A stretch of 64,000 bases of DNA, taken from assembly GCA_944390045.1 (NCBI GenBank), contig CALXOO010000001.1, positions 1 through 64,000 on the forward strand. The letters run 5' to 3'. The stretch is from an uncultured Spirochaetales bacterium. GTDB taxonomy: Bacteria; Spirochaetota; Spirochaetia; Sphaerochaetales; Sphaerochaetaceae. A program made the translations under genes and the position numbers. Shown here piece by piece: positions 1 to 64,000 of the stretch. Position 1 is the stretch's first letter. Each line of letters begins with the position of its first letter. A model generated the notes under the pieces. The model made no database searches. It saw nothing but the letters and a program-made list of their open reading frames with translations, and had not been told where the DNA came from.

Positions 1-209
1 GTTATTCCCCGCGCATGCGGGGATGGTTCAACTGAAGGTGCCGAAAGTGCAGGCATCAACGTTATTCCCCGCGCATGCGGGGATGATTCAACTGAAGGTG
101 CCGAAAGTGCAGGCATCAACGTTATTCCCCGCGCATGCGGGGATGATTCAACTGAAGATGCCGAAAATGCAGGCATCAATGTTATTCCCCGCGCATACGG
201 GGTGTTTCC
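1..209 (+). CRISPR. End of a type I-E-like CRISPR array, near-identical spacers
   Basis: A 60-bp unit starts at 1, 61, 121 and 181. Each unit opens with a roughly 29-nt repeat containing CCCCGCGCATGCGGGG, a perfect hairpin of the kind seen in type I-E repeats. The fourth copy is degenerate (GCATACGG and a changed 3' end), as expected for the distal repeat, so the leader and any cas genes should lie to the left, outside the window. The three spacer segments are almost the same sequence: units 1 and 2 share it exactly and unit 3 differs by three transitions. That is not normal spacer content. The array could be a duplicated spacer-repeat unit or a decayed array expanding as a tandem repeat. No cas gene is in the window. 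Confidence 0.7.
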
Positions 210-314
210 AGATTGACAGAAGAGTTTATTCCTTTCCTGTGCAATTTTGATGGATGTGGTAAATCGTTCAAATGCTTTGTAGTCTACAGGATTTTCGGCT
301 GATTTCATAATTCT

Positions 315-342
315 TTTGACCAATAAAATATGATAATATAAT
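315..342 (+). promoter_or_regulatory. Candidate promoter of the defence cassette in the 210-484 AT-rich gap
   Basis: The gap between the array and the first helicase gene (210-484) is clearly AT-rich and shows no convincing gene. It holds a perfect -10 box TATAAT at 337-342 with TTTGAC at 315-320 (16-bp spacer), or TTGACC one base on (15-bp spacer). This would give a leader of roughly 135 nt before the ATG at 485. Assignment rests on sequence match alone. Confidence 0.45.
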
Positions 343-484
343 TCCTTTCTCGGACTACTAATCAAAAAAATATAGTAAAGGTCAATTGATACTGGTCCAA
401 TTTGCATCCATTTGAACGGAATTGCATCGAGAATGCAAGGCTGTCATATTCAAGACATTGTTATTTTAAGCTATCATTACAGTT

Positions 485-3400
485 ATGCCGAATGTGTTCG
501 ATATCCGTAACCGAATGATAGATGATTTCAGATCCTTTTCAGAAAGCTTTGTATCGCCGAAAGCTTCTGATATCTCCAGCTATCTCTCTGATGAATCATA
601 CCAGAAGAAATACTGGCCGGACCCACTGCTCCAGATTAATCCTCATTATGCGACTGGGGACAGCATCGATTCTCTCGTCGATGCTGGAGTGCTTTCAGAG
701 CCATGCAGAAGGATATTCCAGCGAAATGGCCATCCCATGCAGCTGTATAACCACCAGGGAAGAGCAATAAGCGCGGCAGCCAGAAAAGAGAGCTATGTGC
801 TGACGACAGGAACCGGTTCCGGCAAGTCGCTCAGCTTCTTCATCCCGATAGTGGATTATGTCATCAGGCAGAAGCAGCAGTATCCGAACGCAAAACGCAC
901 ATATGCAATCATCATGTATCCGATGAACGCTCTGGCTAACAGCCAGCTGGAGGAGATAGGAGGGTATCTTTCAAACGATCCGGAATGCCCTGTGACCGTC
1001 GGCAGGTACACGGGACAGGAAAGTTCTGAGGAAAGAACCGCTTTGACTCAGAATCCTCCAGACATCCTCCTGACGAACTACATGATGATGGAGCTCATTC
1101 TCACACGCTATCAGGATGTGGACCAGAAGGTCATTGAACATTCAAAGGACCTGAGGTTCCTCGTTCTTGATGAGCTTCACACATACCGGGGAAGACAGGG
1201 TGCTGATGTCGCGATGCTCGTGAGACGTATGCGACGGAGGCTGAATGCGGACAATCTCATATGCATCGGCACCTCGGCAACGATGACGTCAATCGGAACC
1301 ACAGAGGACAGGAACCGCGCAGTAGCTACAGTGGCTTCCAAGATCTTCAGCACGAAGATATCCCCGGATTCAGTCTTCGGTGAGAAGCTGATGCGAATGA
1401 CCGACTCAGGCAGGGATGACCTGCTTTCATCCGACCTGCATGACCGTGTTGCGAAAACAGTCACGTTCAGTGATGACGATGATGAGCTGCGCAGGGATCC
1501 GATAGCAGTATGGGTTGAACTCAATCTGAGCATCCACAAGGAACAGGGCTCTTCTGACATGAACTACGTACGGGCCACTCCAATGAAACTTGGAGACGTG
1601 TTCAGAAAGTTCTCGGAAGATTCCGGATGCTCCACGAAGGAAGCGGAGGATATCATAACACGATTCCTTATCAGGTCATCGGAGAGCAGAGACGGGAAGG
1701 CTCCTCTCTTCGCGTTCAAGCTTCATCAGTTCATCAGCGGTCCAGGCCATCTTCTGACGACACTCGAACCGGAAGGGGGAAGGATCGTCACGACAGAAGA
1801 ACAGAAGCTGGCTCCGGGACGTACGGACGGAGCCCTACTGTTCAGAACGTATTTCTGCCGCGACTGCGGTCAGGAGTTCATTCCTGTCATAAAAGACAAG
1901 GACATATACACACCACGACTGCTTGATGAGATTCCTGAAAAGGATTCTGGCCTGGAATTCGGCTTCCTTGTACCTGTTTCAGACGAATTCTCATACGACG
2001 GGACAGACAGCTCTCTTCCATCATCATGGATCGAGTCCGTGGATGAAGAGACTGTGATAGTGAACAAGGACAAGAGGGACAGATGTCCTGAAAGAGTCAG
2101 AATCGCTCCAAACGGGAAAGAAGATGCAAACGGCACGCCGTTCTACTTCATGCCGGGAAAACCTTCATTCTGTCCCAATTGCCTTGGCGAGTTCGATCCG
2201 CATTCAAGAGAGAGGACAAATCTTGCAGGACTCTCAGGAGAAGGCCGTTCCAGTGCAACGACGATAATGACGATAAATCTTCTATCGCAGATGTTCTCAG
2301 ACTCAGGCATGAGTGAAGCGCAGAAGAAGATTCTCGGTTTTGTCGACAACAGGCAGGATGCGGCAATGCAGTCAGGCCACTTCAACGACTTCGTCTCACG
2401 TGTGATCATGCGATCCGCGATGCTTGCCGCTCTGAAGAAGCAGCCTGACAGGCGATGGAAGATAGATGAACTTGCAAAGGGGATATTCGATGCACTCGGA
2501 TTCTCCGACTACGATGATGAGGAGGCGCAGAGCGACCTCTATCAGGATCCGGACCTGGCAATCCCGATGAAGAGAAAGGCCGAGATCGATGTCCTCGAGA
2601 TACTGCAATACCGGATTCTCAGAGACCTGAACAGGTCATGGGTCTACACCAATCCGACGTTGCAGCATCTTGGTCTGATGGACATCTCGTTCGACCTCTT
2701 CGACGATATGATGAGCGACGAGAAGAGAATCTCGAAATGCGAAGTCCTTACAGAGTTCTCGGACAAAGACCGTCGCCATCTCATGGATGCACTTCTCCGC
2801 GAAATGGCTGGAAGCTACTGCGTGAGCTCAAGCATCCTGGACAATCAGCATCTGTCAACACTCAAGGGGCGCACTGATGGACGTCTGAACAGACGATGGC
2901 AGATTGGAGAAATGAGAGATCTCAGAGCAGGTACCCGTCTCAGCACTACAGGCACAAAGAAGCTGATTCCGGAAAGCGGTGCAGGAGTTTCATATCTCTC
3001 GTCATCCAATGTCTCCCGCGTGGGCAGACGCATCAGAAAGGACCCTGCCTGGAAGAACACGAAGTATGCCAGCGCGCCTTCAAAGAAGCAGGGAGAAGCC
3101 TGTCAGACGCTCATATCAGAGCTTTTGGAGCTGGCAAGGGCCTATGGAATCCTCATCAAGGAGAAAGTGCCTCGCAATGAGGCGTACTACTATCAAATCG
3201 ATGCCAATTCCATTCTGTGGGTGCTCGGAAACGGAAATCCTGAGAAGGAGAAATGGAGGAACGAGTACTACTCGGCCCTCTATAATGCCGTCGCTGTACA
3301 GTTCGACCAGAACAACAGGACGTTCTTCCAGTACGAGTCACATGAGCATACGGCACAGGTACCGGCTGATGAGAGGATAACGCTGGAAAAGCGCTTCCGC

Positions 3401-5680
3401 GGCGAATATGGGAAGAGGCTTCCTGTTCTCTACTGTTCTCCGACGATGGAGCTCGGAATCGACATATCATCACTCAACACGGTGTATCTCAGGAACATTC
3501 CACCGACTCCAGCGAACTATGCTCAGCGCGCAGGCCGTGCCGGTCGTTCCGGGCAGGCGGCCCTCGTCATCTCCTATGCCGCATCGCAATCACCGCATGA
3601 CCAGTGGTACTTTGCCCACCAGAACGAGATGGTGAGCGGTTCTGTCGTCACTCCACAGCTCGACCTCACGAACAGGGAGCTTATCGACAGCCACCTGATG
3701 GCTGTATGGCTTGCAGAAGCGAAGTGCAACATCGGCTCATCCGTCTCTTCCGTCCTCGACATAGATACCATCGACTGTCCTCTCAAGAAAGAAGTCGACC
3801 ATGTGCTTTCAGATCCGTCTCTGCCTGCAAGGGCTGCGACTGAGATGAAGGCAATCACCTCGTCCATAGAATCCCTGACCAAGGAGAATGCCCCCTGGTA
3901 TCATGATGGGTACGAGGATGTCCTTGCTTCGGAGGCGAAAGCCAGGTTCGACAATGCCTTCAAGAGCTGGAGAAGCCTGTACAAGAGCATCAAGGAAATC
4001 ATGAAGGATGCCAACGAGAAGCTTCAGAAGCTGCTTTCAAAGGCTGACAGGGAGACATATGAGAAGATTCTGCAGGATTCTTCCAGACAGATAGCGCTCC
4101 TTACAAACCAGTCTGCTTCAATGAACTCCTCCTCTTCAGACTTCTATATCTACCGCTATCTCGCAGGACAGGGTGTCCTGCCAGGATACAACTTCCCGCG
4201 TCTTCCGATCAGGGCGTGGATTCCGGCGATAAACAGCCGGAGCGGGAAGATGGAGGATGACGGTAATCAGCCGGCACTGACATCCATAACACGTGCCCGG
4301 TTCATGGCGCTTTCCGAGTTCGGCCCCATGTCGCTGATCTATCATGAAGGCAATGCATTCAAGGTCTACAAGATCAAGATCGACATGAGCGAGTCTGGTC
4401 GTGACGAGGCGAACAATGTCCTATTGACCACGAAACAGCTCGTGAAATGCCAGCATTGCGGCTATGGATACATCATCAACCGAGGGGAGCCTCTTCAGAA
4501 GGACATCTGTCCGAACTGCGGTCATGAGATGTCCAAGACCGGCATCATCGACAGCATATACCGCATAGAGACCGTGGAGACGAAGCTGGCCAATGCCATC
4601 ACAAGCATGGATGAGGAGAGGCAGCGGAAAGGTTATGAGATCGAGACATCCTTCTATTTCGATGAGTCGACACACCTGTCTGCAGAACGCTCTGTCGTGA
4701 ACAGTGATGAGGAGAAGATTGCATCCATCCGCTACATCCAGAATGCAACAATCTACAAGGTCAACAAAGGCTGGAACAACAGGGCAAACAAGAGCGTCAA
4801 CGGCTTCAAGATCAATCCGCAGACCGGCGAATGGGTCCGTGACAACAATGACGACACACCGTCCACGGACGGAGAGGATACTGGTGCAAGACCGCATGTG
4901 CACTACCAGTGGATAGTTCCCTATGCAGAGGACATGAAGAACGTCCTGCTGCTTACACCGGAAGATGCCCTCAAGACCGAGAGCACCATACCGACGCTTC
5001 AGGCAGCCATAGCACGTGGCATCTGCCGTGTCTTCCAGATTGAGGAGTCAGAGCTCGCCATCGAGAGCCTCCCTGACAGGGATAACAGGCAGTCAATTCT
5101 TTTCTATGAAGCCTCTGAGGGGGGAGCCGGCGTGCTTTCCAGGATTGTCGATGACAGCGAGGCATTGAAGACCGTATGCCGTGCGGCACTCAAGGTGATG
5201 CATTACGATTTCGATGAGAACGAGGCTGTGATAACTCCTCAGAAGCTCATCGACACGGAAAAGGGCCAGTGCATCAACGGCTGCTACCACTGCCTCCTTT
5301 CCTACCGGAACCAGACCGAACACAATCTCATCGACAGACATGATGTGGCGATGCTCAATATGCTCACAGCGCTTTCAAACGGCTCATATCAGGAAGTGGA
5401 AGAGAAAAGCGCGGATGATGATTCGATGGAACACTTCAAGAACATCATGCGACAGCATGGTGTGAACATCCCGGACCTCGAATCGCACAAGGTGACGAAG
5501 GATGGCATCGACATAACATATTATTCAAAATATGCACGTACGGCATTCTTCGTGGATGAGCCACCTGAGTATGCTGTTTCCTCTTTGAAGAGGAAAGGCA
5601 TACGCTCAATCATTATCGGCCCGGAAAAGGAATGGGCTGAGACCGTAGCGGAAGCTGCCAGTACGCTGGAGGATCTATGA
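485..5680 (+). CDS. DEAD/DEAH-box helicase fused to DUF1998 (DISARM DrmA/DrmB-like)
   Basis: This 1731-aa protein is probably the DNA-translocating core of a phage-defence cassette. Visible parts in order: Walker A GTGSGKS at 109-115; Walker B DELH near 229; motif III GTSATM; cysteine pairs CRDCGQEF and CPNCLGEF in the middle; the second RecA lobe with SPTMELGIDIS and motif VI QRAGRAGRSGQ near 1013; a further CxxC pair (CQHC, CPNC) around 1320-1345; and the DUF1998 signature, EASEGGAG followed by CINGCYHCLLSYRNQ near 1600. In DISARM the helicase (DrmA) and the DUF1998 protein (DrmB) are separate; here both are in one chain. No good Shine-Dalgarno precedes the ATG, but the N-terminus looks family-like. 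The stop overlaps the next start (ATGA). Related DUF1998 helicases include the repair protein MrfA; the neighbours favour defence. Confidence 0.88.
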   Translation: MPNVFDIRNRMIDDFRSFSESFVSPKASDISSYLSDESYQKKYWPDPLLQINPHYATGDSIDSLVDAGVLSEPCRRIFQRNGHPMQLYNHQGRAISAAARKESYVLTTGTGSGKSLSFFIPIVDYVIRQKQQYPNAKRTYAIIMYPMNALANSQLEEIGGYLSNDPECPVTVGRYTGQESSEERTALTQNPPDILLTNYMMMELILTRYQDVDQKVIEHSKDLRFLVLDELHTYRGRQGADVAMLVRRMRRRLNADNLICIGTSATMTSIGTTEDRNRAVATVASKIFSTKISPDSVFGEKLMRMTDSGRDDLLSSDLHDRVAKTVTFSDDDDELRRDPIAVWVELNLSIHKEQGSSDMNYVRATPMKLGDVFRKFSEDSGCSTKEAEDIITRFLIRSSESRDGKAPLFAFKLHQFISGPGHLLTTLEPEGGRIVTTEEQKLAPGRTDGALLFRTYFCRDCGQEFIPVIKDKDIYTPRLLDEIPEKDSGLEFGFLVPVSDEFSYDGTDSSLPSSWIESVDEETVIVNKDKRDRCPERVRIAPNGKEDANGTPFYFMPGKPSFCPNCLGEFDPHSRERTNLAGLSGEGRSSATTIMTINLLSQMFSDSGMSEAQKKILGFVDNRQDAAMQSGHFNDFVSRVIMRSAMLAALKKQPDRRWKIDELAKGIFDALGFSDYDDEEAQSDLYQDPDLAIPMKRKAEIDVLEILQYRILRDLNRSWVYTNPTLQHLGLMDISFDLFDDMMSDEKRISKCEVLTEFSDKDRRHLMDALLREMAGSYCVSSSILDNQHLSTLKGRTDGRLNRRWQIGEMRDLRAGTRLSTTGTKKLIPESGAGVSYLSSSNVSRVGRRIRKDPAWKNTKYASAPSKKQGEACQTLISELLELARAYGILIKEKVPRNEAYYYQIDANSILWVLGNGNPEKEKWRNEYYSALYNAVAVQFDQNNRTFFQYESHEHTAQVPADERITLEKRFRGEYGKRLPVLYCSPTMELGIDISSLNTVYLRNIPPTPANYAQRAGRAGRSGQAALVISYAASQSPHDQWYFAHQNEMVSGSVVTPQLDLTNRELIDSHLMAVWLAEAKCNIGSSVSSVLDIDTIDCPLKKEVDHVLSDPSLPARAATEMKAITSSIESLTKENAPWYHDGYEDVLASEAKARFDNAFKSWRSLYKSIKEIMKDANEKLQKLLSKADRETYEKILQDSSRQIALLTNQSASMNSSSSDFYIYRYLAGQGVLPGYNFPRLPIRAWIPAINSRSGKMEDDGNQPALTSITRARFMALSEFGPMSLIYHEGNAFKVYKIKIDMSESGRDEANNVLLTTKQLVKCQHCGYGYIINRGEPLQKDICPNCGHEMSKTGIIDSIYRIETVETKLANAITSMDEERQRKGYEIETSFYFDESTHLSAERSVVNSDEEKIASIRYIQNATIYKVNKGWNNRANKSVNGFKINPQTGEWVRDNNDDTPSTDGEDTGARPHVHYQWIVPYAEDMKNVLLLTPEDALKTESTIPTLQAAIARGICRVFQIEESELAIESLPDRDNRQSILFYEASEGGAGVLSRIVDDSEALKTVCRAALKVMHYDFDENEAVITPQKLIDTEKGQCINGCYHCLLSYRNQTEHNLIDRHDVAMLNMLTALSNGSYQEVEEKSADDDSMEHFKNIMRQHGVNIPDLESHKVTKDGIDITYYSKYARTAFFVDEPPEYAVSSLKRKGIRSIIIGPEKEWAETVAEAASTLEDL

Positions 5681-8487
5681 ATACAAGTCCAGGATTCCTG
5701 ATAAACGCACGAGGTCGTGACTGGGTCATCCAGTCTGGATCCACTGAGAACCTGCTGTGTCTGAGACCTCTCACAGGCTCGGACGACGAGGCTGTCTACA
5801 TCGTCCCTTCACTTGAGAGGGAAGAGATAAAAGATGCCGTGTTCCCTGAACCGGATCCTGAGAAGAACGGCAACACTGAAGAAGGAAACCTCTTCAGGTC
5901 ATCGGCAATGCTGCGCCTTCGCAATGGCACAGGCCCGCTCAGATGCATGGGCAATATCGCAGTCGAGCCGAGAAGCTACCAGCTGACACCGCTTCTCATG
6001 GCATTGAAGCTCGATACGATCAGGCTTCTGATAGCTGATGATGTCGGAATTGGAAAGACGATCGAGGCGGGACTTATCGCGAAGGAGATGCTGGACAGGT
6101 TCGAGATCGAGAGGCTTTCCGTTTTATGCCCATCGCACCTGGTGTCCCAGTGGGTGTCTGAGCTGAGGGAGCACTTCAATCTGCCGGCTGTGGCCCTGAC
6201 CGCATCTTCCGTCTATTCGCTTGAGAAGAAGGTTCCCAAGGATATGGACATCACCGAGTGTTATCCCGTAACAGTCATATCACTCGATTACATCAAGAAC
6301 CCGAAACGACGTGACAACTTCATCCACAAGGCTCCTGAGATGATCATTGTCGATGAGGCTCATACATGCACCGAGAAAGGAGGCAATGACTCCCATCAGC
6401 GCTTCGAGCTTCTGAAGAAGCTTGCTGCAGACAGCAGCCGCCACATGATATTCCTGACTGCGACGCCGCATTCAGGAGACAGCATTGCATTCGGTAATCT
6501 CCTCTCGCTCCTCGATCCGCAGTTCTCTGCCCTGGCAGACTATGAGATGGCGAAGAACTCGGTGCTGAGAAACGAGCTCAGCTCACATTTCGTACAAAGA
6601 CAGAGAGCTGACCTGATCCAGTACAAGGACAGTCCGAATTTCGCACATCGGCTTACGAATGAATTCAGCTACACATTTGACGGGAACTGGAAGGAGTTCT
6701 TCGAGTCCGCACGTGATTACTGTGCACGGCTTGGAGACCCCAGGAATCCGTCAGGGGCGATATGGTATGCAATCCTTGCCCTTTACAGGTGCATCGCATC
6801 CAGCCCAGAGTCGGCAATACATGCACTTGAGACACGTCTCAGAAAGACATCAGACTCGGATGATTTCGACGATACAGCGGACCTCTTCGACCAGGACTCT
6901 GCAGACAGCATAAAGGACCTCGATGTCACGCTCGCAGAGGACAGGGCCGACAGGAAGCGCACCAATGACCTTCTAGAGCTTGCAAAGGCTCTCAGGACAT
7001 GTGTAGACCCGAAGTTCAACTGTCTGGTTGATGTTCTGAAGAAACAGATCTTCAAGGCTGATGAGTATTCCTCGTCTGGATACACTCCGATTGTCTTCTG
7101 CCGCTACATCTCCACGGCGAAATACGTCGGCGAGAAGCTGAAGGAAGCCTTCCCGAAGAAGCATGTTGAGGTGATTACAGGAGAACAGCCACCAGAGGAA
7201 AGAGAGGCCCGCGTCATGGAGCTCTCGGATTTCGATGCTCCAATCCTTGTCGCCACGGACTGCCTTTCTGAAGGCATCAACCTTCAGAACCAGTTCACTG
7301 CAGTCATCCATTACGACCTGGCATGGAATCCGACACGGCATGAGCAGAGAGAGGGAAGAATAGACCGCTTCGGGCAGAGTGCTCCTTATGTGAAGTGCAT
7401 AATGCTCTATGGAAAGGACAATCCCGTCGATGGCCTCATAATGAAGGTCATCCTCAACAAGGCGAAGAAGATCAGGGAGAGTCTGGGAATCCTTGTTCCC
7501 GTCCCGGAGGATGGAAAGGCAATCCAGCAGGCCCTCATCGAGGCGACGATGCTGAAGAAATCACTCAAGGAGGATGACGGCCAGCTCTACTTCGATTTCG
7601 GTGAAGTAGAAAGCGTCGAGGAGGAACTTGAAAAGCCATGGCAGGATGCCGCTGACAAGGCGAAGAGGAACAGGACGATATTCGCCCAGCGCTCAATCCA
7701 TCCTGATGAGGTCATGAAGGTCCTCAGTGATGAGAAGGACATCCTCGGCAGTGACGAGGATACGGAGCGCTTTGTAATCACCGCCATGTCCACAGTCACG
7801 AGGAGCGAGATCCATCCCAATGACAGGCACACATATCTTCTCGACTTTGACCACATCCTTGATGAGTCACTGAAGAAGGATGCATCTGACAGAGGCCTCA
7901 CGGGAACGTTGAAAGCCTCATTCCGCTTCCCATCTCCTCCTGGATACACATATATCCACCGCAGTCATCCCCTTGTACAGATGCTCTCATCCTATGCATT
8001 CGAGTTCGTGCTTTCCGACTACAAGGACAAGAAGTATTCACTGGGCGTCAGATGCTCTGCAATCGAGACGTCGGAGGTGGATGAGCTGACATATCTGTAT
8101 CTGATGAGAATCAGGTTGCAGATCTCGTCTGACAAGGCAGCTGTCATAAAGAGCTCGATGGCAGAGGAGACGCTGCTTGTGAAGCTTGCCGATGACAGTC
8201 TTGAGATTCTTGACCACGATGAGATGAAGAAGCTGCTCTATGCAAGACCCGAGGCGAATCTCAATCAGGGATATGTCCACTCGGTTCTTGCAGACGGGAT
8301 TGAAGAGTACAGGAGGCATCCTGCCGACATACAGCGGATAGTCGAAGCAAGACGACAGAAGCTCCTTGATGATACAAGAGCGACAAGGGCTGCCGCCTCG
8401 ACGACAGGACGTATAGAAGTCAGGCCATGCATGCCTGCCGACCTTCTCGGCATCTATGCCTTCATACCATCAGCGGAGGATATCTGA
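5677..8487 (+). CDS. SNF2-family helicase (DrmD/HepA-like)
   Basis: A 936-aa superfamily 2 ATPase of the SNF2/HepA type, expected to move along double-stranded DNA or remodel DNA-protein complexes. Motif I is DDVGIGKTIEAG near residue 122, motif II is DEAH near 226, motif III is LTATPHSGD, and the C-terminal lobe has DCLSEGINLQ and motif VI QREGRIDRFGQ near 557. The last ~300 residues lack recognised motifs and may contact partners. Its start overlaps the upstream stop by 4 nt and the following gene begins 2 nt after its stop, so the genes are probably translationally coupled. SNF2 helicases of this kind are DrmD in class 1 DISARM. A core-genome RapA/HepA is less likely given the methylase and DUF1998 neighbours. 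Confidence 0.85.
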   Translation: MNTSPGFLINARGRDWVIQSGSTENLLCLRPLTGSDDEAVYIVPSLEREEIKDAVFPEPDPEKNGNTEEGNLFRSSAMLRLRNGTGPLRCMGNIAVEPRSYQLTPLLMALKLDTIRLLIADDVGIGKTIEAGLIAKEMLDRFEIERLSVLCPSHLVSQWVSELREHFNLPAVALTASSVYSLEKKVPKDMDITECYPVTVISLDYIKNPKRRDNFIHKAPEMIIVDEAHTCTEKGGNDSHQRFELLKKLAADSSRHMIFLTATPHSGDSIAFGNLLSLLDPQFSALADYEMAKNSVLRNELSSHFVQRQRADLIQYKDSPNFAHRLTNEFSYTFDGNWKEFFESARDYCARLGDPRNPSGAIWYAILALYRCIASSPESAIHALETRLRKTSDSDDFDDTADLFDQDSADSIKDLDVTLAEDRADRKRTNDLLELAKALRTCVDPKFNCLVDVLKKQIFKADEYSSSGYTPIVFCRYISTAKYVGEKLKEAFPKKHVEVITGEQPPEEREARVMELSDFDAPILVATDCLSEGINLQNQFTAVIHYDLAWNPTRHEQREGRIDRFGQSAPYVKCIMLYGKDNPVDGLIMKVILNKAKKIRESLGILVPVPEDGKAIQQALIEATMLKKSLKEDDGQLYFDFGEVESVEEELEKPWQDAADKAKRNRTIFAQRSIHPDEVMKVLSDEKDILGSDEDTERFVITAMSTVTRSEIHPNDRHTYLLDFDHILDESLKKDASDRGLTGTLKASFRFPSPPGYTYIHRSHPLVQMLSSYAFEFVLSDYKDKKYSLGVRCSAIETSEVDELTYLYLMRIRLQISSDKAAVIKSSMAEETLLVKLADDSLEILDHDEMKKLLYARPEANLNQGYVHSVLADGIEEYRRHPADIQRIVEARRQKLLDDTRATRAAASTTGRIEVRPCMPADLLGIYAFIPSAEDI

Positions 8488-8488
8488 T

Positions 8489-11400
8489 ATGGCGAGAAAC
8501 AGAATAACAGAATGGCAGCACATACATCTTGAAGGGAATATCCTCTCATGGGACATCATAGAGCTGATCTCGAAGGAGAACGCCCCTGCAACAGATCCGG
8601 CATCGTATTCGCTTCCTTCAGGCATGAGTGTCATGGATGCTGCTGGTCAGGCCTATTCAAATGCCTGTGCGTATTACAAGGACTACCAGGACAAGATCAG
8701 AGGAAAGGACGGTCAGGATGCCAGGGATATCACAAGGGACTTCATCTCGCGAATCCTCTCATACTGCTTCAGCTGGTCGCTGGAGACCATAACGAAGCTC
8801 GATGTCGGTTCATACAGCTATCCGATTAGACGTATGGCATATGGCAGGATCCCTGTCCTGACAATCGCCGGAGACAGCAGCTTCGACAAGGCTGACAAGC
8901 TCTATGCCATAACCAACGGACAGCGTGTGATATCTCCGTTCAACATGCTTCAGCAGTATCTGTCGGCTTCAGGTGAGACCAGATGGGGAATCCTCGCAAG
9001 CGGTGAGAAGCTGAGGCTGATGAGGTCTGCAACTGCACTCTCAAGACCGGAGTTCCTCGAGTTCGATCTTGGAGCGATACTCTCAGGAGACTTCTACAAC
9101 GAGTTCGTGCTCCTCTACAGAATTCTTCATTCATCCCGCGTAAGGGATGTCGAGACAGGCACAGACCTGGATATATGGGAGGAGTGGAGGAACACCTCCA
9201 TCTCTGATGGAGAGCGTGTCAGAGACAGGCTTCGCGATGGAGTGCAAAGTGCTATCATTGCTTTCGGCAATGGCTTTATCCATGCGAATGAAAGTTTGAG
9301 AGATGATATAACGAATGGACGGCTCTCTGCCACGGACTACTACCATGAGCTTCTCAGGCTCTGCTACAGGCTTCTCTTCCTATCGGTTCTTGAGGAACGT
9401 TACAGCCCTGATGGAATGCGGATGATCTTCGCCCCTGATTCGACACCTGAGGCCAGAGAGAGCTACGAGAAGGGATACAGCCTCTTCCACCTGAGAAGAA
9501 TCATGAGAAGCACCAAGTACAGGACAGGCAGCCATCACGACCTCTGGGAGGCCATGCTCATCGTCTTCCAGTCTCTGGAGAAGGGACAGCCTCTTCTTGG
9601 TCTCCCAGCCCTCGGAGGGATATTCTCATCATCCTCATGTCCTCATCTTGATGGTCTTTACCTCATCAACAGGGACTTCCTTGACGGCATCTACTCACTC
9701 AGATGGAGTGAACATGATGGCGGACTCTACTGGATAGACTACCGCAATCTTGGAAGCATCGAGCTTGGCTCCGTATATGAGAGCCTTCTTGAGCTGGTTC
9801 CTATGATTGACCAGACGACTCTGGAATTCCGTTTCCTTGAAGGCAGTGATGAGGAGACCAGTGCCGGTAACAAGCGAAAGACGACAGGAAGCTACTACAC
9901 ACCGGACTTCATGGTGGACCAGCTCATCCGTACAGCTCTGATGCCTGTCATCGAGGACAAGCTGAAAGATACATCGTACAAGACTGCAGAAGATGCGCTC
10001 CTGTCGATGACTGTCATCGACCCTGCATGTGGAAGCGGTCACTTCCTCATTGCGGCAGCCTCGGCAATCGCCACAAGGCTTGCGGCAGTCAGGGATGATG
10101 CAGGAAAGCCTGAAGGATTCAGGAGCGCATTCCGCGATGTCATATCCCGATGCATCTATGGTGTGGATATCAACCCTATGGCAGTCGAGCTGACGAAGAT
10201 GTCGCTCTGGATTGAAGGCTACGAGCCGGGAAAGCCCCTTTCCTTCCTCGATGCCCACATCAAATGCGGCAACTCAATCGTGGGAGTCTTCGACACCTCC
10301 GTGCTGACGGAGAAGGGAATCCCGCAGGATGCCTTCAAGCCGTTCGATGACGATGACAAGAAGTATGCCGCAGACCTGAAGGCAGACAATACAAGAGGCT
10401 TGAAGAGTCTGAAGACGAGGCTGAGGAACAAGGATTCTGAAGACCAGGAGCTTTTCTCTTCGGAGCAGACAGAGGATGTGATTACTGTCAGCAACATGCC
10501 TGAGGATACGATTGATGATATCCAGAACAAGGATATCGAGTACCGGAAGTACCTTCAGAAGATAGCTGATTCAGCCCTCAACCGTGCATGCGATGCATAC
10601 ATTGCTGCATTCTATGCGCCTAAACGCACTCTTGAAGATCCTGTTCCGACAACATTCACCGTTCTACACATCCTTGATGGCAATGTCCAGAGAGAGGATG
10701 AGACGGTCATCGACTATGTCGAGAAGCTTGCCGAGGAGAACAGATATTTCCATTGGCCTCTGGAATTTCCTGAAGTATTCGCTGACGGTGGATTCGATGT
10801 GGTTCTTGGAAATCCACCTTGGGACAAGGTGAAGGTCAAGGATGAGGAGTTCTTCGCTTCCCGCATAGGCAGCATCGCAAAGGCCCAGAACGCATCACAG
10901 CGCAAGGCCATGATAAGCAGGCTTCCCCAGGGGGCAGAATACGAGAGAGCCGTATATCGTGAATACAAGGATCTTCTAAGGTTCTATGAGTCCCAGAACC
11001 GTTTCCTCCATGTCAAGGGAGACAACGGTGAGGCATATCCGCTCTCGGGAAAAGGCGATGTGAATCTCTATGCAGTCTTCACTGAGCTTGCCTCAAAGCT
11101 GAGGAAGGAGACTGGATCAGTCGGTTTCGTCGTTCCGACAGGCATCTGCACGGATGCTGGTACCCAATACCTCTTCGGAAGCTTTGTCGAGAAGAATATC
11201 GTCCAGTCAATTTACGATTTCGAGAATGGTAATACGATAGAGATTACAGGAAATGGCGGAAAAGTGAAACGAGAGCAGACTAGGATTTTCCCTGCTGTTC
11301 ATGCTTCGTATAAGTTCTCATTGCTGACGCTTCGTCGTTCCGACAAGCCTGACTTCTGCTTCTTCCTCCATACGGTAAAGGAACTGGAGGATCAGAGAAG

Positions 11401-12562
11401 GCATTATCCGCTGTCTAGTGAGGATATCAAGCTGATAAACCCGAACACGAAGACGTTGCCACTCATACGGAGCGAGAAGGACTATGAGGTCCTGAGGAAG
11501 ATCTACAGGAATTCGACTGTCGTGTGGGATGAGAACAGAGATGATGGTAATACGTTTGACCTCACCTTCATGCGCATGTTTGACATGTCCAATGATTCTG
11601 ATCTCTTCTACACGGAATATGCACCAGGGCGTATGCCGTTATATGAGGGAAAGTTCATCTCGCAGTATGACTACCGTTTCAACTCGTACAAGGGAGATGC
11701 TGACAGCAAGGGCAATCCAGTCGAATCGTTGGTCACATCAGATGAGAAAGCCAATCCAGACTTCGAGATAACCCCACAGTACTGGATCGACGAGAAGGAA
11801 GTGTACTTCAGGTATTCAAATGCCGATGACGATACCAAGAAGAGATATGCGAATGGAAGCGATGTGATTGTCGATGACAAAGGACAGCTGGGATTGGATC
11901 TCTCTGGCACTTCCGCCGATAAGAATATTGCAGAGATTGTGAAGGAGATGACTCCAAAGTGGTGTTTTGGGTATAGGGCAATAACAAATGTAACCAATAC
12001 CCGTACTGTTATATCTACTATATTTCCGTTGTCTGGTGTAGGAAATTCAATGTCAGTTGGTAGGAGCAGTTCTTTAGTTGGTATTATTCTCTTATCTTCC
12101 AATTTGTCATCATTGGTACTTGATTATGCAGCAAGGAATAAGATTGGAGGAACAAATCTTAATCAGTTTTATTTTAAGCAACTTCCAGTAATATCCACAA
12201 AGCATAACGGGGGTTATAGTGATGAAGAAAAAGAATATGTTATTAGATATTCCAAGAGATTGCTTGCTACAACCAAGAAGATGGCAGAAATCCTGTCATG
12301 CCCTGTGACAATCTGGAATGATGATGAACGTGCTGTGCTGATGGCTCGTCTTGATGCGTTCTACGCCATGAAGTACGGTTTGGAGCGTGATGAGCTGGAG
12401 TTCATACTCGACCCAGAGGCTGTTATGGGTAAAGGATATCCGACGCAGACATTCCCGCAGGTGAAGGCTAATGATATCGCAAAATTCGGGGAGTATCGGA
12501 CAAAGAGGCTCGTCATGGAAGCATATGATGAGCTCATGAGGGACGGCTTATGGCAGGATTGA
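8489..12562 (+). CDS. Large class I DNA (adenine-N6) methyltransferase, PglX/Eco57I-like
   Basis: A 1357-aa SAM-dependent DNA methyltransferase likely to mark host DNA so that the cassette ignores it. Motif I is DPACGSGHF near residue 510 and catalytic motif IV is NPPW near 775, the order and spacing of gamma-type adenine methylases. About 500 residues precede motif I and a long target-recognition region follows motif IV. I chose ATG 8489 because GGAGG lies 9 nt upstream and an earlier in-frame ATG sits inside the SNF2 gene. Between about 11960 and 12290 the DNA is much more AT-rich than the rest of the gene, within the presumed recognition domain. The 3' end overlaps the HNH gene by 13 bp. 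DrmMI-like by context; whether it also cuts DNA (type IIG) cannot be told by eye. Confidence 0.88.
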   Translation: MARNRITEWQHIHLEGNILSWDIIELISKENAPATDPASYSLPSGMSVMDAAGQAYSNACAYYKDYQDKIRGKDGQDARDITRDFISRILSYCFSWSLETITKLDVGSYSYPIRRMAYGRIPVLTIAGDSSFDKADKLYAITNGQRVISPFNMLQQYLSASGETRWGILASGEKLRLMRSATALSRPEFLEFDLGAILSGDFYNEFVLLYRILHSSRVRDVETGTDLDIWEEWRNTSISDGERVRDRLRDGVQSAIIAFGNGFIHANESLRDDITNGRLSATDYYHELLRLCYRLLFLSVLEERYSPDGMRMIFAPDSTPEARESYEKGYSLFHLRRIMRSTKYRTGSHHDLWEAMLIVFQSLEKGQPLLGLPALGGIFSSSSCPHLDGLYLINRDFLDGIYSLRWSEHDGGLYWIDYRNLGSIELGSVYESLLELVPMIDQTTLEFRFLEGSDEETSAGNKRKTTGSYYTPDFMVDQLIRTALMPVIEDKLKDTSYKTAEDALLSMTVIDPACGSGHFLIAAASAIATRLAAVRDDAGKPEGFRSAFRDVISRCIYGVDINPMAVELTKMSLWIEGYEPGKPLSFLDAHIKCGNSIVGVFDTSVLTEKGIPQDAFKPFDDDDKKYAADLKADNTRGLKSLKTRLRNKDSEDQELFSSEQTEDVITVSNMPEDTIDDIQNKDIEYRKYLQKIADSALNRACDAYIAAFYAPKRTLEDPVPTTFTVLHILDGNVQREDETVIDYVEKLAEENRYFHWPLEFPEVFADGGFDVVLGNPPWDKVKVKDEEFFASRIGSIAKAQNASQRKAMISRLPQGAEYERAVYREYKDLLRFYESQNRFLHVKGDNGEAYPLSGKGDVNLYAVFTELASKLRKETGSVGFVVPTGICTDAGTQYLFGSFVEKNIVQSIYDFENGNTIEITGNGGKVKREQTRIFPAVHASYKFSLLTLRRSDKPDFCFFLHTVKELEDQRRHYPLSSEDIKLINPNTKTLPLIRSEKDYEVLRKIYRNSTVVWDENRDDGNTFDLTFMRMFDMSNDSDLFYTEYAPGRMPLYEGKFISQYDYRFNSYKGDADSKGNPVESLVTSDEKANPDFEITPQYWIDEKEVYFRYSNADDDTKKRYANGSDVIVDDKGQLGLDLSGTSADKNIAEIVKEMTPKWCFGYRAITNVTNTRTVISTIFPLSGVGNSMSVGRSSSLVGIILLSSNLSSLVLDYAARNKIGGTNLNQFYFKQLPVISTKHNGGYSDEEKEYVIRYSKRLLATTKKMAEILSCPVTIWNDDERAVLMARLDAFYAMKYGLERDELEFILDPEAVMGKGYPTQTFPQVKANDIAKFGEYRTKRLVMEAYDELMRDGLWQD

Positions 12563-13284
12563 CAGGCAGTGACCTCACATATATCGCTGGCAGCTTCGGA
12601 TTCACGGATTCAGCTGGTGCTGAAGAGAAGGATATCTATGGTGGCCGGCTCTTTCCGCTGAGAAGAGCGAACAACCAACGGATCCTCGACTGCTTCCTGA
12701 AGGATGGTGTCGTCTATCTTTCCATGAGCAGGTCCATGGGAGATGATATGCCATCAGAACCTACACTTCTGAGTGGATACAAGGCCGATAGTCTTGAAGA
12801 CCTCAAGAATGTAGTCCTGCCTCTGATTGTCTCATCCTGGAACGAGCTCCCTGCCGGCAAGACGGAGGCGACTGCGGAGATCAGGAGAAGAATCGGACAG
12901 GACAAGTACCGCAAGGATCTCTTTGAACTCTGGGATGGGACATGCGCCCTTACAGGTATCGATGTCCCGGACCTTCTTGTAGCAAGCCATATCGTTCCAT
13001 GGAGCGATGCGGATAATCAGGACAGGCTCGACAAATACAACGGCTTCCTCTTTGAAGCCAGGATAGACAAGCTCTTCGACAGGCATCTGATTACGTTTGC
13101 TGATAATGGTGCAATCATGATTTCCACATCCATCTCTCAGGAGAATCGGGAGAGGCTGGGAATCAGACATGGAATGAAGCTACGGAAGCTGTATCCGGAA
13201 AACATTTACTATCTGAGGCAGCATCGTGCGCTGTTCATGAAAGGATTGAATAAGGATGATTGGAGACAACAGTATAAAGCATAA
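12550..13284 (+). CDS. HNH endonuclease, fourth gene of the DISARM-like cassette
   Basis: A 244-aa protein with a C-terminal HNH nuclease domain. The signature runs CALTG, ASHIVPW, then YNGFLFEARIDKLFDRHLI, supplying the His, Asn and His of the beta-beta-alpha-metal fold at about residues 155-178. This matches HNH proteins that lack the zinc-binding CxxC pairs. The N-terminal ~110 residues are unrecognised and may sense DNA or a partner. It overlaps the methylase by 13 bp, so it belongs to the same transcript. In DISARM this position is usually held by DrmC, a phospholipase-D-type nuclease, so an HNH enzyme would be a substitution. It could also be the cleaving partner of the methylase in a restriction system. 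Confidence 0.82.
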   Translation: MAGLTGSDLTYIAGSFGFTDSAGAEEKDIYGGRLFPLRRANNQRILDCFLKDGVVYLSMSRSMGDDMPSEPTLLSGYKADSLEDLKNVVLPLIVSSWNELPAGKTEATAEIRRRIGQDKYRKDLFELWDGTCALTGIDVPDLLVASHIVPWSDADNQDRLDKYNGFLFEARIDKLFDRHLITFADNGAIMISTSISQENRERLGIRHGMKLRKLYPENIYYLRQHRALFMKGLNKDDWRQQYKA

Positions 13285-13454
13285 ACAAGGATATCTTCAG
13301 AATCTCGGATTGCTTCATCCGTGTCGCATTCCCGTTTGCCGAGTCTCCGAATGAGAATGATCATAGAAACAAGACTGATAATGAGACTGATAATGATACT
13401 GCAAATGATACTGTTCAGAAGAAAGTGGCTGATGATATGGAGAGATGGTTATGA
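13284..13454 (+). pseudogene. 3' remnant of a lost gene, possibly an AlbA-domain/RecG-like regulator
   Basis: Between the HNH stop and the Fic gene one frame stays open for about 56 codons, has no usable early start, and ends in a TGA (13452-13454) overlapping the Fic ATG at 13451 as ATGA. The residues include DIFRISDCFIRVAFPFAES, then a TDN/NDT-rich run, then VQKKVADDMERWL. A phrase of the type 'yFrv.fPf' followed by a TDN/TDQ linker is typical of the C-terminal part of ATP-binding regulators with an AlbA_2 domain. I infer that an upstream gene once coupled to fic was deleted up to the HNH stop. The family call is tentative. Confidence 0.4.
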
Positions 13455-14461
13455 GTACATATAAACCACCATTGACAATTACAGATGAGATGACCGTCCT
13501 TGTCTCTGAAATCAGTGAGGAAGTGGGAAGAATCTCTGTTCTGCAGGAAGGTCATGTCACACCTCATCTGAGGCGGAAGAACCGCATCCGTACAATCCAC
13601 TCGTCCCTCGCAATCGAGAACAACACTCTCTCAATAGACCAGGTGACTGCCATCATTGATGGAAAACGTGTCCTTGGAAATCCGAATGAAATCAGGGAGG
13701 TCAGGAACGCATATGATGCATACGAGCTCATGCTGGAGCTGGATCCTCTTTCTGTTGATGACTTGCTGAAGGCTCATGGGCTGATGATGGCCGGCCTCAT
13801 TCCTGAGAATGGGGTTTTCCGCACCAGTGGTGTCGGAGTGTTCAATGGCCAGAAGGTCATACACATGGCTCCTCCGGCAGAGTTTGTACCTGGGCAGATT
13901 AAAGATCTTATTGCATGGTACAAGGACTCCAGACTCCATCCTCTAATCAAAAGCTCTGTTTTCCACTATGAGTTCGAGTTCATCCATCCCTTCGCTGACG
14001 GGAATGGGAGAATGGGCAGGATGTGGCATACCATGCTTCTTGGGAAATGGAAAGAACTTTTCTTCTGGCTTCCAGTTGAAGAGCTCATCCAGTCTCGGCA
14101 GAAGGACTATTACGAAGCGTTCAATCAGGCTAATTCGGTTGGAGAAAGCTCCTGCTTTGTCTCCTTGATGCTTGAAATCATAAGGGACAGCCTGAAGGAA
14201 ATGGCTGTTGCTGGAAGCGTCACCGATCAAGTCAGCGACCAAGATACCGACCAAGTTGATGATTCCGTAAAAAGATTGCTGGCAGCTATTGGAGAGGAGA
14301 CTCTTTCTGCATCCGAGATCATGAAGCGGTTGGGACTTTCCCATCGTCCTACATTCCGCAAGAATTATCTTGATCCGGCCCTTGAAGCGAATCTCATAGA
14401 ACGTACAATCCCCGATAAGCCTAACAGCAGCAAGCAGAGATACCGGAGAATCAGACACTGA
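13451..14461 (+). CDS. Fic-domain protein with N-terminal inhibitory motif and C-terminal winged helix
   Basis: Fic proteins transfer AMP or a related group to a target protein and often act as toxins. The active-site loop HPFADGNGRMGR is intact, with the catalytic His near residue 179. Near the N-terminus, SSLAIEN matches the [S/T]xxxE[G/N] inhibitory helix of class II Fic proteins, so the enzyme is probably self-restrained. After the Fic core comes a short TDQ/SDQ linker (about 255-268) and a winged-helix segment ending near residue 336. ATG 13451 is preferred because GGAGAG lies about 6 nt upstream; ATG 13445 touches that site. A DNA-damage or phage-sensing role is possible but not shown. 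It is not coupled to the HNH gene. Confidence 0.87.
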   Translation: MSTYKPPLTITDEMTVLVSEISEEVGRISVLQEGHVTPHLRRKNRIRTIHSSLAIENNTLSIDQVTAIIDGKRVLGNPNEIREVRNAYDAYELMLELDPLSVDDLLKAHGLMMAGLIPENGVFRTSGVGVFNGQKVIHMAPPAEFVPGQIKDLIAWYKDSRLHPLIKSSVFHYEFEFIHPFADGNGRMGRMWHTMLLGKWKELFFWLPVEELIQSRQKDYYEAFNQANSVGESSCFVSLMLEIIRDSLKEMAVAGSVTDQVSDQDTDQVDDSVKRLLAAIGEETLSASEIMKRLGLSHRPTFRKNYLDPALEANLIERTIPDKPNSSKQRYRRIRH

Positions 14462-14470
14462 TTTGAATGA

Positions 14471-14499
14471 AAGGAGAGGGCTGATGCAACCCTCTCCTT
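14471..14499. terminator. Bidirectional intrinsic terminator between fic and the mobile element
   Basis: A perfect 10-bp stem, AAGGAGAGGG with CCCTCTCCTT, around a 9-nt loop. It follows fic on the plus strand and the 14507 gene on the minus strand, so it can separate the convergent units. T-runs are short on both sides. Confidence 0.65.
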
Positions 14500-14506
14500 C
14501 TATGAT

Positions 14507-14884
14507 TCACAGTTCAATCATGTTCGGTGCTGGAGTGAAGGTATAGCTCTCCTTGAAGTGATCGAGAGCTGTGTTTTCCAGTGTGATGGATATCTCTTTC
14601 GTCTCCAAGTGAAAGCTCACCGTGGCATATAGCCAGTCCCCTCCAATGGTCACTTCTGCCATTCTCGAAGATTCCGGACAGTCTGCGGGAAGAGGAAGCA
14701 CGGCTTCGTCCCAGATTGAGAATCCGTTTTCCTCCTCTTGCAGGATTATGGCGAAGATGAGCTTTTCCATCTCGGCATCAGGTTTCTTTCCTTTCAGAAG
14801 AATCGCCTGTGAGTTTGGGGCGGATGGGAAGACGTTCGAGAAGAGGGTTGCAGATATGTCAAAACCATCAAACCTGAACATCAT
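14507..14884 (-). CDS. Unknown protein of the mobile element (125 aa)
   Basis: I recognise no family. It is acidic, with no signal peptide or membrane segment, and looks like a beta-rich cytoplasmic protein (alternating segments such as LYATVSFHLETKEISITLEN). It starts inside the end of the upstream minus-strand gene, overlapping by 17 bp, so the two are likely co-translated. It is the last gene of the minus-strand block and is followed by a strong hairpin. Position suggests cargo or an accessory gene of the mobilizable element. Confidence 0.6.
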   Translation of the reverse strand: MMFRFDGFDISATLFSNVFPSAPNSQAILLKGKKPDAEMEKLIFAIILQEEENGFSIWDEAVLPLPADCPESSRMAEVTIGGDWLYATVSFHLETKEISITLENTALDHFKESYTFTPAPNMIEL

Positions 14885-15230
14885 CTTCCTCCTTTTGCTC
14901 GTTGTCTCTGACGCGTACGACTATGTCGCCTTCATCATGGCCGAGATAGATTTCCGCTCCCCTGTATTTGAGCATCTCCACCTCCTCATGTGACATGAGG
15001 TAGTCGGTGTCATACATCCTGATGCTGGCCGATTTCTTCATGTCCTTGCCTGCAGGGATATCGACTCTCGCGAGCGATGTGAAGAGCCTTCCAGTCTTGT
15101 TATCAACTCCGATAAAGAAAGCTGCACCTGATATCTCCATGTCGCCAAGATAGGCGATAAGCTCCTCAATCGTCGCTTTGAGACTGAGGATAACTGTCCC
15201 GTCTTTTTCTGGTTCTTTGGTTTCTGTCAT
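14868..15230 (-). CDS. Unknown protein of the mobile element (120 aa)
   Basis: No family recognised. It is charged and cytoplasmic, with a helical segment (TIEELIAYLGDM) and a beta-rich centre (GAAFFIGVDNKTGRLFTSLARVD would fit a small alpha/beta fold in two pieces). The C-terminus is a short acidic tail. It overlaps the next gene by 17 bp and lies 240 bp downstream of the relaxase gene in the same orientation. Function unknown; probably paired with its neighbour. Confidence 0.58.
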   Translation of the reverse strand: MTETKEPEKDGTVILSLKATIEELIAYLGDMEISGAAFFIGVDNKTGRLFTSLARVDIPAGKDMKKSASIRMYDTDYLMSHEEVEMLKYRGAEIYLGHDEGDIVVRVRDNEQKEEDDVQV

Positions 15231-15431
15231 GTCATGTTCCTTGCTCCGTGATGGGAGCTGTAAATGGTGAATAGCTGGCCTGAGCTATATCCAATCCTGG
15301 TCTGAAAGATGAGAACTGAATCTCATCGGAATCCTGTTGGGTATCTTGCTCTGTTCATCTGACTACGAGCAGAACTCAGGGAGCCGAAGGCTCTTCCATT
15401 CTTCCTCTGAGAAGATGGCTTCCCAGATATG

Positions 15432-15468
15432 AGAACTCCTGCCAGAGATGAATCCGACAGGAGTTCTG
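15432..15468 (-). terminator. Strong hairpin after the relaxase gene
   Basis: A perfect 10-bp stem, AGAACTCCTG with CAGGAGTTCT, lies just past the relaxase stop. There is no clear T-run, so it may be a weak terminator or an mRNA 3'-end stabiliser. The rest of the 15231-15469 gap shows only small hairpins and no gene. Confidence 0.45.
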
Positions 15469-15469
15469 A

Positions 15470-16978
15470 TTAGCGGGTATGTCCACCTTTCTGAAGAGCC
15501 AGGAATTTCTTTCTCAGGTGTTTGAAACTGCAGAATTCGCAGTCATCAGGTGTAGGGCATCCGCGGCATGGGTCTTTGCCTCCGAGCTGTTTCAAAGGCT
15601 GTTTTCCGTCCGATCCACTCAGCGGAATATGAGCCTCAGGACGATGTCTGCCACCATCAGAAGGGCGAGAAGAGAAGCCGGAATCAATACGACCCGAAGA
15701 AGTTTCTTTTGCCTCTTTTCCAGTTGAGTCAGGAACCTTCCCATCTTGATGAGTTCCTTTGTCACCGATGAGGCTGCTTGCTCTGTCATCTCTGTCTGAC
15801 GAATGATTCTTTCCTCTCTGTCCTGAAGACAGCTGTGCACCTGACTCAGCTTCGTCACAACTCTCTGAGAGTTGGTTTCCAGTGCTTTGTTGAAGGCCGC
15901 TTCCCATTCCTGCATCGAGGTAATCTGTTTCTTCATATCCCCGTACAAGCTTGTGTAATCTGCTCGCAGCTTCTCCGTTTTCTCCATCGTCTGAGACAAT
16001 GTCGAATCGGTCTTTTCCAAGTCCTTCATGTACCCCTTCAAGGTCTCGTCCATACCAACCACCGCTTTCAGATCCTCTGTGATGAAGAGGGCTGGAAAGA
16101 GACGCTCCTCTTTCTTCTGAGGCTCCGCCTGGTGCTGTGGCATCCTGATCTCTTGCTGGGCTTTCCTGTCCATTTCCTCCAATGTGGTTTTCGTATCCAT
16201 ATAGTCCTCCGCGTCGTATAAGCTGTGATAGCGAGTACTCGGTTTTACCGAGTTGACTTCCCTTGAAGTGGAGGCCATTGATGTCGAACGACAATCCGTT
16301 GAGCTTCCCGGTCGATGCCCGGTTTTCCATGACTTTGACTCCATTCAGTGCAAGGAAGCTAAGAAAATCGGCATATGATGTCGGCCTCTCAAGAGCCTTG
16401 TCAATGATGATCTGGAGCCTTCTTCTTTCGGGATATTCCTCTCGTCTCACAGCTTTCTGATAGTCTTCGTCCGATACCTTCTTTGTACAGTTGCTCCTTT
16501 TCTTCACTGTCGGCAGAAGGTTGAATTCCTTTTCCAGTCTTGCTGTCACCTTGTTCACTCTCAGCATATCCCTCTTGTCGTCCCAGACCTTTCCAAAAGC
16601 GATTCTGGAAGCGACGATGTGGATGTGATCATGGGCCTTGTCTCCATGCCAGACGGCCACCCAGGACAGTCCTTCAGAAAACTTGAGCTCCCTGCTTTTC
16701 ATGAAGGATTCAGCTATCTCCTGCCACTTCTGTTGTCCCAGACGGCCTTCCTCCTTGCGCACGGAAAGGGAGCAGTGCCAGACTGGTTTTTCGATGTTTG
16801 GCTTGTCCACACGCGTGGATTCGAACTGCTTTATGATCTCCCTGATATCCTCTTCCCAGACGCTTCCTGCAATCTGTTTTACAAGGCTCCTGTCTACATC
16901 CTTGTCCTGGGCTCTCATCCTGAAAACGTATCGGAGCGTTGGAGGGAAGCCTGATCCCTTACTTATCTTCGGTATCAT
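15470..16978 (-). CDS. Relaxase (MOB-P/VirD2-type mobilization nuclease)
   Basis: The 502-aa relaxase should nick one strand at oriT and pilot it into the recipient. From ATG 16978 (GGAG 7 nt upstream) the N-terminus has a motif I region GFPPTLRYVF with candidate catalytic Tyr17, and a metal-binding motif III HGDKAHDHIH with histidines 111, 116, 118 and 120. Residues up to about 260 are the catalytic half. From there the chain turns into a Gly/Ser/Asp-rich, apparently disordered tail, exactly where a second gene is read in another frame. The tail ends in a cysteine cluster, CRGCPTPDDCEFC, a possible zinc knuckle. The start overlaps the mobC 3' end by 20 bp. Earlier in-frame ATGs lie deep in mobC without a ribosome site. 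Confidence 0.88.
   Translation of the reverse strand: MIPKISKGSGFPPTLRYVFRMRAQDKDVDRSLVKQIAGSVWEEDIREIIKQFESTRVDKPNIEKPVWHCSLSVRKEEGRLGQQKWQEIAESFMKSRELKFSEGLSWVAVWHGDKAHDHIHIVASRIAFGKVWDDKRDMLRVNKVTARLEKEFNLLPTVKKRSNCTKKVSDEDYQKAVRREEYPERRRLQIIIDKALERPTSYADFLSFLALNGVKVMENRASTGKLNGLSFDINGLHFKGSQLGKTEYSLSQLIRRGGLYGYENHIGGNGQESPARDQDATAPGGASEERGASLSSPLHHRGSESGGWYGRDLEGVHEGLGKDRFDIVSDDGENGEAASRLHKLVRGYEETDYLDAGMGSGLQQSTGNQLSESCDEAESGAQLSSGQRGKNHSSDRDDRASSLIGDKGTHQDGKVPDSTGKEAKETSSGRIDSGFSSRPSDGGRHRPEAHIPLSGSDGKQPLKQLGGKDPCRGCPTPDDCEFCSFKHLRKKFLALQKGGHTR
15619..16200 (-). CDS. Coiled-coil membrane protein nested inside the relaxase gene (MobB-like by position)
   Basis: This 193-aa gene lies wholly within the relaxase gene in another frame. 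Its ATG at 16200 has an excellent ribosome site, GGAGG with 5 nt spacing. The N-terminus (MDTKTTLEEMDRKAQQEIR) leads into a long helical coiled coil (about 55-165) and a single C-terminal transmembrane helix (LLRVVLIPASLLALLMVADI) followed by a basic end, i.e. a tail-anchored protein. The relaxase frame here is low-complexity, the usual sign that the other frame is under selection. In RSF1010, mobB is nested in mobA and encodes a membrane-anchored stimulator of mobilization; that is the analogy, without visible sequence identity. It may link the relaxosome to the coupling protein. Confidence 0.75.
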   Translation of the reverse strand: MDTKTTLEEMDRKAQQEIRMPQHQAEPQKKEERLFPALFITEDLKAVVGMDETLKGYMKDLEKTDSTLSQTMEKTEKLRADYTSLYGDMKKQITSMQEWEAAFNKALETNSQRVVTKLSQVHSCLQDREERIIRQTEMTEQAASSVTKELIKMGRFLTQLEKRQKKLLRVVLIPASLLALLMVADIVLRLIFR

Positions 16979-17351
16979 TTTCGTCTCCTTTTCTGAGAGC
17001 TTCCCTGACCTCCCTGATGCTCTTCTCAGTGTCCTTGAGACAGGACCTGAGCTCATCAGAATCTGCCAGCTTACCGCTGTTCAGATGATGTGTGAGCTGG
17101 TTCAAATTCGATAGAGGACGCGAGAGAGATTCCCACTGGGCCTTGCCAACGGCACTGACAGGACGTATGCCCTGGACAGCCTTCCTGATGATTCCCTGAC
17201 GGGTCTCGTCGGGGCATTTTCTGTGCATTGATTCGAGTGCTTTGTACTCGACATCATTGAAGCCGACGGTCACTCTGTGAGAGCGTCTTGCTTCTTCTGA
17301 TATGGCTGGACGGCCCTTCCTGGCACGTCTGACAACTGTCTTCTTTTTCAT
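16959..17351 (-). CDS. mobC: MobC-like relaxosome accessory protein
   Basis: A 130-aa basic protein that should bind oriT and help the relaxase open the DNA. The Arg/Lys-rich N-terminus is followed by VTVGFNDVEYKALE, a ribbon-helix-helix-like start, and then SNLNQLTHHLNSG, which matches the conserved MobC phrase. It is the first gene after the candidate oriT, with GGAGGTG about 6 nt before its ATG, and overlaps the relaxase start by 20 bp. Order oriT-mobC-relaxase is standard for mobilizable elements. Confidence 0.85.
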   Translation of the reverse strand: MKKKTVVRRARKGRPAISEEARRSHRVTVGFNDVEYKALESMHRKCPDETRQGIIRKAVQGIRPVSAVGKAQWESLSRPLSNLNQLTHHLNSGKLADSDELRSCLKDTEKSIREVREALRKGDENDTEDK

Positions 17352-17364
17352 CGTTTCACCTCCT

Positions 17365-17470
17365 TCCCGGCAACCGAAGGGCGCCAGGATTGCCCTTTCC
17401 TCCGCATGGCTCTATGGCCTGCGGAGAAGGGCAACCGGAAAAGGGTGGTTTTAGCGCACCTTTTTCCCTA
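17365..17470 (-). other. Candidate origin of transfer (oriT)
   Basis: The 160-bp gap upstream of mobC contains a long imperfect inverted repeat: TTGCCCTT-TC-CTCCGCA (17390-17406) pairs with TGCGGAGAAGGGCAA (17419-17433) apart from a 2-nt bulge. On the minus strand, CAATCCTGG next to it resembles the ATCCTG nick context of MOB-P origins. Location, structure and nick-like motif together support oriT; no experiment or alignment does. Confidence 0.55.
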
Positions 17471-17512
17471 CCTTGCTTAGAGACCTAAACAAGAACCTTA
17501 TGAGTATGATTG

Positions 17513-18001
17513 TTACGCCCCATACTCTTCTTCCATGATTCTCCTGCTGGCAGCATTGAGAAGCTTGCCAAGCGTGTCCTCGTAGAAATCAATCAGATCT
17601 GCGAGTGAGGAATCTGGTGTTTCTGCCAGGACGAGTTCCATCGGAGTCTTCTTCGCCAGTGAGAGGAAGAGGAGTTTCTCGGTGGCTGTGAGTCTGGTTG
17701 CCGACTGCGTGAGAAGCAGGAGAGGAGGGATGAAGTAGCCTTCTCTTATCAGCGTTTCAACTGTTGCCACGAAGACAATCGCTGAGATCTCGTCCTCGAC
17801 AATCACAGCTGCATGGCCGGCTTCTTCGGCGAACCTGGCTTCTATTTCCGTACTGACAATGACAATGTCCTGTACAGGGCTTTCAAGAAGATCTATCCAA
17901 TCTTCTTTCCTGTAGTCAGCGTTTGTCCTCACCATGCTGAGCCAGCTGGTTACTGGCATCCTGACAATGGTATTGGTTGCATGTTTTCTATCATCTCTCA
18001 T
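17513..18001 (-). CDS. Unknown protein, paralogue of the 21928-22380 product
   Basis: A 162-aa protein of no recognised family. It shares a clear pattern with the 150-aa product at 21928-22380: a V/I-rich strand (DIVIVSTE vs GVVIVGSS), AIVFVATV vs AVVFVTTV, and LLFLSLAKKTPMELVLAE vs FLFHSLARVTPTTLVMGD, then a DFY motif. The segments alternate hydrophobic strands and helices like a small Rossmann-type or regulatory fold; there is no signal peptide. Its start overlaps the primase gene end by 11 bp. A role in element maintenance or immunity is possible. Confidence 0.65.
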   Translation of the reverse strand: MRDDRKHATNTIVRMPVTSWLSMVRTNADYRKEDWIDLLESPVQDIVIVSTEIEARFAEEAGHAAVIVEDEISAIVFVATVETLIREGYFIPPLLLLTQSATRLTATEKLLFLSLAKKTPMELVLAETPDSSLADLIDFYEDTLGKLLNAASRRIMEEEYGA

Positions 18002-19121
18002 ATTCGATTTCCTCCTTGATTGAGATTGATTTTCTTGTCGTTGCTGAGGCTTTCTTCAGCAGTGCTTCAAGCGCATTGCTGTCGCTCTGAAGCAGGTCGT
18101 TGATGTCCTTCACTCCGGCTGGAAGACTCAGTTTTCCAGCTGTGATTCTGAAGGTGTCATGAAGCTTGGACTGGAATGATTCAGTCGCATTTTTACCCGG
18201 CTCATCGCTGTCGAAAGCAATGATGATCCGAGGACTGAGCAGACCTCTGCGATGACGTTCCTTGAGCTTCTCGCTCACCAGATTCATTGATGTCACTCCA
18301 GGAATGCTGGTGGCCTTGTACCCCAGCGAGATGATGCTGAGCGCATCGATCTCGCCTTCCGTGATGAAGACAGGATCAACGCTCTGTCCCAGACTTTCAG
18401 GGATGAAGAGTGCGTTCTTTCCTATTGTCTGAGCCTTGAAATCACCAGAGACATAGACCACTTCTCCAGTCAGCCTGTACTTCGTGTTACGGATACGGAA
18501 GGAGCCTCCATCAAGGGCAAAGACGACTCCTTCACAGGGATATGTCCTGCCAGGATTCGAGACCGAGAAGAGCCGCACATCCTCGATGTATCCAATCCTT
18601 GGCAACAGCTCTGATGGGAGTGTGTAAGGCTGGATTCCTCTTGCGAGAAGGGCTTTCTCTGTTCTTGTTGACCCTTCATGCAACCAGCGTGTATGAGACT
18701 GGATGATAACCTTGTTCTCGCTACGGATCTTCTCTTTTTCCTCGTCATCCAGATAATGGTAGTCACCGTCTCTTCTGGGTTCTTTGGCGTAGTCTGACGA
18801 AGCCAAAGCCCCCTGATTTTCTCTGTAGATGCTGCCTTCACCCATCATTGAGGCCAGCATCTCAAGACGCTCCAGGAATGGCTTCTCCGGGTACAGCATC
18901 TCCATCAGATCGAGGGTGTCGTGGGCTATGCCGTCACGCTCGTTGAAGTCTTTGTAGGCAGGATATCCATGGCGACTGAAGACGTCAAAACCGTTGCCGT
19001 TGTACCTGAATGAGTTCTTCCCATGCTTCCTGTCCCAGAGCCCCTCCGCCGTTATGACGTCCCTGAGCATGTCCTTGCTTTTCGCGATGATCCTATCTCT
19101 CTTTTCGTGTATGTCTTCCAT
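17991..19121 (-). CDS. TOPRIM-domain primase-like replication protein
   Basis: A 376-aa protein probably making primers for the element's replication. The TOPRIM fold is marked by FITEGEIDALS (catalytic Glu) and IIIAFDSDEPGKNA (the DxD), about residues 250-320. The N-terminal part (RHGYPAYKDFNERDGIAHDT) resembles the segment before TOPRIM in plasmid and phage primases, but I see no CHC2 zinc-finger cysteines. I start it at ATG 19121, which has GAGGAG 6 nt upstream; an ATG at 19184 overlapping the previous stop as ATGA would add 21 residues. It follows the helicase gene and overlaps the next gene by 11 bp. Confidence 0.78.
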   Translation of the reverse strand: MEDIHEKRDRIIAKSKDMLRDVITAEGLWDRKHGKNSFRYNGNGFDVFSRHGYPAYKDFNERDGIAHDTLDLMEMLYPEKPFLERLEMLASMMGEGSIYRENQGALASSDYAKEPRRDGDYHYLDDEEKEKIRSENKVIIQSHTRWLHEGSTRTEKALLARGIQPYTLPSELLPRIGYIEDVRLFSVSNPGRTYPCEGVVFALDGGSFRIRNTKYRLTGEVVYVSGDFKAQTIGKNALFIPESLGQSVDPVFITEGEIDALSIISLGYKATSIPGVTSMNLVSEKLKERHRRGLLSPRIIIAFDSDEPGKNATESFQSKLHDTFRITAGKLSLPAGVKDINDLLQSDSNALEALLKKASATTRKSISIKEEIEYER

Positions 19122-19180
19122 AGTCTTCTCCTCAGTACAAAGGCCCCCAGACCTCGCTAGGAGGCTGGAGACCTTGTTTC

Positions 19181-20074
19181 TCATCGGTCAGCTCTGAGGT
19201 CTGGCCTGCTGGATGTCAGAGGACATCCGTACGGGAGCAGGAAGGGCGAAGTCGGGTGGTCGCCATCCTCATCGACAAACGGCATCGTAATCGATGACTT
19301 TTTGAACTTGACAGGATCTATTGGCCTCGCATCTTTCTGATAAAGAGTGCTGAAGATTATGTCCCCTGTATAGGTCAGTTGCTTCCTGTTCATAGGATTC
19401 TCAATGCGTTCCCTAGCAAGGGAGAAAGCAGAGTCGAAGGCTGACTGGAAGACTTGCGACCCGAAGATGCAGTCCATGTCGAGCCCATCTGTAGCTCTCC
19501 TATTGGTGTGATGAGCGCAGAGAACTGCTATGTTGAGTTCCGTGAATCGATCGAGACAACTTCTGAATGCAAGAGCGTCAGAAGCGTTAGTCATATCACC
19601 GGAAAACATTGATGCGATGGGGTCAATAATGATCAGTTTTGGCATCAAAGCTCCCATAGCTGTGAGGTCTTTGCAGACCCGATCAATGTTCTCTATGGTG
19701 ATCAGAAATGCAGGTCCTCCATAGAAGAGGATATTCTGCACCATTGGATCAATTCCAAGAAACCGCTTTGTAGCTCGGAAGCGTCTCCTTGCAACTGTCG
19801 GAGCCTCATTTGTCAGATAAAGAATCCTTACCTGCCGTATGGCGTTCCCAATGAAGTCTGGGGCCCCCGCGGCGATGAGATTCGCAAGGATTGATATCAG
19901 AGTCGTCTTGCAGGTCTTTGCTGATGCGACAAAAAGGGTGACCATGCCGAGCATGATGATGTTCTTGGTGATATGGAACCCTTTGAAAAGATCCATGTCA
20001 GAAGTTTCTTCATCCGTTATGAACTTGCCTGACTCATAGGTTGGAGCAGGTTCAAGAATGTTATCTGTATACAT
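19181..20074 (-). CDS. RepA-like hexameric helicase (AAA_25 family)
   Basis: A 297-aa RecA-fold ATPase likely to be the element's replicative helicase. The P-loop is ASAKTCKTT near residue 50, where two usual glycines are Ala and Cys, an odd variant. Walker B is LIIIDPIASMF, and AVLCAHHTNRR matches the sensor His pair of RepA/DnaB-type helicases. ATG 20074 is chosen for its AGGAGG 4 nt upstream; the longer in-frame extension overlaps non-coding hairpins. With the downstream TOPRIM gene it forms a helicase-primase module typical of integrative elements that replicate. Confidence 0.8.
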   Translation of the reverse strand: MYTDNILEPAPTYESGKFITDEETSDMDLFKGFHITKNIIMLGMVTLFVASAKTCKTTLISILANLIAAGAPDFIGNAIRQVRILYLTNEAPTVARRRFRATKRFLGIDPMVQNILFYGGPAFLITIENIDRVCKDLTAMGALMPKLIIIDPIASMFSGDMTNASDALAFRSCLDRFTELNIAVLCAHHTNRRATDGLDMDCIFGSQVFQSAFDSAFSLARERIENPMNRKQLTYTGDIIFSTLYQKDARPIDPVKFKKSSITMPFVDEDGDHPTSPFLLPYGCPLTSSRPDLRADR

Positions 20075-20105
20075 TTTGCCTCCTAGCCGGAGGGGTGATT
20101 TTTGG

Positions 20106-20133
20106 GGTATAATGTTGTTGGTAAATGATACAA
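20106..20133 (-). promoter_or_regulatory. Candidate promoter of the helicase-primase-mob operon
   Basis: On the minus strand TTGTAT (20128-20133) and TATACC (20106-20111) are spaced by 16 bp, about 30 nt before the helicase start. The 20134-20335 gap also holds two perfect stem-loops: AGAGCCT/AGGCTCT at 20162-20178 and GGTCATCC/GGATGACC at 20255-20292. They may be an intrinsic stop for int or binding sites for replication proteins. Confidence 0.4.
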
Positions 20134-20335
20134 CTCCCAAGCCTCCGACTTGATGTTTGAAGAGCCTGTCAGGCTCTGAATATTCCGAAACATCATCTGC
20201 CAGGAGGCGGGCGTGCATAGCGCCTTATATTGGAAGTGCTATCATCTGTTGCGGTCATCCATTCAACTTTGGCGAGCGGTCTGGATGACCTCTTTTCATC
20301 TTCCTGATGAGGAAGAATCAAAACAAGAAGGAGTA

Positions 20336-21706
20336 TCATCTGCGCTTGACCTCCTTCTTCCACCAGCGGGGACAAAGGGTGTCCAGCGCCTTCTCGATGG
20401 ATTCGGTTTCTTCTGGGGTGAAGAAGCTGTCGATTGCCTCGATGATTGCTGGATAGGCCTCCCTTAACTGGGCCGTGTACCGAAGATTCATGGTGGACAG
20501 CCTTGCTGTATCATGCCCTGTGATAAGGCTGATGTTCGCATCGGAGATGTTCTTGGCTACCGCCCATGAGATGAAGCCATGGCGATAACTATGAAGGACG
20601 TAGCCCGACTTCTGCTGGACTTCCTCAGATATTCCTACTGCGCAGAGAGCCTTGATGAGGGCTCTTGAGTACTTGATTCTGGTGTATGGCTTCTTTCCGT
20701 CAAGGCTGAAGACAAAGTCCTCATCAGACTTCCCGACAAGCAGGGGGCATAGTGCCTTGACCACGAGGGCAGACATCGGGATCTCGCGAGTCGATCTGGT
20801 TTTCGTTGCTCCAATTTCACCACCCTTCTTCAGTGCCTGCTCAATCTGGATGACTCGGTTCTTGAGGTCGATATGTTTGATCTGCAAAGCCTCACCTTCG
20901 GAGATTCTGGTTCCAGTCCCGTTGAGAAAGACATTCATCGCGAATGATGGATAGTCGGTCCAAATGGCAGGATCAGAGAACATCTTCACAATCACTTCGT
21001 GAGGGAGCGGCTGGAAGCTGCGGGATGCAGACTTCCCTGGAAGCATCCTCATCGCCATCGGTATCGGGTTAAAATCGGTCTCTCCGATGACGATGAGATA
21101 AGAGAAAACCCATGACACCGCGAGGAGGATGTTCTTGACCGTACTGCTTGAAAGCTGTTTCCCTGAGTATTCCGAGAAGGTCTTCTTCTTACCTCTCCTT
21201 CCATTCATGCGAAGGTCTTTCACCATCGAGCGGATGAAGGTCACATCATTGAATTTCCACATGGGGGTGTCACCGAACCTGTCAAGGAAGAAGTGCAGGT
21301 TCCGGTTCATCGCTTGGAGTTCCTTGAGGTTTATCGGATTGCCTCGGAGATCCCTTTCCTGGACGTAGGGACCGTCGTCTGAATAGATATTTTCCGGCAC
21401 AACTGACCTGAGTGTCCTCTCGGCCCCAACAGGATCATGTCCGTTCTTCTCCAGTTTCAATAGGAAGTCGTCGAAATCCTTGGACTTCACGATTGATACG
21501 ACATGGTCAAGTGTCTCACCTGGCTGGACGTTCAGGTATGCCCTGAGCATGATTCCCCTGGCCGGGTATGGAGCTACGACCTGCAGGTTCTCTCCGCCAA
21601 GTTTCTTTGGTTTATGACGTCTTCCCGTTGCCTTGTATGGCAATGAAATCGATTCGTCAAATGGCAGGACATCGATTGTTCCTGCAACACGCGTCTTCTG
21701 GTCCAT
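20336..21706 (-). CDS. Tyrosine integrase of the mobilizable element
   Basis: A 456-aa site-specific recombinase that should integrate and, with the excisionase, release the element. Catalytic residues are visible: Arg in GTGTRISEGEAL, HSYRHGF (His-x-x-Arg), GHDT, and the nucleophile Tyr in MNLRYTAQLR near the C-terminus. An N-terminal SAM-like core-binding region spans roughly 115-230. ATG 21706 has AAGGAGG 5 nt upstream. The excisionase gene ends 10 nt before that start, so the two form one unit. The C-terminus carries a basic tail. Confidence 0.92.
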   Translation of the reverse strand: MDQKTRVAGTIDVLPFDESISLPYKATGRRHKPKKLGGENLQVVAPYPARGIMLRAYLNVQPGETLDHVVSIVKSKDFDDFLLKLEKNGHDPVGAERTLRSVVPENIYSDDGPYVQERDLRGNPINLKELQAMNRNLHFFLDRFGDTPMWKFNDVTFIRSMVKDLRMNGRRGKKKTFSEYSGKQLSSSTVKNILLAVSWVFSYLIVIGETDFNPIPMAMRMLPGKSASRSFQPLPHEVIVKMFSDPAIWTDYPSFAMNVFLNGTGTRISEGEALQIKHIDLKNRVIQIEQALKKGGEIGATKTRSTREIPMSALVVKALCPLLVGKSDEDFVFSLDGKKPYTRIKYSRALIKALCAVGISEEVQQKSGYVLHSYRHGFISWAVAKNISDANISLITGHDTARLSTMNLRYTAQLREAYPAIIEAIDSFFTPEETESIEKALDTLCPRWWKKEVKRR

Positions 21707-21716
21707 TCTTGCCTCC

Positions 21717-21887
21717 TTATGCGCGCTTCGATGCAATGTACGCATTGAGATCATCCTCGCTGACAAGTCTTTTGCCACCGATGACATACGACGGAAGTTC
21801 ACCCGACATGAGCAGGTCGTTGAGTGCTGTGAGACCCATTCTCAACGTTTGGGCGACTTCTTTTCTGGTGTGAAGTTTTATTTCCAT
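21717..21887 (-). CDS. Small excisionase-type DNA-binding protein (56 aa)
   Basis: A 56-aa protein with the HTH_17/excisionase pattern: HTRKEVAQTLRMGLTAL, then LPSYVIGGKRLVSEDDLNAYI. Such proteins bend DNA at att sites and favour excision. The ATG at 21887 has GGAGG 5 nt upstream, while earlier starts have none. It is immediately upstream of the integrase gene, which fits a directionality factor. Confidence 0.85.
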   Translation of the reverse strand: MEIKLHTRKEVAQTLRMGLTALNDLLMSGELPSYVIGGKRLVSEDDLNAYIASKRA

Positions 21888-21927
21888 ACGGTCCTCCGTA
21901 TTCAAAGTTTTCTGTGCCGACTGGCAA

Positions 21928-22380
21928 CTATTTTGTAGCATTGTCGAAAACCTCCTTCATTGATGAGCCTTTGTCTTTGCGGTAGAAATCGAGAACTGAT
22001 GTCCCGTTCCTATCACCCATGACAAGAGTCGTTGGAGTGACCCTTGCAAGCGAATGGAACAGAAACTCTTCTACCTCTGACAGCCCATCAAGCGTATGAG
22101 CGAGTATAAGGATGTCTGGCACAATCCATTCATTCGCGATGACAGTGAGCACTGTCGTAACGAACACCACAGCCTGAAGTGCATTGGAAATCGTCAGGAC
22201 CGTATATCCTGCGATATCGACACACATGGCATCTGTGGAGCTGCCAACGATTACAACCCCTCTGTGACGAGGGTTGAAAATGTCATACTCCCAAGTATCG
22301 GTATTGGGGGATGTGATGAGCTTGTGAAGCTGCGAAGCATCAATATTGGCATCGTCGATTTCCTTGAAAATGTTGTCCAT
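21928..22380 (-). CDS. Unknown protein, paralogue of the 17513-18001 product
   Basis: A 150-aa soluble protein of unknown family. It aligns by eye with the 17513 product over the central and C-terminal parts (GVVIVGSS, AVVFVTTV, FLFHSLARVTPTTLVMGD, DFYRK). It leads the xis-int unit, 40 bp upstream of xis, with a good TCCTCC complement (GGAGGA) before its ATG. It faces a divergent gene across a control region with an inverted repeat, so an autoregulatory role is conceivable but unproved. Confidence 0.65.
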   Translation of the reverse strand: MDNIFKEIDDANIDASQLHKLITSPNTDTWEYDIFNPRHRGVVIVGSSTDAMCVDIAGYTVLTISNALQAVVFVTTVLTVIANEWIVPDILILAHTLDGLSEVEEFLFHSLARVTPTTLVMGDRNGTSVLDFYRKDKGSSMKEVFDNATK

Positions 22381-22394
22381 TTTTTTCCTCCTGC

Positions 22395-22412
22395 TGATAG
22401 GATATGACCTAT
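22395..22412. promoter_or_regulatory. Inverted repeat in the divergent control region
   Basis: GATAGG and CCTATC form a perfect 6-bp inverted repeat with a 6-nt spacer, just upstream of the minus-strand 21928 gene. It could be an operator for a regulator of the element. The surrounding 22381-22566 DNA is AT-rich. Confidence 0.35.
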
Positions 22413-22514
22413 CAAGCTCCTTGTCAATCGAATACGTACTAAAAGGTAATCATACGAATAACGTATATGAGTTTGTATATTTACCTTGAATCACGAACTA
22501 AAAGTATGTTTTCG

Positions 22515-22543
22515 TTGAACAGTATTGAATTCCTTTGTATAAT
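22515..22543 (+). promoter_or_regulatory. Strong sigma70-type promoter
   Basis: TTGAAC (22515-22520) and a perfect TATAAT (22538-22543) are separated by exactly 17 bp. A transcript would begin near 22550, giving a 16-nt leader that carries the GGAG for ATG 22567. This also shows that the alternative TTG start at 22549 is unlikely. Confidence 0.75.
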
Positions 22544-22566
22544 AGAAATTGTCTTTGGAGATTGAA

Positions 22567-23460
22567 ATGCCTGTTTTCTTTTGGAAGAACCTGAACACAA
22601 TAAAAGCTTTGTGCAATCTATCCTTTGCTGACATCAGTGATGATTTGAACGGTCAGATTCCTGATCTTGGATATACGAAAAGCAAACTGGATTACAATAT
22701 GCGATATCTGTATTCGCAAGAACCTCCAAAGGAAATAATACAAGCTGTCAATACTCTATATTGCAATGGACTTGGTTGTGATAAAGATACCTACAATATT
22801 CTCGACCATGAACTCACGTTCAACCAAGCAGCCTATCTTGTCACAAACAAAGCTGTTGCTGAATGCAGTGCTGATAAGAGTGAATGGATTCGAAACTTCT
22901 GGTCGAGTTATCAATGGGTAGAGTTTTGTTTCGATCAGATGAATCAGGCAGTACCGGCGTGGAGTTCAACAGGAAAGCATTCGTACAAGCTTCGCAAAGA
23001 TCGTTCGATACTTCCAGCAGTTCCTGTCTTGAAAGAATTTGCCGCAACAGCCGGAATAAATGAGTATCCAATCATGTATCTATCAAAACTGAGTGGGCCT
23101 ATTATGCTCCAGGTCCTTGCTAACATCCTGATTCCAGATATCAAACGAAAAGAGACTGTATTCCAGCAAGAAGAGCATATGTACTTCGATTCCTATGAAG
23201 TAATGAAATCCTGCCGAAGAATGAAACGTGATGTTGCTAAGATAGAGTTTCTGGCAGCTTATGGGGTTCTCTCCGAGGAAGAGCTTAAGACGCTGAATTG
23301 CTTTGTGACACCTCTGGCACGGGAATATGCACCACCTGAATTACAGGATTTTGAAAAAACTGGCAAGTCATATCCTGTTGAGTTTCGCAAGGCTATACTG
23401 CAAATCATTCAGGATGCAGGACCGCGACTTGAAAAGGCATGGTCATCCCGCAACCCCTGA
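22567..23460 (+). CDS. Unknown protein, possible regulator of the element (297 aa)
   Basis: No family is recognised. The N-terminal 40 residues (KALCNLSFADISDDLNGQI region) could form a helix-turn-helix; the remainder is mixed alpha with several aromatic clusters and no membrane span. ATG 22567 has GGAG 6 nt upstream and sits just below a strong promoter. It is transcribed away from the rest of the element and is more AT-rich than the core genes, consistent with acquired DNA. It is the last gene before the tRNA-Asp end of the element, a place often taken by regulators or defence genes. Confidence 0.6.
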   Translation: MPVFFWKNLNTIKALCNLSFADISDDLNGQIPDLGYTKSKLDYNMRYLYSQEPPKEIIQAVNTLYCNGLGCDKDTYNILDHELTFNQAAYLVTNKAVAECSADKSEWIRNFWSSYQWVEFCFDQMNQAVPAWSSTGKHSYKLRKDRSILPAVPVLKEFAATAGINEYPIMYLSKLSGPIMLQVLANILIPDIKRKETVFQQEEHMYFDSYEVMKSCRRMKRDVAKIEFLAAYGVLSEEELKTLNCFVTPLAREYAPPELQDFEKTGKSYPVEFRKAILQIIQDAGPRLEKAWSSRNP

Positions 23461-23828
23461 AGAGCTTTTTCCACTGGCGGAATCTTAATCATGAGGCTGT
23501 CTTTTCTTCTTCCTCTCTCTCTTTTAAAAGAGAGAGGAGAAGAGAAAGACGCTCATCGAGGATTCCTTTGTAGCTGCTCACTCTGAAAAACGCGACATCC
23601 CGCATGGGCCCATCCTAGGCACAGTGCGGGATGTTGTGTTTGATGAATAGACGCCAGTGGAAAGAACTGGGGATGGAGTGTGATTTCTGCGGTTCGGATT
23701 GTCGCTTCCGATTGATTGCGTTTCCTCCGTTTTTCGTTCTTCATGTGGCCTCATCCTGGGTATCGATAAGTCCCTGTTTGCACAAGATTTGCACAAAATC
23801 CGAAAAATCGGCTTCAGAAGGCAATAAA
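23461..23828. repeat. Structured non-coding end of the mobile element
   Basis: No gene is supported here. The stretch holds three inverted repeats: a 12-bp pair TTTCCACTGGCG (23468-23479) and CGCCAGTGGAAA (23652-23663); a long palindrome centred on TTTTAAAA with CTCTCTCT arms (about 23508-23540); and ACATCCCGCA/TGCGGGATGT (about 23593-23635). A short direct repeat TTTGCACAA occurs twice near 23776-23798. Together they look like recombinase or termination sites at an element boundary. Confidence 0.5.
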
Positions 23829-23852
23829 AAAGTCCTTACAGCGTAAGGACTT
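23829..23852 (-). terminator. Intrinsic terminator downstream of tRNA-Asp
   Basis: On the minus strand a perfect 10-bp stem AAGTCCTTAC/GTAAGGACTT with a 3-nt loop is followed by a run of T. It lies 9 nt past the tRNA 3' end. Confidence 0.85.
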
Positions 23853-23860
23853 AGTTTCTT

Positions 23861-23934
23861 CGTGAGAGACGGGGCTCGAACCCGCGATCTCCGGCGTGAC
23901 AGGCCAGCGCGATAACCAGCTTCGCTACTCCCAC
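23861..23934 (-). tRNA. tRNA-Asp (anticodon GTC)
   Basis: The minus strand folds as a 74-nt tRNA: acceptor GTGGGAG with CTCTCAC, anticodon stem CTGGC/GCCGG around loop CTGTCAC (anticodon GTC), and a T arm with GGTTCGAGCC. CCA is not encoded. The 3' end faces the mobile element, so this gene is the likely integration target, although I did not find the second att copy. Confidence 0.93.
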
Positions 23935-24034
23935 ATGCGAGGATAAACTTACCAAGAAGGGGAGTTTGTGTCAACATGAAATGGAAAATTTTTTTATAAA
24001 TTTTTACATTTCCTTTCAGTTTAAGTAATTACGT

Positions 24035-25837
24035 TTATGACAGCTCGAACATCCCTGTGTAAAGTCTGTAGTAGCGTCCCCTTTGTTTCATGAGTTCCTC
24101 ATGATCGCCGCGTTCAACTATCTCTCCATTCTCAAGCACCATGATTGCATTGGCGTTCCTCACCGTTGACAGCCTGTGTGCAATGACGAATACAGTCCGG
24201 CCCTCCATAAGGCGGTCCATACCTTTCTCGATCAGGTCCTCTGTCCTCGTGTCTATGTTGCTTGTGGCCTCATCCAGGATAAGGACAGGCGGATTTGCCA
24301 CGGCGGCTCTGGCAATTGAAAGAAGCTGTCGCTGTCCGCTTGACAGGTTCGCGCCGTCTGCATAGACGATGGTGTCGTAGCCCTGAGGAAGCCTTCTGAT
24401 GAAAGAGTCCGCATTTGCTATGTGTGCTGCCTCTTCCACCTCTCTGTCGCTTGCTTCCAGCCTTCCGTAACGGATATTCTCCCTGATCGTGCCGGTGAAA
24501 AGATGAGTGTCCTGGAGGACCATGCCAAGAGAACGCCTTAAATCATCCTTGGCTATCCTTCTGACATCAATGCCGTCATAGAGGATTCTTCCGGAATTTA
24601 CGTCATAGAATCTGTTGATCAGGTTTGTGACAGTCGTCTTTCCCGCACCCGTGGAACCCACGAATGCGATCTTCTGGCCGGGCTTTGCGTAGAGACTCAC
24701 AGATCTGAGCACTGGATGCCCCTCATCATAGGAAAAGTCAACATTCTCAAACCGTACATCACCTCTGAGCGGAATCAGCGTGCCGCTGTCATTCCATGCC
24801 CAGCCTGTATCCGTCGTCTCAAGCGTGATCTGCCCCTCATCGGTCTCGCTTTTCATGTCCACAAGCTCGAATATCCTCTCTGCGCCCGCGAGCGAGGAGA
24901 GCAGGAAGTTGCTCTGCTGCGTGAACTGGTTGATAGGAGCAGCGGCCTGGCGGACGAAGACAAGATAGCTTGCAAGAGCACCCAGACTTGTCAGCCCCTC
25001 AAGGACCATAAAGCCTCCTGCAAGGGAGACAATAGTGTAGGTGAGGAAAGAGATGCTGACCACTGCAGGTATCATGGTGGAGGCATAGGCCTGTGCGGCG
25101 GTGCCCATCGCCTGAAGATCCGTGTTCCTCTCATCAAATCCTGCCAGATTCGCCTTTTCGTGATTGAAGACCTTGACCACCTTCTGTCCTGCGACCATTT
25201 CCTGGATGTATCCGTCAAGCTCACCCAGACTGCGCTGCTGTTTCTTGTAATACTCTTTGCTCCTTCCTGCTGAGTAGCGGACATAGGCGAACATACATGC
25301 GTAGGACAGGGCGACAATGAGTGACAGTCTCCAGTTCAGCACCACAAGCATCGTCATGGTCCCGATGATCTGGAAGCCGTTTTTCACAACAGCCGAAAAG
25401 CTGTTGTTGAGAGCGTCGGAAATCGTGTCCACATCATTCGTGTAGTAACTCATCACGTCGCCGCTTTTATGCCCGTCAAAGAATTTCAGCGGAAGGGTCT
25501 GCATGTGGTTGAACAGATCCTTCCTGATGTCATAGACGATCTTCTGGCTGGAGTAGGCCATGATCTGGCTGTAGAGCAGGGCTGAGATCACACCTATGAC
25601 ATAGATGACTGCGGTGACTGCGACGCCGCGCGTCAGAGCCGGCATCCCGCCTCCTGAGACCAGGTTGTCTATTACGGGAGATATCATGTATGTTCCCGCA
25701 AGATTGCACAGGACGCTTGTTATGACCAGGATCGCGACAGACAGCAGTGAGAACTTGTGTCTGCCCATATATGACAGCAGCCGTCTTACGGTATATCCCA
25801 GGTTTTTGGGTTTCTTAGCACTGACTATCCTTGGCAT
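24035..25837 (-). CDS. ABC exporter half, catalytically complete subunit
   Basis: A 600-aa membrane-ATPase fusion of the MsbA/LmrA class. Six membrane helices lie in residues ~30-310, followed by the nucleotide-binding domain: Walker A GSTGAGKTT, signature LSSGQRQ, Walker B VLILDEATS with the catalytic Glu, and the switch His in IAHRLS. It starts at the last bases of the upstream exporter gene (TGATG overlap), so the two halves are made together. The partner has a degenerate site, so they likely form a heterodimeric drug or lipid exporter. Substrate unknown. Confidence 0.92.
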   Translation of the reverse strand: MPRIVSAKKPKNLGYTVRRLLSYMGRHKFSLLSVAILVITSVLCNLAGTYMISPVIDNLVSGGGMPALTRGVAVTAVIYVIGVISALLYSQIMAYSSQKIVYDIRKDLFNHMQTLPLKFFDGHKSGDVMSYYTNDVDTISDALNNSFSAVVKNGFQIIGTMTMLVVLNWRLSLIVALSYACMFAYVRYSAGRSKEYYKKQQRSLGELDGYIQEMVAGQKVVKVFNHEKANLAGFDERNTDLQAMGTAAQAYASTMIPAVVSISFLTYTIVSLAGGFMVLEGLTSLGALASYLVFVRQAAAPINQFTQQSNFLLSSLAGAERIFELVDMKSETDEGQITLETTDTGWAWNDSGTLIPLRGDVRFENVDFSYDEGHPVLRSVSLYAKPGQKIAFVGSTGAGKTTVTNLINRFYDVNSGRILYDGIDVRRIAKDDLRRSLGMVLQDTHLFTGTIRENIRYGRLEASDREVEEAAHIANADSFIRRLPQGYDTIVYADGANLSSGQRQLLSIARAAVANPPVLILDEATSNIDTRTEDLIEKGMDRLMEGRTVFVIAHRLSTVRNANAIMVLENGEIVERGDHEELMKQRGRYYRLYTGMFELS

Positions 25838-27567
25838 CAGAGCGTACCTCCCTTGATCTGAGAGTCATATATTTCACGGTACAGCGCGCTGCCCGCCATC
25901 AGTTCTTCGTGCGTGCCCTGTCCGGCAAGCCGCCCGTTGTCCAGGATGAAGATTCTGTCTGCCTCCATCACGGTCGAGATTCTCTGGGCGATGAAGATCT
26001 TTGTGACTCCGCTGAGTCTGGCGAGTTCCTTACGGATCATCGCCTCGGTGGCTGTGTCGACCGCGCTTGTTGAATCATCGAAGATCAGGACCTTCGGATG
26101 CTTGAGCAGGGCACGTGCGATGCACAGCCGCTGTTTCTGTCCGCCAGAGACATTGACACCTCCCTGGCCCAGATCCGTATCCAGTCCCTTTGGAAAGCGC
26201 CTGAGGAATTCTCCGGCACCGGCCATGTCGCAGGCCTGCCAGAGTTCCTCATCGTCAGCATCCTCCTTTCCCCACTTCAGATTGTCCCTTACAGTCCCGC
26301 TGAACAGTAGGTTTTTCTGGAGGACCATTCCGACTGCCTCCCTGAGGGCGTGAAGACTGTAGTCCCTTACATCATGTCCCCCGACTAGCACCTGGCCTGA
26401 TGTGGTGTCGTAGAGTCTGTCCATAAGCTGCACAAGCGTTGTCTTGCCGCTTCCGGTGCCTCCCAGTATTCCGATGGTCTGTCCTTCCTCGATTGTGAGG
26501 CTGATGTCTTTGAGCGTGTATTCCGGCGCGTCCTCAACATACTTGAAGCAGACTGAGCGCAGCTCGACTCCCGATGAGGGGACTTCGTCCAGCGCACCGG
26601 GCTTTTCAGCAAGCGCGCTCTTCTCTTCCAGCACGCGCTCGATCCTTCCCGCAGAGGCCAGCGACCTGGTCAGCAGGAGGAAAACGTTTGACAGCATCAT
26701 CATCGAGTTGAGGACCTGCATGACATAGCTCAGGAAGCCTGTGAGCTGTCCTACCAGCAGCTGTCCTGAGAGTACCATTGATCCTCCTATGTACATAAGC
26801 AGGATCACGCAGAGGTACATTGTGGCCTGGAAGAATGGCAGGTTGAGACAGGCCCTGCTGTTTGTCTTTGTCGCAGTCGAATAGAGACTTCCGTTGACGG
26901 CAGAGAATTTCTCTTCCTCGTATTCACCCCTTACAAAGGCCTTGACGGTCCTGATCGCCCTGAGGTTCTCCTCAACGACGCCGTTGAGTGAGTCCACTGT
27001 CTGCTGCAGTCTGGTGTACAGCGGAGCTACTGCCCTGACAATCGAGAACAGCACTATTCCGAGAACAGGGGTGAGGATGATGAAGACAAGTGCCAGCTCG
27101 GAGTTCATCGAGAATGAGAAGAAGACTCCGAGAATGAACATCACAGGTGCCCTGACAAGCGGTCTGAGACCGTTGTTTATCGCGTTCTGCATCACGGTGA
27201 TGTCGCTTGTGAGTCTCGTGACTAGTGAGGAGGTCTCAAAGTTGTCCATGTTTGAGAATGCCCAGGTCTGAAGTTTCTCATACTGTGCCTTGCGGATTCT
27301 CGCACCCCAGCCATATGCGGAGCGTGCCGCGAAACGGGCGTATGCAAGTCCTGTCGCCAGGGCCAGCAGGGCACATAAGGCCATTTGTCCGCCTTTCGCG
27401 AGCATGTATGGGATGTCGTGATTCGCAACCCCGATGTCAATGAGATCTGCCATCATTGTCGGTATGACAAGCTCGAAACACGTTTCCACCAGAATCAGGA
27501 TACAGGCGATGATGATGTCCTTCCTGTAGGGGCCGAGCAGTCCGAGCAGACGTCTGAAGTCTCCCAT
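25837..27567 (-). CDS. ABC exporter half, degenerate-site subunit
   Basis: A 576-aa half-transporter. Membrane helices lie in residues ~15-300; the nucleotide-binding domain has Walker A GGTGSGKTT, signature VSGGQKQR and Walker B VLIFDDSTS, in which Asp replaces the catalytic Glu. The switch region reads IAQRIS, with Gln for His. Both losses are typical of the non-catalytic subunit in heterodimeric exporters. ATG 27567 is chosen because AGGAGG precedes it and it overlaps the marR stop by one base (TGATG); the longer version has a non-family, Arg-rich extension. Confidence 0.92.
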   Translation of the reverse strand: MGDFRRLLGLLGPYRKDIIIACILILVETCFELVIPTMMADLIDIGVANHDIPYMLAKGGQMALCALLALATGLAYARFAARSAYGWGARIRKAQYEKLQTWAFSNMDNFETSSLVTRLTSDITVMQNAINNGLRPLVRAPVMFILGVFFSFSMNSELALVFIILTPVLGIVLFSIVRAVAPLYTRLQQTVDSLNGVVEENLRAIRTVKAFVRGEYEEEKFSAVNGSLYSTATKTNSRACLNLPFFQATMYLCVILLMYIGGSMVLSGQLLVGQLTGFLSYVMQVLNSMMMLSNVFLLLTRSLASAGRIERVLEEKSALAEKPGALDEVPSSGVELRSVCFKYVEDAPEYTLKDISLTIEEGQTIGILGGTGSGKTTLVQLMDRLYDTTSGQVLVGGHDVRDYSLHALREAVGMVLQKNLLFSGTVRDNLKWGKEDADDEELWQACDMAGAGEFLRRFPKGLDTDLGQGGVNVSGGQKQRLCIARALLKHPKVLIFDDSTSAVDTATEAMIRKELARLSGVTKIFIAQRISTVMEADRIFILDNGRLAGQGTHEELMAGSALYREIYDSQIKGGTL

Positions 27568-27992
27568 CACTCCCACCTCCTGTCGAGGTTGTCGAGAATG
27601 CGGCCGAGCATGTCTTTCAGCTGACCGGCCTCCTGAGGTGTGAAGCCTGAGAGCACGAGACTGTCCAGCCTGTCGCATTCCTTTGCCCACCGCTGAGCCG
27701 CCTTCTGTCCCCGCTCGGTCAGGGACAGCCTGTTTGCCCTCCGGCAGGTGCTGTCCTCAATGCGCGTGACAAAACCGTTCTGGCAAAGCAGCTCGACCAT
27801 TCTGGAGATTGATGCGGGGTCTGTTCTGAAATAGTCCGCGATCTCGCGCTGCGTGCAGGGTTCGTGGCGGGAAAGATAACTCAGTATCCTCGGCTGACCG
27901 CGTCCCAGGCCAAGTTCGTCGCGAACGGCCTGCAATCTGTTGTTCTGTCCATGAAATGCCCTGAAGAAGAGCTGATGAAGTGTCGGCTGCAT
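27567..27992 (-). CDS. MarR-family transcriptional regulator
   Basis: A 141-aa winged-helix regulator. The core CTQREIADYFRTDPASISRMVELL is the recognition helix region (about 50-75, here given in part as REIADYFRTDPASISRM) and a wing with Arg/Asn residues (RRANRLSLTERG) follows. It is the first gene of a three-gene operon with the exporter halves and likely represses it until a substrate binds. A perfect inverted repeat lies 3 bp upstream of its start. Confidence 0.88.
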   Translation of the reverse strand: MQPTLHQLFFRAFHGQNNRLQAVRDELGLGRGQPRILSYLSRHEPCTQREIADYFRTDPASISRMVELLCQNGFVTRIEDSTCRRANRLSLTERGQKAAQRWAKECDRLDSLVLSGFTPQEAGQLKDMLGRILDNLDRRWE

Positions 27993-27994
27993 TT

Positions 27995-28008
27995 ATTGAC
28001 CTGTCAAT
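27995..28008. promoter_or_regulatory. Candidate MarR operator
   Basis: ATTGAC-CT-GTCAAT is a perfect 6-bp inverted repeat immediately before the marR start, with a related TTGATTTATCAA just beyond. Position and symmetry fit autoregulation by the MarR protein. Confidence 0.55.
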
Positions 28009-28092
28009 TATTGATTTATCAAGTGTTTTAGTCCTTTTCTCCTCTTTTGTCCATCCGCCCAATCTGATAGGATCTGGCACAAGAGGTGACAG

Positions 28093-28506
28093 ATGGACAG
28101 CGCCAAGTGCAGGGACAGGGCCCTGAAACTGCTTGCGATGCGTGAACACAGCAGAAGGGAACTGGAGCTGAAACTTGCTTCAAAGGGTTTCAGTCCCGAT
28201 GAGACGGGCCCATGTCTGGACCAGCTTGAACAGGAGGGCTGGCTTTCGGATGAGAGGTTCTGTGAAAGCTATATCAGAAGCCGGCTCAGACGTCAGCCGG
28301 AAGGGCGTGCCGTCCTGCTGATGCGTCTGAGGGAGAAGGGTGTATCTCCTGAAGCCGCTTCTGCTGCGGTTGATTCCTATTTTACCCAGCACGAAGAGGA
28401 AATCATGGAGATATTCCGTGACTATGCCTCCTCTCTGGAGGCCCGCAAGGGCAGGGAAAAGGCACAGTCAGTGCTGTACAGAAAGGGAATCAGGATTCCG
28501 GATTGA
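28093..28506 (+). CDS. recX: RecX regulatory protein
   Basis: A 137-aa, all-helical protein of the RecX family, which restrains RecA filaments. Family features are visible: an N-terminal helix with LLAMREHSRRELELKL, then EGWLSDERFCESYI, and a third repeat with LMRLREKGVS. GAGGTG precedes the ATG. RecA itself is not in the window. The gene runs into adenine deaminase tail to tail with a 17-bp overlap. Confidence 0.87.
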   Translation: MDSAKCRDRALKLLAMREHSRRELELKLASKGFSPDETGPCLDQLEQEGWLSDERFCESYIRSRLRRQPEGRAVLLMRLREKGVSPEAASAAVDSYFTQHEEEIMEIFRDYASSLEARKGREKAQSVLYRKGIRIPD

Positions 28507-30229
28507 TGCCGGTGAAACTGAAGGATTCAACGTCAAACAGTCCGCTGTCCGTGATCTTCAGCGCCGGTATTACAGGAAGCGCCATGAACGAGAGTGTCAT
28601 GAACGGATCAATGTCCCGGCTCACTCCGAGTTTCTCATAGGCGATTTCGTGCATTTCCTTCAGTGTACTGTAGACTGACATCGCATCATCGTCTGTCATC
28701 AGCCCCGCAATCTCAAGGCGGTGTGTCATGAGCACCTTGCCGTTCTGGACAATTGTGACTCCTCCGCCGGTGCGTGCCAGTTCGCGGATCGCAGTTTCCA
28801 TATCGCCGTCGTCTGTGCCCACACAGATGATATTGTGCGAATCGTGGGAAATCGAGGTCGCGACCGCACCGCTCTTCATCCCATAGCCTTTGATCAGGCC
28901 GACGCCGACAGTTCCCAGACCTCTGTGCCTCTCCACAGAGGCGATCTTCAGAATATCCTGATCGGCACTGCGCACAAAACAACCCTCAGCATCGCGTCTC
29001 ACATTCATGACAAGGTTCTCTGTCACTACTGAACCCGGTATGATGCCGATGACTCTGGCCCTGTCGGAAGTGAGCCTCAATGCGAGCTTTCCGCTTGAGA
29101 AGTCTCCTATGTTCACCTTCCCGCTGACGCCCTCAGGCTTCACATGGTGTGCCGGAGCAAGGATCTTTCCTCCCTTTGCGACCATTTTGCCTTGAATGAA
29201 GACCTCATCAGCACAGATTGATCCGATACTCTCGGAGAGGAAGCAGTCTGCCCTGAGTCCCGGAGCAATGGCTCCGCGGTCCTTGAATGAATAACAGGTA
29301 GCGGGGTTCACTGTCGCGGCTGCGATTGCGCACTCCGCCCTCATTCCGGCACTGATCGCCAGATTCACGGCATATTGTATATGCCCGTCATCGATGATGC
29401 TTTCCGGCTGGCAGTCATCTGTGCAGAACATCACACGGGACATGTTGTCCTGGCTGACACCCGGCAGCAGCCCGAGTACATTCTTGCAGGCTGTTCCCTG
29501 CCGAAGTGCGACATACATGCCTCGTCTCACTCTCTCGACAAGCTCCTGTGCCGTTGCGCATTCATGGTCTGTCCTGATCTGGCAGGCGCTGTATGCATCC
29601 AGATCACGTCCGGCCACGTCCGGTGCATGCCCGTCGATGATCTTGCCGCGGCTGTAGGCAACATCAAGTTTGTCCAGGACGAAGGGAAGGGCGGCCGCAA
29701 TGCCGGGATAGTTCATCATCTCTCCCAGTCCCAGGACTCTGGGATTGTCAATCATTGCTTCTATGCTGTCTGCCAGAAGAACCGCACCGGCATGTTCGCT
29801 GTCAGTGGCTGGCACGCAGCTGGGGAACATGAGATTGACTGTCAGCGGGATATCCTCGCTCGCCTTCAGCATATATCTCATCGCATCAAGGCCGGCAACA
29901 TTGCAGATTTCATGAGGATCAGCCACGACTGTCGTCGTTCCTTTCGGTACAATGAGGTCGCTGTAGGCCGCCGGTGAGAGGTGGCTGGACTCGATGTGGC
30001 AGTGTGCATCTATGAATCCCGGTATCAGATAGCGCCCTCCGGCGTCAATCTCAGTTTCCGCCTCCACTTCATCGCTGAATGAGGCGAAATGTCCGTCAAC
30101 AATTGACACTGTTGCCGGGAAAGTCGTCTTGTTGAAAACGTCAACCACACGGCAGTTTCTGATTGCCAGGTCTGCCCTGGCTCTCTTCTCGCATACATCA
30201 ATCAGTTTCTTTGCAAGAGTTTTTGTCAT
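28490..30229 (-). CDS. adeC: Adenine deaminase
   Basis: A 579-aa amidohydrolase that converts adenine to hypoxanthine and ammonia in purine salvage. Metal-binding HCHIESSHLSP, VADPHEICNV, GLGEMMNYPG, DGHAPDVAG and DDCQPESIIDDGH occur in the family order, and length is normal. The ATG has AGGAG 6 nt upstream. It is divergent from a purine permease, and a TATTAT box lies near 30249-30254 on the minus strand. Together they form an import-and-deaminate unit. Confidence 0.94.
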   Translation of the reverse strand: MTKTLAKKLIDVCEKRARADLAIRNCRVVDVFNKTTFPATVSIVDGHFASFSDEVEAETEIDAGGRYLIPGFIDAHCHIESSHLSPAAYSDLIVPKGTTTVVADPHEICNVAGLDAMRYMLKASEDIPLTVNLMFPSCVPATDSEHAGAVLLADSIEAMIDNPRVLGLGEMMNYPGIAAALPFVLDKLDVAYSRGKIIDGHAPDVAGRDLDAYSACQIRTDHECATAQELVERVRRGMYVALRQGTACKNVLGLLPGVSQDNMSRVMFCTDDCQPESIIDDGHIQYAVNLAISAGMRAECAIAAATVNPATCYSFKDRGAIAPGLRADCFLSESIGSICADEVFIQGKMVAKGGKILAPAHHVKPEGVSGKVNIGDFSSGKLALRLTSDRARVIGIIPGSVVTENLVMNVRRDAEGCFVRSADQDILKIASVERHRGLGTVGVGLIKGYGMKSGAVATSISHDSHNIICVGTDDGDMETAIRELARTGGGVTIVQNGKVLMTHRLEIAGLMTDDDAMSVYSTLKEMHEIAYEKLGVSRDIDPFMTLSFMALPVIPALKITDSGLFDVESFSFTGINPES

Positions 30230-30354
30230 TAGGAACTCCTATGGCCCCATAATACACCTGCTTTTTGGAATTGGGGAATTTTATTTGCACCTGCAGTGTT
30301 TTTTGAAGGAAATAAAAGAAAACTGCCGCTAAATTTCCAGAAAACAAAAAAAAC

Positions 30355-30383
30355 TTGCGCACATATGTTTTCGGCCCTACAAT
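30355..30383 (+). promoter_or_regulatory. Candidate promoter of the purine permease with an adjacent inverted repeat
   Basis: TTGCGC (30355-30360) and TACAAT (30378-30383) are 17 bp apart. An inverted repeat GTTGC/GCAAC (about 30391-30405) overlaps the expected transcription start, a plausible repressor site. No purine riboswitch could be recognised in 30230-30447. Confidence 0.5.
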
Positions 30384-30447
30384 TTAGCTGTTGCAAGCGG
30401 CAACAAAATGTAAACACACTTGTCGATCAAAAAAGGAGGATCGCGTA

Positions 30448-31812
30448 ATGAAGGATTTCTTCGGACTGGAAAGTGCCGGAACCACTGTAAGACGTGAAGT
30501 TGTGGCCGGTCTGACGACGTTCTTCACAATGGCCTACATCATTTTCGTCAACCCTAGCATGTTGAGCGAAACCGGCATGAGCTTCGAAGGTGTCTTCGTC
30601 GCAACCTGCCTCGCGGCCGCTGTGGGAACCCTCATAATGGCACTGTTTGCTAATGTGCCTTATGCAGTCGCGCCTGGAATGGGATTGAACGCCCTGTTTG
30701 CTTATACGGTCTGCCTTGCGGGCGGTTTCACCTGGAAGCAGGCCCTCTCAATGGTGTTCATCTGCGGACTGATCAACATCATCATAACAGTCACTAAACT
30801 GAGGAAGTCGATCGTCAAGTCAATACCTGAGAGCCTTCAGAACGCAATCGGCGGCGCTATCGGACTTTTCATCGCATACCTCGGATTCAACAACGCGGCG
30901 CTGATTTCGTTCACCGGAGCCTATCCGAGCGTGACGCCGGGCATGCAGCCTCTCAACACTCCAGCCCTGGTACTGGCAGTCATCGGCGTGCTGATCATTG
31001 TCATTCTCATGGTGATGAAGGTGAAAGGTGCCATCCTGATCGGCATCGTCGCAACGACCGTTATCGGAATTCCGATGGGGGTCACGCAGATCCCGGAGTC
31101 GATTTTCTCTGACAGCGGAACCTGGACTGGATTCAGGGATGTGGCATTCTCCTTCTTCGGCTCTGATGGCCTGGTAAGCCTCTTTACCGATATTTCCAAG
31201 CTGCCATTCGTTCTCGTGACCATTTTCTCCATGTGCCTGTCTGATACTTTCGACTCGATCGGAACGTTCATCGGAACCGGAAAGAAGAGCGGAATCTTCG
31301 ATGCCGAGGACGAGAAGGCCCTGGAAGGCAGCGGTTTCAAGAGCCGCCTTGACAAGGCCCTGGTCGCAGACAGCTTCGCCACCAGCATCGGTGCTCTCTT
31401 CGGAACTTCCAACGCCACAACATATGTCGAGAGTTCTGCGGGAATCGCAGCCGGAGGAAGAACCGGACTGACAAGCCTTGTCACCGCCATCATGTTCCTC
31501 GTCTGCCTGCCGTTCTCCGGCCTGATCGGAATGGTGCCCAGCGCTGCCACAAGTCCGGCTCTCATCGTAGTCGGTATCCTTATGGTCGAGCCGTTCGCGA
31601 AGATCAAGTGGAGCGATTTCAGCGAGGCCGTGCCTGCATTCTTCACTGTCGCGGTGATGAGCTTCACCTATGGAATCACAAACGGTATCGCAGCAGGATT
31701 CATCATGTACTGCATTACCCTTATCTGCACAAAGAGGGCAAAGGAAATCCACCCGATTATTGCAGGTGCTTCCATCCTCTTCATCCTGGACATCATTCTC
31801 AAGGCTATCTGA
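30448..31812 (+). CDS. NCS2-family purine (hypoxanthine/guanine/xanthine) permease
   Basis: A 454-aa inner-membrane transporter of the AzgA/PbuG branch. The N-terminus (RREVVAGLTTFFTMAYI) with NPSMLSETGM is characteristic, as are the later GMGLNALFAYTVC, DTFDSIGTFIGT and SSAGIAAGGRTGLT motifs. Twelve or more hydrophobic segments span the chain. ATG 30448 has AGGAGGA 7 nt upstream; the longer reading begins inside the promoter. Divergence from adenine deaminase supports a purine substrate. Confidence 0.92.
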   Translation: MKDFFGLESAGTTVRREVVAGLTTFFTMAYIIFVNPSMLSETGMSFEGVFVATCLAAAVGTLIMALFANVPYAVAPGMGLNALFAYTVCLAGGFTWKQALSMVFICGLINIIITVTKLRKSIVKSIPESLQNAIGGAIGLFIAYLGFNNAALISFTGAYPSVTPGMQPLNTPALVLAVIGVLIIVILMVMKVKGAILIGIVATTVIGIPMGVTQIPESIFSDSGTWTGFRDVAFSFFGSDGLVSLFTDISKLPFVLVTIFSMCLSDTFDSIGTFIGTGKKSGIFDAEDEKALEGSGFKSRLDKALVADSFATSIGALFGTSNATTYVESSAGIAAGGRTGLTSLVTAIMFLVCLPFSGLIGMVPSAATSPALIVVGILMVEPFAKIKWSDFSEAVPAFFTVAVMSFTYGITNGIAAGFIMYCITLICTKRAKEIHPIIAGASILFILDIILKAI

Positions 31813-31835
31813 CAGCCATACAGTCCGGGCTAAAC

Positions 31836-31866
31836 AAATCCTCTGTCATCACGGCAGAGGATTTTT
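31836..31866 (+). terminator. Intrinsic terminator after the permease
   Basis: A perfect 10-bp stem AAATCCTCTG/CAGAGGATTT with a 9-nt loop ends in TTTTT. Confidence 0.88.
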
Positions 31867-31904
31867 CGTTGACTTTTGCCTCCGCCGTAATCACACTTGG
31901 ATAA

Positions 31905-33227
<1,323 letters not shown>

Positions 33228-33253
33228 TCTTCAGCAAGTTGCAGAAAGAGAGG

Positions 33254-33288
33254 GAAGGGCAGGCAAAATGCTTGTCCTTCTTTTTTTT
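33254..33288 (+). terminator. Intrinsic terminator after eno
   Basis: GAAGGGCAGGC and GCTTGTCCTTC pair with two G-T wobbles around AAAAT and are followed by eight T. From here to the OMP promoter (33289-33613) is AT-rich non-coding DNA in which I see no gene or recognisable RNA. Confidence 0.82.
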
Positions 33289-33613
33289 CTGCACTGATTC
33301 CTGCACTGCGGCAGATGGTGAAGTGGCTAAAGCAGCGCAACACGGAATTTTGACAATAACGACACCTATCTTCACTGTTCCTACATACAAAACTGCTTTC
33401 AGAGACAAAGCCGGTGTGAAATAAACATAAAATGTACAATCAGTATCGAACATTTTTCATGTGATCTGATCACCAAAAACGGCAAATAGTATTCAAATTA
33501 TAGCTATAAGTCATGAAAACATGTCCAAAAGGCGGTAAATTCACAAGCAATATAAAACTTGAATCGTTTTTGTATCGTATATGTGTAACCTTTGTAGTAT
33601 TTGTGGATTTATC

Positions 33614-33642
33614 TTGACAGTTGCACAGTCTGAATCTAGAAT
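33614..33642 (+). promoter_or_regulatory. Near-consensus sigma70 promoter of OMP gene 1
   Basis: A perfect TTGACA (33614-33619) and TAGAAT (33637-33642) are 17 bp apart, predicting a start near 33649 and a leader of about 67 nt ending in GGAGG before ATG 33716. No equal promoter is seen before the two sister genes. Confidence 0.82.
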
Positions 33643-33707
33643 TGTGTACAAATTACGATAAAAAAGGGGCTTTCGTGATTCAGTTTGAGTCACACCCGAA
33701 TTTTATG

Positions 33708-33796
33708 GAGGAATTATGAAAAGGACAATTGCAATTCTTCTGGTTGCAATCATGGCTGTAGGCTCCGCTTTTGCCGCCTTCAGTGGCAGCGCACAG
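33708..33796 (+). repeat. Direct repeat with OMP gene 2 across ribosome site and signal peptide
   Basis: From GAGGAATTATG through the codons for FSGSAQ this stretch is identical to the corresponding part of gene 2 (about 35193-35281), including synonymous sites. Outside it the genes diverge. Confidence 0.85.
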
Positions 33797-35080
33797 GTTG
33801 GTGTTGGTGCTGATTTCGAGAAGGGCAACTACGGCTTCATCGACAACAGCACAAAGGTTGACTTCAACATCGATCTCGCAACAGCCTCTGCTGAGGCCAT
33901 CAGCGAGGGTGACGTCTACGCTTCAATCAAGGGTTCACTCGGACTGGTTCTCGTTACAGACGAGGATGACATCAAACCCATTGACGATTCCAACGTTCTT
34001 GATCTTGAAACAAACTTTACTGATGGAACTCTTGCCCTCGGTATCTATGCTAAGATTGACGAGGCCAAGGTTGCCGGCGAGAACTGGTACATCAGTCTGC
34101 TCGGTGTTCCCGGAGGCCCCGATTTCGCAAAGTCCGCGATCGACACATACACAGTCGAAGATGACAAGACCGACTTCGGCAACAAGAAGGCTGACTATGA
34201 TGAGAATGTCACATATTCAGTTCCTTACATCAAGGCTCCCGGCGTTGAGGTCGGAATCTTCGATTATAAGATCGGATTCGGTTTCAAGGCCAATGCCCAG
34301 AAGGATCCCTTCAAGCTCGTCGAGGATTATGGTGTAACAGCATATGTCGCAACTCCTGAGTACGACCTCAATGGTCTGACTTTCCAGGTTGCCGGTGCTT
34401 ATTCCGCCACAGACAACAACAGCAAGAACTTCTCCAACAAGGATGACGGCCCCTACAATGCAATCGGTGCATCTGCAAAGGTCGGATTCACAAATGACGC
34501 CTTCGCTGTCAGCGCCGCTACAGATATCGGCTATGACATCGAGAACGAGAAGTTCGGCATGGATGCTGTCGCTAACTTCACATACGATTTCGTGACAGTT
34601 GACGCCTTCTATGCAACAGAGGCTCAGACAAACCAGGATAAGAGCACAACAGAGAACCTCCTCTCAACTCAGGTCAAGGTTGACCTCAACACAATGGATA
34701 TGCCTCTTGCTATCACAGTTTCCGCAAAGGATCTGGTCAACAAGCAGGATCTGGATGCCAAGGTTGAGATTGGTCTCGGTGCATTCACTCTCACACCGGC
34801 TGTCGGCTATGTCATCGACACAGAGAAGTTCAATGCCGGTATCGATGTTGCTTATGCACATGAGTACTTCACAGTCAAGGGCGCCTTCTCTCTCACAACC
34901 CAGTTTGAGGACAGGACAACCCAGCTCAAGGCCAGCGCATCCATTGAGAGTGCTTCCGTCATTCCTGGTGCCACAGTCAAGCTCGCATGGTCCAACGGTA
35001 ACGACCTCCTCAACTACGGTCTGGACAGTGATGGCCACACCTATGGTAAGGTTGTTGCTTCTATCAAGATGGCATTCTAA
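33716..35080 (+). CDS. Outer-membrane beta-barrel protein, copy 1 (expressed-copy candidate)
   Basis: A 454-aa predicted outer-membrane protein of a spirochaete family. Residues 1-20 are a signal peptide (MKRTIAILLVAIMAVGSAFA, cut after SAFA). The mature part alternates short amphipathic beta strands and acidic loops (AYSATDNNSKNFSNKDDG region) and ends in KVVASIKMAF, a C-terminal Phe typical of barrel substrates of the BAM complex. It is ~50% similar by eye to copy 2, with several near-identical stretches, and less so to copy 3. The 5' end is nucleotide-identical to copy 2 for about 89 bp. Pore, adhesin or surface-shield roles are all possible. Confidence 0.85.
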   Translation: MKRTIAILLVAIMAVGSAFAAFSGSAQVGVGADFEKGNYGFIDNSTKVDFNIDLATASAEAISEGDVYASIKGSLGLVLVTDEDDIKPIDDSNVLDLETNFTDGTLALGIYAKIDEAKVAGENWYISLLGVPGGPDFAKSAIDTYTVEDDKTDFGNKKADYDENVTYSVPYIKAPGVEVGIFDYKIGFGFKANAQKDPFKLVEDYGVTAYVATPEYDLNGLTFQVAGAYSATDNNSKNFSNKDDGPYNAIGASAKVGFTNDAFAVSAATDIGYDIENEKFGMDAVANFTYDFVTVDAFYATEAQTNQDKSTTENLLSTQVKVDLNTMDMPLAITVSAKDLVNKQDLDAKVEIGLGAFTLTPAVGYVIDTEKFNAGIDVAYAHEYFTVKGAFSLTTQFEDRTTQLKASASIESASVIPGATVKLAWSNGNDLLNYGLDSDGHTYGKVVASIKMAF

Positions 35081-35100
35081 AGATACAATGACATCAGTAA

Positions 35101-35130
35101 GGCCCGGGATCTGTTCCCGGGTCTTTTTTT
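35101..35130 (+). terminator. Intrinsic terminator between OMP genes 1 and 2
   Basis: A GC-rich stem CCCGGG/CCCGGG with a 7-nt loop is followed by seven T. It should stop transcription from gene 1 before gene 2. Confidence 0.92.
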
Positions 35131-35187
35131 GCTCTCAATATAGTGAATTTTGAATCCGAAGCTGTCACTGCAGAGAAGGGCCTGAAG

Positions 35188-35272
35188 CCACAGAGGAATT
35201 ATGAAAAGGACAATTGCAATTCTTCTGGTTGCAATCATGGCTGTAGGCTCCGCTTTTGCCGCCTTCAGTGGC
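35188..35272 (+). repeat. Left arm of an 85-bp inverted repeat (pairs with 38148-38232)
   Basis: The segment from CCACAGAGGAATTATG to TTCAGTGGC recurs inverted at the start of OMP gene 3 with one mismatch in 85 positions. It contains the ribosome site, the whole signal-peptide region and the palindrome AATTGCAATT. The arms are 2875 bp apart. Confidence 0.85.
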
Positions 35273-36586
35273 AGCGCACAGATTGGAGTAGGAGCCAACT
35301 TCGACAATGGAAATTACGGTTTCATCGACAACAGCAACAGTGTTGGCGTCAACTTTGAGCTTGCCAACATGGCCGGTGAGGCTGTTGGAGAGGGAGACAT
35401 CAGAGCATCCATCAAGGGTTCTCTCGTACTTGAGGTCTTCACTGCGGATGATTATGAGAAATCCGCAACTGATAAGAAGCCTCTTACAGCACCGAATGAT
35501 GTAATTGTCGGCGACTGGGGTGACAACATGTTCATCGGCCTTGGAGCTTCTGTCGATGAAGCCAAGATTGAGGGAAGCAACTGGTACATCAGCCTCCTTG
35601 GCGTTCCCGGAGGCCCTGACTTCGCAAAATCTGCAATCGACACCTACGACAAGGCTGTCAAGAAGTATGACATCGTCACTGACGAAGATGGGGCCACAGG
35701 CAATGCTTCCTGGTCTGTCCCATATGTGAAAGCTCCTGGCGTGGAGTTTGGAGTTGCTGATTACGTTGTCGGTGCAGGTTTCTGGGCTGATGCACAGAGC
35801 AATCCCGATTTTGATCTCTTCAACCAGTATGCTGCAACAGCATATTTCATGACTCCGAGCTATGATCTCAATGGCCTCACACTTCAGGCTGGTGCTGTAT
35901 ACTCACTGTCAAGCGGAGATTCTGACAAGTCCTTCTCAGATAAGAATGACAACAAGGCTTACAATTCCATCGGAGCATCTGCAAAGGTCGGATTCACAAA
36001 TGATGCCTTTGCTGTCAGCGCTGCTACAGATATCGGCTATGACATCGAAAATGAAGAGTTCGGTGCGGATGTCGCTGCAAACTTCACATACGACTTCCTG
36101 ACTGTCGACGCTTATTACGGAACCAACCCGACGACAAGTGAAAAAGCTCCCAAGAAGACTGAGAACCTTCTCTCTGCTCAGGTCATCACAGACCTCAATG
36201 CTATGGATATGCCGATCAAGGTCACAGCATCTGCAAAGGACCTGATCAATGCCCAGGACTTTGACCTTTCTGTCGAGTTCAAGGTTGGCGCCTTCACGCT
36301 GACTCCTTCTGTTGGCTACGTCATCAACACAGAGAAGTTCAACGCCGGACTCAAGGGTCAGTATGATCATGAGTACTTCACAGCCAAGGCTTCTGTTTCT
36401 GTCGAGACTGGATTCGACAAGCCGTCTACAAAACTCAAGGCCAGTGCCTCTGTTGAGAACACAACAATCATTCCAGGCTCAACAATTAAGCTTGAATGGA
36501 AGGATGCTGAGGATCTTCTCAACAACAGTGCTGATCACGAGAAGAACTTCGGAAAGCTCATTGCCTCAATCAAGGTTGAGTTCTGA
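35201..36586 (+). CDS. Outer-membrane beta-barrel protein, copy 2
   Basis: A 461-aa member of the same family, with the identical 20-residue signal peptide and C-terminal KLIASIKVEF. It shares blocks such as NWYISLLGVPGGPDFAKSAI and ASAKVGFTNDAFAVSAATDI with copy 1, while loops differ. It begins 70 bp after a strong terminator, and I see no convincing promoter in that gap, so it may be weakly expressed or silent unless recombination places it elsewhere. Its first 85 bp or so are repeated inverted at copy 3. Confidence 0.85.
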   Translation: MKRTIAILLVAIMAVGSAFAAFSGSAQIGVGANFDNGNYGFIDNSNSVGVNFELANMAGEAVGEGDIRASIKGSLVLEVFTADDYEKSATDKKPLTAPNDVIVGDWGDNMFIGLGASVDEAKIEGSNWYISLLGVPGGPDFAKSAIDTYDKAVKKYDIVTDEDGATGNASWSVPYVKAPGVEFGVADYVVGAGFWADAQSNPDFDLFNQYAATAYFMTPSYDLNGLTLQAGAVYSLSSGDSDKSFSDKNDNKAYNSIGASAKVGFTNDAFAVSAATDIGYDIENEEFGADVAANFTYDFLTVDAYYGTNPTTSEKAPKKTENLLSAQVITDLNAMDMPIKVTASAKDLINAQDFDLSVEFKVGAFTLTPSVGYVINTEKFNAGLKGQYDHEYFTAKASVSVETGFDKPSTKLKASASVENTTIIPGSTIKLEWKDAEDLLNNSADHEKNFGKLIASIKVEF

Positions 36587-36605
36587 TCCGAATTCAATAA
36601 GAAAC

Positions 36606-36640
36606 AGGAACCCTCAGACCCGAAATCTTAGGGTTCTTGT
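36606..36640 (+). terminator. Weak hairpin after OMP gene 2
   Basis: GAACCCT and AGGGTTC form a 7-bp stem with a long loop and a short T-rich tail (TCTTGTATT). Confidence 0.5.
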
Positions 36641-36676
36641 ATTATGGTCGCATGCTGGAAAGCTTGCGATAGAGAA

Positions 36677-36711
36677 TGATGGCCTCCGAATTTTTTCAGA
36701 GGCCATTTTTC
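36677..36711. terminator. Terminator between convergent OMP genes 2 and 3
   Basis: ATGGCCTC/GAGGCCAT is a perfect 8-bp stem followed on the plus strand by TTTTT. An outer pair CGATAG/CTATCG extends the symmetry. It ends gene 2 transcripts and may also stop gene 3 transcripts from the other side. Confidence 0.7.
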
Positions 36712-36728
36712 TGTCAGCTATCGAAAGA

Positions 36729-38219
36729 TCAGAATGTCATCTTGATGGATGCAGTCACCTTTCCAAGAGCCTCTGTTCCGTCATTCTCGGAATCGAAGAT
36801 ATCATCAGCATCTGCCCATGCGAGCTTGAGCGTCGCACCAGGAATGAGAGAATCCGTCTCAACTGCGGCATTGAGGCCGAGCTTGACTTCTGCTCCGTCC
36901 TTGATCTTCTGCTCTGCGGAAACGCCAGCTGTGATCTTCATGATATCCATTGTGTACTCTGCATCAAGACCAGCACTCCACTTGCCGACATATTTTCTTC
37001 CATCATCCTTGAGGATTGTGGCATTGTCGTCGCTGCTCTTGATATCTGTTGCAACTCTTCCCTCTGAGTCGATTGTGTAACCGGCAGAAGCGGTGAGCTT
37101 GAGGCTGTCAACAGCTGTGATCTCAGCAGAAACCTTGATCTCCTGAGTCGCAATGATATCATTCATGCCGACTGTGAGCGCGACAGGAACGTTGAAGCTG
37201 TTCATATCAACCTTGACCTGTGCAGAGAGCATGTTCTCTGAGTACTTCTTCCAGTAGCTGTCATTAGCACCTGCCTTCGGGCTCTTTCCTGTAACAGGGT
37301 TGGTGCCATAGTATGCATCAACTGTCAGGAAGTCATATGCGAAGTTGAAGGCCACATCAGCATCAAACTTGACATCATCATTCTTCGGGAACTTGAGAGA
37401 CAGATCACTGGCTGCTGTCAGGCTGAATGCATCAGATACATAGCCGACTTTAGCAGAAAGGTTCCAGGCGTTGGTCTGAGCCCATCCTGCTGTCTCATTC
37501 ACAGGAACTCCCTTATTGAGCTTTTCGAATGACTCATAGCTGTACACTGTTCCGATCTGGGCGATCAGGCCATTGAAGTTGTACTCAGGAGTCTCGAAGA
37601 AAGCTGCAAGGTTGATGCTCTCGGAGAACTTCCATGTATCAGCACTTGAATAGTCGCCAAGAAGGCCGAAACCTGCCTTATATCCAAAGACTGTGGCCTG
37701 TACGCCTGTTGCCTTCTCAAAGGGAAGAGATGTGTTGTAATTCTCATTGAAATCAGCCCTTTCAAGACCCCACTTGTCAATTCCCTTCTCAACTTTATAT
37801 GTCTGGAAGCCCTTTGCATAGTTGGGAGCATCTGCCAGGCCGAGGATGCTGACTTCCCAGTTGGATCCGGCAACCTTTGCCTCAGTTATGTCAGCAATGA
37901 TTCCAACCTTGTAATCGCTGTCTCCCTTGAGGGTAACATCTGTTGGATCTTCCACTTCGCCTCTCGTCTTCTCACCTGTTGTGAGCTTGAGGCCGAATGT
38001 TGCCTTAATTGAGGCATAGACATCACCTTCAGCGATCTGCTCTGCAGTGGCTGTAGCGAGATCAGCATCAATCTTGACCTTGGCACCGCTGTCAATGAAG
38101 CCATAATTGCCATTATCAAAGTTTCCACCAAAGCCAAGGCTTGCCTCGCCACTGAAGGCGGCAAAAGCGGAACCTACAGCCATGATTGCAACCAGAAGAA
38201 TTGCAATTGTCCTTTTCAT
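36729..38219 (-). CDS. Outer-membrane beta-barrel protein, copy 3 (inverted)
   Basis: A 496-aa member of the same family on the opposite strand. The signal peptide is identical to the other copies, the mature N-terminus starts FSGEASLGFGGNFDNGNYGFID, here cited as GGNFDNGNYGFID, and the C-terminus is GKVTASIKMTF. It is longer and more diverged than copies 1 and 2. GAGGAATT precedes its ATG as in the other copies. Its upstream region (38233-38374) shows only weak promoter-like elements. The tyrosine recombinase gene starts 155 bp away, pointing the other way. Confidence 0.85.
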   Translation of the reverse strand: MKRTIAILLVAIMAVGSAFAAFSGEASLGFGGNFDNGNYGFIDSGAKVKIDADLATATAEQIAEGDVYASIKATFGLKLTTGEKTRGEVEDPTDVTLKGDSDYKVGIIADITEAKVAGSNWEVSILGLADAPNYAKGFQTYKVEKGIDKWGLERADFNENYNTSLPFEKATGVQATVFGYKAGFGLLGDYSSADTWKFSESINLAAFFETPEYNFNGLIAQIGTVYSYESFEKLNKGVPVNETAGWAQTNAWNLSAKVGYVSDAFSLTAASDLSLKFPKNDDVKFDADVAFNFAYDFLTVDAYYGTNPVTGKSPKAGANDSYWKKYSENMLSAQVKVDMNSFNVPVALTVGMNDIIATQEIKVSAEITAVDSLKLTASAGYTIDSEGRVATDIKSSDDNATILKDDGRKYVGKWSAGLDAEYTMDIMKITAGVSAEQKIKDGAEVKLGLNAAVETDSLIPGATLKLAWADADDIFDSENDGTEALGKVTASIKMTF

Positions 38220-38232
38220 AATTCCTCTGTGG
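38148..38232 (-). repeat. Right arm of the 85-bp inverted repeat
   Basis: Inverted copy of 35188-35272; the only difference is GGTTCC for GGCTCC in the signal-peptide region. Inversion between the arms would exchange the bodies of OMP genes 2 and 3 behind each other's upstream DNA. Confidence 0.85.
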
Positions 38233-38374
38233 GAATCAGGTTTATTTCATCCCCTGTGCATTGGTGCCTGTCACAATTACCGGGCTGGAACGGTCTTTTC
38301 ACTACGGGACAAATATTAGGAAGGTGCACAAACAAATAATGCAATAACTTATCTGATAAAGAATTGGAGGCAAT

Positions 38375-39574
38375 ATGGCAAAACGAAAAGCTTTCTATCT
38401 GTACAAGAGGAAAAAGAAAGGTGGAGCATATTGGTATGTATGCTTTATTAATCCTGTAAACGGCAGACAGGGCAATGCAAAGAGCATTGATGTCCTGAAA
38501 GAGGAACTTAACCTTGGATCCGGCTACCGTGTTAAAGACAGGGACAGTGCGGCAATCATAGCCGGAAAGGCACTGGAGGCGGGAATTGTGTATCCGAACC
38601 ATATTCCGTTCACTTCATACTGCCTGTCATTCTGGGACTATGAGACAAGCCAGTATGTAAAGCTGAGGAACAGCATGCGACCCGGTGCGATAGGACGTGA
38701 GTACTGCAAGAACATGACATCTTACTACACAAGGCATGTCGCACCGGTGATAGGCGGCAGGACGAGGCTCTGTGCCGTCACAGTGGAGCTGCTGGACAAA
38801 GTAATATCAACCGCGCTGGACAGAGGGCTGTCAACCGGAACCGTGCAGCTGATTGTCCTTTCCTTCTCAGTCCCTCTGAAGGAGGCTGCCAGAAAGCGGC
38901 TGATCAGAATGAATCCTGCTGATTACATCATGCCTGTGCCCCGCAGCGGAAGGGAGCGCGGCGTGTTGAGTGCGCAGGAAGTGACGGCACTGGTCTCACT
39001 GATTGACTCAAAAGGTCAGTCAGACAGACCTGCTCAAGCCATAAAACTCGCACTTGCAAGCGGGATGAGGAGCGGTGAACTCAGGGCGCTGAAATGTGAG
39101 GATATTGACCTGTACCATTATCTCAGAGATGACGGCATTACGCTTGCCAGAATCAGGATCAGTAAGTCGATCGCCCCGTATACAGGAGTGAAATGTCCGA
39201 AAAACGGCAAGAGCAGGGATGTGTTCATCGACAATACATTTGCCCTGGAACTCTGTTCCGCCGCAAGGGATGATGGACTGGTCTTTCCCGGCATGAAATC
39301 CTGCCATATGACTTCTGTTGCCCTTCGTGACAGCTTTTACCGGCTGCTGTCAGAACTGGGAATAGATGAGCAGATGCGTAAGAGCCGCAATCTCACATTC
39401 CATTCACTCCGGCATACTTTCAACACGCTTCTTTTACAGGAGAGAATCCCGATAGAAGGCCGGATGGCCGCACTGGGACACTCAAGTATGAGTGTCAATC
39501 TGAAATACACTCATGACAGCGATTGCCTTCTTGTCGATGTCAGCCGTCTGAGCAGCAGAATACTGGCAAAATGA
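38375..39574 (+). CDS. Stand-alone tyrosine recombinase next to the OMP genes
   Basis: A 399-aa phage-integrase-family recombinase, apparently active: Arg in ASGMRSGELRAL, HSLRHTF, GHSS and the nucleophile Tyr in NLKYTHDS. The N-terminal third is a core-binding domain. GGAGG precedes the ATG. No excisionase, phage or mobilization gene accompanies it: one side is OMP gene 3 and the other a nagB-like gene 30 bp away. It could be the relic of a lost element or a recombinase serving the OMP inverted repeats. It is only distantly like the integrase at 20336-21706. Confidence 0.9.
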   Translation: MAKRKAFYLYKRKKKGGAYWYVCFINPVNGRQGNAKSIDVLKEELNLGSGYRVKDRDSAAIIAGKALEAGIVYPNHIPFTSYCLSFWDYETSQYVKLRNSMRPGAIGREYCKNMTSYYTRHVAPVIGGRTRLCAVTVELLDKVISTALDRGLSTGTVQLIVLSFSVPLKEAARKRLIRMNPADYIMPVPRSGRERGVLSAQEVTALVSLIDSKGQSDRPAQAIKLALASGMRSGELRALKCEDIDLYHYLRDDGITLARIRISKSIAPYTGVKCPKNGKSRDVFIDNTFALELCSAARDDGLVFPGMKSCHMTSVALRDSFYRLLSELGIDEQMRKSRNLTFHSLRHTFNTLLLQERIPIEGRMAALGHSSMSVNLKYTHDSDCLLVDVSRLSSRILAK

Positions 39575-39604
39575 GCCAGAGTGCAGTGAAAAGTGCAGAG
39601 ATTA

Positions 39605-40357
39605 TCAGTCCCGCCGTCCGTCCGCAAACACAAGTGCCGATGACAGTCTGTCAAGGTATAGTGAGCAGTCGTATGACATCCTCAGGGCAGATGAGGGACT
39701 GAGGACAGTGACATCATCAAAAAGGCAGGAAGCCACGGCCTTTGCCTTCCGCTGATCAGGGCACGACACGATAATGTGTCTTGCGCTGAGTATCTCGCTA
39801 ACAGACATGGTTACAGCCTTGGCAGGCACATCATCCAGTGAGCTGAACCAGCCCTCGCTGACCTGCTGGCGGCGTGAGCGTTTCTCGAGGTCCACCACGA
39901 TATACGGATCACGGGTGTCAAAGTCGGCAGGAGGGTCATTGAATGCCAGGTGCCCGTTCTCACCTATGCAGATGAAGGCGACATCAAGCTTGTGGCTTGC
40001 CATGAGCTTGTTCAGTTTATTCACGGTTTTCTCCAGACTGGCCTCATCTGTATCAATCGGCGTGTAGCTCTTGACCTGACCGATATGACTCAGGAAGAAT
40101 TCCTGGAGAAAGTATTTCGATGACGAGAGTGAGTCTTTTTTCAGTCCGACAAACTCATCAAGATGAAAAACATTGACCTGGCTCCAGTCAACATCCTGCT
40201 TTGCAAGATTGAGAAGAGTCTCGACCTGACTTTTGCCGGTCACAAAGACGACGTTTGCCTCTCCGTTCTCAGCAATGGCCTGCCTGATGCAGGAAGCACC
40301 TTCTCTTGCAGCTAGTACTCCAAGCTCTTTCTTTGAATCACAGATCGTTACTCTCAT
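39605..40357 (-). CDS. nagB: Glucosamine-6-phosphate deaminase-like protein
   Basis: A 250-aa sugar-phosphate isomerase/deaminase, expected to turn glucosamine 6-phosphate into fructose 6-phosphate and ammonia. FHLDEFVGL carries the catalytic Asp and IGENGHLAFNDPP the catalytic His. VPAKAVTMSVSEI corresponds to the family's substrate-site segment. The first loop, VTGKSQVETL, departs from the usual ATGSTP, so a related substrate is possible. ATG 40357 is chosen: the sequence before it is not family-like and would run toward the tRNA-Arg gene, while GGAGG lies 11 nt upstream. No nagA is next to it. Confidence 0.82.
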   Translation of the reverse strand: MRVTICDSKKELGVLAAREGASCIRQAIAENGEANVVFVTGKSQVETLLNLAKQDVDWSQVNVFHLDEFVGLKKDSLSSSKYFLQEFFLSHIGQVKSYTPIDTDEASLEKTVNKLNKLMASHKLDVAFICIGENGHLAFNDPPADFDTRDPYIVVDLEKRSRRQQVSEGWFSSLDDVPAKAVTMSVSEILSARHIIVSCPDQRKAKAVASCLFDDVTVLSPSSALRMSYDCSLYLDRLSSALVFADGRRD

Positions 40358-40472
40358 TGATCCTGGAACCTCCAGAAAAAAGGTAGTAAATCGGTGATAA
40401 ATTATCAAGCTGGGGTTATGGACATTTTCCATACAATCGTCTATATATACAAAAGCATCCTGATGGAGTCTT

Positions 40473-40546
40473 GGTCCCATAGCTCAGCTGGATAGAGCAC
40501 TTCCCTCCTAAGGAAGGGGTCGCGCGTTCGAATCGCGCTGGGGCCA
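40473..40546 (+). tRNA. tRNA-Arg (anticodon CCT)
   Basis: A 74-nt cloverleaf: acceptor GGTCCCA with TGGGGCC, D arm with AGCTCAGCTGGATAGAGC, anticodon stem CTTCC/GGAAG around CTCCTAA (anticodon CCT), T arm with GTTCGAATC. CCA is not encoded. It reads into the NusG-like gene 21 bp downstream. Confidence 0.94.
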
Positions 40547-40567
40547 GTAAACAAGATAAGCAGGCAG

Positions 40568-41179
40568 ATGTCTATGAACTATTATGTGCTTGCCTGTGAA
40601 ACAGGACGCGAATCAAGAAACATCACACTTCTGAAGAAGACAGTTGAACGGTTCATGCCGGGCTGTCATATCGAGGCATACAGCCCTGTCAGAGAGAGCC
40701 GCGAGTTCTGCGCAAAGACCTGGAGCATGAAAGTGCGTCCGATTCTGCCCGGTTACATTATCGTGATTTCAGACTCAGAGCTCTGGCGCATTCAGAAAGA
40801 CATATTCATGATGAGTGAGACCTGTTATGGTTTTCTCAGGAATCTGGACAAATCGTATGAACTGCGCGGTGGCGACATGGATTTTGCCCGGTGGATCGAA
40901 GACAATCAGGGCTTTATCAGGACAAGCAGTGTCAGATATGACAACAGGGGAGGCCTTTGTCCTGATCAGAGGATAACGGTCCTTTCCGGTCCGCTCAAGG
41001 ATCTGAAGGGCAGGATTCTGTCTGTCTATAAAGGCGTACGCGTGACAGTCGAGATAAACTTCCTGAATGAGGTCAAGCGCATCAGCCTTCCTATCGAGAT
41101 AGTCGAGAGAGTGGGGGATGAGGTGACAGCTGAGGAGAAGCCATCCAGCGATTTAAATGAGAAGAATGAGTACCGATAA
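40568..41179 (+). CDS. NusG-family specialised antiterminator (LoaP/RfaH-like)
   Basis: A 203-aa NusG paralogue. The N-terminal domain (MNYYVLACETGRESRN at the start, RPILPGYIIV around residue 60) binds RNA polymerase, and a KOW motif (VLSGPLKDLKGRIL) follows near 140. The true NusG is normally beside secE and rplK, and neither is here. LoaP proteins, known in spirochaetes and Firmicutes, switch on long polysaccharide or metabolite operons. The start may be ATG 40568 or 40574; neither has a strong ribosome site. Located directly after a tRNA, perhaps partly co-transcribed with it. Confidence 0.78.
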   Translation: MSMNYYVLACETGRESRNITLLKKTVERFMPGCHIEAYSPVRESREFCAKTWSMKVRPILPGYIIVISDSELWRIQKDIFMMSETCYGFLRNLDKSYELRGGDMDFARWIEDNQGFIRTSSVRYDNRGGLCPDQRITVLSGPLKDLKGRILSVYKGVRVTVEINFLNEVKRISLPIEIVERVGDEVTAEEKPSSDLNEKNEYR

Positions 41180-41238
41180 CGGTACTGTGATTCTGGCAGG
41201 TAATTTCAGGTGAACTCAGGCCGAGTCCACCTTCTGGC

Positions 41239-42159
41239 TTACAGATATTTCTCCAGCTCTGCCACAACCAGTGGAATCTGGTCGGGACTGTCCAGACGGG
41301 CTCCGCATGCACACTCATGGCCGCCGCCTCCGAACTTCACGGCTGCCTCGACAATCCTGATCCTGTCTGATCTGAACTCAACCCGGATTCTGCCATTCAG
41401 GTCTGCGAAGAGAACGAAGATCGGATGCCCCTCGACATCTCTCATCGTCTCAAGCGCACATGACACCATGTCCGGCGTCAGGCTGTAACGGTCAATCACA
41501 TCCTGCTTCACATACAGCCAGATCACTCCCTTCTGGCTGAAGCAGAGGTTCTTGTAGCAGTAGATAGTGTATTCCAGCAGGTTTGTGCTTCTCCTGTTGA
41601 GTCTTGAGATGAGCTGGGGCATATCGAAGCCTGTGGAGAGGAGTATGGATGCGATGCGCAGCGTCTCGCTGTCCACACCGCTGTATGCAAAGCGTCCTGT
41701 ATCAGTGACCATGCCCATATACAGTGCCTGGGCGGCCTGCTGGGAGATTTTCAGGCCCTTTTCGACAGCATGGTGCGCTATTATCTGGCAGCAGGAGGAC
41801 AGCTGTTCTTCGACATTCCACATTCCATAGCTGTCAACAACGATATGGTGGTCGATCTTCAGTACAGCCCGTGATGCCATGAAGCCGGGATCCGCGCTGC
41901 GCTCACGGGTGGAATTGTCCACCTGGATTGCAAAAGCGTCACTGTAGTCAACAGTTCCCGGAGCGTTCCATGTTCCGAGAAAGCTGAAACGGCTGATCGG
42001 CTGGTTCACGACAGTCGCCTCAACATTGTAGTTGTCCCTGATCAGATGATAAAGGCCGAATGATGAGCCTATGCAGTCTCCGTCCGGCTGTATGTGGCCG
42101 ATGATCACGACCTTTCCCGCCTTTGGCAGCTGCTCTTCTATTATGTCAAAAAGATTCAT
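41239..42159 (-). CDS. DHH/DHHA1 phosphoesterase (NrnA-like)
   Basis: A 306-aa Mn-dependent hydrolase likely to degrade nanoRNA or 3'-phosphoadenosine 5'-phosphate. GHIQPDGDCIGSS is motif I, DNSTRERSADPGF contains the next metal Asp, KIDHHIVVDSYG is the DHH motif, and GGGHECACGARL is the C-terminal DHHA1 motif. Length matches NrnA. It stands alone on the minus strand, after the terminator of the sugar-ABC operon. Confidence 0.87.
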   Translation of the reverse strand: MNLFDIIEEQLPKAGKVVIIGHIQPDGDCIGSSFGLYHLIRDNYNVEATVVNQPISRFSFLGTWNAPGTVDYSDAFAIQVDNSTRERSADPGFMASRAVLKIDHHIVVDSYGMWNVEEQLSSCCQIIAHHAVEKGLKISQQAAQALYMGMVTDTGRFAYSGVDSETLRIASILLSTGFDMPQLISRLNRRSTNLLEYTIYCYKNLCFSQKGVIWLYVKQDVIDRYSLTPDMVSCALETMRDVEGHPIFVLFADLNGRIRVEFRSDRIRIVEAAVKFGGGGHECACGARLDSPDQIPLVVAELEKYL

Positions 42160-42191
42160 GCGGAGATTCTATCCCAATGCTTAGAGTATGT

Positions 42192-42225
42192 AAAAGGGAG
42201 CATGCCTTCGTGGTATGCTCCCCAT
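42192..42225 (-). terminator. Terminator of the sugar ABC operon
   Basis: On the minus strand GGGAGCATACC/GGCATGCTCCC pairs with small mismatches around ACGAA and runs into TTTT. It sits 20 bp after the binding-protein stop. Confidence 0.82.
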
Positions 42226-42244
42226 ATCAGTTCCTGTTTCGGGA

Positions 42245-43567
42245 TCAGAGTGCTGCGATTGTTCTCTCAGCCTCGGCGATCAGGCTCTCGATATCGGCAT
42301 TCTTGTCGAGTGCGATTGCCTCAACAATGTCAGAGAGGGCCAGGCGTGTCTCATAACTGTTCTCAAAGACAGGGTCATAGGCCAGGACGCCGTCAGGGTA
42401 GGTGGCGCTGATGTCCTTGGCTGCAGGTCCGATTCCGCCAGCTGCGATGGAAGCCTTGTATGCCTCTGTCTCAAGGCCGGCCTTGTTGCTTGGAGCATAG
42501 CCGGTGTTCGCGGCGTAAAGTCCGCTGGCCTCGGCATCATACATGAACTCCAGGAAGATGCTTGTGGCAAGGTCCACGAGAGGATCACCGGTGGCAAAGC
42601 CGCAGAAGTTTCCGCCCTGCTGGATGACTGCCGGGTTCTTGCCGACAGGAGCATAGGCGACGCCTACCTCAAAGCCGTCAGGAAGGATGTATGCGGTTCC
42701 GGCACTGGATCCGATATAGGCTATGATCGTGCCGTTGCTGAAGGGACCTGAGCAGTAGCTGTCCTCACCTGCCGTGCGGAAGTAGCCGCCCTGGATTCCT
42801 TCCTGCCACCAGCGGTAGAAGTCCATGGTCGCATCGATGTTGTTCTCGTCGAAGATGTAGAGGTTGCCCTGAGGATCGGCATACTGGGCGCCGAAGTTGA
42901 CAGGACCGTAAATGCCGAGGTTGTCCATTGAGTCGAATCCGACTGAGGGGCGTCCGGTGATGGCAGTGATCTGCTTCGCCACGTCAGCAAGCTCCTCATA
43001 GGTCGTGGGGACCTCAAGACCGTGCTCGTCGAAGAAGGTCTTGTTGTAGAAGAGGACTTCAGTGGACTTGCCCAGGCTTGTCGCATAGGTCTTTCCATCC
43101 GGGAATGCCCTGTTCTCCTCGAGGTAGGAAGGGACTACAGTGGCCAGCTCTTCAGCCGTGATTCCGAAACCGTCATTGAGATAGCCGGTAAGGTCCATGA
43201 GCTTCCCGCTTGGCATGTATGTCATCATGTTGTTGTTGTAGGCCTGTCCGATGTTCGGTGCTGTTCCTGCAGCGAGGGCACTGACAATCTTGTTGTGGCA
43301 GTCAGTGTAACCGCCCTGGCAGGTGGCGTTGACTGTGATTCCATACTCATTGGTCTTGTTGAAGAGATCAACGACCATGTCCATGGCGATGCCGTTCTCG
43401 CTTGTCTGCGCATGCCACAGCTCAAGCGTGATGTTGGCGTTCCTCAGATCATCGGCAGTGATGTCAGAGGTGTCGACTGTGCTGGCGGCTGCGCTCTCGC
43501 CCGCGCCGTTTGCGAAGGCGAATGCTGCGCAGAGGATGCACAACAGAGTGACAAGAGTCTTTTTCAT
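42245..43567 (-). CDS. Sugar-type ABC transporter substrate-binding protein
   Basis: A 440-aa periplasmic binding protein of the UgpB/MalE group. A signal peptide ends near AFAFA and the mature part begins NGAGESAAAS. Family features include TLELWHAQ, the NKTNEYGI region, and a C-terminal LSDIVEAIALDK helix. It is the last gene of a four-gene unit with two permeases and an ATPase. Similarity to UgpB suggests glycerol phosphates or an oligosaccharide, but the ligand cannot be read from sequence. Confidence 0.88.
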   Translation of the reverse strand: MKKTLVTLLCILCAAFAFANGAGESAAASTVDTSDITADDLRNANITLELWHAQTSENGIAMDMVVDLFNKTNEYGITVNATCQGGYTDCHNKIVSALAAGTAPNIGQAYNNNMMTYMPSGKLMDLTGYLNDGFGITAEELATVVPSYLEENRAFPDGKTYATSLGKSTEVLFYNKTFFDEHGLEVPTTYEELADVAKQITAITGRPSVGFDSMDNLGIYGPVNFGAQYADPQGNLYIFDENNIDATMDFYRWWQEGIQGGYFRTAGEDSYCSGPFSNGTIIAYIGSSAGTAYILPDGFEVGVAYAPVGKNPAVIQQGGNFCGFATGDPLVDLATSIFLEFMYDAEASGLYAANTGYAPSNKAGLETEAYKASIAAGGIGPAAKDISATYPDGVLAYDPVFENSYETRLALSDIVEAIALDKNADIESLIAEAERTIAAL

Positions 43568-43604
43568 GTCTTATTCTCCTTATTTTCCCAGCCTTGCGGC
43601 TGTT

Positions 43605-44453
43605 TTATCCTTTCAATCCTCCACGGGCTATGCCCTGGATGATGTACTTCTGGAACAGGAGGTATATGATGATGAGCGGCAGCACGACGATTGTCGCACC
43701 GGCCATCATCAGATGGTAGGCTGTTCCGGATTCACTGGCGAAATACTGCAGTCCGATGGAGAGCACCCGCTTGTTTATGTTGCCAGTGACCATCAGGGGC
43801 CAGAGATATGCGTTCCAGCTGGCGATGAAGTTGAAAAGCCCTATGGTCACGAGTGAGCTCTTGGCGTTCGGAACCATCATCTTCCACAGATATTTCCAGT
43901 CCGAGCAACCGTCAACTTTTGCCGCAAGATAAATCTGGTCAGGTATCTGGTTGAAGAACTGGCGCAGAAGATAAATGTAGAACACACTGGCGGTGTAGGG
44001 GATTATCTGTGCCCACAGACTGTCATACAGGTTCATCCTGGTGATGGTTATGAAGTTGGTGATGATGTACATCTGACTGGGAACCATCATGGTCGCAAGC
44101 AGGATGCTGAACAGCTTGTCGCGTCCCTTGAACTCCAGTCTTGAGAAGGCGAAGGCGGCCAGAATTGTCGTGAACAGGGTGAAGACCGTGTTGGCGACGG
44201 CTACCAGAATGCTGTTCTTGAAGTAGATCCCGAAAGGATTTGTCTTCATCGTCAGGACTTCCGCGTAGTTTGACCACTGCGCTTCCTCCGGCCACCAGAT
44301 GATCTCAGGACTGGTGATCTCGCGGATGGTCTTTAGTGAGCCGCTGATCATCCAGAAAAAGGGGAAGAGCATCACCAGGCTTCCCAGCAGCAGAAGAATG
44401 AATACCAGCGCCCTTGTGTATTTGTTCTGGATTCTGTTCGGGTTGTTGTCCAT
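43605..44453 (-). CDS. Sugar ABC transporter permease (UgpE/MalG-like)
   Basis: A 282-aa inner-membrane protein with about six helices. The coupling-helix EAA motif is AAKVDGCSDWKYLWKMMVPNAK near residue 190, here shown in part as AAKVDGCSDWKYLWKMMVPN. The C-terminus IIQGIARGGLKG is the classic MalG/UgpE ending. The gene is 8 bp from the companion permease and pairs with it. Confidence 0.92.
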   Translation of the reverse strand: MDNNPNRIQNKYTRALVFILLLLGSLVMLFPFFWMISGSLKTIREITSPEIIWWPEEAQWSNYAEVLTMKTNPFGIYFKNSILVAVANTVFTLFTTILAAFAFSRLEFKGRDKLFSILLATMMVPSQMYIITNFITITRMNLYDSLWAQIIPYTASVFYIYLLRQFFNQIPDQIYLAAKVDGCSDWKYLWKMMVPNAKSSLVTIGLFNFIASWNAYLWPLMVTGNINKRVLSIGLQYFASESGTAYHLMMAGATIVVLPLIIIYLLFQKYIIQGIARGGLKG

Positions 44454-44461
44454 CGCTCCTC

Positions 44462-45349
44462 CTACTGGTCAGCACGCCTGTTGGACATGTGCATCTGGAT
44501 GAATGTGAAGACCATGATGATGAGGAACATGATCACGCCGCTTGCCGCAGCAATAGTATAGCGGTTCGCGTTGTAGAACTTGTCGTACATGTAGTAGACC
44601 ATGGTGGTCGCACTGTGAAGCGGTCCGTCGTCTCCGAAGAGGCCCACGACCTCGACATAGGCCTTGAAAGCTCCGATTGTCGCAATGACGAACTGGTAGG
44701 CGAGTATCGGGCCGAGCTGCGGGACCGTGATCTTGATAAACTGCTTCCATTTGCCGGCCTCGTCTATTCTGGCTGCCTGGTACAGCTGCGGGTCAATTCC
44801 CTGCAGTCCGGCGAGGAAGATCACGATCTTGAAGGCCAGGGCGGACCAGATTCCGAAGATGCACAGTGTGAACATTGCCCAGTCAGGATCATTGAGCCAC
44901 TGTATCGCGTCAATGCCGAAGAGGCCGAGGAACTTGTTGAAGATTCCGAACTCACTGTGGAAAATGAAGCGGAAGGCCAGGCCGATGGCAATCGCGTTTG
45001 TGACATAGGGCAGGAAGTAGGCGGTCTGGAAGAACTTTGAGCCCTTTATCCCGCTGTTGAGCAGGATGGCTATTACAAGTGACAGGGCGATCGATACCGG
45101 GACGGTGACAATCGCATATATGAAGGTGTTTGCCAGCGCCTTGTGGAAGTTCGGATCCTGAAGCACCCAGATGTAGCTTGACAGGCCGAATCCGCTTCCT
45201 TCCTTGGAGAAGATGTTGAAGTCTTCATAGACACTCATCCTCAGTGTGTGGAACATCGGATAGACGACGAAGACGGCTATGATCACAAGGGCCGGAAGCA
45301 GATAGAGCATGGCGCGGAAAAATGTCTTCTTCTGGTTCTGCCCTACCAT
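44462..45349 (-). CDS. Sugar ABC transporter permease (UgpA/MalF-like)
   Basis: A 295-aa permease with six predicted helices. The EAA loop reads AARIDEAGKWKQFIKITVPQ around residue 195 and the chain ends in a basic stretch. It begins 7 bp inside the ATPase gene and is followed after 8 bp by the second permease, so coupled translation is likely. Confidence 0.92.
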   Translation of the reverse strand: MVGQNQKKTFFRAMLYLLPALVIIAVFVVYPMFHTLRMSVYEDFNIFSKEGSGFGLSSYIWVLQDPNFHKALANTFIYAIVTVPVSIALSLVIAILLNSGIKGSKFFQTAYFLPYVTNAIAIGLAFRFIFHSEFGIFNKFLGLFGIDAIQWLNDPDWAMFTLCIFGIWSALAFKIVIFLAGLQGIDPQLYQAARIDEAGKWKQFIKITVPQLGPILAYQFVIATIGAFKAYVEVVGLFGDDGPLHSATTMVYYMYDKFYNANRYTIAAASGVIMFLIIMVFTFIQMHMSNRRADQ

Positions 45350-46440
45350 ACCTCGATCCTCTTGCCGTCCTGATCAAAGAGATGGACTCCGCTCCTTCTC
45401 AGCGCGAAACGGACGGTATCGCCCTCGCTGATGTGCTGATCGCTCTCGATCAGGGCCTCGCTGAAATGTCCGTTGATGTCAAAACGGACCTGGAAGTCGC
45501 GTCCTATTGTTGCCTTGAACTCTATCCTGGCATTGAAGGTGCCGTCTCCCTCATCCCCCGTCAGGATGAAGCTCTCCGGCCTGATCCCCATCTGGTAGTG
45601 TCCGTCAGCAAGGACTGTCGCCATGGCCCTGTCCCCGTTAACGATCAGCCATCCTCCTCTGGCCTCAGCCTGGAAGAGATTGATCGGCGGATTGCCGAGG
45701 AACTGCGCCACGAAGACATTCGCGGGGTGAATATAGGTTTCCTGCGGGTGGTCCACCTGCTGTACAAGGCCGTCTCTCATCACGATTATCTCATCAGTGA
45801 TGCTCATGGCCTCTTCCTGGTCGTGAGTGACAAAGACTGTTGTTATTCCTGTCGCCTGCTGGATCCTCCTGATCTCTTCCCTTGTCTGGATTCTCAGCCT
45901 GGCGTCCAGGTTGCTCAGCGGCTCGTCAAGGAGCAGCACTTTAGGCTGTTTCGCAATGGCCCTGGCGATCGCGACCCGCTGCTGCTGACCTCCGGAAAGC
46001 TGTGCCGGCTTCCGGTCAAGCAGCTCCTCGATTGCGACGATTTTCGCCGTGTGCTGGACGATCTGGTCGATCGCGGCCCTGCGCTCTTTTGCATCTTTGT
46101 GCTCTTCCTTGAAGCTCCTGCTGTTGCGCAGGGGGAAGGCTATGTTGTCGTAGACGCTCATGTGCGGATAAAGCGCATAGTTCTGGAACACGAGTCCGAT
46201 GCCGCGCTTTTCCGGAGGAAGACCAGTCACGTCCTCATCTCCGAAAAATATCTTTCCGCTGGTCGGCTCGTGAAGGCCGGCGAGCAGGAAAAGCGTGGTG
46301 CTCTTTCCGCAGCCGGAGGGGCCAAGGAGTCCGACCAGATGGCCGCTTGGAATTGTGACGGTCAGATTGTTGACGGCTATCGTCTCCTTGTTTTCCTTTC
46401 CGGTAAACGTCTTTGTAAGTCCTTCGATTCTTATGTCCAT
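45343..46440 (-). CDS. Sugar ABC transporter ATPase (UgpC/MsmX-like)
   Basis: A 365-aa ATPase: Walker A GPSGCGKST, signature LSGGQQQRV, Walker B LLLDEPLSNLD, switch His in VTHDQEE, then a C-terminal OB-type regulatory domain with GIRPESF. It is the first gene of the operon, an order with the ATPase first that is less common. No Shine-Dalgarno precedes the ATG, and a -10 box lies only 9 nt upstream, so the message may be leaderless. Confidence 0.93.
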   Translation of the reverse strand: MDIRIEGLTKTFTGKENKETIAVNNLTVTIPSGHLVGLLGPSGCGKSTTLFLLAGLHEPTSGKIFFGDEDVTGLPPEKRGIGLVFQNYALYPHMSVYDNIAFPLRNSRSFKEEHKDAKERRAAIDQIVQHTAKIVAIEELLDRKPAQLSGGQQQRVAIARAIAKQPKVLLLDEPLSNLDARLRIQTREEIRRIQQATGITTVFVTHDQEEAMSITDEIIVMRDGLVQQVDHPQETYIHPANVFVAQFLGNPPINLFQAEARGGWLIVNGDRAMATVLADGHYQMGIRPESFILTGDEGDGTFNARIEFKATIGRDFQVRFDINGHFSEALIESDQHISEGDTVRFALRRSGVHLFDQDGKRIEVW

Positions 46441-46449
46441 CTTAACTGC

Positions 46450-46479
46450 ATTCTAGAACCATTTGCGCATCTGTGACAA
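46450..46479 (-). promoter_or_regulatory. Promoter of the sugar ABC operon, set for a leaderless start
   Basis: On the minus strand TTGTCA (46474-46479) and TAGAAT (46450-46455) are 18 bp apart. Only 9 nt separate TAGAAT from the ATG, so the transcript should begin 1-3 nt before the start codon. Confidence 0.65.
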
Positions 46480-46655
46480 ATGGAATTTACATTTTTGAGG
46501 CAGCTTCAGCCGCCTTGCACGAGCCCGGGAGAGCAGATCTCCGCCCCCAGGATGTCCCGTTTTGCCTTTTGCTGCCTCCTGACATTCGGTTGTGCCGTCT
46601 CTGACGCCATTTGGCAAATTCTGTGTAAAGCTTCCGTGTATGAAATGCGCAATGC

Positions 46656-46684
46656 TTGGAATAGAGGGGCTTTTAGGCTAGAGT
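46656..46684 (+). promoter_or_regulatory. Promoter of the peptide ABC operon, set for a leaderless start
   Basis: TTGGAA (46656-46661) and TAGAGT (46679-46684) are 17 bp apart. The ATG follows 6 nt later, at the expected transcription start. The 46485-46655 gap shows no other feature. Confidence 0.6.
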
Positions 46685-46690
46685 AGGCCC

Positions 46691-48205
46691 ATGGCTAGAA
46701 GATTGCTTACATTTCTGATTCTTTTTTCAGCTTTCCTGCTGGCATCATGCTCCGGTGGACAGGACGATGGCGCCGCAACAGGTGCCGCCGGCGGCACAGA
46801 AAGCCGCGTAAGAATGGCCGTCACAGTCGACCCTGACGGGCTCGATCCCCATATGAGCGCCTCTGCCAGTACCTTCCAGGTCACGAGCAGCATATATGAG
46901 ACACTTGTCACTGTGGATGAACAGGGCAATATCATACCTTCTCTGGCAGAGAGCTGGACTGTCGCCGGGGATGGAATGTCCATCACTTTCTCACTCAGAC
47001 CGGGCGCCTTGTTCTCAAACGGGAACAAGTGTGATGCCCGGGCGGTCGCAGCCTCTTTCCAGCGTCTTCTCAGTGAATCAGTCAGAAGTCAGGACTATGC
47101 GTTCATCAGCTCCGTGGAAGTCGTGGATGACACCACAGTGAGATTCAATTTCGGACAGCTGAATGTGGTCGCGCTGTCCACCTTCGCCTATCCCTGGGCA
47201 GCGGTCGTGGACACGAGCTGCGCAGATGATCTCAGAACATCTCCGGTTGGAAGCGGACCCTACATGCTCTCAAGCTGGATTCCGCAGCAGTCGCTGGTCC
47301 TTTCAAGGAATCCCAACTGGAACGGAGAGTGCGGCATAGATCAGGTGGAATTCGTGATGATGCCGGACATGACCGGACAGGTCACCGCACTGCGCAACGG
47401 CCAGGTGGATATCATACTCATCACAGGAGACCTGGTAGGCCAGTTCGAAGATGACGCCAGATTCACTGTCAACGCGCTTGCCGGCAACGGACTGCAGCTG
47501 ATGGCCATGAACAACGCATCAGCCGGACTTGACGATGTCAGGGTGCGCCAGGCAATCAACTACGCTGTTGACAAGGATGCCGTGATCGAGGCCGTCTGGT
47601 GGGGATATGGAGAGAAGATCGGCTCCCATTTCCCTGTCGTGCTCTCAGAATACATCGATATGAATGATCTCTATCCCTATGATCCGCAGCGGGCCAGGCA
47701 GCTTCTTGCCGAAGCCGGCTATGGTGAGGGGGAGCTGACACTGCGCATGTATCTTCCCAGAAGCTATCAGGAGTATGTGAACGCAGGTCAGGTCATCGCC
47801 GCACAGCTTGAGGAAGCCGGCATCAATGTCGAGATCCAGATTGTGGAATGGGCCACCTGGCTGAGCGACATCTACAACGGACGCCAGTATGACCTCACTG
47901 TTGTCGGTCACACCGGAAGACTCGACGCATACAGCCTGCTTGCCCGTTACAGGAGTACTGCCGCGGAAAACTATTTCAATTACTCCAATGACGTAGTTGA
48001 CGCCCTGCTGGACCAGTACAACACCACGGTCGATGATGCTGCCAGGATGGAGATCGCCCACCGCCTGCAGGAGATACTTGCCCGGGAGGTTCCCGCACTG
48101 TACATCCAGGATCCGATCCAGATCTACGTGACCACATCCCGGCTGGAAGGCTTCTCTGTCTTCCCGATCAATATCTTCAAGTTCAATGAGATGAACTTTG
48201 TCTAG
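46691..48205 (+). CDS. Peptide/nickel-type ABC substrate-binding lipoprotein
   Basis: A 504-aa DppA/OppA-class lipoprotein. The signal ends at the lipobox LASC, with the cysteine at 20, so it should be anchored in the membrane. Family features: VTVDPDGLDPHMSAS after the tether, DVRVRQAINYAVDKDAVIEA in the middle, and RLEGFSVFPINIF at the end. It leads an eight-gene run through a metallo-hydrolase, phosphatase and methyltransferase. Ligand unknown; oligopeptide or a modified compound acted on by the downstream enzymes. Confidence 0.9.
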   Translation: MARRLLTFLILFSAFLLASCSGGQDDGAATGAAGGTESRVRMAVTVDPDGLDPHMSASASTFQVTSSIYETLVTVDEQGNIIPSLAESWTVAGDGMSITFSLRPGALFSNGNKCDARAVAASFQRLLSESVRSQDYAFISSVEVVDDTTVRFNFGQLNVVALSTFAYPWAAVVDTSCADDLRTSPVGSGPYMLSSWIPQQSLVLSRNPNWNGECGIDQVEFVMMPDMTGQVTALRNGQVDIILITGDLVGQFEDDARFTVNALAGNGLQLMAMNNASAGLDDVRVRQAINYAVDKDAVIEAVWWGYGEKIGSHFPVVLSEYIDMNDLYPYDPQRARQLLAEAGYGEGELTLRMYLPRSYQEYVNAGQVIAAQLEEAGINVEIQIVEWATWLSDIYNGRQYDLTVVGHTGRLDAYSLLARYRSTAAENYFNYSNDVVDALLDQYNTTVDDAARMEIAHRLQEILAREVPALYIQDPIQIYVTTSRLEGFSVFPINIFKFNEMNFV

Positions 48206-48211
48206 TCCCTG

Positions 48212-48220
48212 TGCTAGAAT
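48212..48220 (+). promoter_or_regulatory. Possible extended -10 promoter before the first permease gene
   Basis: TGCTAGAAT is an extended -10 element (TGn plus TAGAAT) whose 3' end lies 9 nt before ATG 48230; no good -35 is seen. It could give a second, leaderless transcript for the permease genes. Confidence 0.4.
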
Positions 48221-48229
48221 GTAGCGGCG

Positions 48230-49189
48230 ATGGGAAAGTACGTATTGGGGCGCATCGCCTCTGCTCTGGTGGTGATGCTGCTGGTCAGCATTCTCACTTT
48301 TCTGGTCCTTGACCTGATCCCAGGAAACGCCGCCATTGTGGCTGTGGGCGTCGAGGGCTCGGCTGAGACTCTGGCCAGGCTTGAGGCCGGCCTGGGGCTG
48401 GACCGCAGCCTCCCGCAGCGCATTGCCGACTACTACAGGGGGCTTATCAGCCTTGATCTGGGCACCTCCAGCTATTATGCGCAGGATGTCTGGTCCCTGA
48501 TCAAACAGCGCCTGGGAGTGACCATCCCGCTGGCGCTTCTGTCAACGGCGATCTCTTTCTCCTGTGCGCTGATCCTGGGCAGTCTTGCAGCATACAGACG
48601 GGGAGGGCTGCTTGACGGCATATGCCGCACAATTGTACAGCTTGCCGGAAGCATACCGTCATTCTGGCTCTCGCTCCTTCTTCTCATCCTGTTCTCATCG
48701 GTCTTCTCTGTTGCCGGAATAGGTGATTACGTGCCGCCGTCTGTCAGCATCCGGGGCTATGTGACGGCTGTTTTCCTGCCTGTGATCGTCCTTGCCGTCG
48801 GACAGCTCGGCCCCATGCTCAGACTTGTGAGAAGCTCGATGATCACTTCCCTGGGAGAAGACTGGTACGCCAGTGCCAGGGTCAAGGGACTGGGCAGGGG
48901 CAGACTGATATTCGTCTATGCGCTGCGCCATGCCATCTCCGGTCCTCTCACACTCTGTGGAAACCAGCTGGCGAAACTGCTGGGAGGCACCGCGATCGTC
49001 GAGTCCATATTCTCACTGCCAGGACTGGGCAGACTTTTCCTTACCGCAGTGGAGATGAGGGACCTCCAGCTTGTACAGGGCATAGTGATCTTCATCACCG
49101 CTCTCGTCGTCCTGATGAATCTTGTCTTTGACATTCTGGTGCATCTGGTGAATCCGGCTGCGGACAGCAGGGAGGCAGGAGGCGCATGA
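48230..49189 (+). CDS. Peptide ABC transporter permease (DppB-like)
   Basis: A 319-aa permease with an N-terminal helix (SALVVMLLVSILTFLVLDLI) and five later membrane segments. The conserved IPGNAA, RLVRSSMI, ARVKGLGRGRLIFVYALRHA and GGTAIVESIFSLPGLGRL motifs are present. No ribosome site precedes the ATG. Ends overlapping dppC-like by 4 bp. Confidence 0.92.
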   Translation: MGKYVLGRIASALVVMLLVSILTFLVLDLIPGNAAIVAVGVEGSAETLARLEAGLGLDRSLPQRIADYYRGLISLDLGTSSYYAQDVWSLIKQRLGVTIPLALLSTAISFSCALILGSLAAYRRGGLLDGICRTIVQLAGSIPSFWLSLLLLILFSSVFSVAGIGDYVPPSVSIRGYVTAVFLPVIVLAVGQLGPMLRLVRSSMITSLGEDWYASARVKGLGRGRLIFVYALRHAISGPLTLCGNQLAKLLGGTAIVESIFSLPGLGRLFLTAVEMRDLQLVQGIVIFITALVVLMNLVFDILVHLVNPAADSREAGGA

Positions 49190-50007
49190 AGAGGATCACA
49201 CCTTCTCTGGCAGCCGGCATCACGCTGGTGTGCATCGTACTGATTCCCGCACTCGTGTCACTCTTCTGCATGCCGTATGATCCGCAGGCAATGGACCTTC
49301 ACAGCCGCTTTGCTGCACCATCCGCACAGCACCTGCTCGGATGTGACCATTTCGGGCGCGACCTTCTCAGCCGTCTGATGGAGGCAAGCCGCCTTGCTCT
49401 GGCAAGCGGACTCTTCTCAGTGTTTCTCGGGGCTCTGGGCGGCATCATCCTCGGTATTGCCGCAGCTCTGGGGCCAAAGTGGCTTGAGACAATGCTGATG
49501 AGGCTTGCGGACGCGCTTATGGCCTTTCCCACCATTCTCACAGCCCTGGCTCTGGCCGCAATACTGGGACGCGGCACGGCACCGAGCATCATAGCCATCT
49601 GTGTCGCAATGATCCCCACCTTCAGCCGCCTGACTTACAGCATGGTCTGTGAAGGACGGGCAAGCCTCTATGTCAGGGCCGCGCGCAGTTATGGTGCCGG
49701 TCCTCTCCGCATAGCGTTCTGTCATCTGCTGCCGTCTCTGATGGGCCGCCTCGTTACCCAGCTCACATCAAGTCTGGGTTCGGCGGTCCTGCTGGAATCC
49801 TCTCTGTCCTTCCTCGGACTCGGCATCCAGCCTCCGTCATCAAGCCTGGGCATGATGCTCAGCGAGGCAAGGGCCTACGTGCTGACTCATCCCTATCAGG
49901 CGCTTCCACCCGGACTGGTGCTGCTGGTCATGGTCCTGGGCTTCAACCTGCTTGGAGACGGGCTCAACGATCTCATATTTGACAGAAGGAGGGCCGTGCA
50001 TGGCTGA
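49186..50007 (+). CDS. Peptide ABC transporter permease (DppC-like)
   Basis: A 273-aa partner permease. The N-terminal phrase AQHLLGCDHFGRDLLSRLM and the coupling loop VRAARSYGAGPLRIAFCHLL are diagnostic, and ESSLSFLGLGIQPPSSSLGM closes the family pattern. The ATG lies inside the previous gene's end (ATGA). Overlaps the first ATPase by 8 bp. Confidence 0.92.
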   Translation: MKRITPSLAAGITLVCIVLIPALVSLFCMPYDPQAMDLHSRFAAPSAQHLLGCDHFGRDLLSRLMEASRLALASGLFSVFLGALGGIILGIAAALGPKWLETMLMRLADALMAFPTILTALALAAILGRGTAPSIIAICVAMIPTFSRLTYSMVCEGRASLYVRAARSYGAGPLRIAFCHLLPSLMGRLVTQLTSSLGSAVLLESSLSFLGLGIQPPSSSLGMMLSEARAYVLTHPYQALPPGLVLLVMVLGFNLLGDGLNDLIFDRRRAVHG

Positions 50008-50947
50008 GCTGCTTGACATGGACCGGCTTTGTGTGCGGGACACGAGACATATAATTCTGTCAGAGCTGACAATGCACGTCGGCCGGGGAGAGAAGGTCGC
50101 TCTCGTCGGTGAGTCCGGCTGCGGGAAGACCATGAGCATACGCACCCTGCTGCATATGCTGCCGGACGATGTCAGCGTGACCTCCGGTTCCCTGACATTC
50201 GACGGAACCGATGTCCTGTCCCTCAGGTCGCACCAGCTGAGACAGGAACTCTATTCACGCGTCGGCTTTGTCGCGCAGAATACCAGTGCGAGCCTGCATC
50301 CGCTGCTGCGGATCTCGACGCAGATGACTGACTTCTATCTGGAAAGACACCGCGGAGTGAGGCGCAGTCAGGCAGTCGAGAAGGCTGCCGGAATCCTCAG
50401 ATCACTCGGAATGCGTGATGTGGAGCGCGTGCTCTCATCCCGGCCGGACCAGCTGTCAGGAGGAATGAGGCAGCGGATCAACATAGCAATTGCGCTGATG
50501 GATGACATCCTGCTGCTTGTGGCAGACGAGCCGACAAGCGCTCTGGATGCGCATGTCAGAAGACAGATAGAGGAAGTCTACATCTCTCTGGCTGAACGCT
50601 CTTGCCTGGCCATGCTTCTGGTCAGCCATGACCTGGGCTTTGTCCGCCGCATGGCAGACAGGGTCTATGTGATGTACGCGGGCAAGATGGTGGAGGAGGG
50701 GCTGGTGGATGAGATTTTCTCAGCTCCCGTACATCCGTACACCCGCTCACTCATCGCGCTTGCCAACGTCAAGTACAAGAACAAGGACGAGGATCTCGCA
50801 CAGCTGGGCGGCTTTGTCCCGGTTGTCGGGAGGGAAAGCCGGTCCTGTGCCTTCGCAAGCCGCTGCAGATACGAGAGGGCGGACTGTATGGCAGATGTGG
50901 AATACCGCAGACTGTCCGACACACATTACGTGAGGTGCTGGAGATGA
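50000..50947 (+). CDS. Peptide ABC transporter ATPase (DppD-like)
   Basis: A 315-aa ATPase: Walker A GESGCGKTM, signature LSGGMRQR, Walker B LLVADEPTSALD, switch VSHDLGF, and a C-terminal oligopeptide-ABC segment with cysteines (CAFASRCRYERADC) that in this family holds an iron-sulfur or zinc site. ATG 50000 is chosen because it is internal to the usual start and overlaps the permease stop by 8 bp. Confidence 0.92.
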   Translation: MAELLDMDRLCVRDTRHIILSELTMHVGRGEKVALVGESGCGKTMSIRTLLHMLPDDVSVTSGSLTFDGTDVLSLRSHQLRQELYSRVGFVAQNTSASLHPLLRISTQMTDFYLERHRGVRRSQAVEKAAGILRSLGMRDVERVLSSRPDQLSGGMRQRINIAIALMDDILLLVADEPTSALDAHVRRQIEEVYISLAERSCLAMLLVSHDLGFVRRMADRVYVMYAGKMVEEGLVDEIFSAPVHPYTRSLIALANVKYKNKDEDLAQLGGFVPVVGRESRSCAFASRCRYERADCMADVEYRRLSDTHYVRCWR

Positions 50948-51699
50948 GCATGCTTGAGGCAAAGGACATCTCAATGGTTTTCCCGGACAACGGCTATGAG
51001 GCCCTGTCCAGGGTCTCGATCCGGGTTGGGGAAGGGGAGAGCGTCGGCATCGTCGGTGAGTCCGGAAGCGGCAAGAGCACTCTCGCCTCAATCATGGGCG
51101 GCCTGCTTAGACCGACTGGAGGCCGGGTGCTTTACCAGGGCCGCGACATCGCAGAGCTCAGGGGGCAGGAGAAAAAGGACTTCAGGACTTCAGTCCAGTA
51201 TATCTTCCAGGATCCAAAACAGGCGATGAACCCGTTTTACAGCCTGATGAGGGTACTTGAGGAACCGCTGCGCATAAACAGGAAGGATCTAGGACGGCAG
51301 GAGCGCCGGAGACTGATTGAGGACATGGTCCGCCGGCTGGGCCTGGAGACAGATCTGCTCTCACGCCATGCGGATGAGATTTCCGGAGGGCAGGCACAGC
51401 GCATTGTCATAGCCCGGGCTCTCCTCTTGGAGCCCAGGATAATAATCGCAGATGAGTGTGTCTCTGCGCTGGACCTTTCCGTGCAGGCCCAGATAATCAA
51501 CATACTGCGCCACATCAGGAAGGACACAGGCGCCGCCTTCCTCTTCATTTCGCACGATATCGAGCTCGTGCGCTACTTCTGTGACCGCATTCACGTCATG
51601 CTGCACGGAAGGATCGTGGAGACGCTGGATGCGGACCGCCTGAGGGAGGATGCGCAAAGCGACTACACGAGACTGCTTCTGGGGGACACATATGAGTGA
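50944..51699 (+). CDS. Peptide ABC transporter ATPase (DppF-like)
   Basis: A 251-aa second ATPase: Walker A GESGSGKST, signature ISGGQAQR, Walker B IIADECVSALD (Cys-Val for the common Pro-Thr), switch ISHDIEL. It is shorter than typical DppF because the C-terminal peptide-ABC extension is missing. ATG 50944 overlaps the previous stop as ATGA. Its 3' end overlaps the metallo-hydrolase start by 8 bp. Confidence 0.9.
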   Translation: MSMLEAKDISMVFPDNGYEALSRVSIRVGEGESVGIVGESGSGKSTLASIMGGLLRPTGGRVLYQGRDIAELRGQEKKDFRTSVQYIFQDPKQAMNPFYSLMRVLEEPLRINRKDLGRQERRRLIEDMVRRLGLETDLLSRHADEISGGQAQRIVIARALLLEPRIIIADECVSALDLSVQAQIINILRHIRKDTGAAFLFISHDIELVRYFCDRIHVMLHGRIVETLDADRLREDAQSDYTRLLLGDTYE

Positions 51700-52423
51700 G
51701 ATGAGACTGCTGGTGATAGGTGAGTCAAGCGGCCGCCCGCTGGCCGGAGGAGCGACCAGCTGCTATCTGGTTGAGTATGATGGAGCGAAGATACTTCTGG
51801 ATATCGGCTCCGGGGCTCTTTCTGTCCTTGAGCGGGCTGTCCACTTTGATGAGATAGATGACATTTTCATCAGCCACTTCCACAGCGACCATGTGGCTGA
51901 TGCGGGTCCGGCAGTCTATCACCGCCTGATCTCCACGCAGCTCGGACTTGTCAACAGGCCTCTGGTCTTTCATGCGCTTGAAGAGGGGCAGCTTGCCTGT
52001 GCGCCTTATTCTGTCTGGAGGCGGACCGGGCTTGAGAGCGGGGATGATGCCGGTCCTTTTCATGTGTCATACCTTGCCGCATGTCATCCGGTGCCGGCGC
52101 TGGCAATGAAGGTCACTGCAGGCGGCAGGACGCTTGTCTACACCGGGGACGGCAGTCTTACAGGAGAGCTTGCCGGCTTCTGTTCTGGTGCAGACATCCT
52201 CATCGCCGAGTGCTCGTTCTATCCCGGCAGGGGCAATGCCGCCTCTGCAGGCCACATGAATGCCGGAGATGTGGCAGCCCTTGCCAGTAAGGCACGTCCT
52301 GGCCTGCTTGTTGTCTCGCACCTGCCAGTCTATGGCGACAGGACAGAAATACTGGACTTCATAAAGAACCGCTATGATGGTAAGGTAATGCTCGCATCGA
52401 CGTTATTGGAGGTTATCGTTTGA
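51692..52423 (+). CDS. Metallo-beta-lactamase-fold hydrolase
   Basis: A 243-aa two-metal hydrolase. FISHFHSDHVADAG is the HxHxDH motif near residue 62, ACHP and GDGS supply later ligands, and VVSHLP closes the site. This branch includes ribonuclease Z-like and cyclic-nucleotide or phosphonate hydrolases. Translationally coupled to the transporter ATPase (start inside it), so it may act on the imported compound. Confidence 0.87.
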   Translation: MSEMRLLVIGESSGRPLAGGATSCYLVEYDGAKILLDIGSGALSVLERAVHFDEIDDIFISHFHSDHVADAGPAVYHRLISTQLGLVNRPLVFHALEEGQLACAPYSVWRRTGLESGDDAGPFHVSYLAACHPVPALAMKVTAGGRTLVYTGDGSLTGELAGFCSGADILIAECSFYPGRGNAASAGHMNAGDVAALASKARPGLLVVSHLPVYGDRTEILDFIKNRYDGKVMLASTLLEVIV

Positions 52424-53016
52424 AGGATTTCACAGTTGTCCTGATCCGCCATGGCCAGAGTTCTGCGAATGTCAGTCACATGCTCTCCGGCTGCATGGAT
52501 GTCCCCCTGACAGAAAATGGCATAAGGGAGCTCGAGTCGCTCAGGAAGGAGGTCGACTACCCGCAAGACGGCATATTCTTCTCATCACCGCTGCAGCGCT
52601 GCATCGACACATTCCATATCCTGTTTCCCGGCCGTACACCGGTCATCCGCGACTCATTCCACGAGATAGACTTCCGTTCTCTGGAAGGCTGGATTCTGAG
52701 CACGCCTGAGGAAATCTCCGCCTATTTCGAAAGCTGGGTGCATGATGAGGGCTATCTGGACGAGGAGACCTTCAGCGAGGTCAGTGAGCGCGGGTCACGG
52801 GCGATCCTCGACATGGTGGAGGAGTGCTCTGCGAAAGGGCTGTCAACTGCGACAGTCGTCATGCACTCGGGAATCATGCGCGCCTCTCTGGTCAGACTGT
52901 TCTCAATGGAGAGGGAGGAGTTTCTCCGCATGACCGTTCCCAACGGCCTTGGTGTCGTGATCAGATTCAGTGACGGGAAACCGGCGTCATGGACCTGGCT
53001 GGAGAGGCGAGGATGA
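52420..53016 (+). CDS. Histidine phosphatase (phosphoglycerate-mutase-like)
   Basis: A 198-aa phosphohydrolase of the histidine phosphatase superfamily. LIRHGQSSAN contains the phospho-His (residue 11), with SSPLQRC for the second Arg, EIDFRSLEGW, and the second His in VVMHSGIMRA. The likely start is TTG 52420, overlapping the upstream stop, with GGAGG 8 nt before it. Substrate unknown; coupling to a hydrolase and a methyltransferase suggests a small-molecule pathway. Confidence 0.87.
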   Translation: MKDFTVVLIRHGQSSANVSHMLSGCMDVPLTENGIRELESLRKEVDYPQDGIFFSSPLQRCIDTFHILFPGRTPVIRDSFHEIDFRSLEGWILSTPEEISAYFESWVHDEGYLDEETFSEVSERGSRAILDMVEECSAKGLSTATVVMHSGIMRASLVRLFSMEREEFLRMTVPNGLGVVIRFSDGKPASWTWLERRG

Positions 53017-53735
53017 GCGGAATATATGATGACAAGTCCTTCTTCTGCGACTATGCGAAGATGGAGCGCAGTCAGGGCCTGGAGCACAGTGGGGAGTGGT
53101 ATCAGCTGGAGCCTCTTTTCCCCGCTCTGAAAGGTCTGTCCGTGCTTGACCTGGGCTGCGGCTATGGCTGGCACTGCGATTATGCAGCCAGACAGGGCGC
53201 TTCCAGGGTTCTTGGAATAGACGAGTCTTCTCTGATGCTGTCTGAGGCGAGACGCCGCTTTGAGAGGCCGCCTGTGACCTTCAGGCAGCTTCCAATTCTG
53301 GATTATGAGTATCCGGAAGGTGAGTGGGACCTTGTCTTCTCGAATCTCGCGCTGCATTACATCGAGGATCTGGCAGCAGCCTTCTCGAAGGTCCACAGGA
53401 CGCTCACCCGGGGCGGGGTCTTCCTCTTCAATATCGAGCACCCTGTCTTCACCGCCGGTGTGAGGCAGGAGTTCCGCAGTGATGAGGAAGGTCTCTACTG
53501 GCCGGTCAGGGGCTATTTCTCAGAAGGTGCCAGGACGACGTCCTTTCTGGGGCACAGTGTGACGAAATACCATCACAGCCTGAGCAGTATTGTGGACAGC
53601 CTGCTGGATGCGGGCTTCTCTCTGGAGCGGCTTGTGGAGGCAAGGCCCAGCGTGGAGGCCCTCAGGGCTGACGAGAGGCTCAGATGCGAGCTTGAGCGCC
53701 CCATAATGCTGATCATCAGGTGCCGCAGGACCTGA
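53013..53735 (+). CDS. SAM-dependent methyltransferase (class I)
   Basis: A 240-aa small-molecule-type methyltransferase. Motif I is VLDLGCGYGWHCDYAA near residue 44, GIDESSLM carries the acidic motif II residue, and DLVFSNLALHYIED is motif IV. Start ATG 53013 overlaps the phosphatase stop as ATGA. Last gene of the transporter unit; its end overlaps the MerR gene by 20 bp, tail to tail. Confidence 0.88.
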   Translation: MSGIYDDKSFFCDYAKMERSQGLEHSGEWYQLEPLFPALKGLSVLDLGCGYGWHCDYAARQGASRVLGIDESSLMLSEARRRFERPPVTFRQLPILDYEYPEGEWDLVFSNLALHYIEDLAAAFSKVHRTLTRGGVFLFNIEHPVFTAGVRQEFRSDEEGLYWPVRGYFSEGARTTSFLGHSVTKYHHSLSSIVDSLLDAGFSLERLVEARPSVEALRADERLRCELERPIMLIIRCRRT

Positions 53736-54540
53736 CATATACAGTCAGGCGTGTCATGTATTCTCCCTTGTCCCTGGTTGTCAGGTAATCATTCAGCGCA
53801 AACTCATAAGAGGGACTTGTCATCTCAAGCCCGTGCTCCCGGCAGTAGGCGATGAGCTTCTCGTAGCTTTCTCCCGCCCTCTCATAGGCTCCGACGTGGT
53901 AGATCGAGACAGTATGTCCCGCGTCAAGCGTGACAGTGCGCCCCTTCCTGGGGCCTGAGCAGGGGAGAAAGACCTCGGTAGTCTCCAGGTACCGTCCTGC
54001 CCTCAGTCTGTCCAGCGGCAGGATGGCGCCTGTGATGAAGTCAACATCCGCTCCTTCGGCCTTTGCCCGGGCCAGGCACTTCTTCGTGGCAAGCGAGACA
54101 TCATTCAGTGAGTACGGCGGCTTCACGGGGTAGGTATAGAGATACATTCTGTCTCTTGCTGCCTCTACGATCTGCCCCGCACTGTGGCTTGTCGCCTCCC
54201 TGATGCTGTCAAGCCGGTTGACGAGGCGCCTGCGTACAGCCTTCAGGGCACTGATCTTCCTGTCGATTTCCACGATGCTCTCGTCCAGCGTCCTCTGTGA
54301 GGAGCTTGTGGAATAGTCCTCAAGTTCCTTCCTTATCTGTTCCAGCGGCATTCCTGTCGCCTTCATCATCATGATCGTGTCCAGCGCGTCCAGCTGATCG
54401 GATGAATAGTAGCGGTAGCCGTTGCCGGGATCAACGCGTTCCGGCCTGAAAAGCCCGATTCTGTCGTACCAGATCAGGCACTGTCTGGAGACCCCCTGTG
54501 CCGCCGCCAGCTCGGATATTGTGAACCAGGTTTTCATCAT
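53716..54540 (-). CDS. MerR-family regulator with effector-binding domain
   Basis: A 274-aa regulator of BmrR/TipA type. The N-terminal helix-turn-helix (WFTISELAAAQGVSRQCLIW) and wing (NGYRYYSSDQLDALD) lead to a dimerization helix (to about residue 120) and a GyrI-like drug-binding domain (about 130-270). It is divergent from a MATE exporter across a promoter with a perfect 9-bp inverted repeat and 19-bp spacer. This class distorts DNA on ligand binding to activate such promoters. Confidence 0.9.
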   Translation of the reverse strand: MMKTWFTISELAAAQGVSRQCLIWYDRIGLFRPERVDPGNGYRYYSSDQLDALDTIMMMKATGMPLEQIRKELEDYSTSSSQRTLDESIVEIDRKISALKAVRRRLVNRLDSIREATSHSAGQIVEAARDRMYLYTYPVKPPYSLNDVSLATKKCLARAKAEGADVDFITGAILPLDRLRAGRYLETTEVFLPCSGPRKGRTVTLDAGHTVSIYHVGAYERAGESYEKLIAYCREHGLEMTSPSYEFALNDYLTTRDKGEYMTRLTVYVRSCGT

Positions 54541-54547
54541 CCACCTC

Positions 54548-54578
54548 TTGACTGTATAGCTACTATACAGTTTAGCCT
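54548..54578 (+). promoter_or_regulatory. MerR-type promoter and operator of the MATE gene
   Basis: TTGACT (54548-54553) and TAGCCT (54573-54578) have a 19-bp spacer, the hallmark of MerR-activated promoters. Within it ACTGTATAG-CTA-CTATACAGT (54551-54571) is a perfect 9-bp inverted repeat. A minus-strand promoter for the regulator (TTGATA/TAAACT) appears to overlap. Confidence 0.82.
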
Positions 54579-54607
54579 TGGTTTATCAAGTTTATCAAGG
54601 AGGAATC

Positions 54608-55984
54608 ATGAACAGCCTGGAAAGAGGTGGAAGCGGCTTTGGCCCGTATCTGCGCAATGCCCTGCCGTCCATTCTCTCAATGGTCTTCCTGTCCTTCTAC
54701 ACCACTGTGGACGGACTGTTTGTATCACACATGGCAGGCAGCGACGCGCTTGCCGCCATAAACATCGTCATACCCGTCACCTGTCTGCTGTTCGGGCTTG
54801 CGGTGATGCTGGCCTGCGGTGCCGGTGCCATCATCGGAGAGCGGCTGGGTGAGGGGCGGAAGAAGGAGGCTGACAACCTCTTCTCATTCATCACGTTCTG
54901 CCTGCTTGCCTTCACGGCGGTCTTCACGCTGGCCTGCCTTGTCATGATCAGGCCGCTTGCCAGACTGCTCGGATCCACAGCCCGCCTGGATGTCCATGTG
55001 CTGCCCTATCTGGCGGCAATACTCGCAGGAGCTGTGCCAATGGCATTCAAGCTCTACTTCGAGTACCTCGCACGTACGGACGGACATCCCAAAGTCGCGC
55101 TGCTGATGTCATCCGGCGGACTGGTCCTGAACCTGATCCTCGACTTCCTCTTTGTCATTGTCCTGGATATGGGAACACTGGGTGCAGGACTCGGTACCAC
55201 GCTCTCGATCACGGCAAGCGCGCTTGTGGGACTGGTGCACTTCCTGCGCGGACGCAACCTGCGCTTCATCCGTTTCCATGCAGAGCCCCGCTCCCTGCTC
55301 AAGAGCTGCACCAATGGCAGCAGCGAGATGCTCAGCGAGCTCAGTACCGGCATCACGACACTGCTTTTCAACCTGATCATCCTCTCCGTTTACGGTGAGG
55401 ACGGTGTGGCCGCCGTGACTGTCGTCATGTACGTATACTATTTCTTCATCGCCTTCTACATGGGTCTTGCTGTCTCTGCCGCACCTCTGGTGAGTTTCAG
55501 CTACGGTGCCGGGGACTGGCCGAGAATAGGGCGCATCCTGCGGTATTCATTCATCACGCTGGCCTTCCTGGCCTTGGTGATGACACTTGTGGCCTATCTG
55601 ACATCACCGCTGGTGGCCTCTGTCTTCCTCGAGCCGTCCGCCGCCTGGGAGATCACGGTGCACGGGCTTGAGCTAACCAGTCTGGTCTATCTGACCTGCG
55701 GACTCAATGTCTTCATGTCATCCTACTTCACGGCGCTGGGAGACGGACTGCGCTCTGCCGTGATAAGCACGCTGCGCTCACTCATTCTTGTCTCGCTCTT
55801 CCTGCTGGTCCTTCCGCCAGTCATAGGGGACGCTGGAATCTGGCTCAGTCTGCCGCTTGCCGATCTGGTGACACTTCCTTTCTCACTGATCTTCTTCCTG
55901 AGAAAGGGCAGGGTGTCAGCAGTCAGGAAACACCGGCTTCTTGAGCTTGAGGCCGCCGCACTCTCTCAGGACATCCTCTCGTAG
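54608..55984 (+). CDS. MATE-family multidrug efflux transporter
   Basis: A 458-aa, twelve-helix exporter that uses a sodium or proton gradient. The start region (LPSILSMVFLSFYTTVDGLF) and GDGLRSAVIS near helix 10 fit the family, and length is normal. ATG 54608 has AGGAGG 5 nt upstream. Controlled by the divergent MerR protein. Its end overlaps an acetyltransferase gene by 19 bp. Confidence 0.92.
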   Translation: MNSLERGGSGFGPYLRNALPSILSMVFLSFYTTVDGLFVSHMAGSDALAAINIVIPVTCLLFGLAVMLACGAGAIIGERLGEGRKKEADNLFSFITFCLLAFTAVFTLACLVMIRPLARLLGSTARLDVHVLPYLAAILAGAVPMAFKLYFEYLARTDGHPKVALLMSSGGLVLNLILDFLFVIVLDMGTLGAGLGTTLSITASALVGLVHFLRGRNLRFIRFHAEPRSLLKSCTNGSSEMLSELSTGITTLLFNLIILSVYGEDGVAAVTVVMYVYYFFIAFYMGLAVSAAPLVSFSYGAGDWPRIGRILRYSFITLAFLALVMTLVAYLTSPLVASVFLEPSAAWEITVHGLELTSLVYLTCGLNVFMSSYFTALGDGLRSAVISTLRSLILVSLFLLVLPPVIGDAGIWLSLPLADLVTLPFSLIFFLRKGRVSAVRKHRLLELEAAALSQDILS

Positions 55985-56454
55985 GCTATTCTGGGACTGC
56001 CGGAAGAAGTGAATATTGTGCCGCTTTCCTCAAAACCGTATTTTGCCAGCAGGTGGCGCATTATGCTGTTGTCGCGGTGAGTGTCTATCCTGATGTAGCG
56101 TGAGAATGTGGCTACATAGTCCAGGGCGAGCTTCAGCAGCCCGGAAAGGCTGCCGTCCTGGGCTATGCGGTGGATTACGGCGTACTGTCCGCTGTAGTGC
56201 CATGCACCGTCCACTATGACGCTGTATGTGGGATCATCCTCGAGTGCGGCATAGAATGTCCCGTGCACAAGGCCGTCATCGCCCCTGACAATATGGCAGG
56301 CTCCTTTCGATATGTCCTCAATGATCCGTGAACGGGCCGGGTAGCCTGCGGGCCACTGGTCCCGGTTACCCGAGGCGGCCATGATCAGGCGCGCCTTTTC
56401 GAAGATGTTCATCAGAGTATCAATATCGTCAAAATTGGCTCTTTCCATTTTCAT
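55966..56454 (-). CDS. GNAT-family N-acetyltransferase
   Basis: A 162-aa acetyltransferase. Acetyl-CoA-binding pattern lies around RIAQDGSLSGLLKLALDYVA, and IRIDTHRDNSIMRHLLAKYG is the typical C-terminal part with the conserved Asn. ATG 56454 gives a family-like length; the longer reading adds a non-family N-terminus that would extend over the kinase promoter. Substrate unknown; convergent with the MATE gene. Confidence 0.85.
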   Translation of the reverse strand: MKMERANFDDIDTLMNIFEKARLIMAASGNRDQWPAGYPARSRIIEDISKGACHIVRGDDGLVHGTFYAALEDDPTYSVIVDGAWHYSGQYAVIHRIAQDGSLSGLLKLALDYVATFSRYIRIDTHRDNSIMRHLLAKYGFEESGTIFTSSGSPRIAYERMS

Positions 56455-56530
56455 GGTCGGTATTCTATACTTTGTTGCATGGGTGTGAAAGGCACACCGG
56501 TGCCGTAACAATGCTGATCGAGGTATGTTG

Positions 56531-57886
56531 ATGAAATACGCGAACATAGAAATCGGAACAAGGGAAGTGGCGGTATACAGCGCCAGCGGAAAGGATGCAC
56601 GGCTGACCCAGCGCCTTGAGGCCAGGGGCAGGATGGATGAGGTTTACAACCGGGGCGTCTTCTCAATCGACAGTGACAGGATATTCTCCACCGCGCTTGA
56701 AGGTCTCAGGGCCGCCGGCGAAGTGGACCGGGTCACAGTAACCTGCCAGCCGGATGCCGTCGTGATCCTGGACGAGGACGACAGGCTCCTCTTCCCGGTC
56801 CTGGCACGCCGTGACCCTGGCCTTGATCAGGTGGATCTGACCAGTGTGGACACCAGGGCCGCATACATGAAGTCTGGAGCTCTGATCTCCACGACCGGAG
56901 CGCTCTCCAGGATTCTGGCAAGCCGCAGTGAGGATGCACACCTCTTCAGAAGGGCCGCCACATATATGTTCCTGGGCGATTATCTGCGCTACCAGCTGAC
57001 CGGCGTCAAGGCGACAGACCGGACGCTGGCACAGGCTGCAGGACTCGCAGATTACTCCACAGGCGCCTGGCTGGATGAGGTCTTCAGTGCCGCAGAGCTT
57101 GAGAATCTCTTTCCTGCCTTCGCACAGGAGGACAGCGTGCTTGGCTCCTTCACCGGTGAAGTGGAGAAGGAGGTCGGCTACAGTGCCCAGGTCGTCATGA
57201 TCCCCTCACTCCCGCTGGCGCTTGCCCCGAGGGTACTGGACCTGGAGCTGGCTGTCACGAGCTATCTGGACGGAAAGATCGTGCTTGGAAACAGCAGCGC
57301 TGAGGTTGACGGAAGCGCATGGGATGACGGCGTGATGAACATCAGGGCAGGTGAGGGCTGCCTCGTCTGTCTGCCCTTTGCCGGCTATGACCTCATCGAC
57401 CGGGTGAGACGCCAGAGTGCCGAAGGTACGACCTATGACACGATTGAGAATCTGGCCCGTGAGAACAAGGTCTTTGAATATGTTGACATCAGGGACGGGC
57501 GCCTTTCATCCGGCGATGTCGTGGATGCGGTCAACAGCATCCTTGACGAGAACGGAAAGGAAAAAGCCGAGAGGGAGGTTGCCATAGGCGTACTCTACAA
57601 TTCCATCGCACGCTACACAGTCGGTTCGATGATGATCCTTGACCGGATCGGCGGCCGTCATGGCGGTGCCGTCTACATCCTGGGCCAGGCGTCTAAGGAC
57701 TACTATCTCAACAGCCTCATAGCAATGCACACAGGCAAGACCGTCATCTCGTCATCCGGCTTCTTCGCTTCCAGCTTCGCCAATCTCTACAGCATGATCA
57801 TGGCAGGGGAGGCTGGCAGAAATGACGTGCTTGACATGATCAGAAAGTCCTACGGAGTGGCAACCTTCTCAAGAAGGGACGAGTAG
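56531..57886 (+). CDS. FGGY-like carbohydrate kinase (rhamnulokinase-related)
   Basis: A 451-aa ASKHA-fold protein. YANIEIGTREVAVYSASG corresponds to the phosphate-1 loop but has Glu where FGGY kinases have Asp. TCQPDAVVILDEDDRLLFPV aligns with the family's catalytic-Asp segment, FLGDYLRYQLTG with the substrate lobe, and GGAVYILGQASKD with the late ATP-binding Gly motif. ATG 56531 is preferred over 56525 because GAGGT lies 6 nt upstream. The substitution suggests an unusual or weak kinase. Coupled to a GtrA gene by a 1-bp overlap. Confidence 0.75.
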   Translation: MKYANIEIGTREVAVYSASGKDARLTQRLEARGRMDEVYNRGVFSIDSDRIFSTALEGLRAAGEVDRVTVTCQPDAVVILDEDDRLLFPVLARRDPGLDQVDLTSVDTRAAYMKSGALISTTGALSRILASRSEDAHLFRRAATYMFLGDYLRYQLTGVKATDRTLAQAAGLADYSTGAWLDEVFSAAELENLFPAFAQEDSVLGSFTGEVEKEVGYSAQVVMIPSLPLALAPRVLDLELAVTSYLDGKIVLGNSSAEVDGSAWDDGVMNIRAGEGCLVCLPFAGYDLIDRVRRQSAEGTTYDTIENLARENKVFEYVDIRDGRLSSGDVVDAVNSILDENGKEKAEREVAIGVLYNSIARYTVGSMMILDRIGGRHGGAVYILGQASKDYYLNSLIAMHTGKTVISSSGFFASSFANLYSMIMAGEAGRNDVLDMIRKSYGVATFSRRDE

Positions 57887-58299
57887 TGTCAGCCTCATTT
57901 CTCAAGAGGCACGCGGACTTTTTCGTCTACTGCGTCTTTGGCGCAATGGCGACAGCCGTGAATATGGGATCATATGAGATCCTCTACCGGATTATGGGCC
58001 TGGCGAACGTGCCTTCTGTCGCACTTAGCTGGGCCCAAGCCGTCACTTTCGCCTTCTTTACGAACAAATACATAGTCTTCCACAAAAAGGACGGAAAGGG
58101 GCAGGACAAGGGCCTTGCCGCCCAGCTCGCCTGGTTCTATCTCTGCCGGCTGGCAAGTGGGGGACTGGATGTCATTGTCATGTTCATCGCAGTGGATCTG
58201 ATGGGCTGGAACCACACGCTGTGGAAGTTCATATCCAACCTTCTTGTGGGGCTGTGCAACTATCTTGCGGGACGTCTGTACATCTTCCGCTCAAGGTAA
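57886..58299 (+). CDS. GtrA-family membrane protein
   Basis: A 137-aa protein with four predicted membrane helices (starts near 12, 40, 82 and 112). GAMATAVNMGSYEILY, FFTNKYIVF and SNLLVGLCNYLAGRLYIF match GtrA, a group that moves lipid-linked sugars across the membrane. GTG start overlaps the kinase stop (TAGTG). Its end overlaps the next minus-strand gene by 9 bp. Confidence 0.9.
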   Translation: MSASFLKRHADFFVYCVFGAMATAVNMGSYEILYRIMGLANVPSVALSWAQAVTFAFFTNKYIVFHKKDGKGQDKGLAAQLAWFYLCRLASGGLDVIVMFIAVDLMGWNHTLWKFISNLLVGLCNYLAGRLYIFRSR

Positions 58300-58857
58300 T
58301 GGTACGGCGATCATGGTCCCGCAGCCGGGGCATCTGACATAGATCATACTCTCCTCCGCATCCCCGCTGATAAGCTCAGCTCCTTCCTCTGTAAAGGAGA
58401 TGATGTCGCCCTCTCCTGCCTCGGTGAACGGCAGTCCGTTGCGCCTCAGCAGTGCCCTGGTCCGGGAGGGCAGGCTTCCTGCACAGAATAGTTCTGAGAC
58501 TCCCAGCTCATCGAGCGCGTCCGGATCCACGGGGCTGTACAGTGCGACAAGGACAGGATCCTCTGTGCTGTATTCCAGAGAGAAGAGGCTGGATTCCAGT
58601 TCGCTGCTGTCCGCGTTGAGCAGCACTATGACGTCCCCTGCTGCGGATGAGAGTGTGGTGATGCCGTCGCTGTATCTTTCGACATGGATGCGTGAGGGCA
58701 GTACAGTCTTGTAGAAAACAGAGTCATCAACAGTGAAGTCCTCAGCTTCTTCAAGCAGGAGATAGAAGCCGTCCGAGGAGGATGGCACTACCAGGTCGAA
58801 GGCGCCAAGCGTGCAGCACAGCAGCACAAGCAGCAGTATCAGAAATGTTCTTCTCAT
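58291..58857 (-). CDS. Secreted protein of unknown function, co-operonic with the hybrid kinase
   Basis: A 188-aa protein. A signal peptide (RRTFLILLLVLLCCTLGAF) precedes an acidic mature chain with no recognised family. The C-terminus ends YVRCPGCGTMIAVPLP, with a CPGCG zinc-ribbon-like half site. Its ATG overlaps the hybrid kinase stop (ATGA), so it is translated with it and might be a periplasmic sensor partner. Confidence 0.68.
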   Translation of the reverse strand: MRRTFLILLLVLLCCTLGAFDLVVPSSSDGFYLLLEEAEDFTVDDSVFYKTVLPSRIHVERYSDGITTLSSAAGDVIVLLNADSSELESSLFSLEYSTEDPVLVALYSPVDPDALDELGVSELFCAGSLPSRTRALLRRNGLPFTEAGEGDIISFTEEGAELISGDAEESMIYVRCPGCGTMIAVPLP

Positions 58858-61349
58858 GTTCTCCCCTGCCGTCTCCTGCCGATCAGACGGGACAGCGTGG
58901 AGGCCAGATGCCTGAAGTCTATCGGTTTGGACACATGTTCGTCCATTCCCGCCTCACGGCAGCGGGCCAGGTCCTGTGCGAAGGCGTTGGCCGTCACCGC
59001 GACAATAGGCACAAGCAGACAGTCGCTGGTGCCTGATGCCCTGATCGCCCGCGCGGCTTCCAGACCATCCATGACTGGCATCTGCATGTCCAGCAGTATT
59101 GCATCGAAGTAGCCGGCCTCATGCCCGACAAAGGCCTCAAGAGCCTCCTGTCCGTTCCAGGCCTGGACGATTTCGGTGTTGTACTGTCCGAGCATCTCAG
59201 TCATGATCTCCATGTTGATCATGTTGTCTTCCGCGACCAGCAGCCGGCATCCGTCAAGTGAGACTTCTCCGTTATCGCCGGATTCAGTCATCGCCTGTGC
59301 GCTGCTTCCTGCCTTCTCAAGAGGAATGCGTATCGTGAACACGCTGCCTTCCGACAGCCGGCTCTCGACACTGATCTCACCGCTCATCTGGGTGACGAGG
59401 TTCTTCACGATAGGCATTCCGAGTCCTGTACCTGCGATCTGCTGGCTGGCAAAGCGTGTCTCGCGGGCATAGGGCTCGAAGATATGTTCCAGAAAGTCGC
59501 TGCTCATCCCCAGTCCGTTGTCCTCTATCCTGAAGACATACTGGGATACTGGTGTCCCGTTCTTGTGCTGGTCCAGTCTCACGCTGATGCGGCCTACGCC
59601 GTTTTCGGTGAACTTCAGCGCGTTTGAGACTATGTTGTTCAGTATCTGGGTGAGCCTGAATGAATCGGCAAGCACGAGCCTGTCCTCAACGTTGTATTCG
59701 GATGTCAGTTCCTTGTGATCGCTTTCCGCCATCGTCCGGAAAGGAGAGAGGGCTGCCTCGACGGTATCCACGATGTCTGTCTCTCTCTTCTCGAGGATGA
59801 ATGACTCATGTTCTGTCTTGCCGACCTCGAGAATATCGTCAACCAGCTCAAGCAGCTGGCGGGCACTTGAGGAGATCTTGCCCAGATAGTCCGCGGTCCT
59901 TGCTCCGTCACTGCTTCCCTGTGCCAGTGTTGTCAGTCCTATGATCGCGTTCAGCGGGGTCCTCATGTCGTGGGACATCGCGCTGAAGAAGGCCTGCCTT
60001 GCCCTGGCGCTGTCCTTGGCATGCTGGAGCGCCTGATTCAGCAGTTCCCTCTTCGCCGCCTCGTTGCGTCTCTCATCCTCGACATCCCTGAAGCAGAGGA
60101 TGGCCTGGCTTGTCGGACCGTCCTCATCATAGATCATCATCACGTTGATCGTGCGCCACTGGTCCGTGAACAGGCGCCTGAAGTCTCCGCCGTAGCTCTT
60201 CGTGCCGCTGTGGACATGGTCCCTGATGCTGTCAAGGGAGAAGGCATGCCTGAACTCCTCGAACCCTTCTTTTTCCAGCAGTCCCTCAAGTACATCGAGA
60301 AAGCGGGAGTAGGGGCCCTTACGCGCAAGACGGGACCTGAGCTCGTCAGAGCCCTTAATCATGATGTACTCGCCTTTCTCCCAGTCAACGGCGTAGACGG
60401 CATAGTAAAGGTCGCTGATGACCTTGATCGCATCCTGTGCGGTTCTCATCTCCTTCTGGCTGCGGTGCTGCTTGTAGAGATAGATAACGACCAGGGCGAG
60501 AGCTATCGCGAAGGCCGAGGTGAAGATTATGAAGAGGCGGTTGAGGTCCTGGAAAATGACCGGATAGGGCATGGTCACTATTGCTGTCCAGCCGTTGGCC
60601 ATCAGGCTGCAGTTCAGCGTCCTCTCCACGCCGTCAATGCCTGTGATGGAGTTTCCGTCATGGCTTATCACTTCCAGCATGTGGTCAGTGTAGTCCTGCA
60701 GCTCGTTCCCGGTGAATGCTGCGGGGCTGGCGCTCTCGAAGAGGATAAGTTGTCCGTACTGATCCGCAAGGAAGAAGCTGGTGCCTTCGGGAAGGTTCTC
60801 AAGTCCGGAGCTGAAGTCTATGCCCTCTATCAGTATGTCGAAGGCGACCACGGCATCAGCCTCCTGGCAGCCCAGACTCAGCGTGATGGTCCTCTCTCCG
60901 CTTGAGATGTCGCTGTAGACACCGCTGAAGCCGACCTGTCCGCCGTCATGCCACCATGGGCGGGCGGTGTAGTCCACGCCATCGCTGACGACTCCGTTCT
61001 CGCTGATATATGTGCCGCCGTATATCATGTAGGCCTCAAGCCTGTCAGTTCCGAAGCTGAGATTTGTCTGGTGGAAGAAGTCAAGTGCCCAGGCAATGAT
61101 CTCATCATCGCTCCAGCCGGAGAGTTTCTTGCTGTCTATGCTTCCCGCCGCGTAATAGAGCAGCGTCTCGTACACGCGGTTGTTGCTCTCCATCTCGTAG
61201 GCATAGTTGACGCTCAGCGATTGTCCCAGATCAAGCGCGTTGGCCTCAAGGGTCTCTCTGAGCGTGACTGAACAGACCGTGGACAGTACAACATAAAGCA
61301 GGAGCACAAAGACATATGACAGCCAGGAGGCGTTCTTAACTCTGACCAT
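58854..61349 (-). CDS. Hybrid sensor histidine kinase
   Basis: An 831-aa membrane kinase. Helix 1 (SYVFVLLLYVVLSTVCSV), a periplasmic dCACHE-like sensor (about 40-265), helix 2 (IIFTSAFAIALALVVIYLY), a PAS-like segment (about 300-420), HisKA with phospho-His in FFSAMSHDMRTPLNAI near 464, ATPase boxes DNGLGM and GTGLGMPIV, and a C-terminal receiver with LLDMQMPVMDG and the conserved Lys in HVSKPI. Overlaps the Hpt gene by 14 bp. The attached receiver should pass phosphate to Hpt and on to the HD-GYP protein. Confidence 0.93.
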   Translation of the reverse strand: MVRVKNASWLSYVFVLLLYVVLSTVCSVTLRETLEANALDLGQSLSVNYAYEMESNNRVYETLLYYAAGSIDSKKLSGWSDDEIIAWALDFFHQTNLSFGTDRLEAYMIYGGTYISENGVVSDGVDYTARPWWHDGGQVGFSGVYSDISSGERTITLSLGCQEADAVVAFDILIEGIDFSSGLENLPEGTSFFLADQYGQLILFESASPAAFTGNELQDYTDHMLEVISHDGNSITGIDGVERTLNCSLMANGWTAIVTMPYPVIFQDLNRLFIIFTSAFAIALALVVIYLYKQHRSQKEMRTAQDAIKVISDLYYAVYAVDWEKGEYIMIKGSDELRSRLARKGPYSRFLDVLEGLLEKEGFEEFRHAFSLDSIRDHVHSGTKSYGGDFRRLFTDQWRTINVMMIYDEDGPTSQAILCFRDVEDERRNEAAKRELLNQALQHAKDSARARQAFFSAMSHDMRTPLNAIIGLTTLAQGSSDGARTADYLGKISSSARQLLELVDDILEVGKTEHESFILEKRETDIVDTVEAALSPFRTMAESDHKELTSEYNVEDRLVLADSFRLTQILNNIVSNALKFTENGVGRISVRLDQHKNGTPVSQYVFRIEDNGLGMSSDFLEHIFEPYARETRFASQQIAGTGLGMPIVKNLVTQMSGEISVESRLSEGSVFTIRIPLEKAGSSAQAMTESGDNGEVSLDGCRLLVAEDNMINMEIMTEMLGQYNTEIVQAWNGQEALEAFVGHEAGYFDAILLDMQMPVMDGLEAARAIRASGTSDCLLVPIVAVTANAFAQDLARCREAGMDEHVSKPIDFRHLASTLSRLIGRRRQGRT

Positions 61350-61701
61350 TTACCTCCTCCAGTAGCGCGGTGAGTCTGGAGCATTCAGCCTCGATATCTC
61401 CGGTGAGCGCGAAGGCTTCCTGTGTGTCCCCGCTTCTGAAAAGGCCGCACTGGGCCTGTGTCAGCTCTGACAGCCTTGAAAAGCCCAGATTCGCCGCAAT
61501 GCCCTTTAGCGTATGGCTGTAAAGCAGGCCCTTGTGCGCATCTGCGCACACTGCCGCCTCGCAAAGCAGGGCACAGCTCCTGTCTTCTGTGAAGCGCCGG
61601 AGAACCCTGAGATAGAGAGCACAGTTTCCTCCGAGCCTTTCTGCTGCCTCCTTAGCCGCCACTCCATGCGCCTCAAGCAGCTCCAGCAACTGTTCACTCA
61701 T
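61336..61701 (-). CDS. Hpt-domain phosphotransfer protein
   Basis: A 121-aa stand-alone four-helix phosphotransfer protein. LLYSHTLKGIAANLGFSRL holds the phospho-His. ATG 61701 overlaps the response-regulator end by 8 bp and has GGAGG... (GGTGGAGATG context) upstream; the longer reading adds an unlikely Arg-rich start. It connects kinase and response regulator. Confidence 0.9.
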   Translation of the reverse strand: MSEQLLELLEAHGVAAKEAAERLGGNCALYLRVLRRFTEDRSCALLCEAAVCADAHKGLLYSHTLKGIAANLGFSRLSELTQAQCGLFRSGDTQEAFALTGDIEAECSRLTALLEEVNGQS

Positions 61702-62764
61702 CTCCACCTCCCGCGACCAGGGGCCGCAATGCCTTCTCAACCCTCATGAACTCCTCAAGCAGGACAGGGTTGAAGACTCCGCACTGTCCCGTCACTATCA
61801 TTTCCAGCGCCCTGTCGTTTGAGTATGCCTCCTTGTAGCAGCGTCTGCTCTGAAGCGCGTCATACACATCGGCTAGCGAGACGATCTGGGCGCAGACGGA
61901 GATCTCATCTCCGGCCAGGTGTTCCGGGTAGCCGCCGCCATCCCATCTCTCATGATGGTGCAGGGCTATGTCGTATGCGTACTTGAAGGCGTCAAGCTCT
62001 CTGAGCTGCGGAATCTGGGAAAGCAGCCGGGCGCCCTCTGTCGTATGCGTCTTCATGATCTCGAATTCCTGTTCCGTTAGCCTGCCGGGTTTGTTGAGTA
62101 TCGTGTCGCTGACTGCTATCTTCCCGACATCGTGCATGATGCTGGCCAGGGCGATCTGTGTCTTCTCCTCGCCCGTGAAACCGTCCCCCAGGATGGTGTT
62201 CTCAAGCATGTAGAGCGTTATGTCGTGAATGCGCCTGACATGTGCTCCTGATTCGCCCGAGCGGAATTCTATCGCCGTCGTCAGCGCCTCTATCATGCCG
62301 TAGTTGAGCCTGATGATACGCTCGCTCTGGCTGAGGAGTCTCTCCGCCTGTTCGTTGACGGTCAGCTCAAGTCTCTTCCTGTTCTCGAACAGCTCGATGA
62401 CGGACTCAATTCTCCGTCTCACGATGAAGGGAACCACCGGCTTGCTGATCACGTCCATCACACCAAGTTCGTAGGCCTGTCTCGTCACTTCGCTGTTGGC
62501 CTCCGCGGTGATCAGGAAGACCGGGCAGTCCTGCACCAGATGCGACATGCGCAGGATGCGCAGCAGTTCCAGCCCGTCCATCTCCGGCATCATGTAGTCA
62601 AGAAGGATGGCGCTGATCCTCCGGTTAATGCTCCTGATCCTCTCAAGCGCCTCCTGTCCGTTTCCCGCCTCAATGACATCGTGGTCAGCGTCGAAGATTG
62701 AACAGATGATCATTCTGTTCATGACATCGTCATCGACCACCAGTATTGTCTTCCTTTCTTCCAT
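61694..62764 (-). CDS. Response regulator with HD-GYP phosphodiesterase domain
   Basis: A 356-aa effector. Receiver domain: LVVDDDVMNRM, phospho-Asp in LLDYMMPEMDG, Lys in VISKP. After a coiled linker the HD-GYP domain has IMHDVGKIAVSD and HHERWDGGGYP, so metal and GYP motifs are complete and c-di-GMP hydrolysis is expected. The start may instead be ATG 62785 (7 residues more); neither has a strong ribosome site. First gene of the phosphorelay operon. Confidence 0.92.
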   Translation of the reverse strand: MEERKTILVVDDDVMNRMIICSIFDADHDVIEAGNGQEALERIRSINRRISAILLDYMMPEMDGLELLRILRMSHLVQDCPVFLITAEANSEVTRQAYELGVMDVISKPVVPFIVRRRIESVIELFENRKRLELTVNEQAERLLSQSERIIRLNYGMIEALTTAIEFRSGESGAHVRRIHDITLYMLENTILGDGFTGEEKTQIALASIMHDVGKIAVSDTILNKPGRLTEQEFEIMKTHTTEGARLLSQIPQLRELDAFKYAYDIALHHHERWDGGGYPEHLAGDEISVCAQIVSLADVYDALQSRRCYKEAYSNDRALEMIVTGQCGVFNPVLLEEFMRVEKALRPLVAGGGDE

Positions 62765-62866
62765 CAGGAAAAGACTAACATCCAATCCGGCTCTTGGCTA
62801 GTTCGCCGGCAGCTGACAGGCCCTGCCGGTTCTGTGATAATATCAGCACGGATGGAGGAGTGAAGA

Positions 62867-63610
62867 ATGGACCGAAAGCCTCTTGTGGGACTGTCCTGTT
62901 CCTATGACTACGGAGATATTTTCGCCCAGAGGGTGGACATCGGCCTGACCTGTCCGCTTTGGAACTATATAAGTGAGAGCTATCTGCGCTGCATCGAAAG
63001 GGCGGGAGGCGTACCGCTTGTCATCCCCAACATGCTGCAGGAGGATGATCTGTACAGGCTCATGGATCTGTGCGACGGCTTTCTCCTGACAGGCGGGAAT
63101 GATGTGGATCCGCAGTTCTACGGTGAAGTGGATCATGGAAAGTGCGCTCGCATAGTCCCCGGACGGGACAGACAGGAACTGGCCATGGTCAGATACATCA
63201 TGTCCCATCCAGGAAAGAGCGTCTTCGCAATCTGCCGGGGCCTTCAGATTCTCAATGTCGCACTGGGCGGATCCCTGATCCAGGATGTTGAGGAAGCCGG
63301 ATTCGACTGTCATGCCAAGAACAACTATGCCCTTGACGATGTGACACACTCTGTCACTGTGGAAAGCGGCAGCCTGCTGTCCCGGATCACAGGGCCCGGC
63401 AGACTGGGCGTGAACTCTTTCCATCATCAGGCCGTAAGGGAACTGGGACGCGGACTTGCCGCCTCGGCGCACAGCCACGATGGTCTTGTGGAAGCCGTGG
63501 AGCTTGATGACAGGCCTTTCTTCCTGGCAGTGCAGTGGCATCCTGAGAAAATGGCAGGTGACGACAGACAGCAGAGCCTGTTCAGGGCCTTTGTGGAGAG
63601 TATGGCATGA
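62867..63610 (+). CDS. Class I glutamine-amidotransferase-like hydrolase (PuuD-like, peptidase C26)
   Basis: A 247-aa enzyme likely to cleave a gamma-glutamyl amide, as PuuD does with gamma-glutamyl-GABA. LLTGGNDVDPQFYGE, catalytic Cys in AICRGLQILN, VNSFHHQAVRELG, and His-Glu in VQWHPEKM are the full signature. GGAGGAG precedes the ATG and TAATAT lies about 25 nt upstream as a -10 box. Stop overlaps the next gene (ATGA). Confidence 0.92.
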   Translation: MDRKPLVGLSCSYDYGDIFAQRVDIGLTCPLWNYISESYLRCIERAGGVPLVIPNMLQEDDLYRLMDLCDGFLLTGGNDVDPQFYGEVDHGKCARIVPGRDRQELAMVRYIMSHPGKSVFAICRGLQILNVALGGSLIQDVEEAGFDCHAKNNYALDDVTHSVTVESGSLLSRITGPGRLGVNSFHHQAVRELGRGLAASAHSHDGLVEAVELDDRPFFLAVQWHPEKMAGDDRQQSLFRAFVESMA

Positions 63611-64000
63611 AGCATGCACTGGTGATAACCGGAGGGGAGGGGCCGTCTCTTGCCCCGCCGCTGGCCTATGACAGGATCATAGCGGCTGACAGCGGCTATG
63701 ACACTGCGCTCAGACTCTCACTCAAGGTTGATGAAGTAGTGGGCGATCTTGATTCCACAGCCTGGCGGAAACAACTGGTGGACAGCGGTTTCATTCCCTG
63801 CAGCCATGACAAGGACGAGACTGACACGGAGCTTGCCCTGATGCGGCTGTCAGGTGAGTGGACATACGATCTGCTGGGAGGAGGCGGTGGAAGGATAGAC
63901 CATCTCATGGCCCTCTATGCCACCTTCCGCAGCTTCGGTCAGCCGCGGCTGTGGCTGACAGGCTGCAATGCGCTGATCAGTGTGGAGGGAAGCATGTCCC
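63607..64000 (+). CDS. Thiamine pyrophosphokinase, truncated by the window end
   Basis: The first 131 residues of a thiamine pyrophosphokinase, which makes thiamine diphosphate from thiamine and ATP. IIAADSGYDTALRL, VVGDLDSTAW and KDETDTELAL are the family's substrate and metal motifs, and GGGGGRIDHLMALYATF follows. Start is coupled to the hydrolase (ATGA). The rest lies beyond 64000. Confidence 0.88.
   Translation, partial: MKHALVITGGEGPSLAPPLAYDRIIAADSGYDTALRLSLKVDEVVGDLDSTAWRKQLVDSGFIPCSHDKDETDTELALMRLSGEWTYDLLGGGGGRIDHLMALYATFRSFGQPRLWLTGCNALISVEGSMS

Follow-up and report, generated by a model that had tools for sequence, protein, structure and literature searches.

A locus in the genome of an uncultured gut spirochaete carries three outer-membrane protein (OMP) genes that begin with the same DNA, and we consider it quite probable that it constitutes a system in which site-specific inversions decide which surface-protein gene lies behind a single promoter. 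Comparison with related genomes shows that recombination at a short putative site within the signal-peptide code swaps the protein body placed behind the promoter, and a tyrosine recombinase encoded next to the OMP genes is probably the catalyst of the switch. The first-pass annotation, made from the letters of the window (the whole stretch of DNA analysed, 64,000 nucleotides), had proposed a possible invertible outer-membrane protein locus, and that interpretation was largely supported. The features of the locus, in coordinates of the window, are the following:

31932 to 33227, plus strand: eno (enolase), conserved neighbour upstream of the expression site
33614 to 33642, plus strand: expression-site promoter TTGACA-17-TAGAAT, with 11 of 12 consensus matches
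33708 to 33750, plus strand: R1, the 43-bp shared block of g1 (-8 to +35), containing ATTGCAA-N9-TTGCAAT at 33728-33750
33716 to 35080, plus strand: g1, outer-membrane beta-barrel protein gene, the copy currently behind the promoter
35099 to 35125, plus strand: terminator-like hairpin in the interval between g1 and g2
35193 to 35235, plus strand: R2, the shared block of g2, direct with respect to R1
35201 to 36586, plus strand: g2, OMP gene without promoter, whose closest homologue is the promoter copy of genome G009
36679 to 36706, minus strand: terminator-like hairpin 3' of g3
36729 to 38219, minus strand: g3, OMP gene without promoter, in the opposite orientation
38185 to 38227, minus strand: R3, the shared block of g3, inverted with respect to R1 and R2
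38375 to 39574, plus strand: tyrosine recombinase, probable switch enzyme (PF00589, E 3.4e-18; motifs kept; linkage in relatives)
39605 to 40480, minus strand: nagB-like gene, probably starting at 40357, conserved beside the recombinase

The three OMP genes share their start DNA, silent sites included, as had been noticed in the first-pass annotation, and the two repeat arrangements it described were confirmed. Genes g1 and g2 carry a direct repeat, identical over 89 bp from -8 to +81 (33708-33796 and 35193-35281), and g2 and g3 carry an inverted repeat of 85 bp (35188-35272 versus 38148-38232) with a single mismatch (C/T at +48), the two arms being 2.9 kb apart. At the identical residues of the first 25 codons, Met and Trp excluded, the codons agree in 23/23 positions for g1/g2 and in 21/22 for both g1/g3 and g2/g3; outside these 25 codons, about half to two thirds of the identical residues have the same codon, and the silent-site excess at the g1/g2 start gives p = 4e-5 in a Fisher test. 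Upstream of -8 the sequences of the three genes are unrelated (19-23 differences per 32 bases), and past the shared start the identity drops to the ordinary level of paralogues, 60% and 47% of amino acids with respect to g1. No further OMP copies were found in the rest of the host genome, a 2.0-Mb MAG of 62 contigs that is about 91% complete.

Only g1 has a near-consensus promoter, also in agreement with the first-pass annotation; no strong promoter like that of g1 was found upstream of g2 or g3, both of which we would expect to be silent. Single matches to the promoter consensus occur near the chance rate, and the weight of the g1 promoter lies in its conservation in 13 genomes: in 13/13 genomes of the genus, TTGACA-17-TA(G/A)AAT precedes exactly one copy, its position relative to the start codon being -99 to -102. 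The flank of this orthologous promoter adjoins eno in every genome where that flank was read, and the loci of relatives in which eno neighbours the promoter copy are L038, L040, L041, L042, L131 and L132. The terminator that had been proposed to separate g1 from g2 corresponds to the terminator-like hairpin at 35099-35125.

A degenerate pattern of the 43-bp block (-8 to +35) was present in 11 of the 139 genomes of the family, all of the same genus, with 1-4 copies each, and the reversed control pattern had zero occurrences in the same 139 genomes. A named member of the genus is Candidatus Aphodenecus pullistercoris (Spirochaetota), and the genus name Aphodenecus appears in a chicken gut survey (PMC8035907). 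Within a genome the copies are letter-identical over the 43 bases, the sole exception being base -8 of a single copy in G006. Blocks from different genomes show an average of 3.8 differences, most of them silent, and 0 of 5000 shuffles of the genome labels gave a within-genome difference as low as the one observed. The flanks of the block are strongly different within most genomes, and the identity common to all copies ends sharply after 42-43 bp. Of the 9 genomes that have both kinds of copy, 8 (all but G009) carry G at base -9 of the promoter copy and A at base -9 of silent ones; this base stays with its flank, and therefore the exchange does not spread upstream. Most of the cores contain the dyad ATTGCAA-N9-TTGCAAT, centred at +24, and in the group formed by G003, G006 and G011 a dyad pair remains complementary through silent changes at both +18 and +30, another pair being lost. 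The dyad, which is matched by 1.5-3% of shuffles, may be taken as mild support for a recombination site at this place. The extent of the block confines the exchange to -8..+35; in G015 the shared block begins after the ATG, and there the exchange is confined to positions downstream of the ATG.

The first-pass annotation had not mentioned the recombinase gene beside g3. It is intact (399 aa), divergent from g3, and starts 156 bp from the start codon of g3. Its product matches PF00589, the tyrosine recombinase/phage integrase family, with 66.5 bits against a cut-off of 27.1, and presents the catalytic Arg, HxxR, His/Trp and Tyr motifs (GMRSGE, HSLRH, LGH and YTH), which are kept among the homologues; a single-sequence structure model was uninformative (pLDDT 35). 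The protein does not qualify as XerC or XerD, the enzymes of chromosome dimer resolution, since it reached 41 bits against equivalog cut-offs of 335 and 330, and a separate, strong tandem pair is located on another contig. An origin from a prophage was set aside as well: the nagB-like gene adjoins the recombinase in genera g1, g16 and g18 (genus labels, not gene names), and because this neighbourhood is kept in g16 and g18 the recombinase looks chromosomal rather than a prophage remnant.

In the genus, the recombinase was found beside OMP cassettes in the window (G000) and in six other genomes, G002, G003, G005, G006, G009 and G012. In two of these assemblies the gene is interrupted, by a frame change in G009 (L036 6462-7594) and by one stop in G003 (L048 4768-5937), due to either decay or assembly error. 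The assemblies of G001, G013 and G010, where nagB is located elsewhere and the contigs break in the cluster, yielded no homologue of the recombinase; these three genomes have blocks or the promoter site nonetheless. In genus g16 (L115-L126), most genomes keep the recombinase beside nagB and have no OMP repeats within the stretch read, and for this reason the presence of a recombinase homologue was not considered sufficient to prove the system. The window contains, in addition, a second tyrosine-recombinase-like gene (20336-21802, minus strand), beside primase/topoisomerase-like and ATPase-like ORFs (17991-21802), and a tRNA-Asp at 23860-23935 lies near it. No second copy of the tRNA-Asp end was found in the window, and the region 17991-21802 is possibly an integrated element.

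The exchange of bodies that the first-pass annotation had predicted through the shared 5' blocks, together with the shuffled OMP bodies that it had suggested looking for among strains, was found between species. Genomes G001 (L040) and G013 (L042) have in common the promoter flank (4.1 kb, 94%), the silent flank (3.4 kb, 91%) and an OMP body, A, that is 97.7% identical. In G001 body A (start 10973, minus strand) is linked to the promoter, whereas in G013 it (start 3061, minus strand) follows the silent flank, and base-by-base alignments of the two genomes place the joints inside the shared block. The two genomes differ on the downstream side of body A as well, and therefore one inversion is insufficient and the exact events are not reconstructable; part of this exchange may be homologous. 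A second pair, G010 and G013, has a promoter flank in common (92.7%) with different bodies behind it. Furthermore, in G009, where eno and nagB are arranged collinearly with the window, the promoter copy is the closest homologue of the promoterless g2 (76% nt, 78% aa), the figure for g1 being lower (69% nt). A maximum-likelihood tree was built from 28 bodies, and the promoter label has to change 9 times along it, with at least 8 of the changes on well-supported branches; shuffled labels give 9.1, and thus the position behind the promoter carries no history. The silent copy of G015 has no start codon, with an in-frame stop 12 codons upstream; translation could next begin 27 codons later, beyond the signal peptide, so that a secreted product could arise from this copy only once it had been joined to the promoter site.

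The first-pass annotation had attributed the swapping to inversion or gene conversion. The exchange itself is supported, and site-specific recombination fits it better than gene conversion because the identity stops sharply (-8 to +35), base -9 stays with the flank and a recombinase is linked. The strongest rival is that RecA-type homologous recombination or gene conversion through the 5' blocks shuffles the bodies, with the recombinase as an unrelated neighbour, and we regard it as unlikely. In its favour are the exchange between close species whose assemblies yielded no recombinase homologue, the extension of the identity beyond the block into the body in some genomes, and the exact stretches that the 3' ends of the G001 paralogues also have in common. 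However, the identity of all copies is limited to those 42-43 bp with their sharp ends, the -9 base stays with its flank in 8 of 9 genomes, and linkage of recombinase and cassettes is seen in seven genomes of the genus and in another genus.

The comparisons were drawn mostly from draft assemblies, and several contigs end in blocks, as expected for repeats or mixed arrangements. Repeats in such metagenome assemblies could have wrongly joined flanks to bodies, an explanation which the many-contig drafts and the contigs ending in or near blocks (G002, G008, G010) would favour. We consider it very improbable: the facts that do not depend on the joints (identical blocks within each genome, a single promoter in each, a linked recombinase) stand in any case, and the swapped joints are repeated in several genome pairs. 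Slightly less probable still is a recent duplication with the signal peptide and the ribosome site under strong constraint and no active exchange, which would explain a signal peptide similar throughout the genus and leaders of obvious use, but which fails on silent sites that agree within genomes and differ between them (the first-pass annotation had already preferred recombination on account of the identity at silent sites and in the 5' untranslated region), on bodies that are old paralogues (45-60% identical to g1) and on body A standing behind different flanks in two species.

The inversion system that we propose would work as follows. One expression site 3' of eno holds the only strong promoter and its leader, and every OMP cassette opens with the same 43-bp block, which comprises the ribosome site, the start codon and the first part of the signal peptide. 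The recombinase would pair two blocks and exchange strands within the signal-peptide code; the spacer between the two halves of ATTGCAA-N9-TTGCAAT is the probable place. Recombination between opposed blocks (R1 with R3, R2 with R3) would result in inversion, and such inversions could place any of g1, g2 and g3 behind the promoter in one or two steps, whereas the direct blocks R1 and R2 could allow the excision of a 1.5-kb cassette. In this manner, cells would alternate the OMP that is made, and each swapped gene would keep an intact signal peptide. This proposal is consistent with one promoter accompanied by several copies with identical 5' sites, with a recombinase linked to them in the window and in six further genomes of the genus (some others yielded none), and with different bodies at the promoter swapped at the site, a finding made between species only. 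Inversion would presumably be reversible within one strain, and its purpose would be surface diversification.

Related arrangements were observed in other genera. In G114, of genus g18, nagB is followed by the recombinase homologue, then by a convergent pair of OMP genes whose start codons lie in a 52-bp inverted repeat, then by one more gene and finally by eno. A wider reading, which in our opinion is evenly balanced between true and false, is that this spirochaete family maintains, in the neighbourhood of eno and nagB, a recombinase that acts on a site concealed in the stretch of porin-like genes encoding the signal peptide, enzyme and site having co-diverged; species would therefore carry differing silent-site versions of the block with a nearly constant signal peptide.

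Other clusters of the relatives deserve mention on their own account. In G022 (genus g8), L043 3172-19899 contains five OMP genes in both orientations with common starts of 55-81 bp (MKKGIIVLLITVLAAG), and a sixth OMP gene with the same signal peptide is present in L055; this signal peptide differs from that of the window, and no recombinase was found near the G022 OMP genes. In G015, a very divergent tyrosine recombinase (L041 1375-2532) occupies the corresponding position between the OMP cassettes and nagB, and the shared block has also diverged. ATPase-like genes with GRRRVGKTTLI and GARRVGKS motifs are located between cassettes in the OMP clusters of relatives:

L040 1695-7501: OMP cluster with ATPase-like genes
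L042 102-6380: OMP cluster with ATPase-like genes
L038 6611-7960: OMP cluster with ATPase-like genes
L043 542-6129 and 15426-16835: OMP cluster with ATPase-like genes

With respect to the proteins, no Pfam family match was obtained for the OMPs. The structure model of g1 (pLDDT 62.8, moderate confidence) presents a signal helix followed by strands numbering about 20 or more, and its best matches in the PDB are outer-membrane barrels with low TM-score. The g1 sequence ends in Phe; signal peptide, strands and C-terminal Phe are those of an outer-membrane beta-barrel protein, which would be exposed at the surface and might act as a porin or an adhesin. The proteins do not belong to the vpma/vsp gene family proper: they have no lipobox, because the common leader MKRTIAILLVAIMAVGSAFA-AFSG is without cysteine.

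Tyrosine recombinases inverting segments of surface-protein genes are known from the Tsr-controlled outer surface proteins of Bacteroides fragilis and from the R64 shufflon (Rci). The shufflon alters the C-terminal ends of one gene, whereas here whole bodies join one promoter and leader. A close likeness is to the vpma/Xer1 system of Mycoplasma agalactiae, where one promoter serves silent surface-protein genes and inversions link a silent ORF to it (PMC2268961). That system, like vsp of M. bovis and vsa/HvsR of M. pulmonis, has one promoter, conserved 5' ends and a linked tyrosine recombinase. However, the vpma products are lipoproteins of wall-less bacteria and ours are beta-barrel OMPs; the site proposed for vpma lies in the 5' untranslated region (-1 to -72) and here it would lie in the signal-peptide code; and M. 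pulmonis moves the promoter together with the first 714 coding bases. For Omp1 of Dichelobacter nodosus, a 1995 title cited in PMC5903667 announces a multiple site-specific inversion model of OMP phase/antigenic variation, a likeness drawn from the title. For this genus, or for shufflons in spirochaetes, the literature searched yielded only that citing survey, which reports an inversion signal in one of eight spirochaete species, not named in its text (PMC5903667).

Among spirochaetes, the vmp/vlsE genes of Borrelia and tprK of Treponema also combine one expression site with silent copies of surface-protein genes. Variation of Treponema tprK occurs by gene conversion. In Borrelia hermsii, antigenic variation is likewise a non-reciprocal gene conversion (PMC6011951). 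We found no comparable spirochaete system described in the open-access literature searched, and we make no claim of priority. The locus keeps its probable recombination site within the coding sequence, where it can be read from the identity of silent sites, and identical start blocks with one promoter offer a simple genomic test for such loci in uncultured gut bacteria. Unlike the gene conversion of Borrelia and Treponema, the locus has short common sites and a linked recombinase, and, if our reading is true, site-specific OMP shuffling reaches the spirochaetes, whose best-known surface switching is gene conversion.
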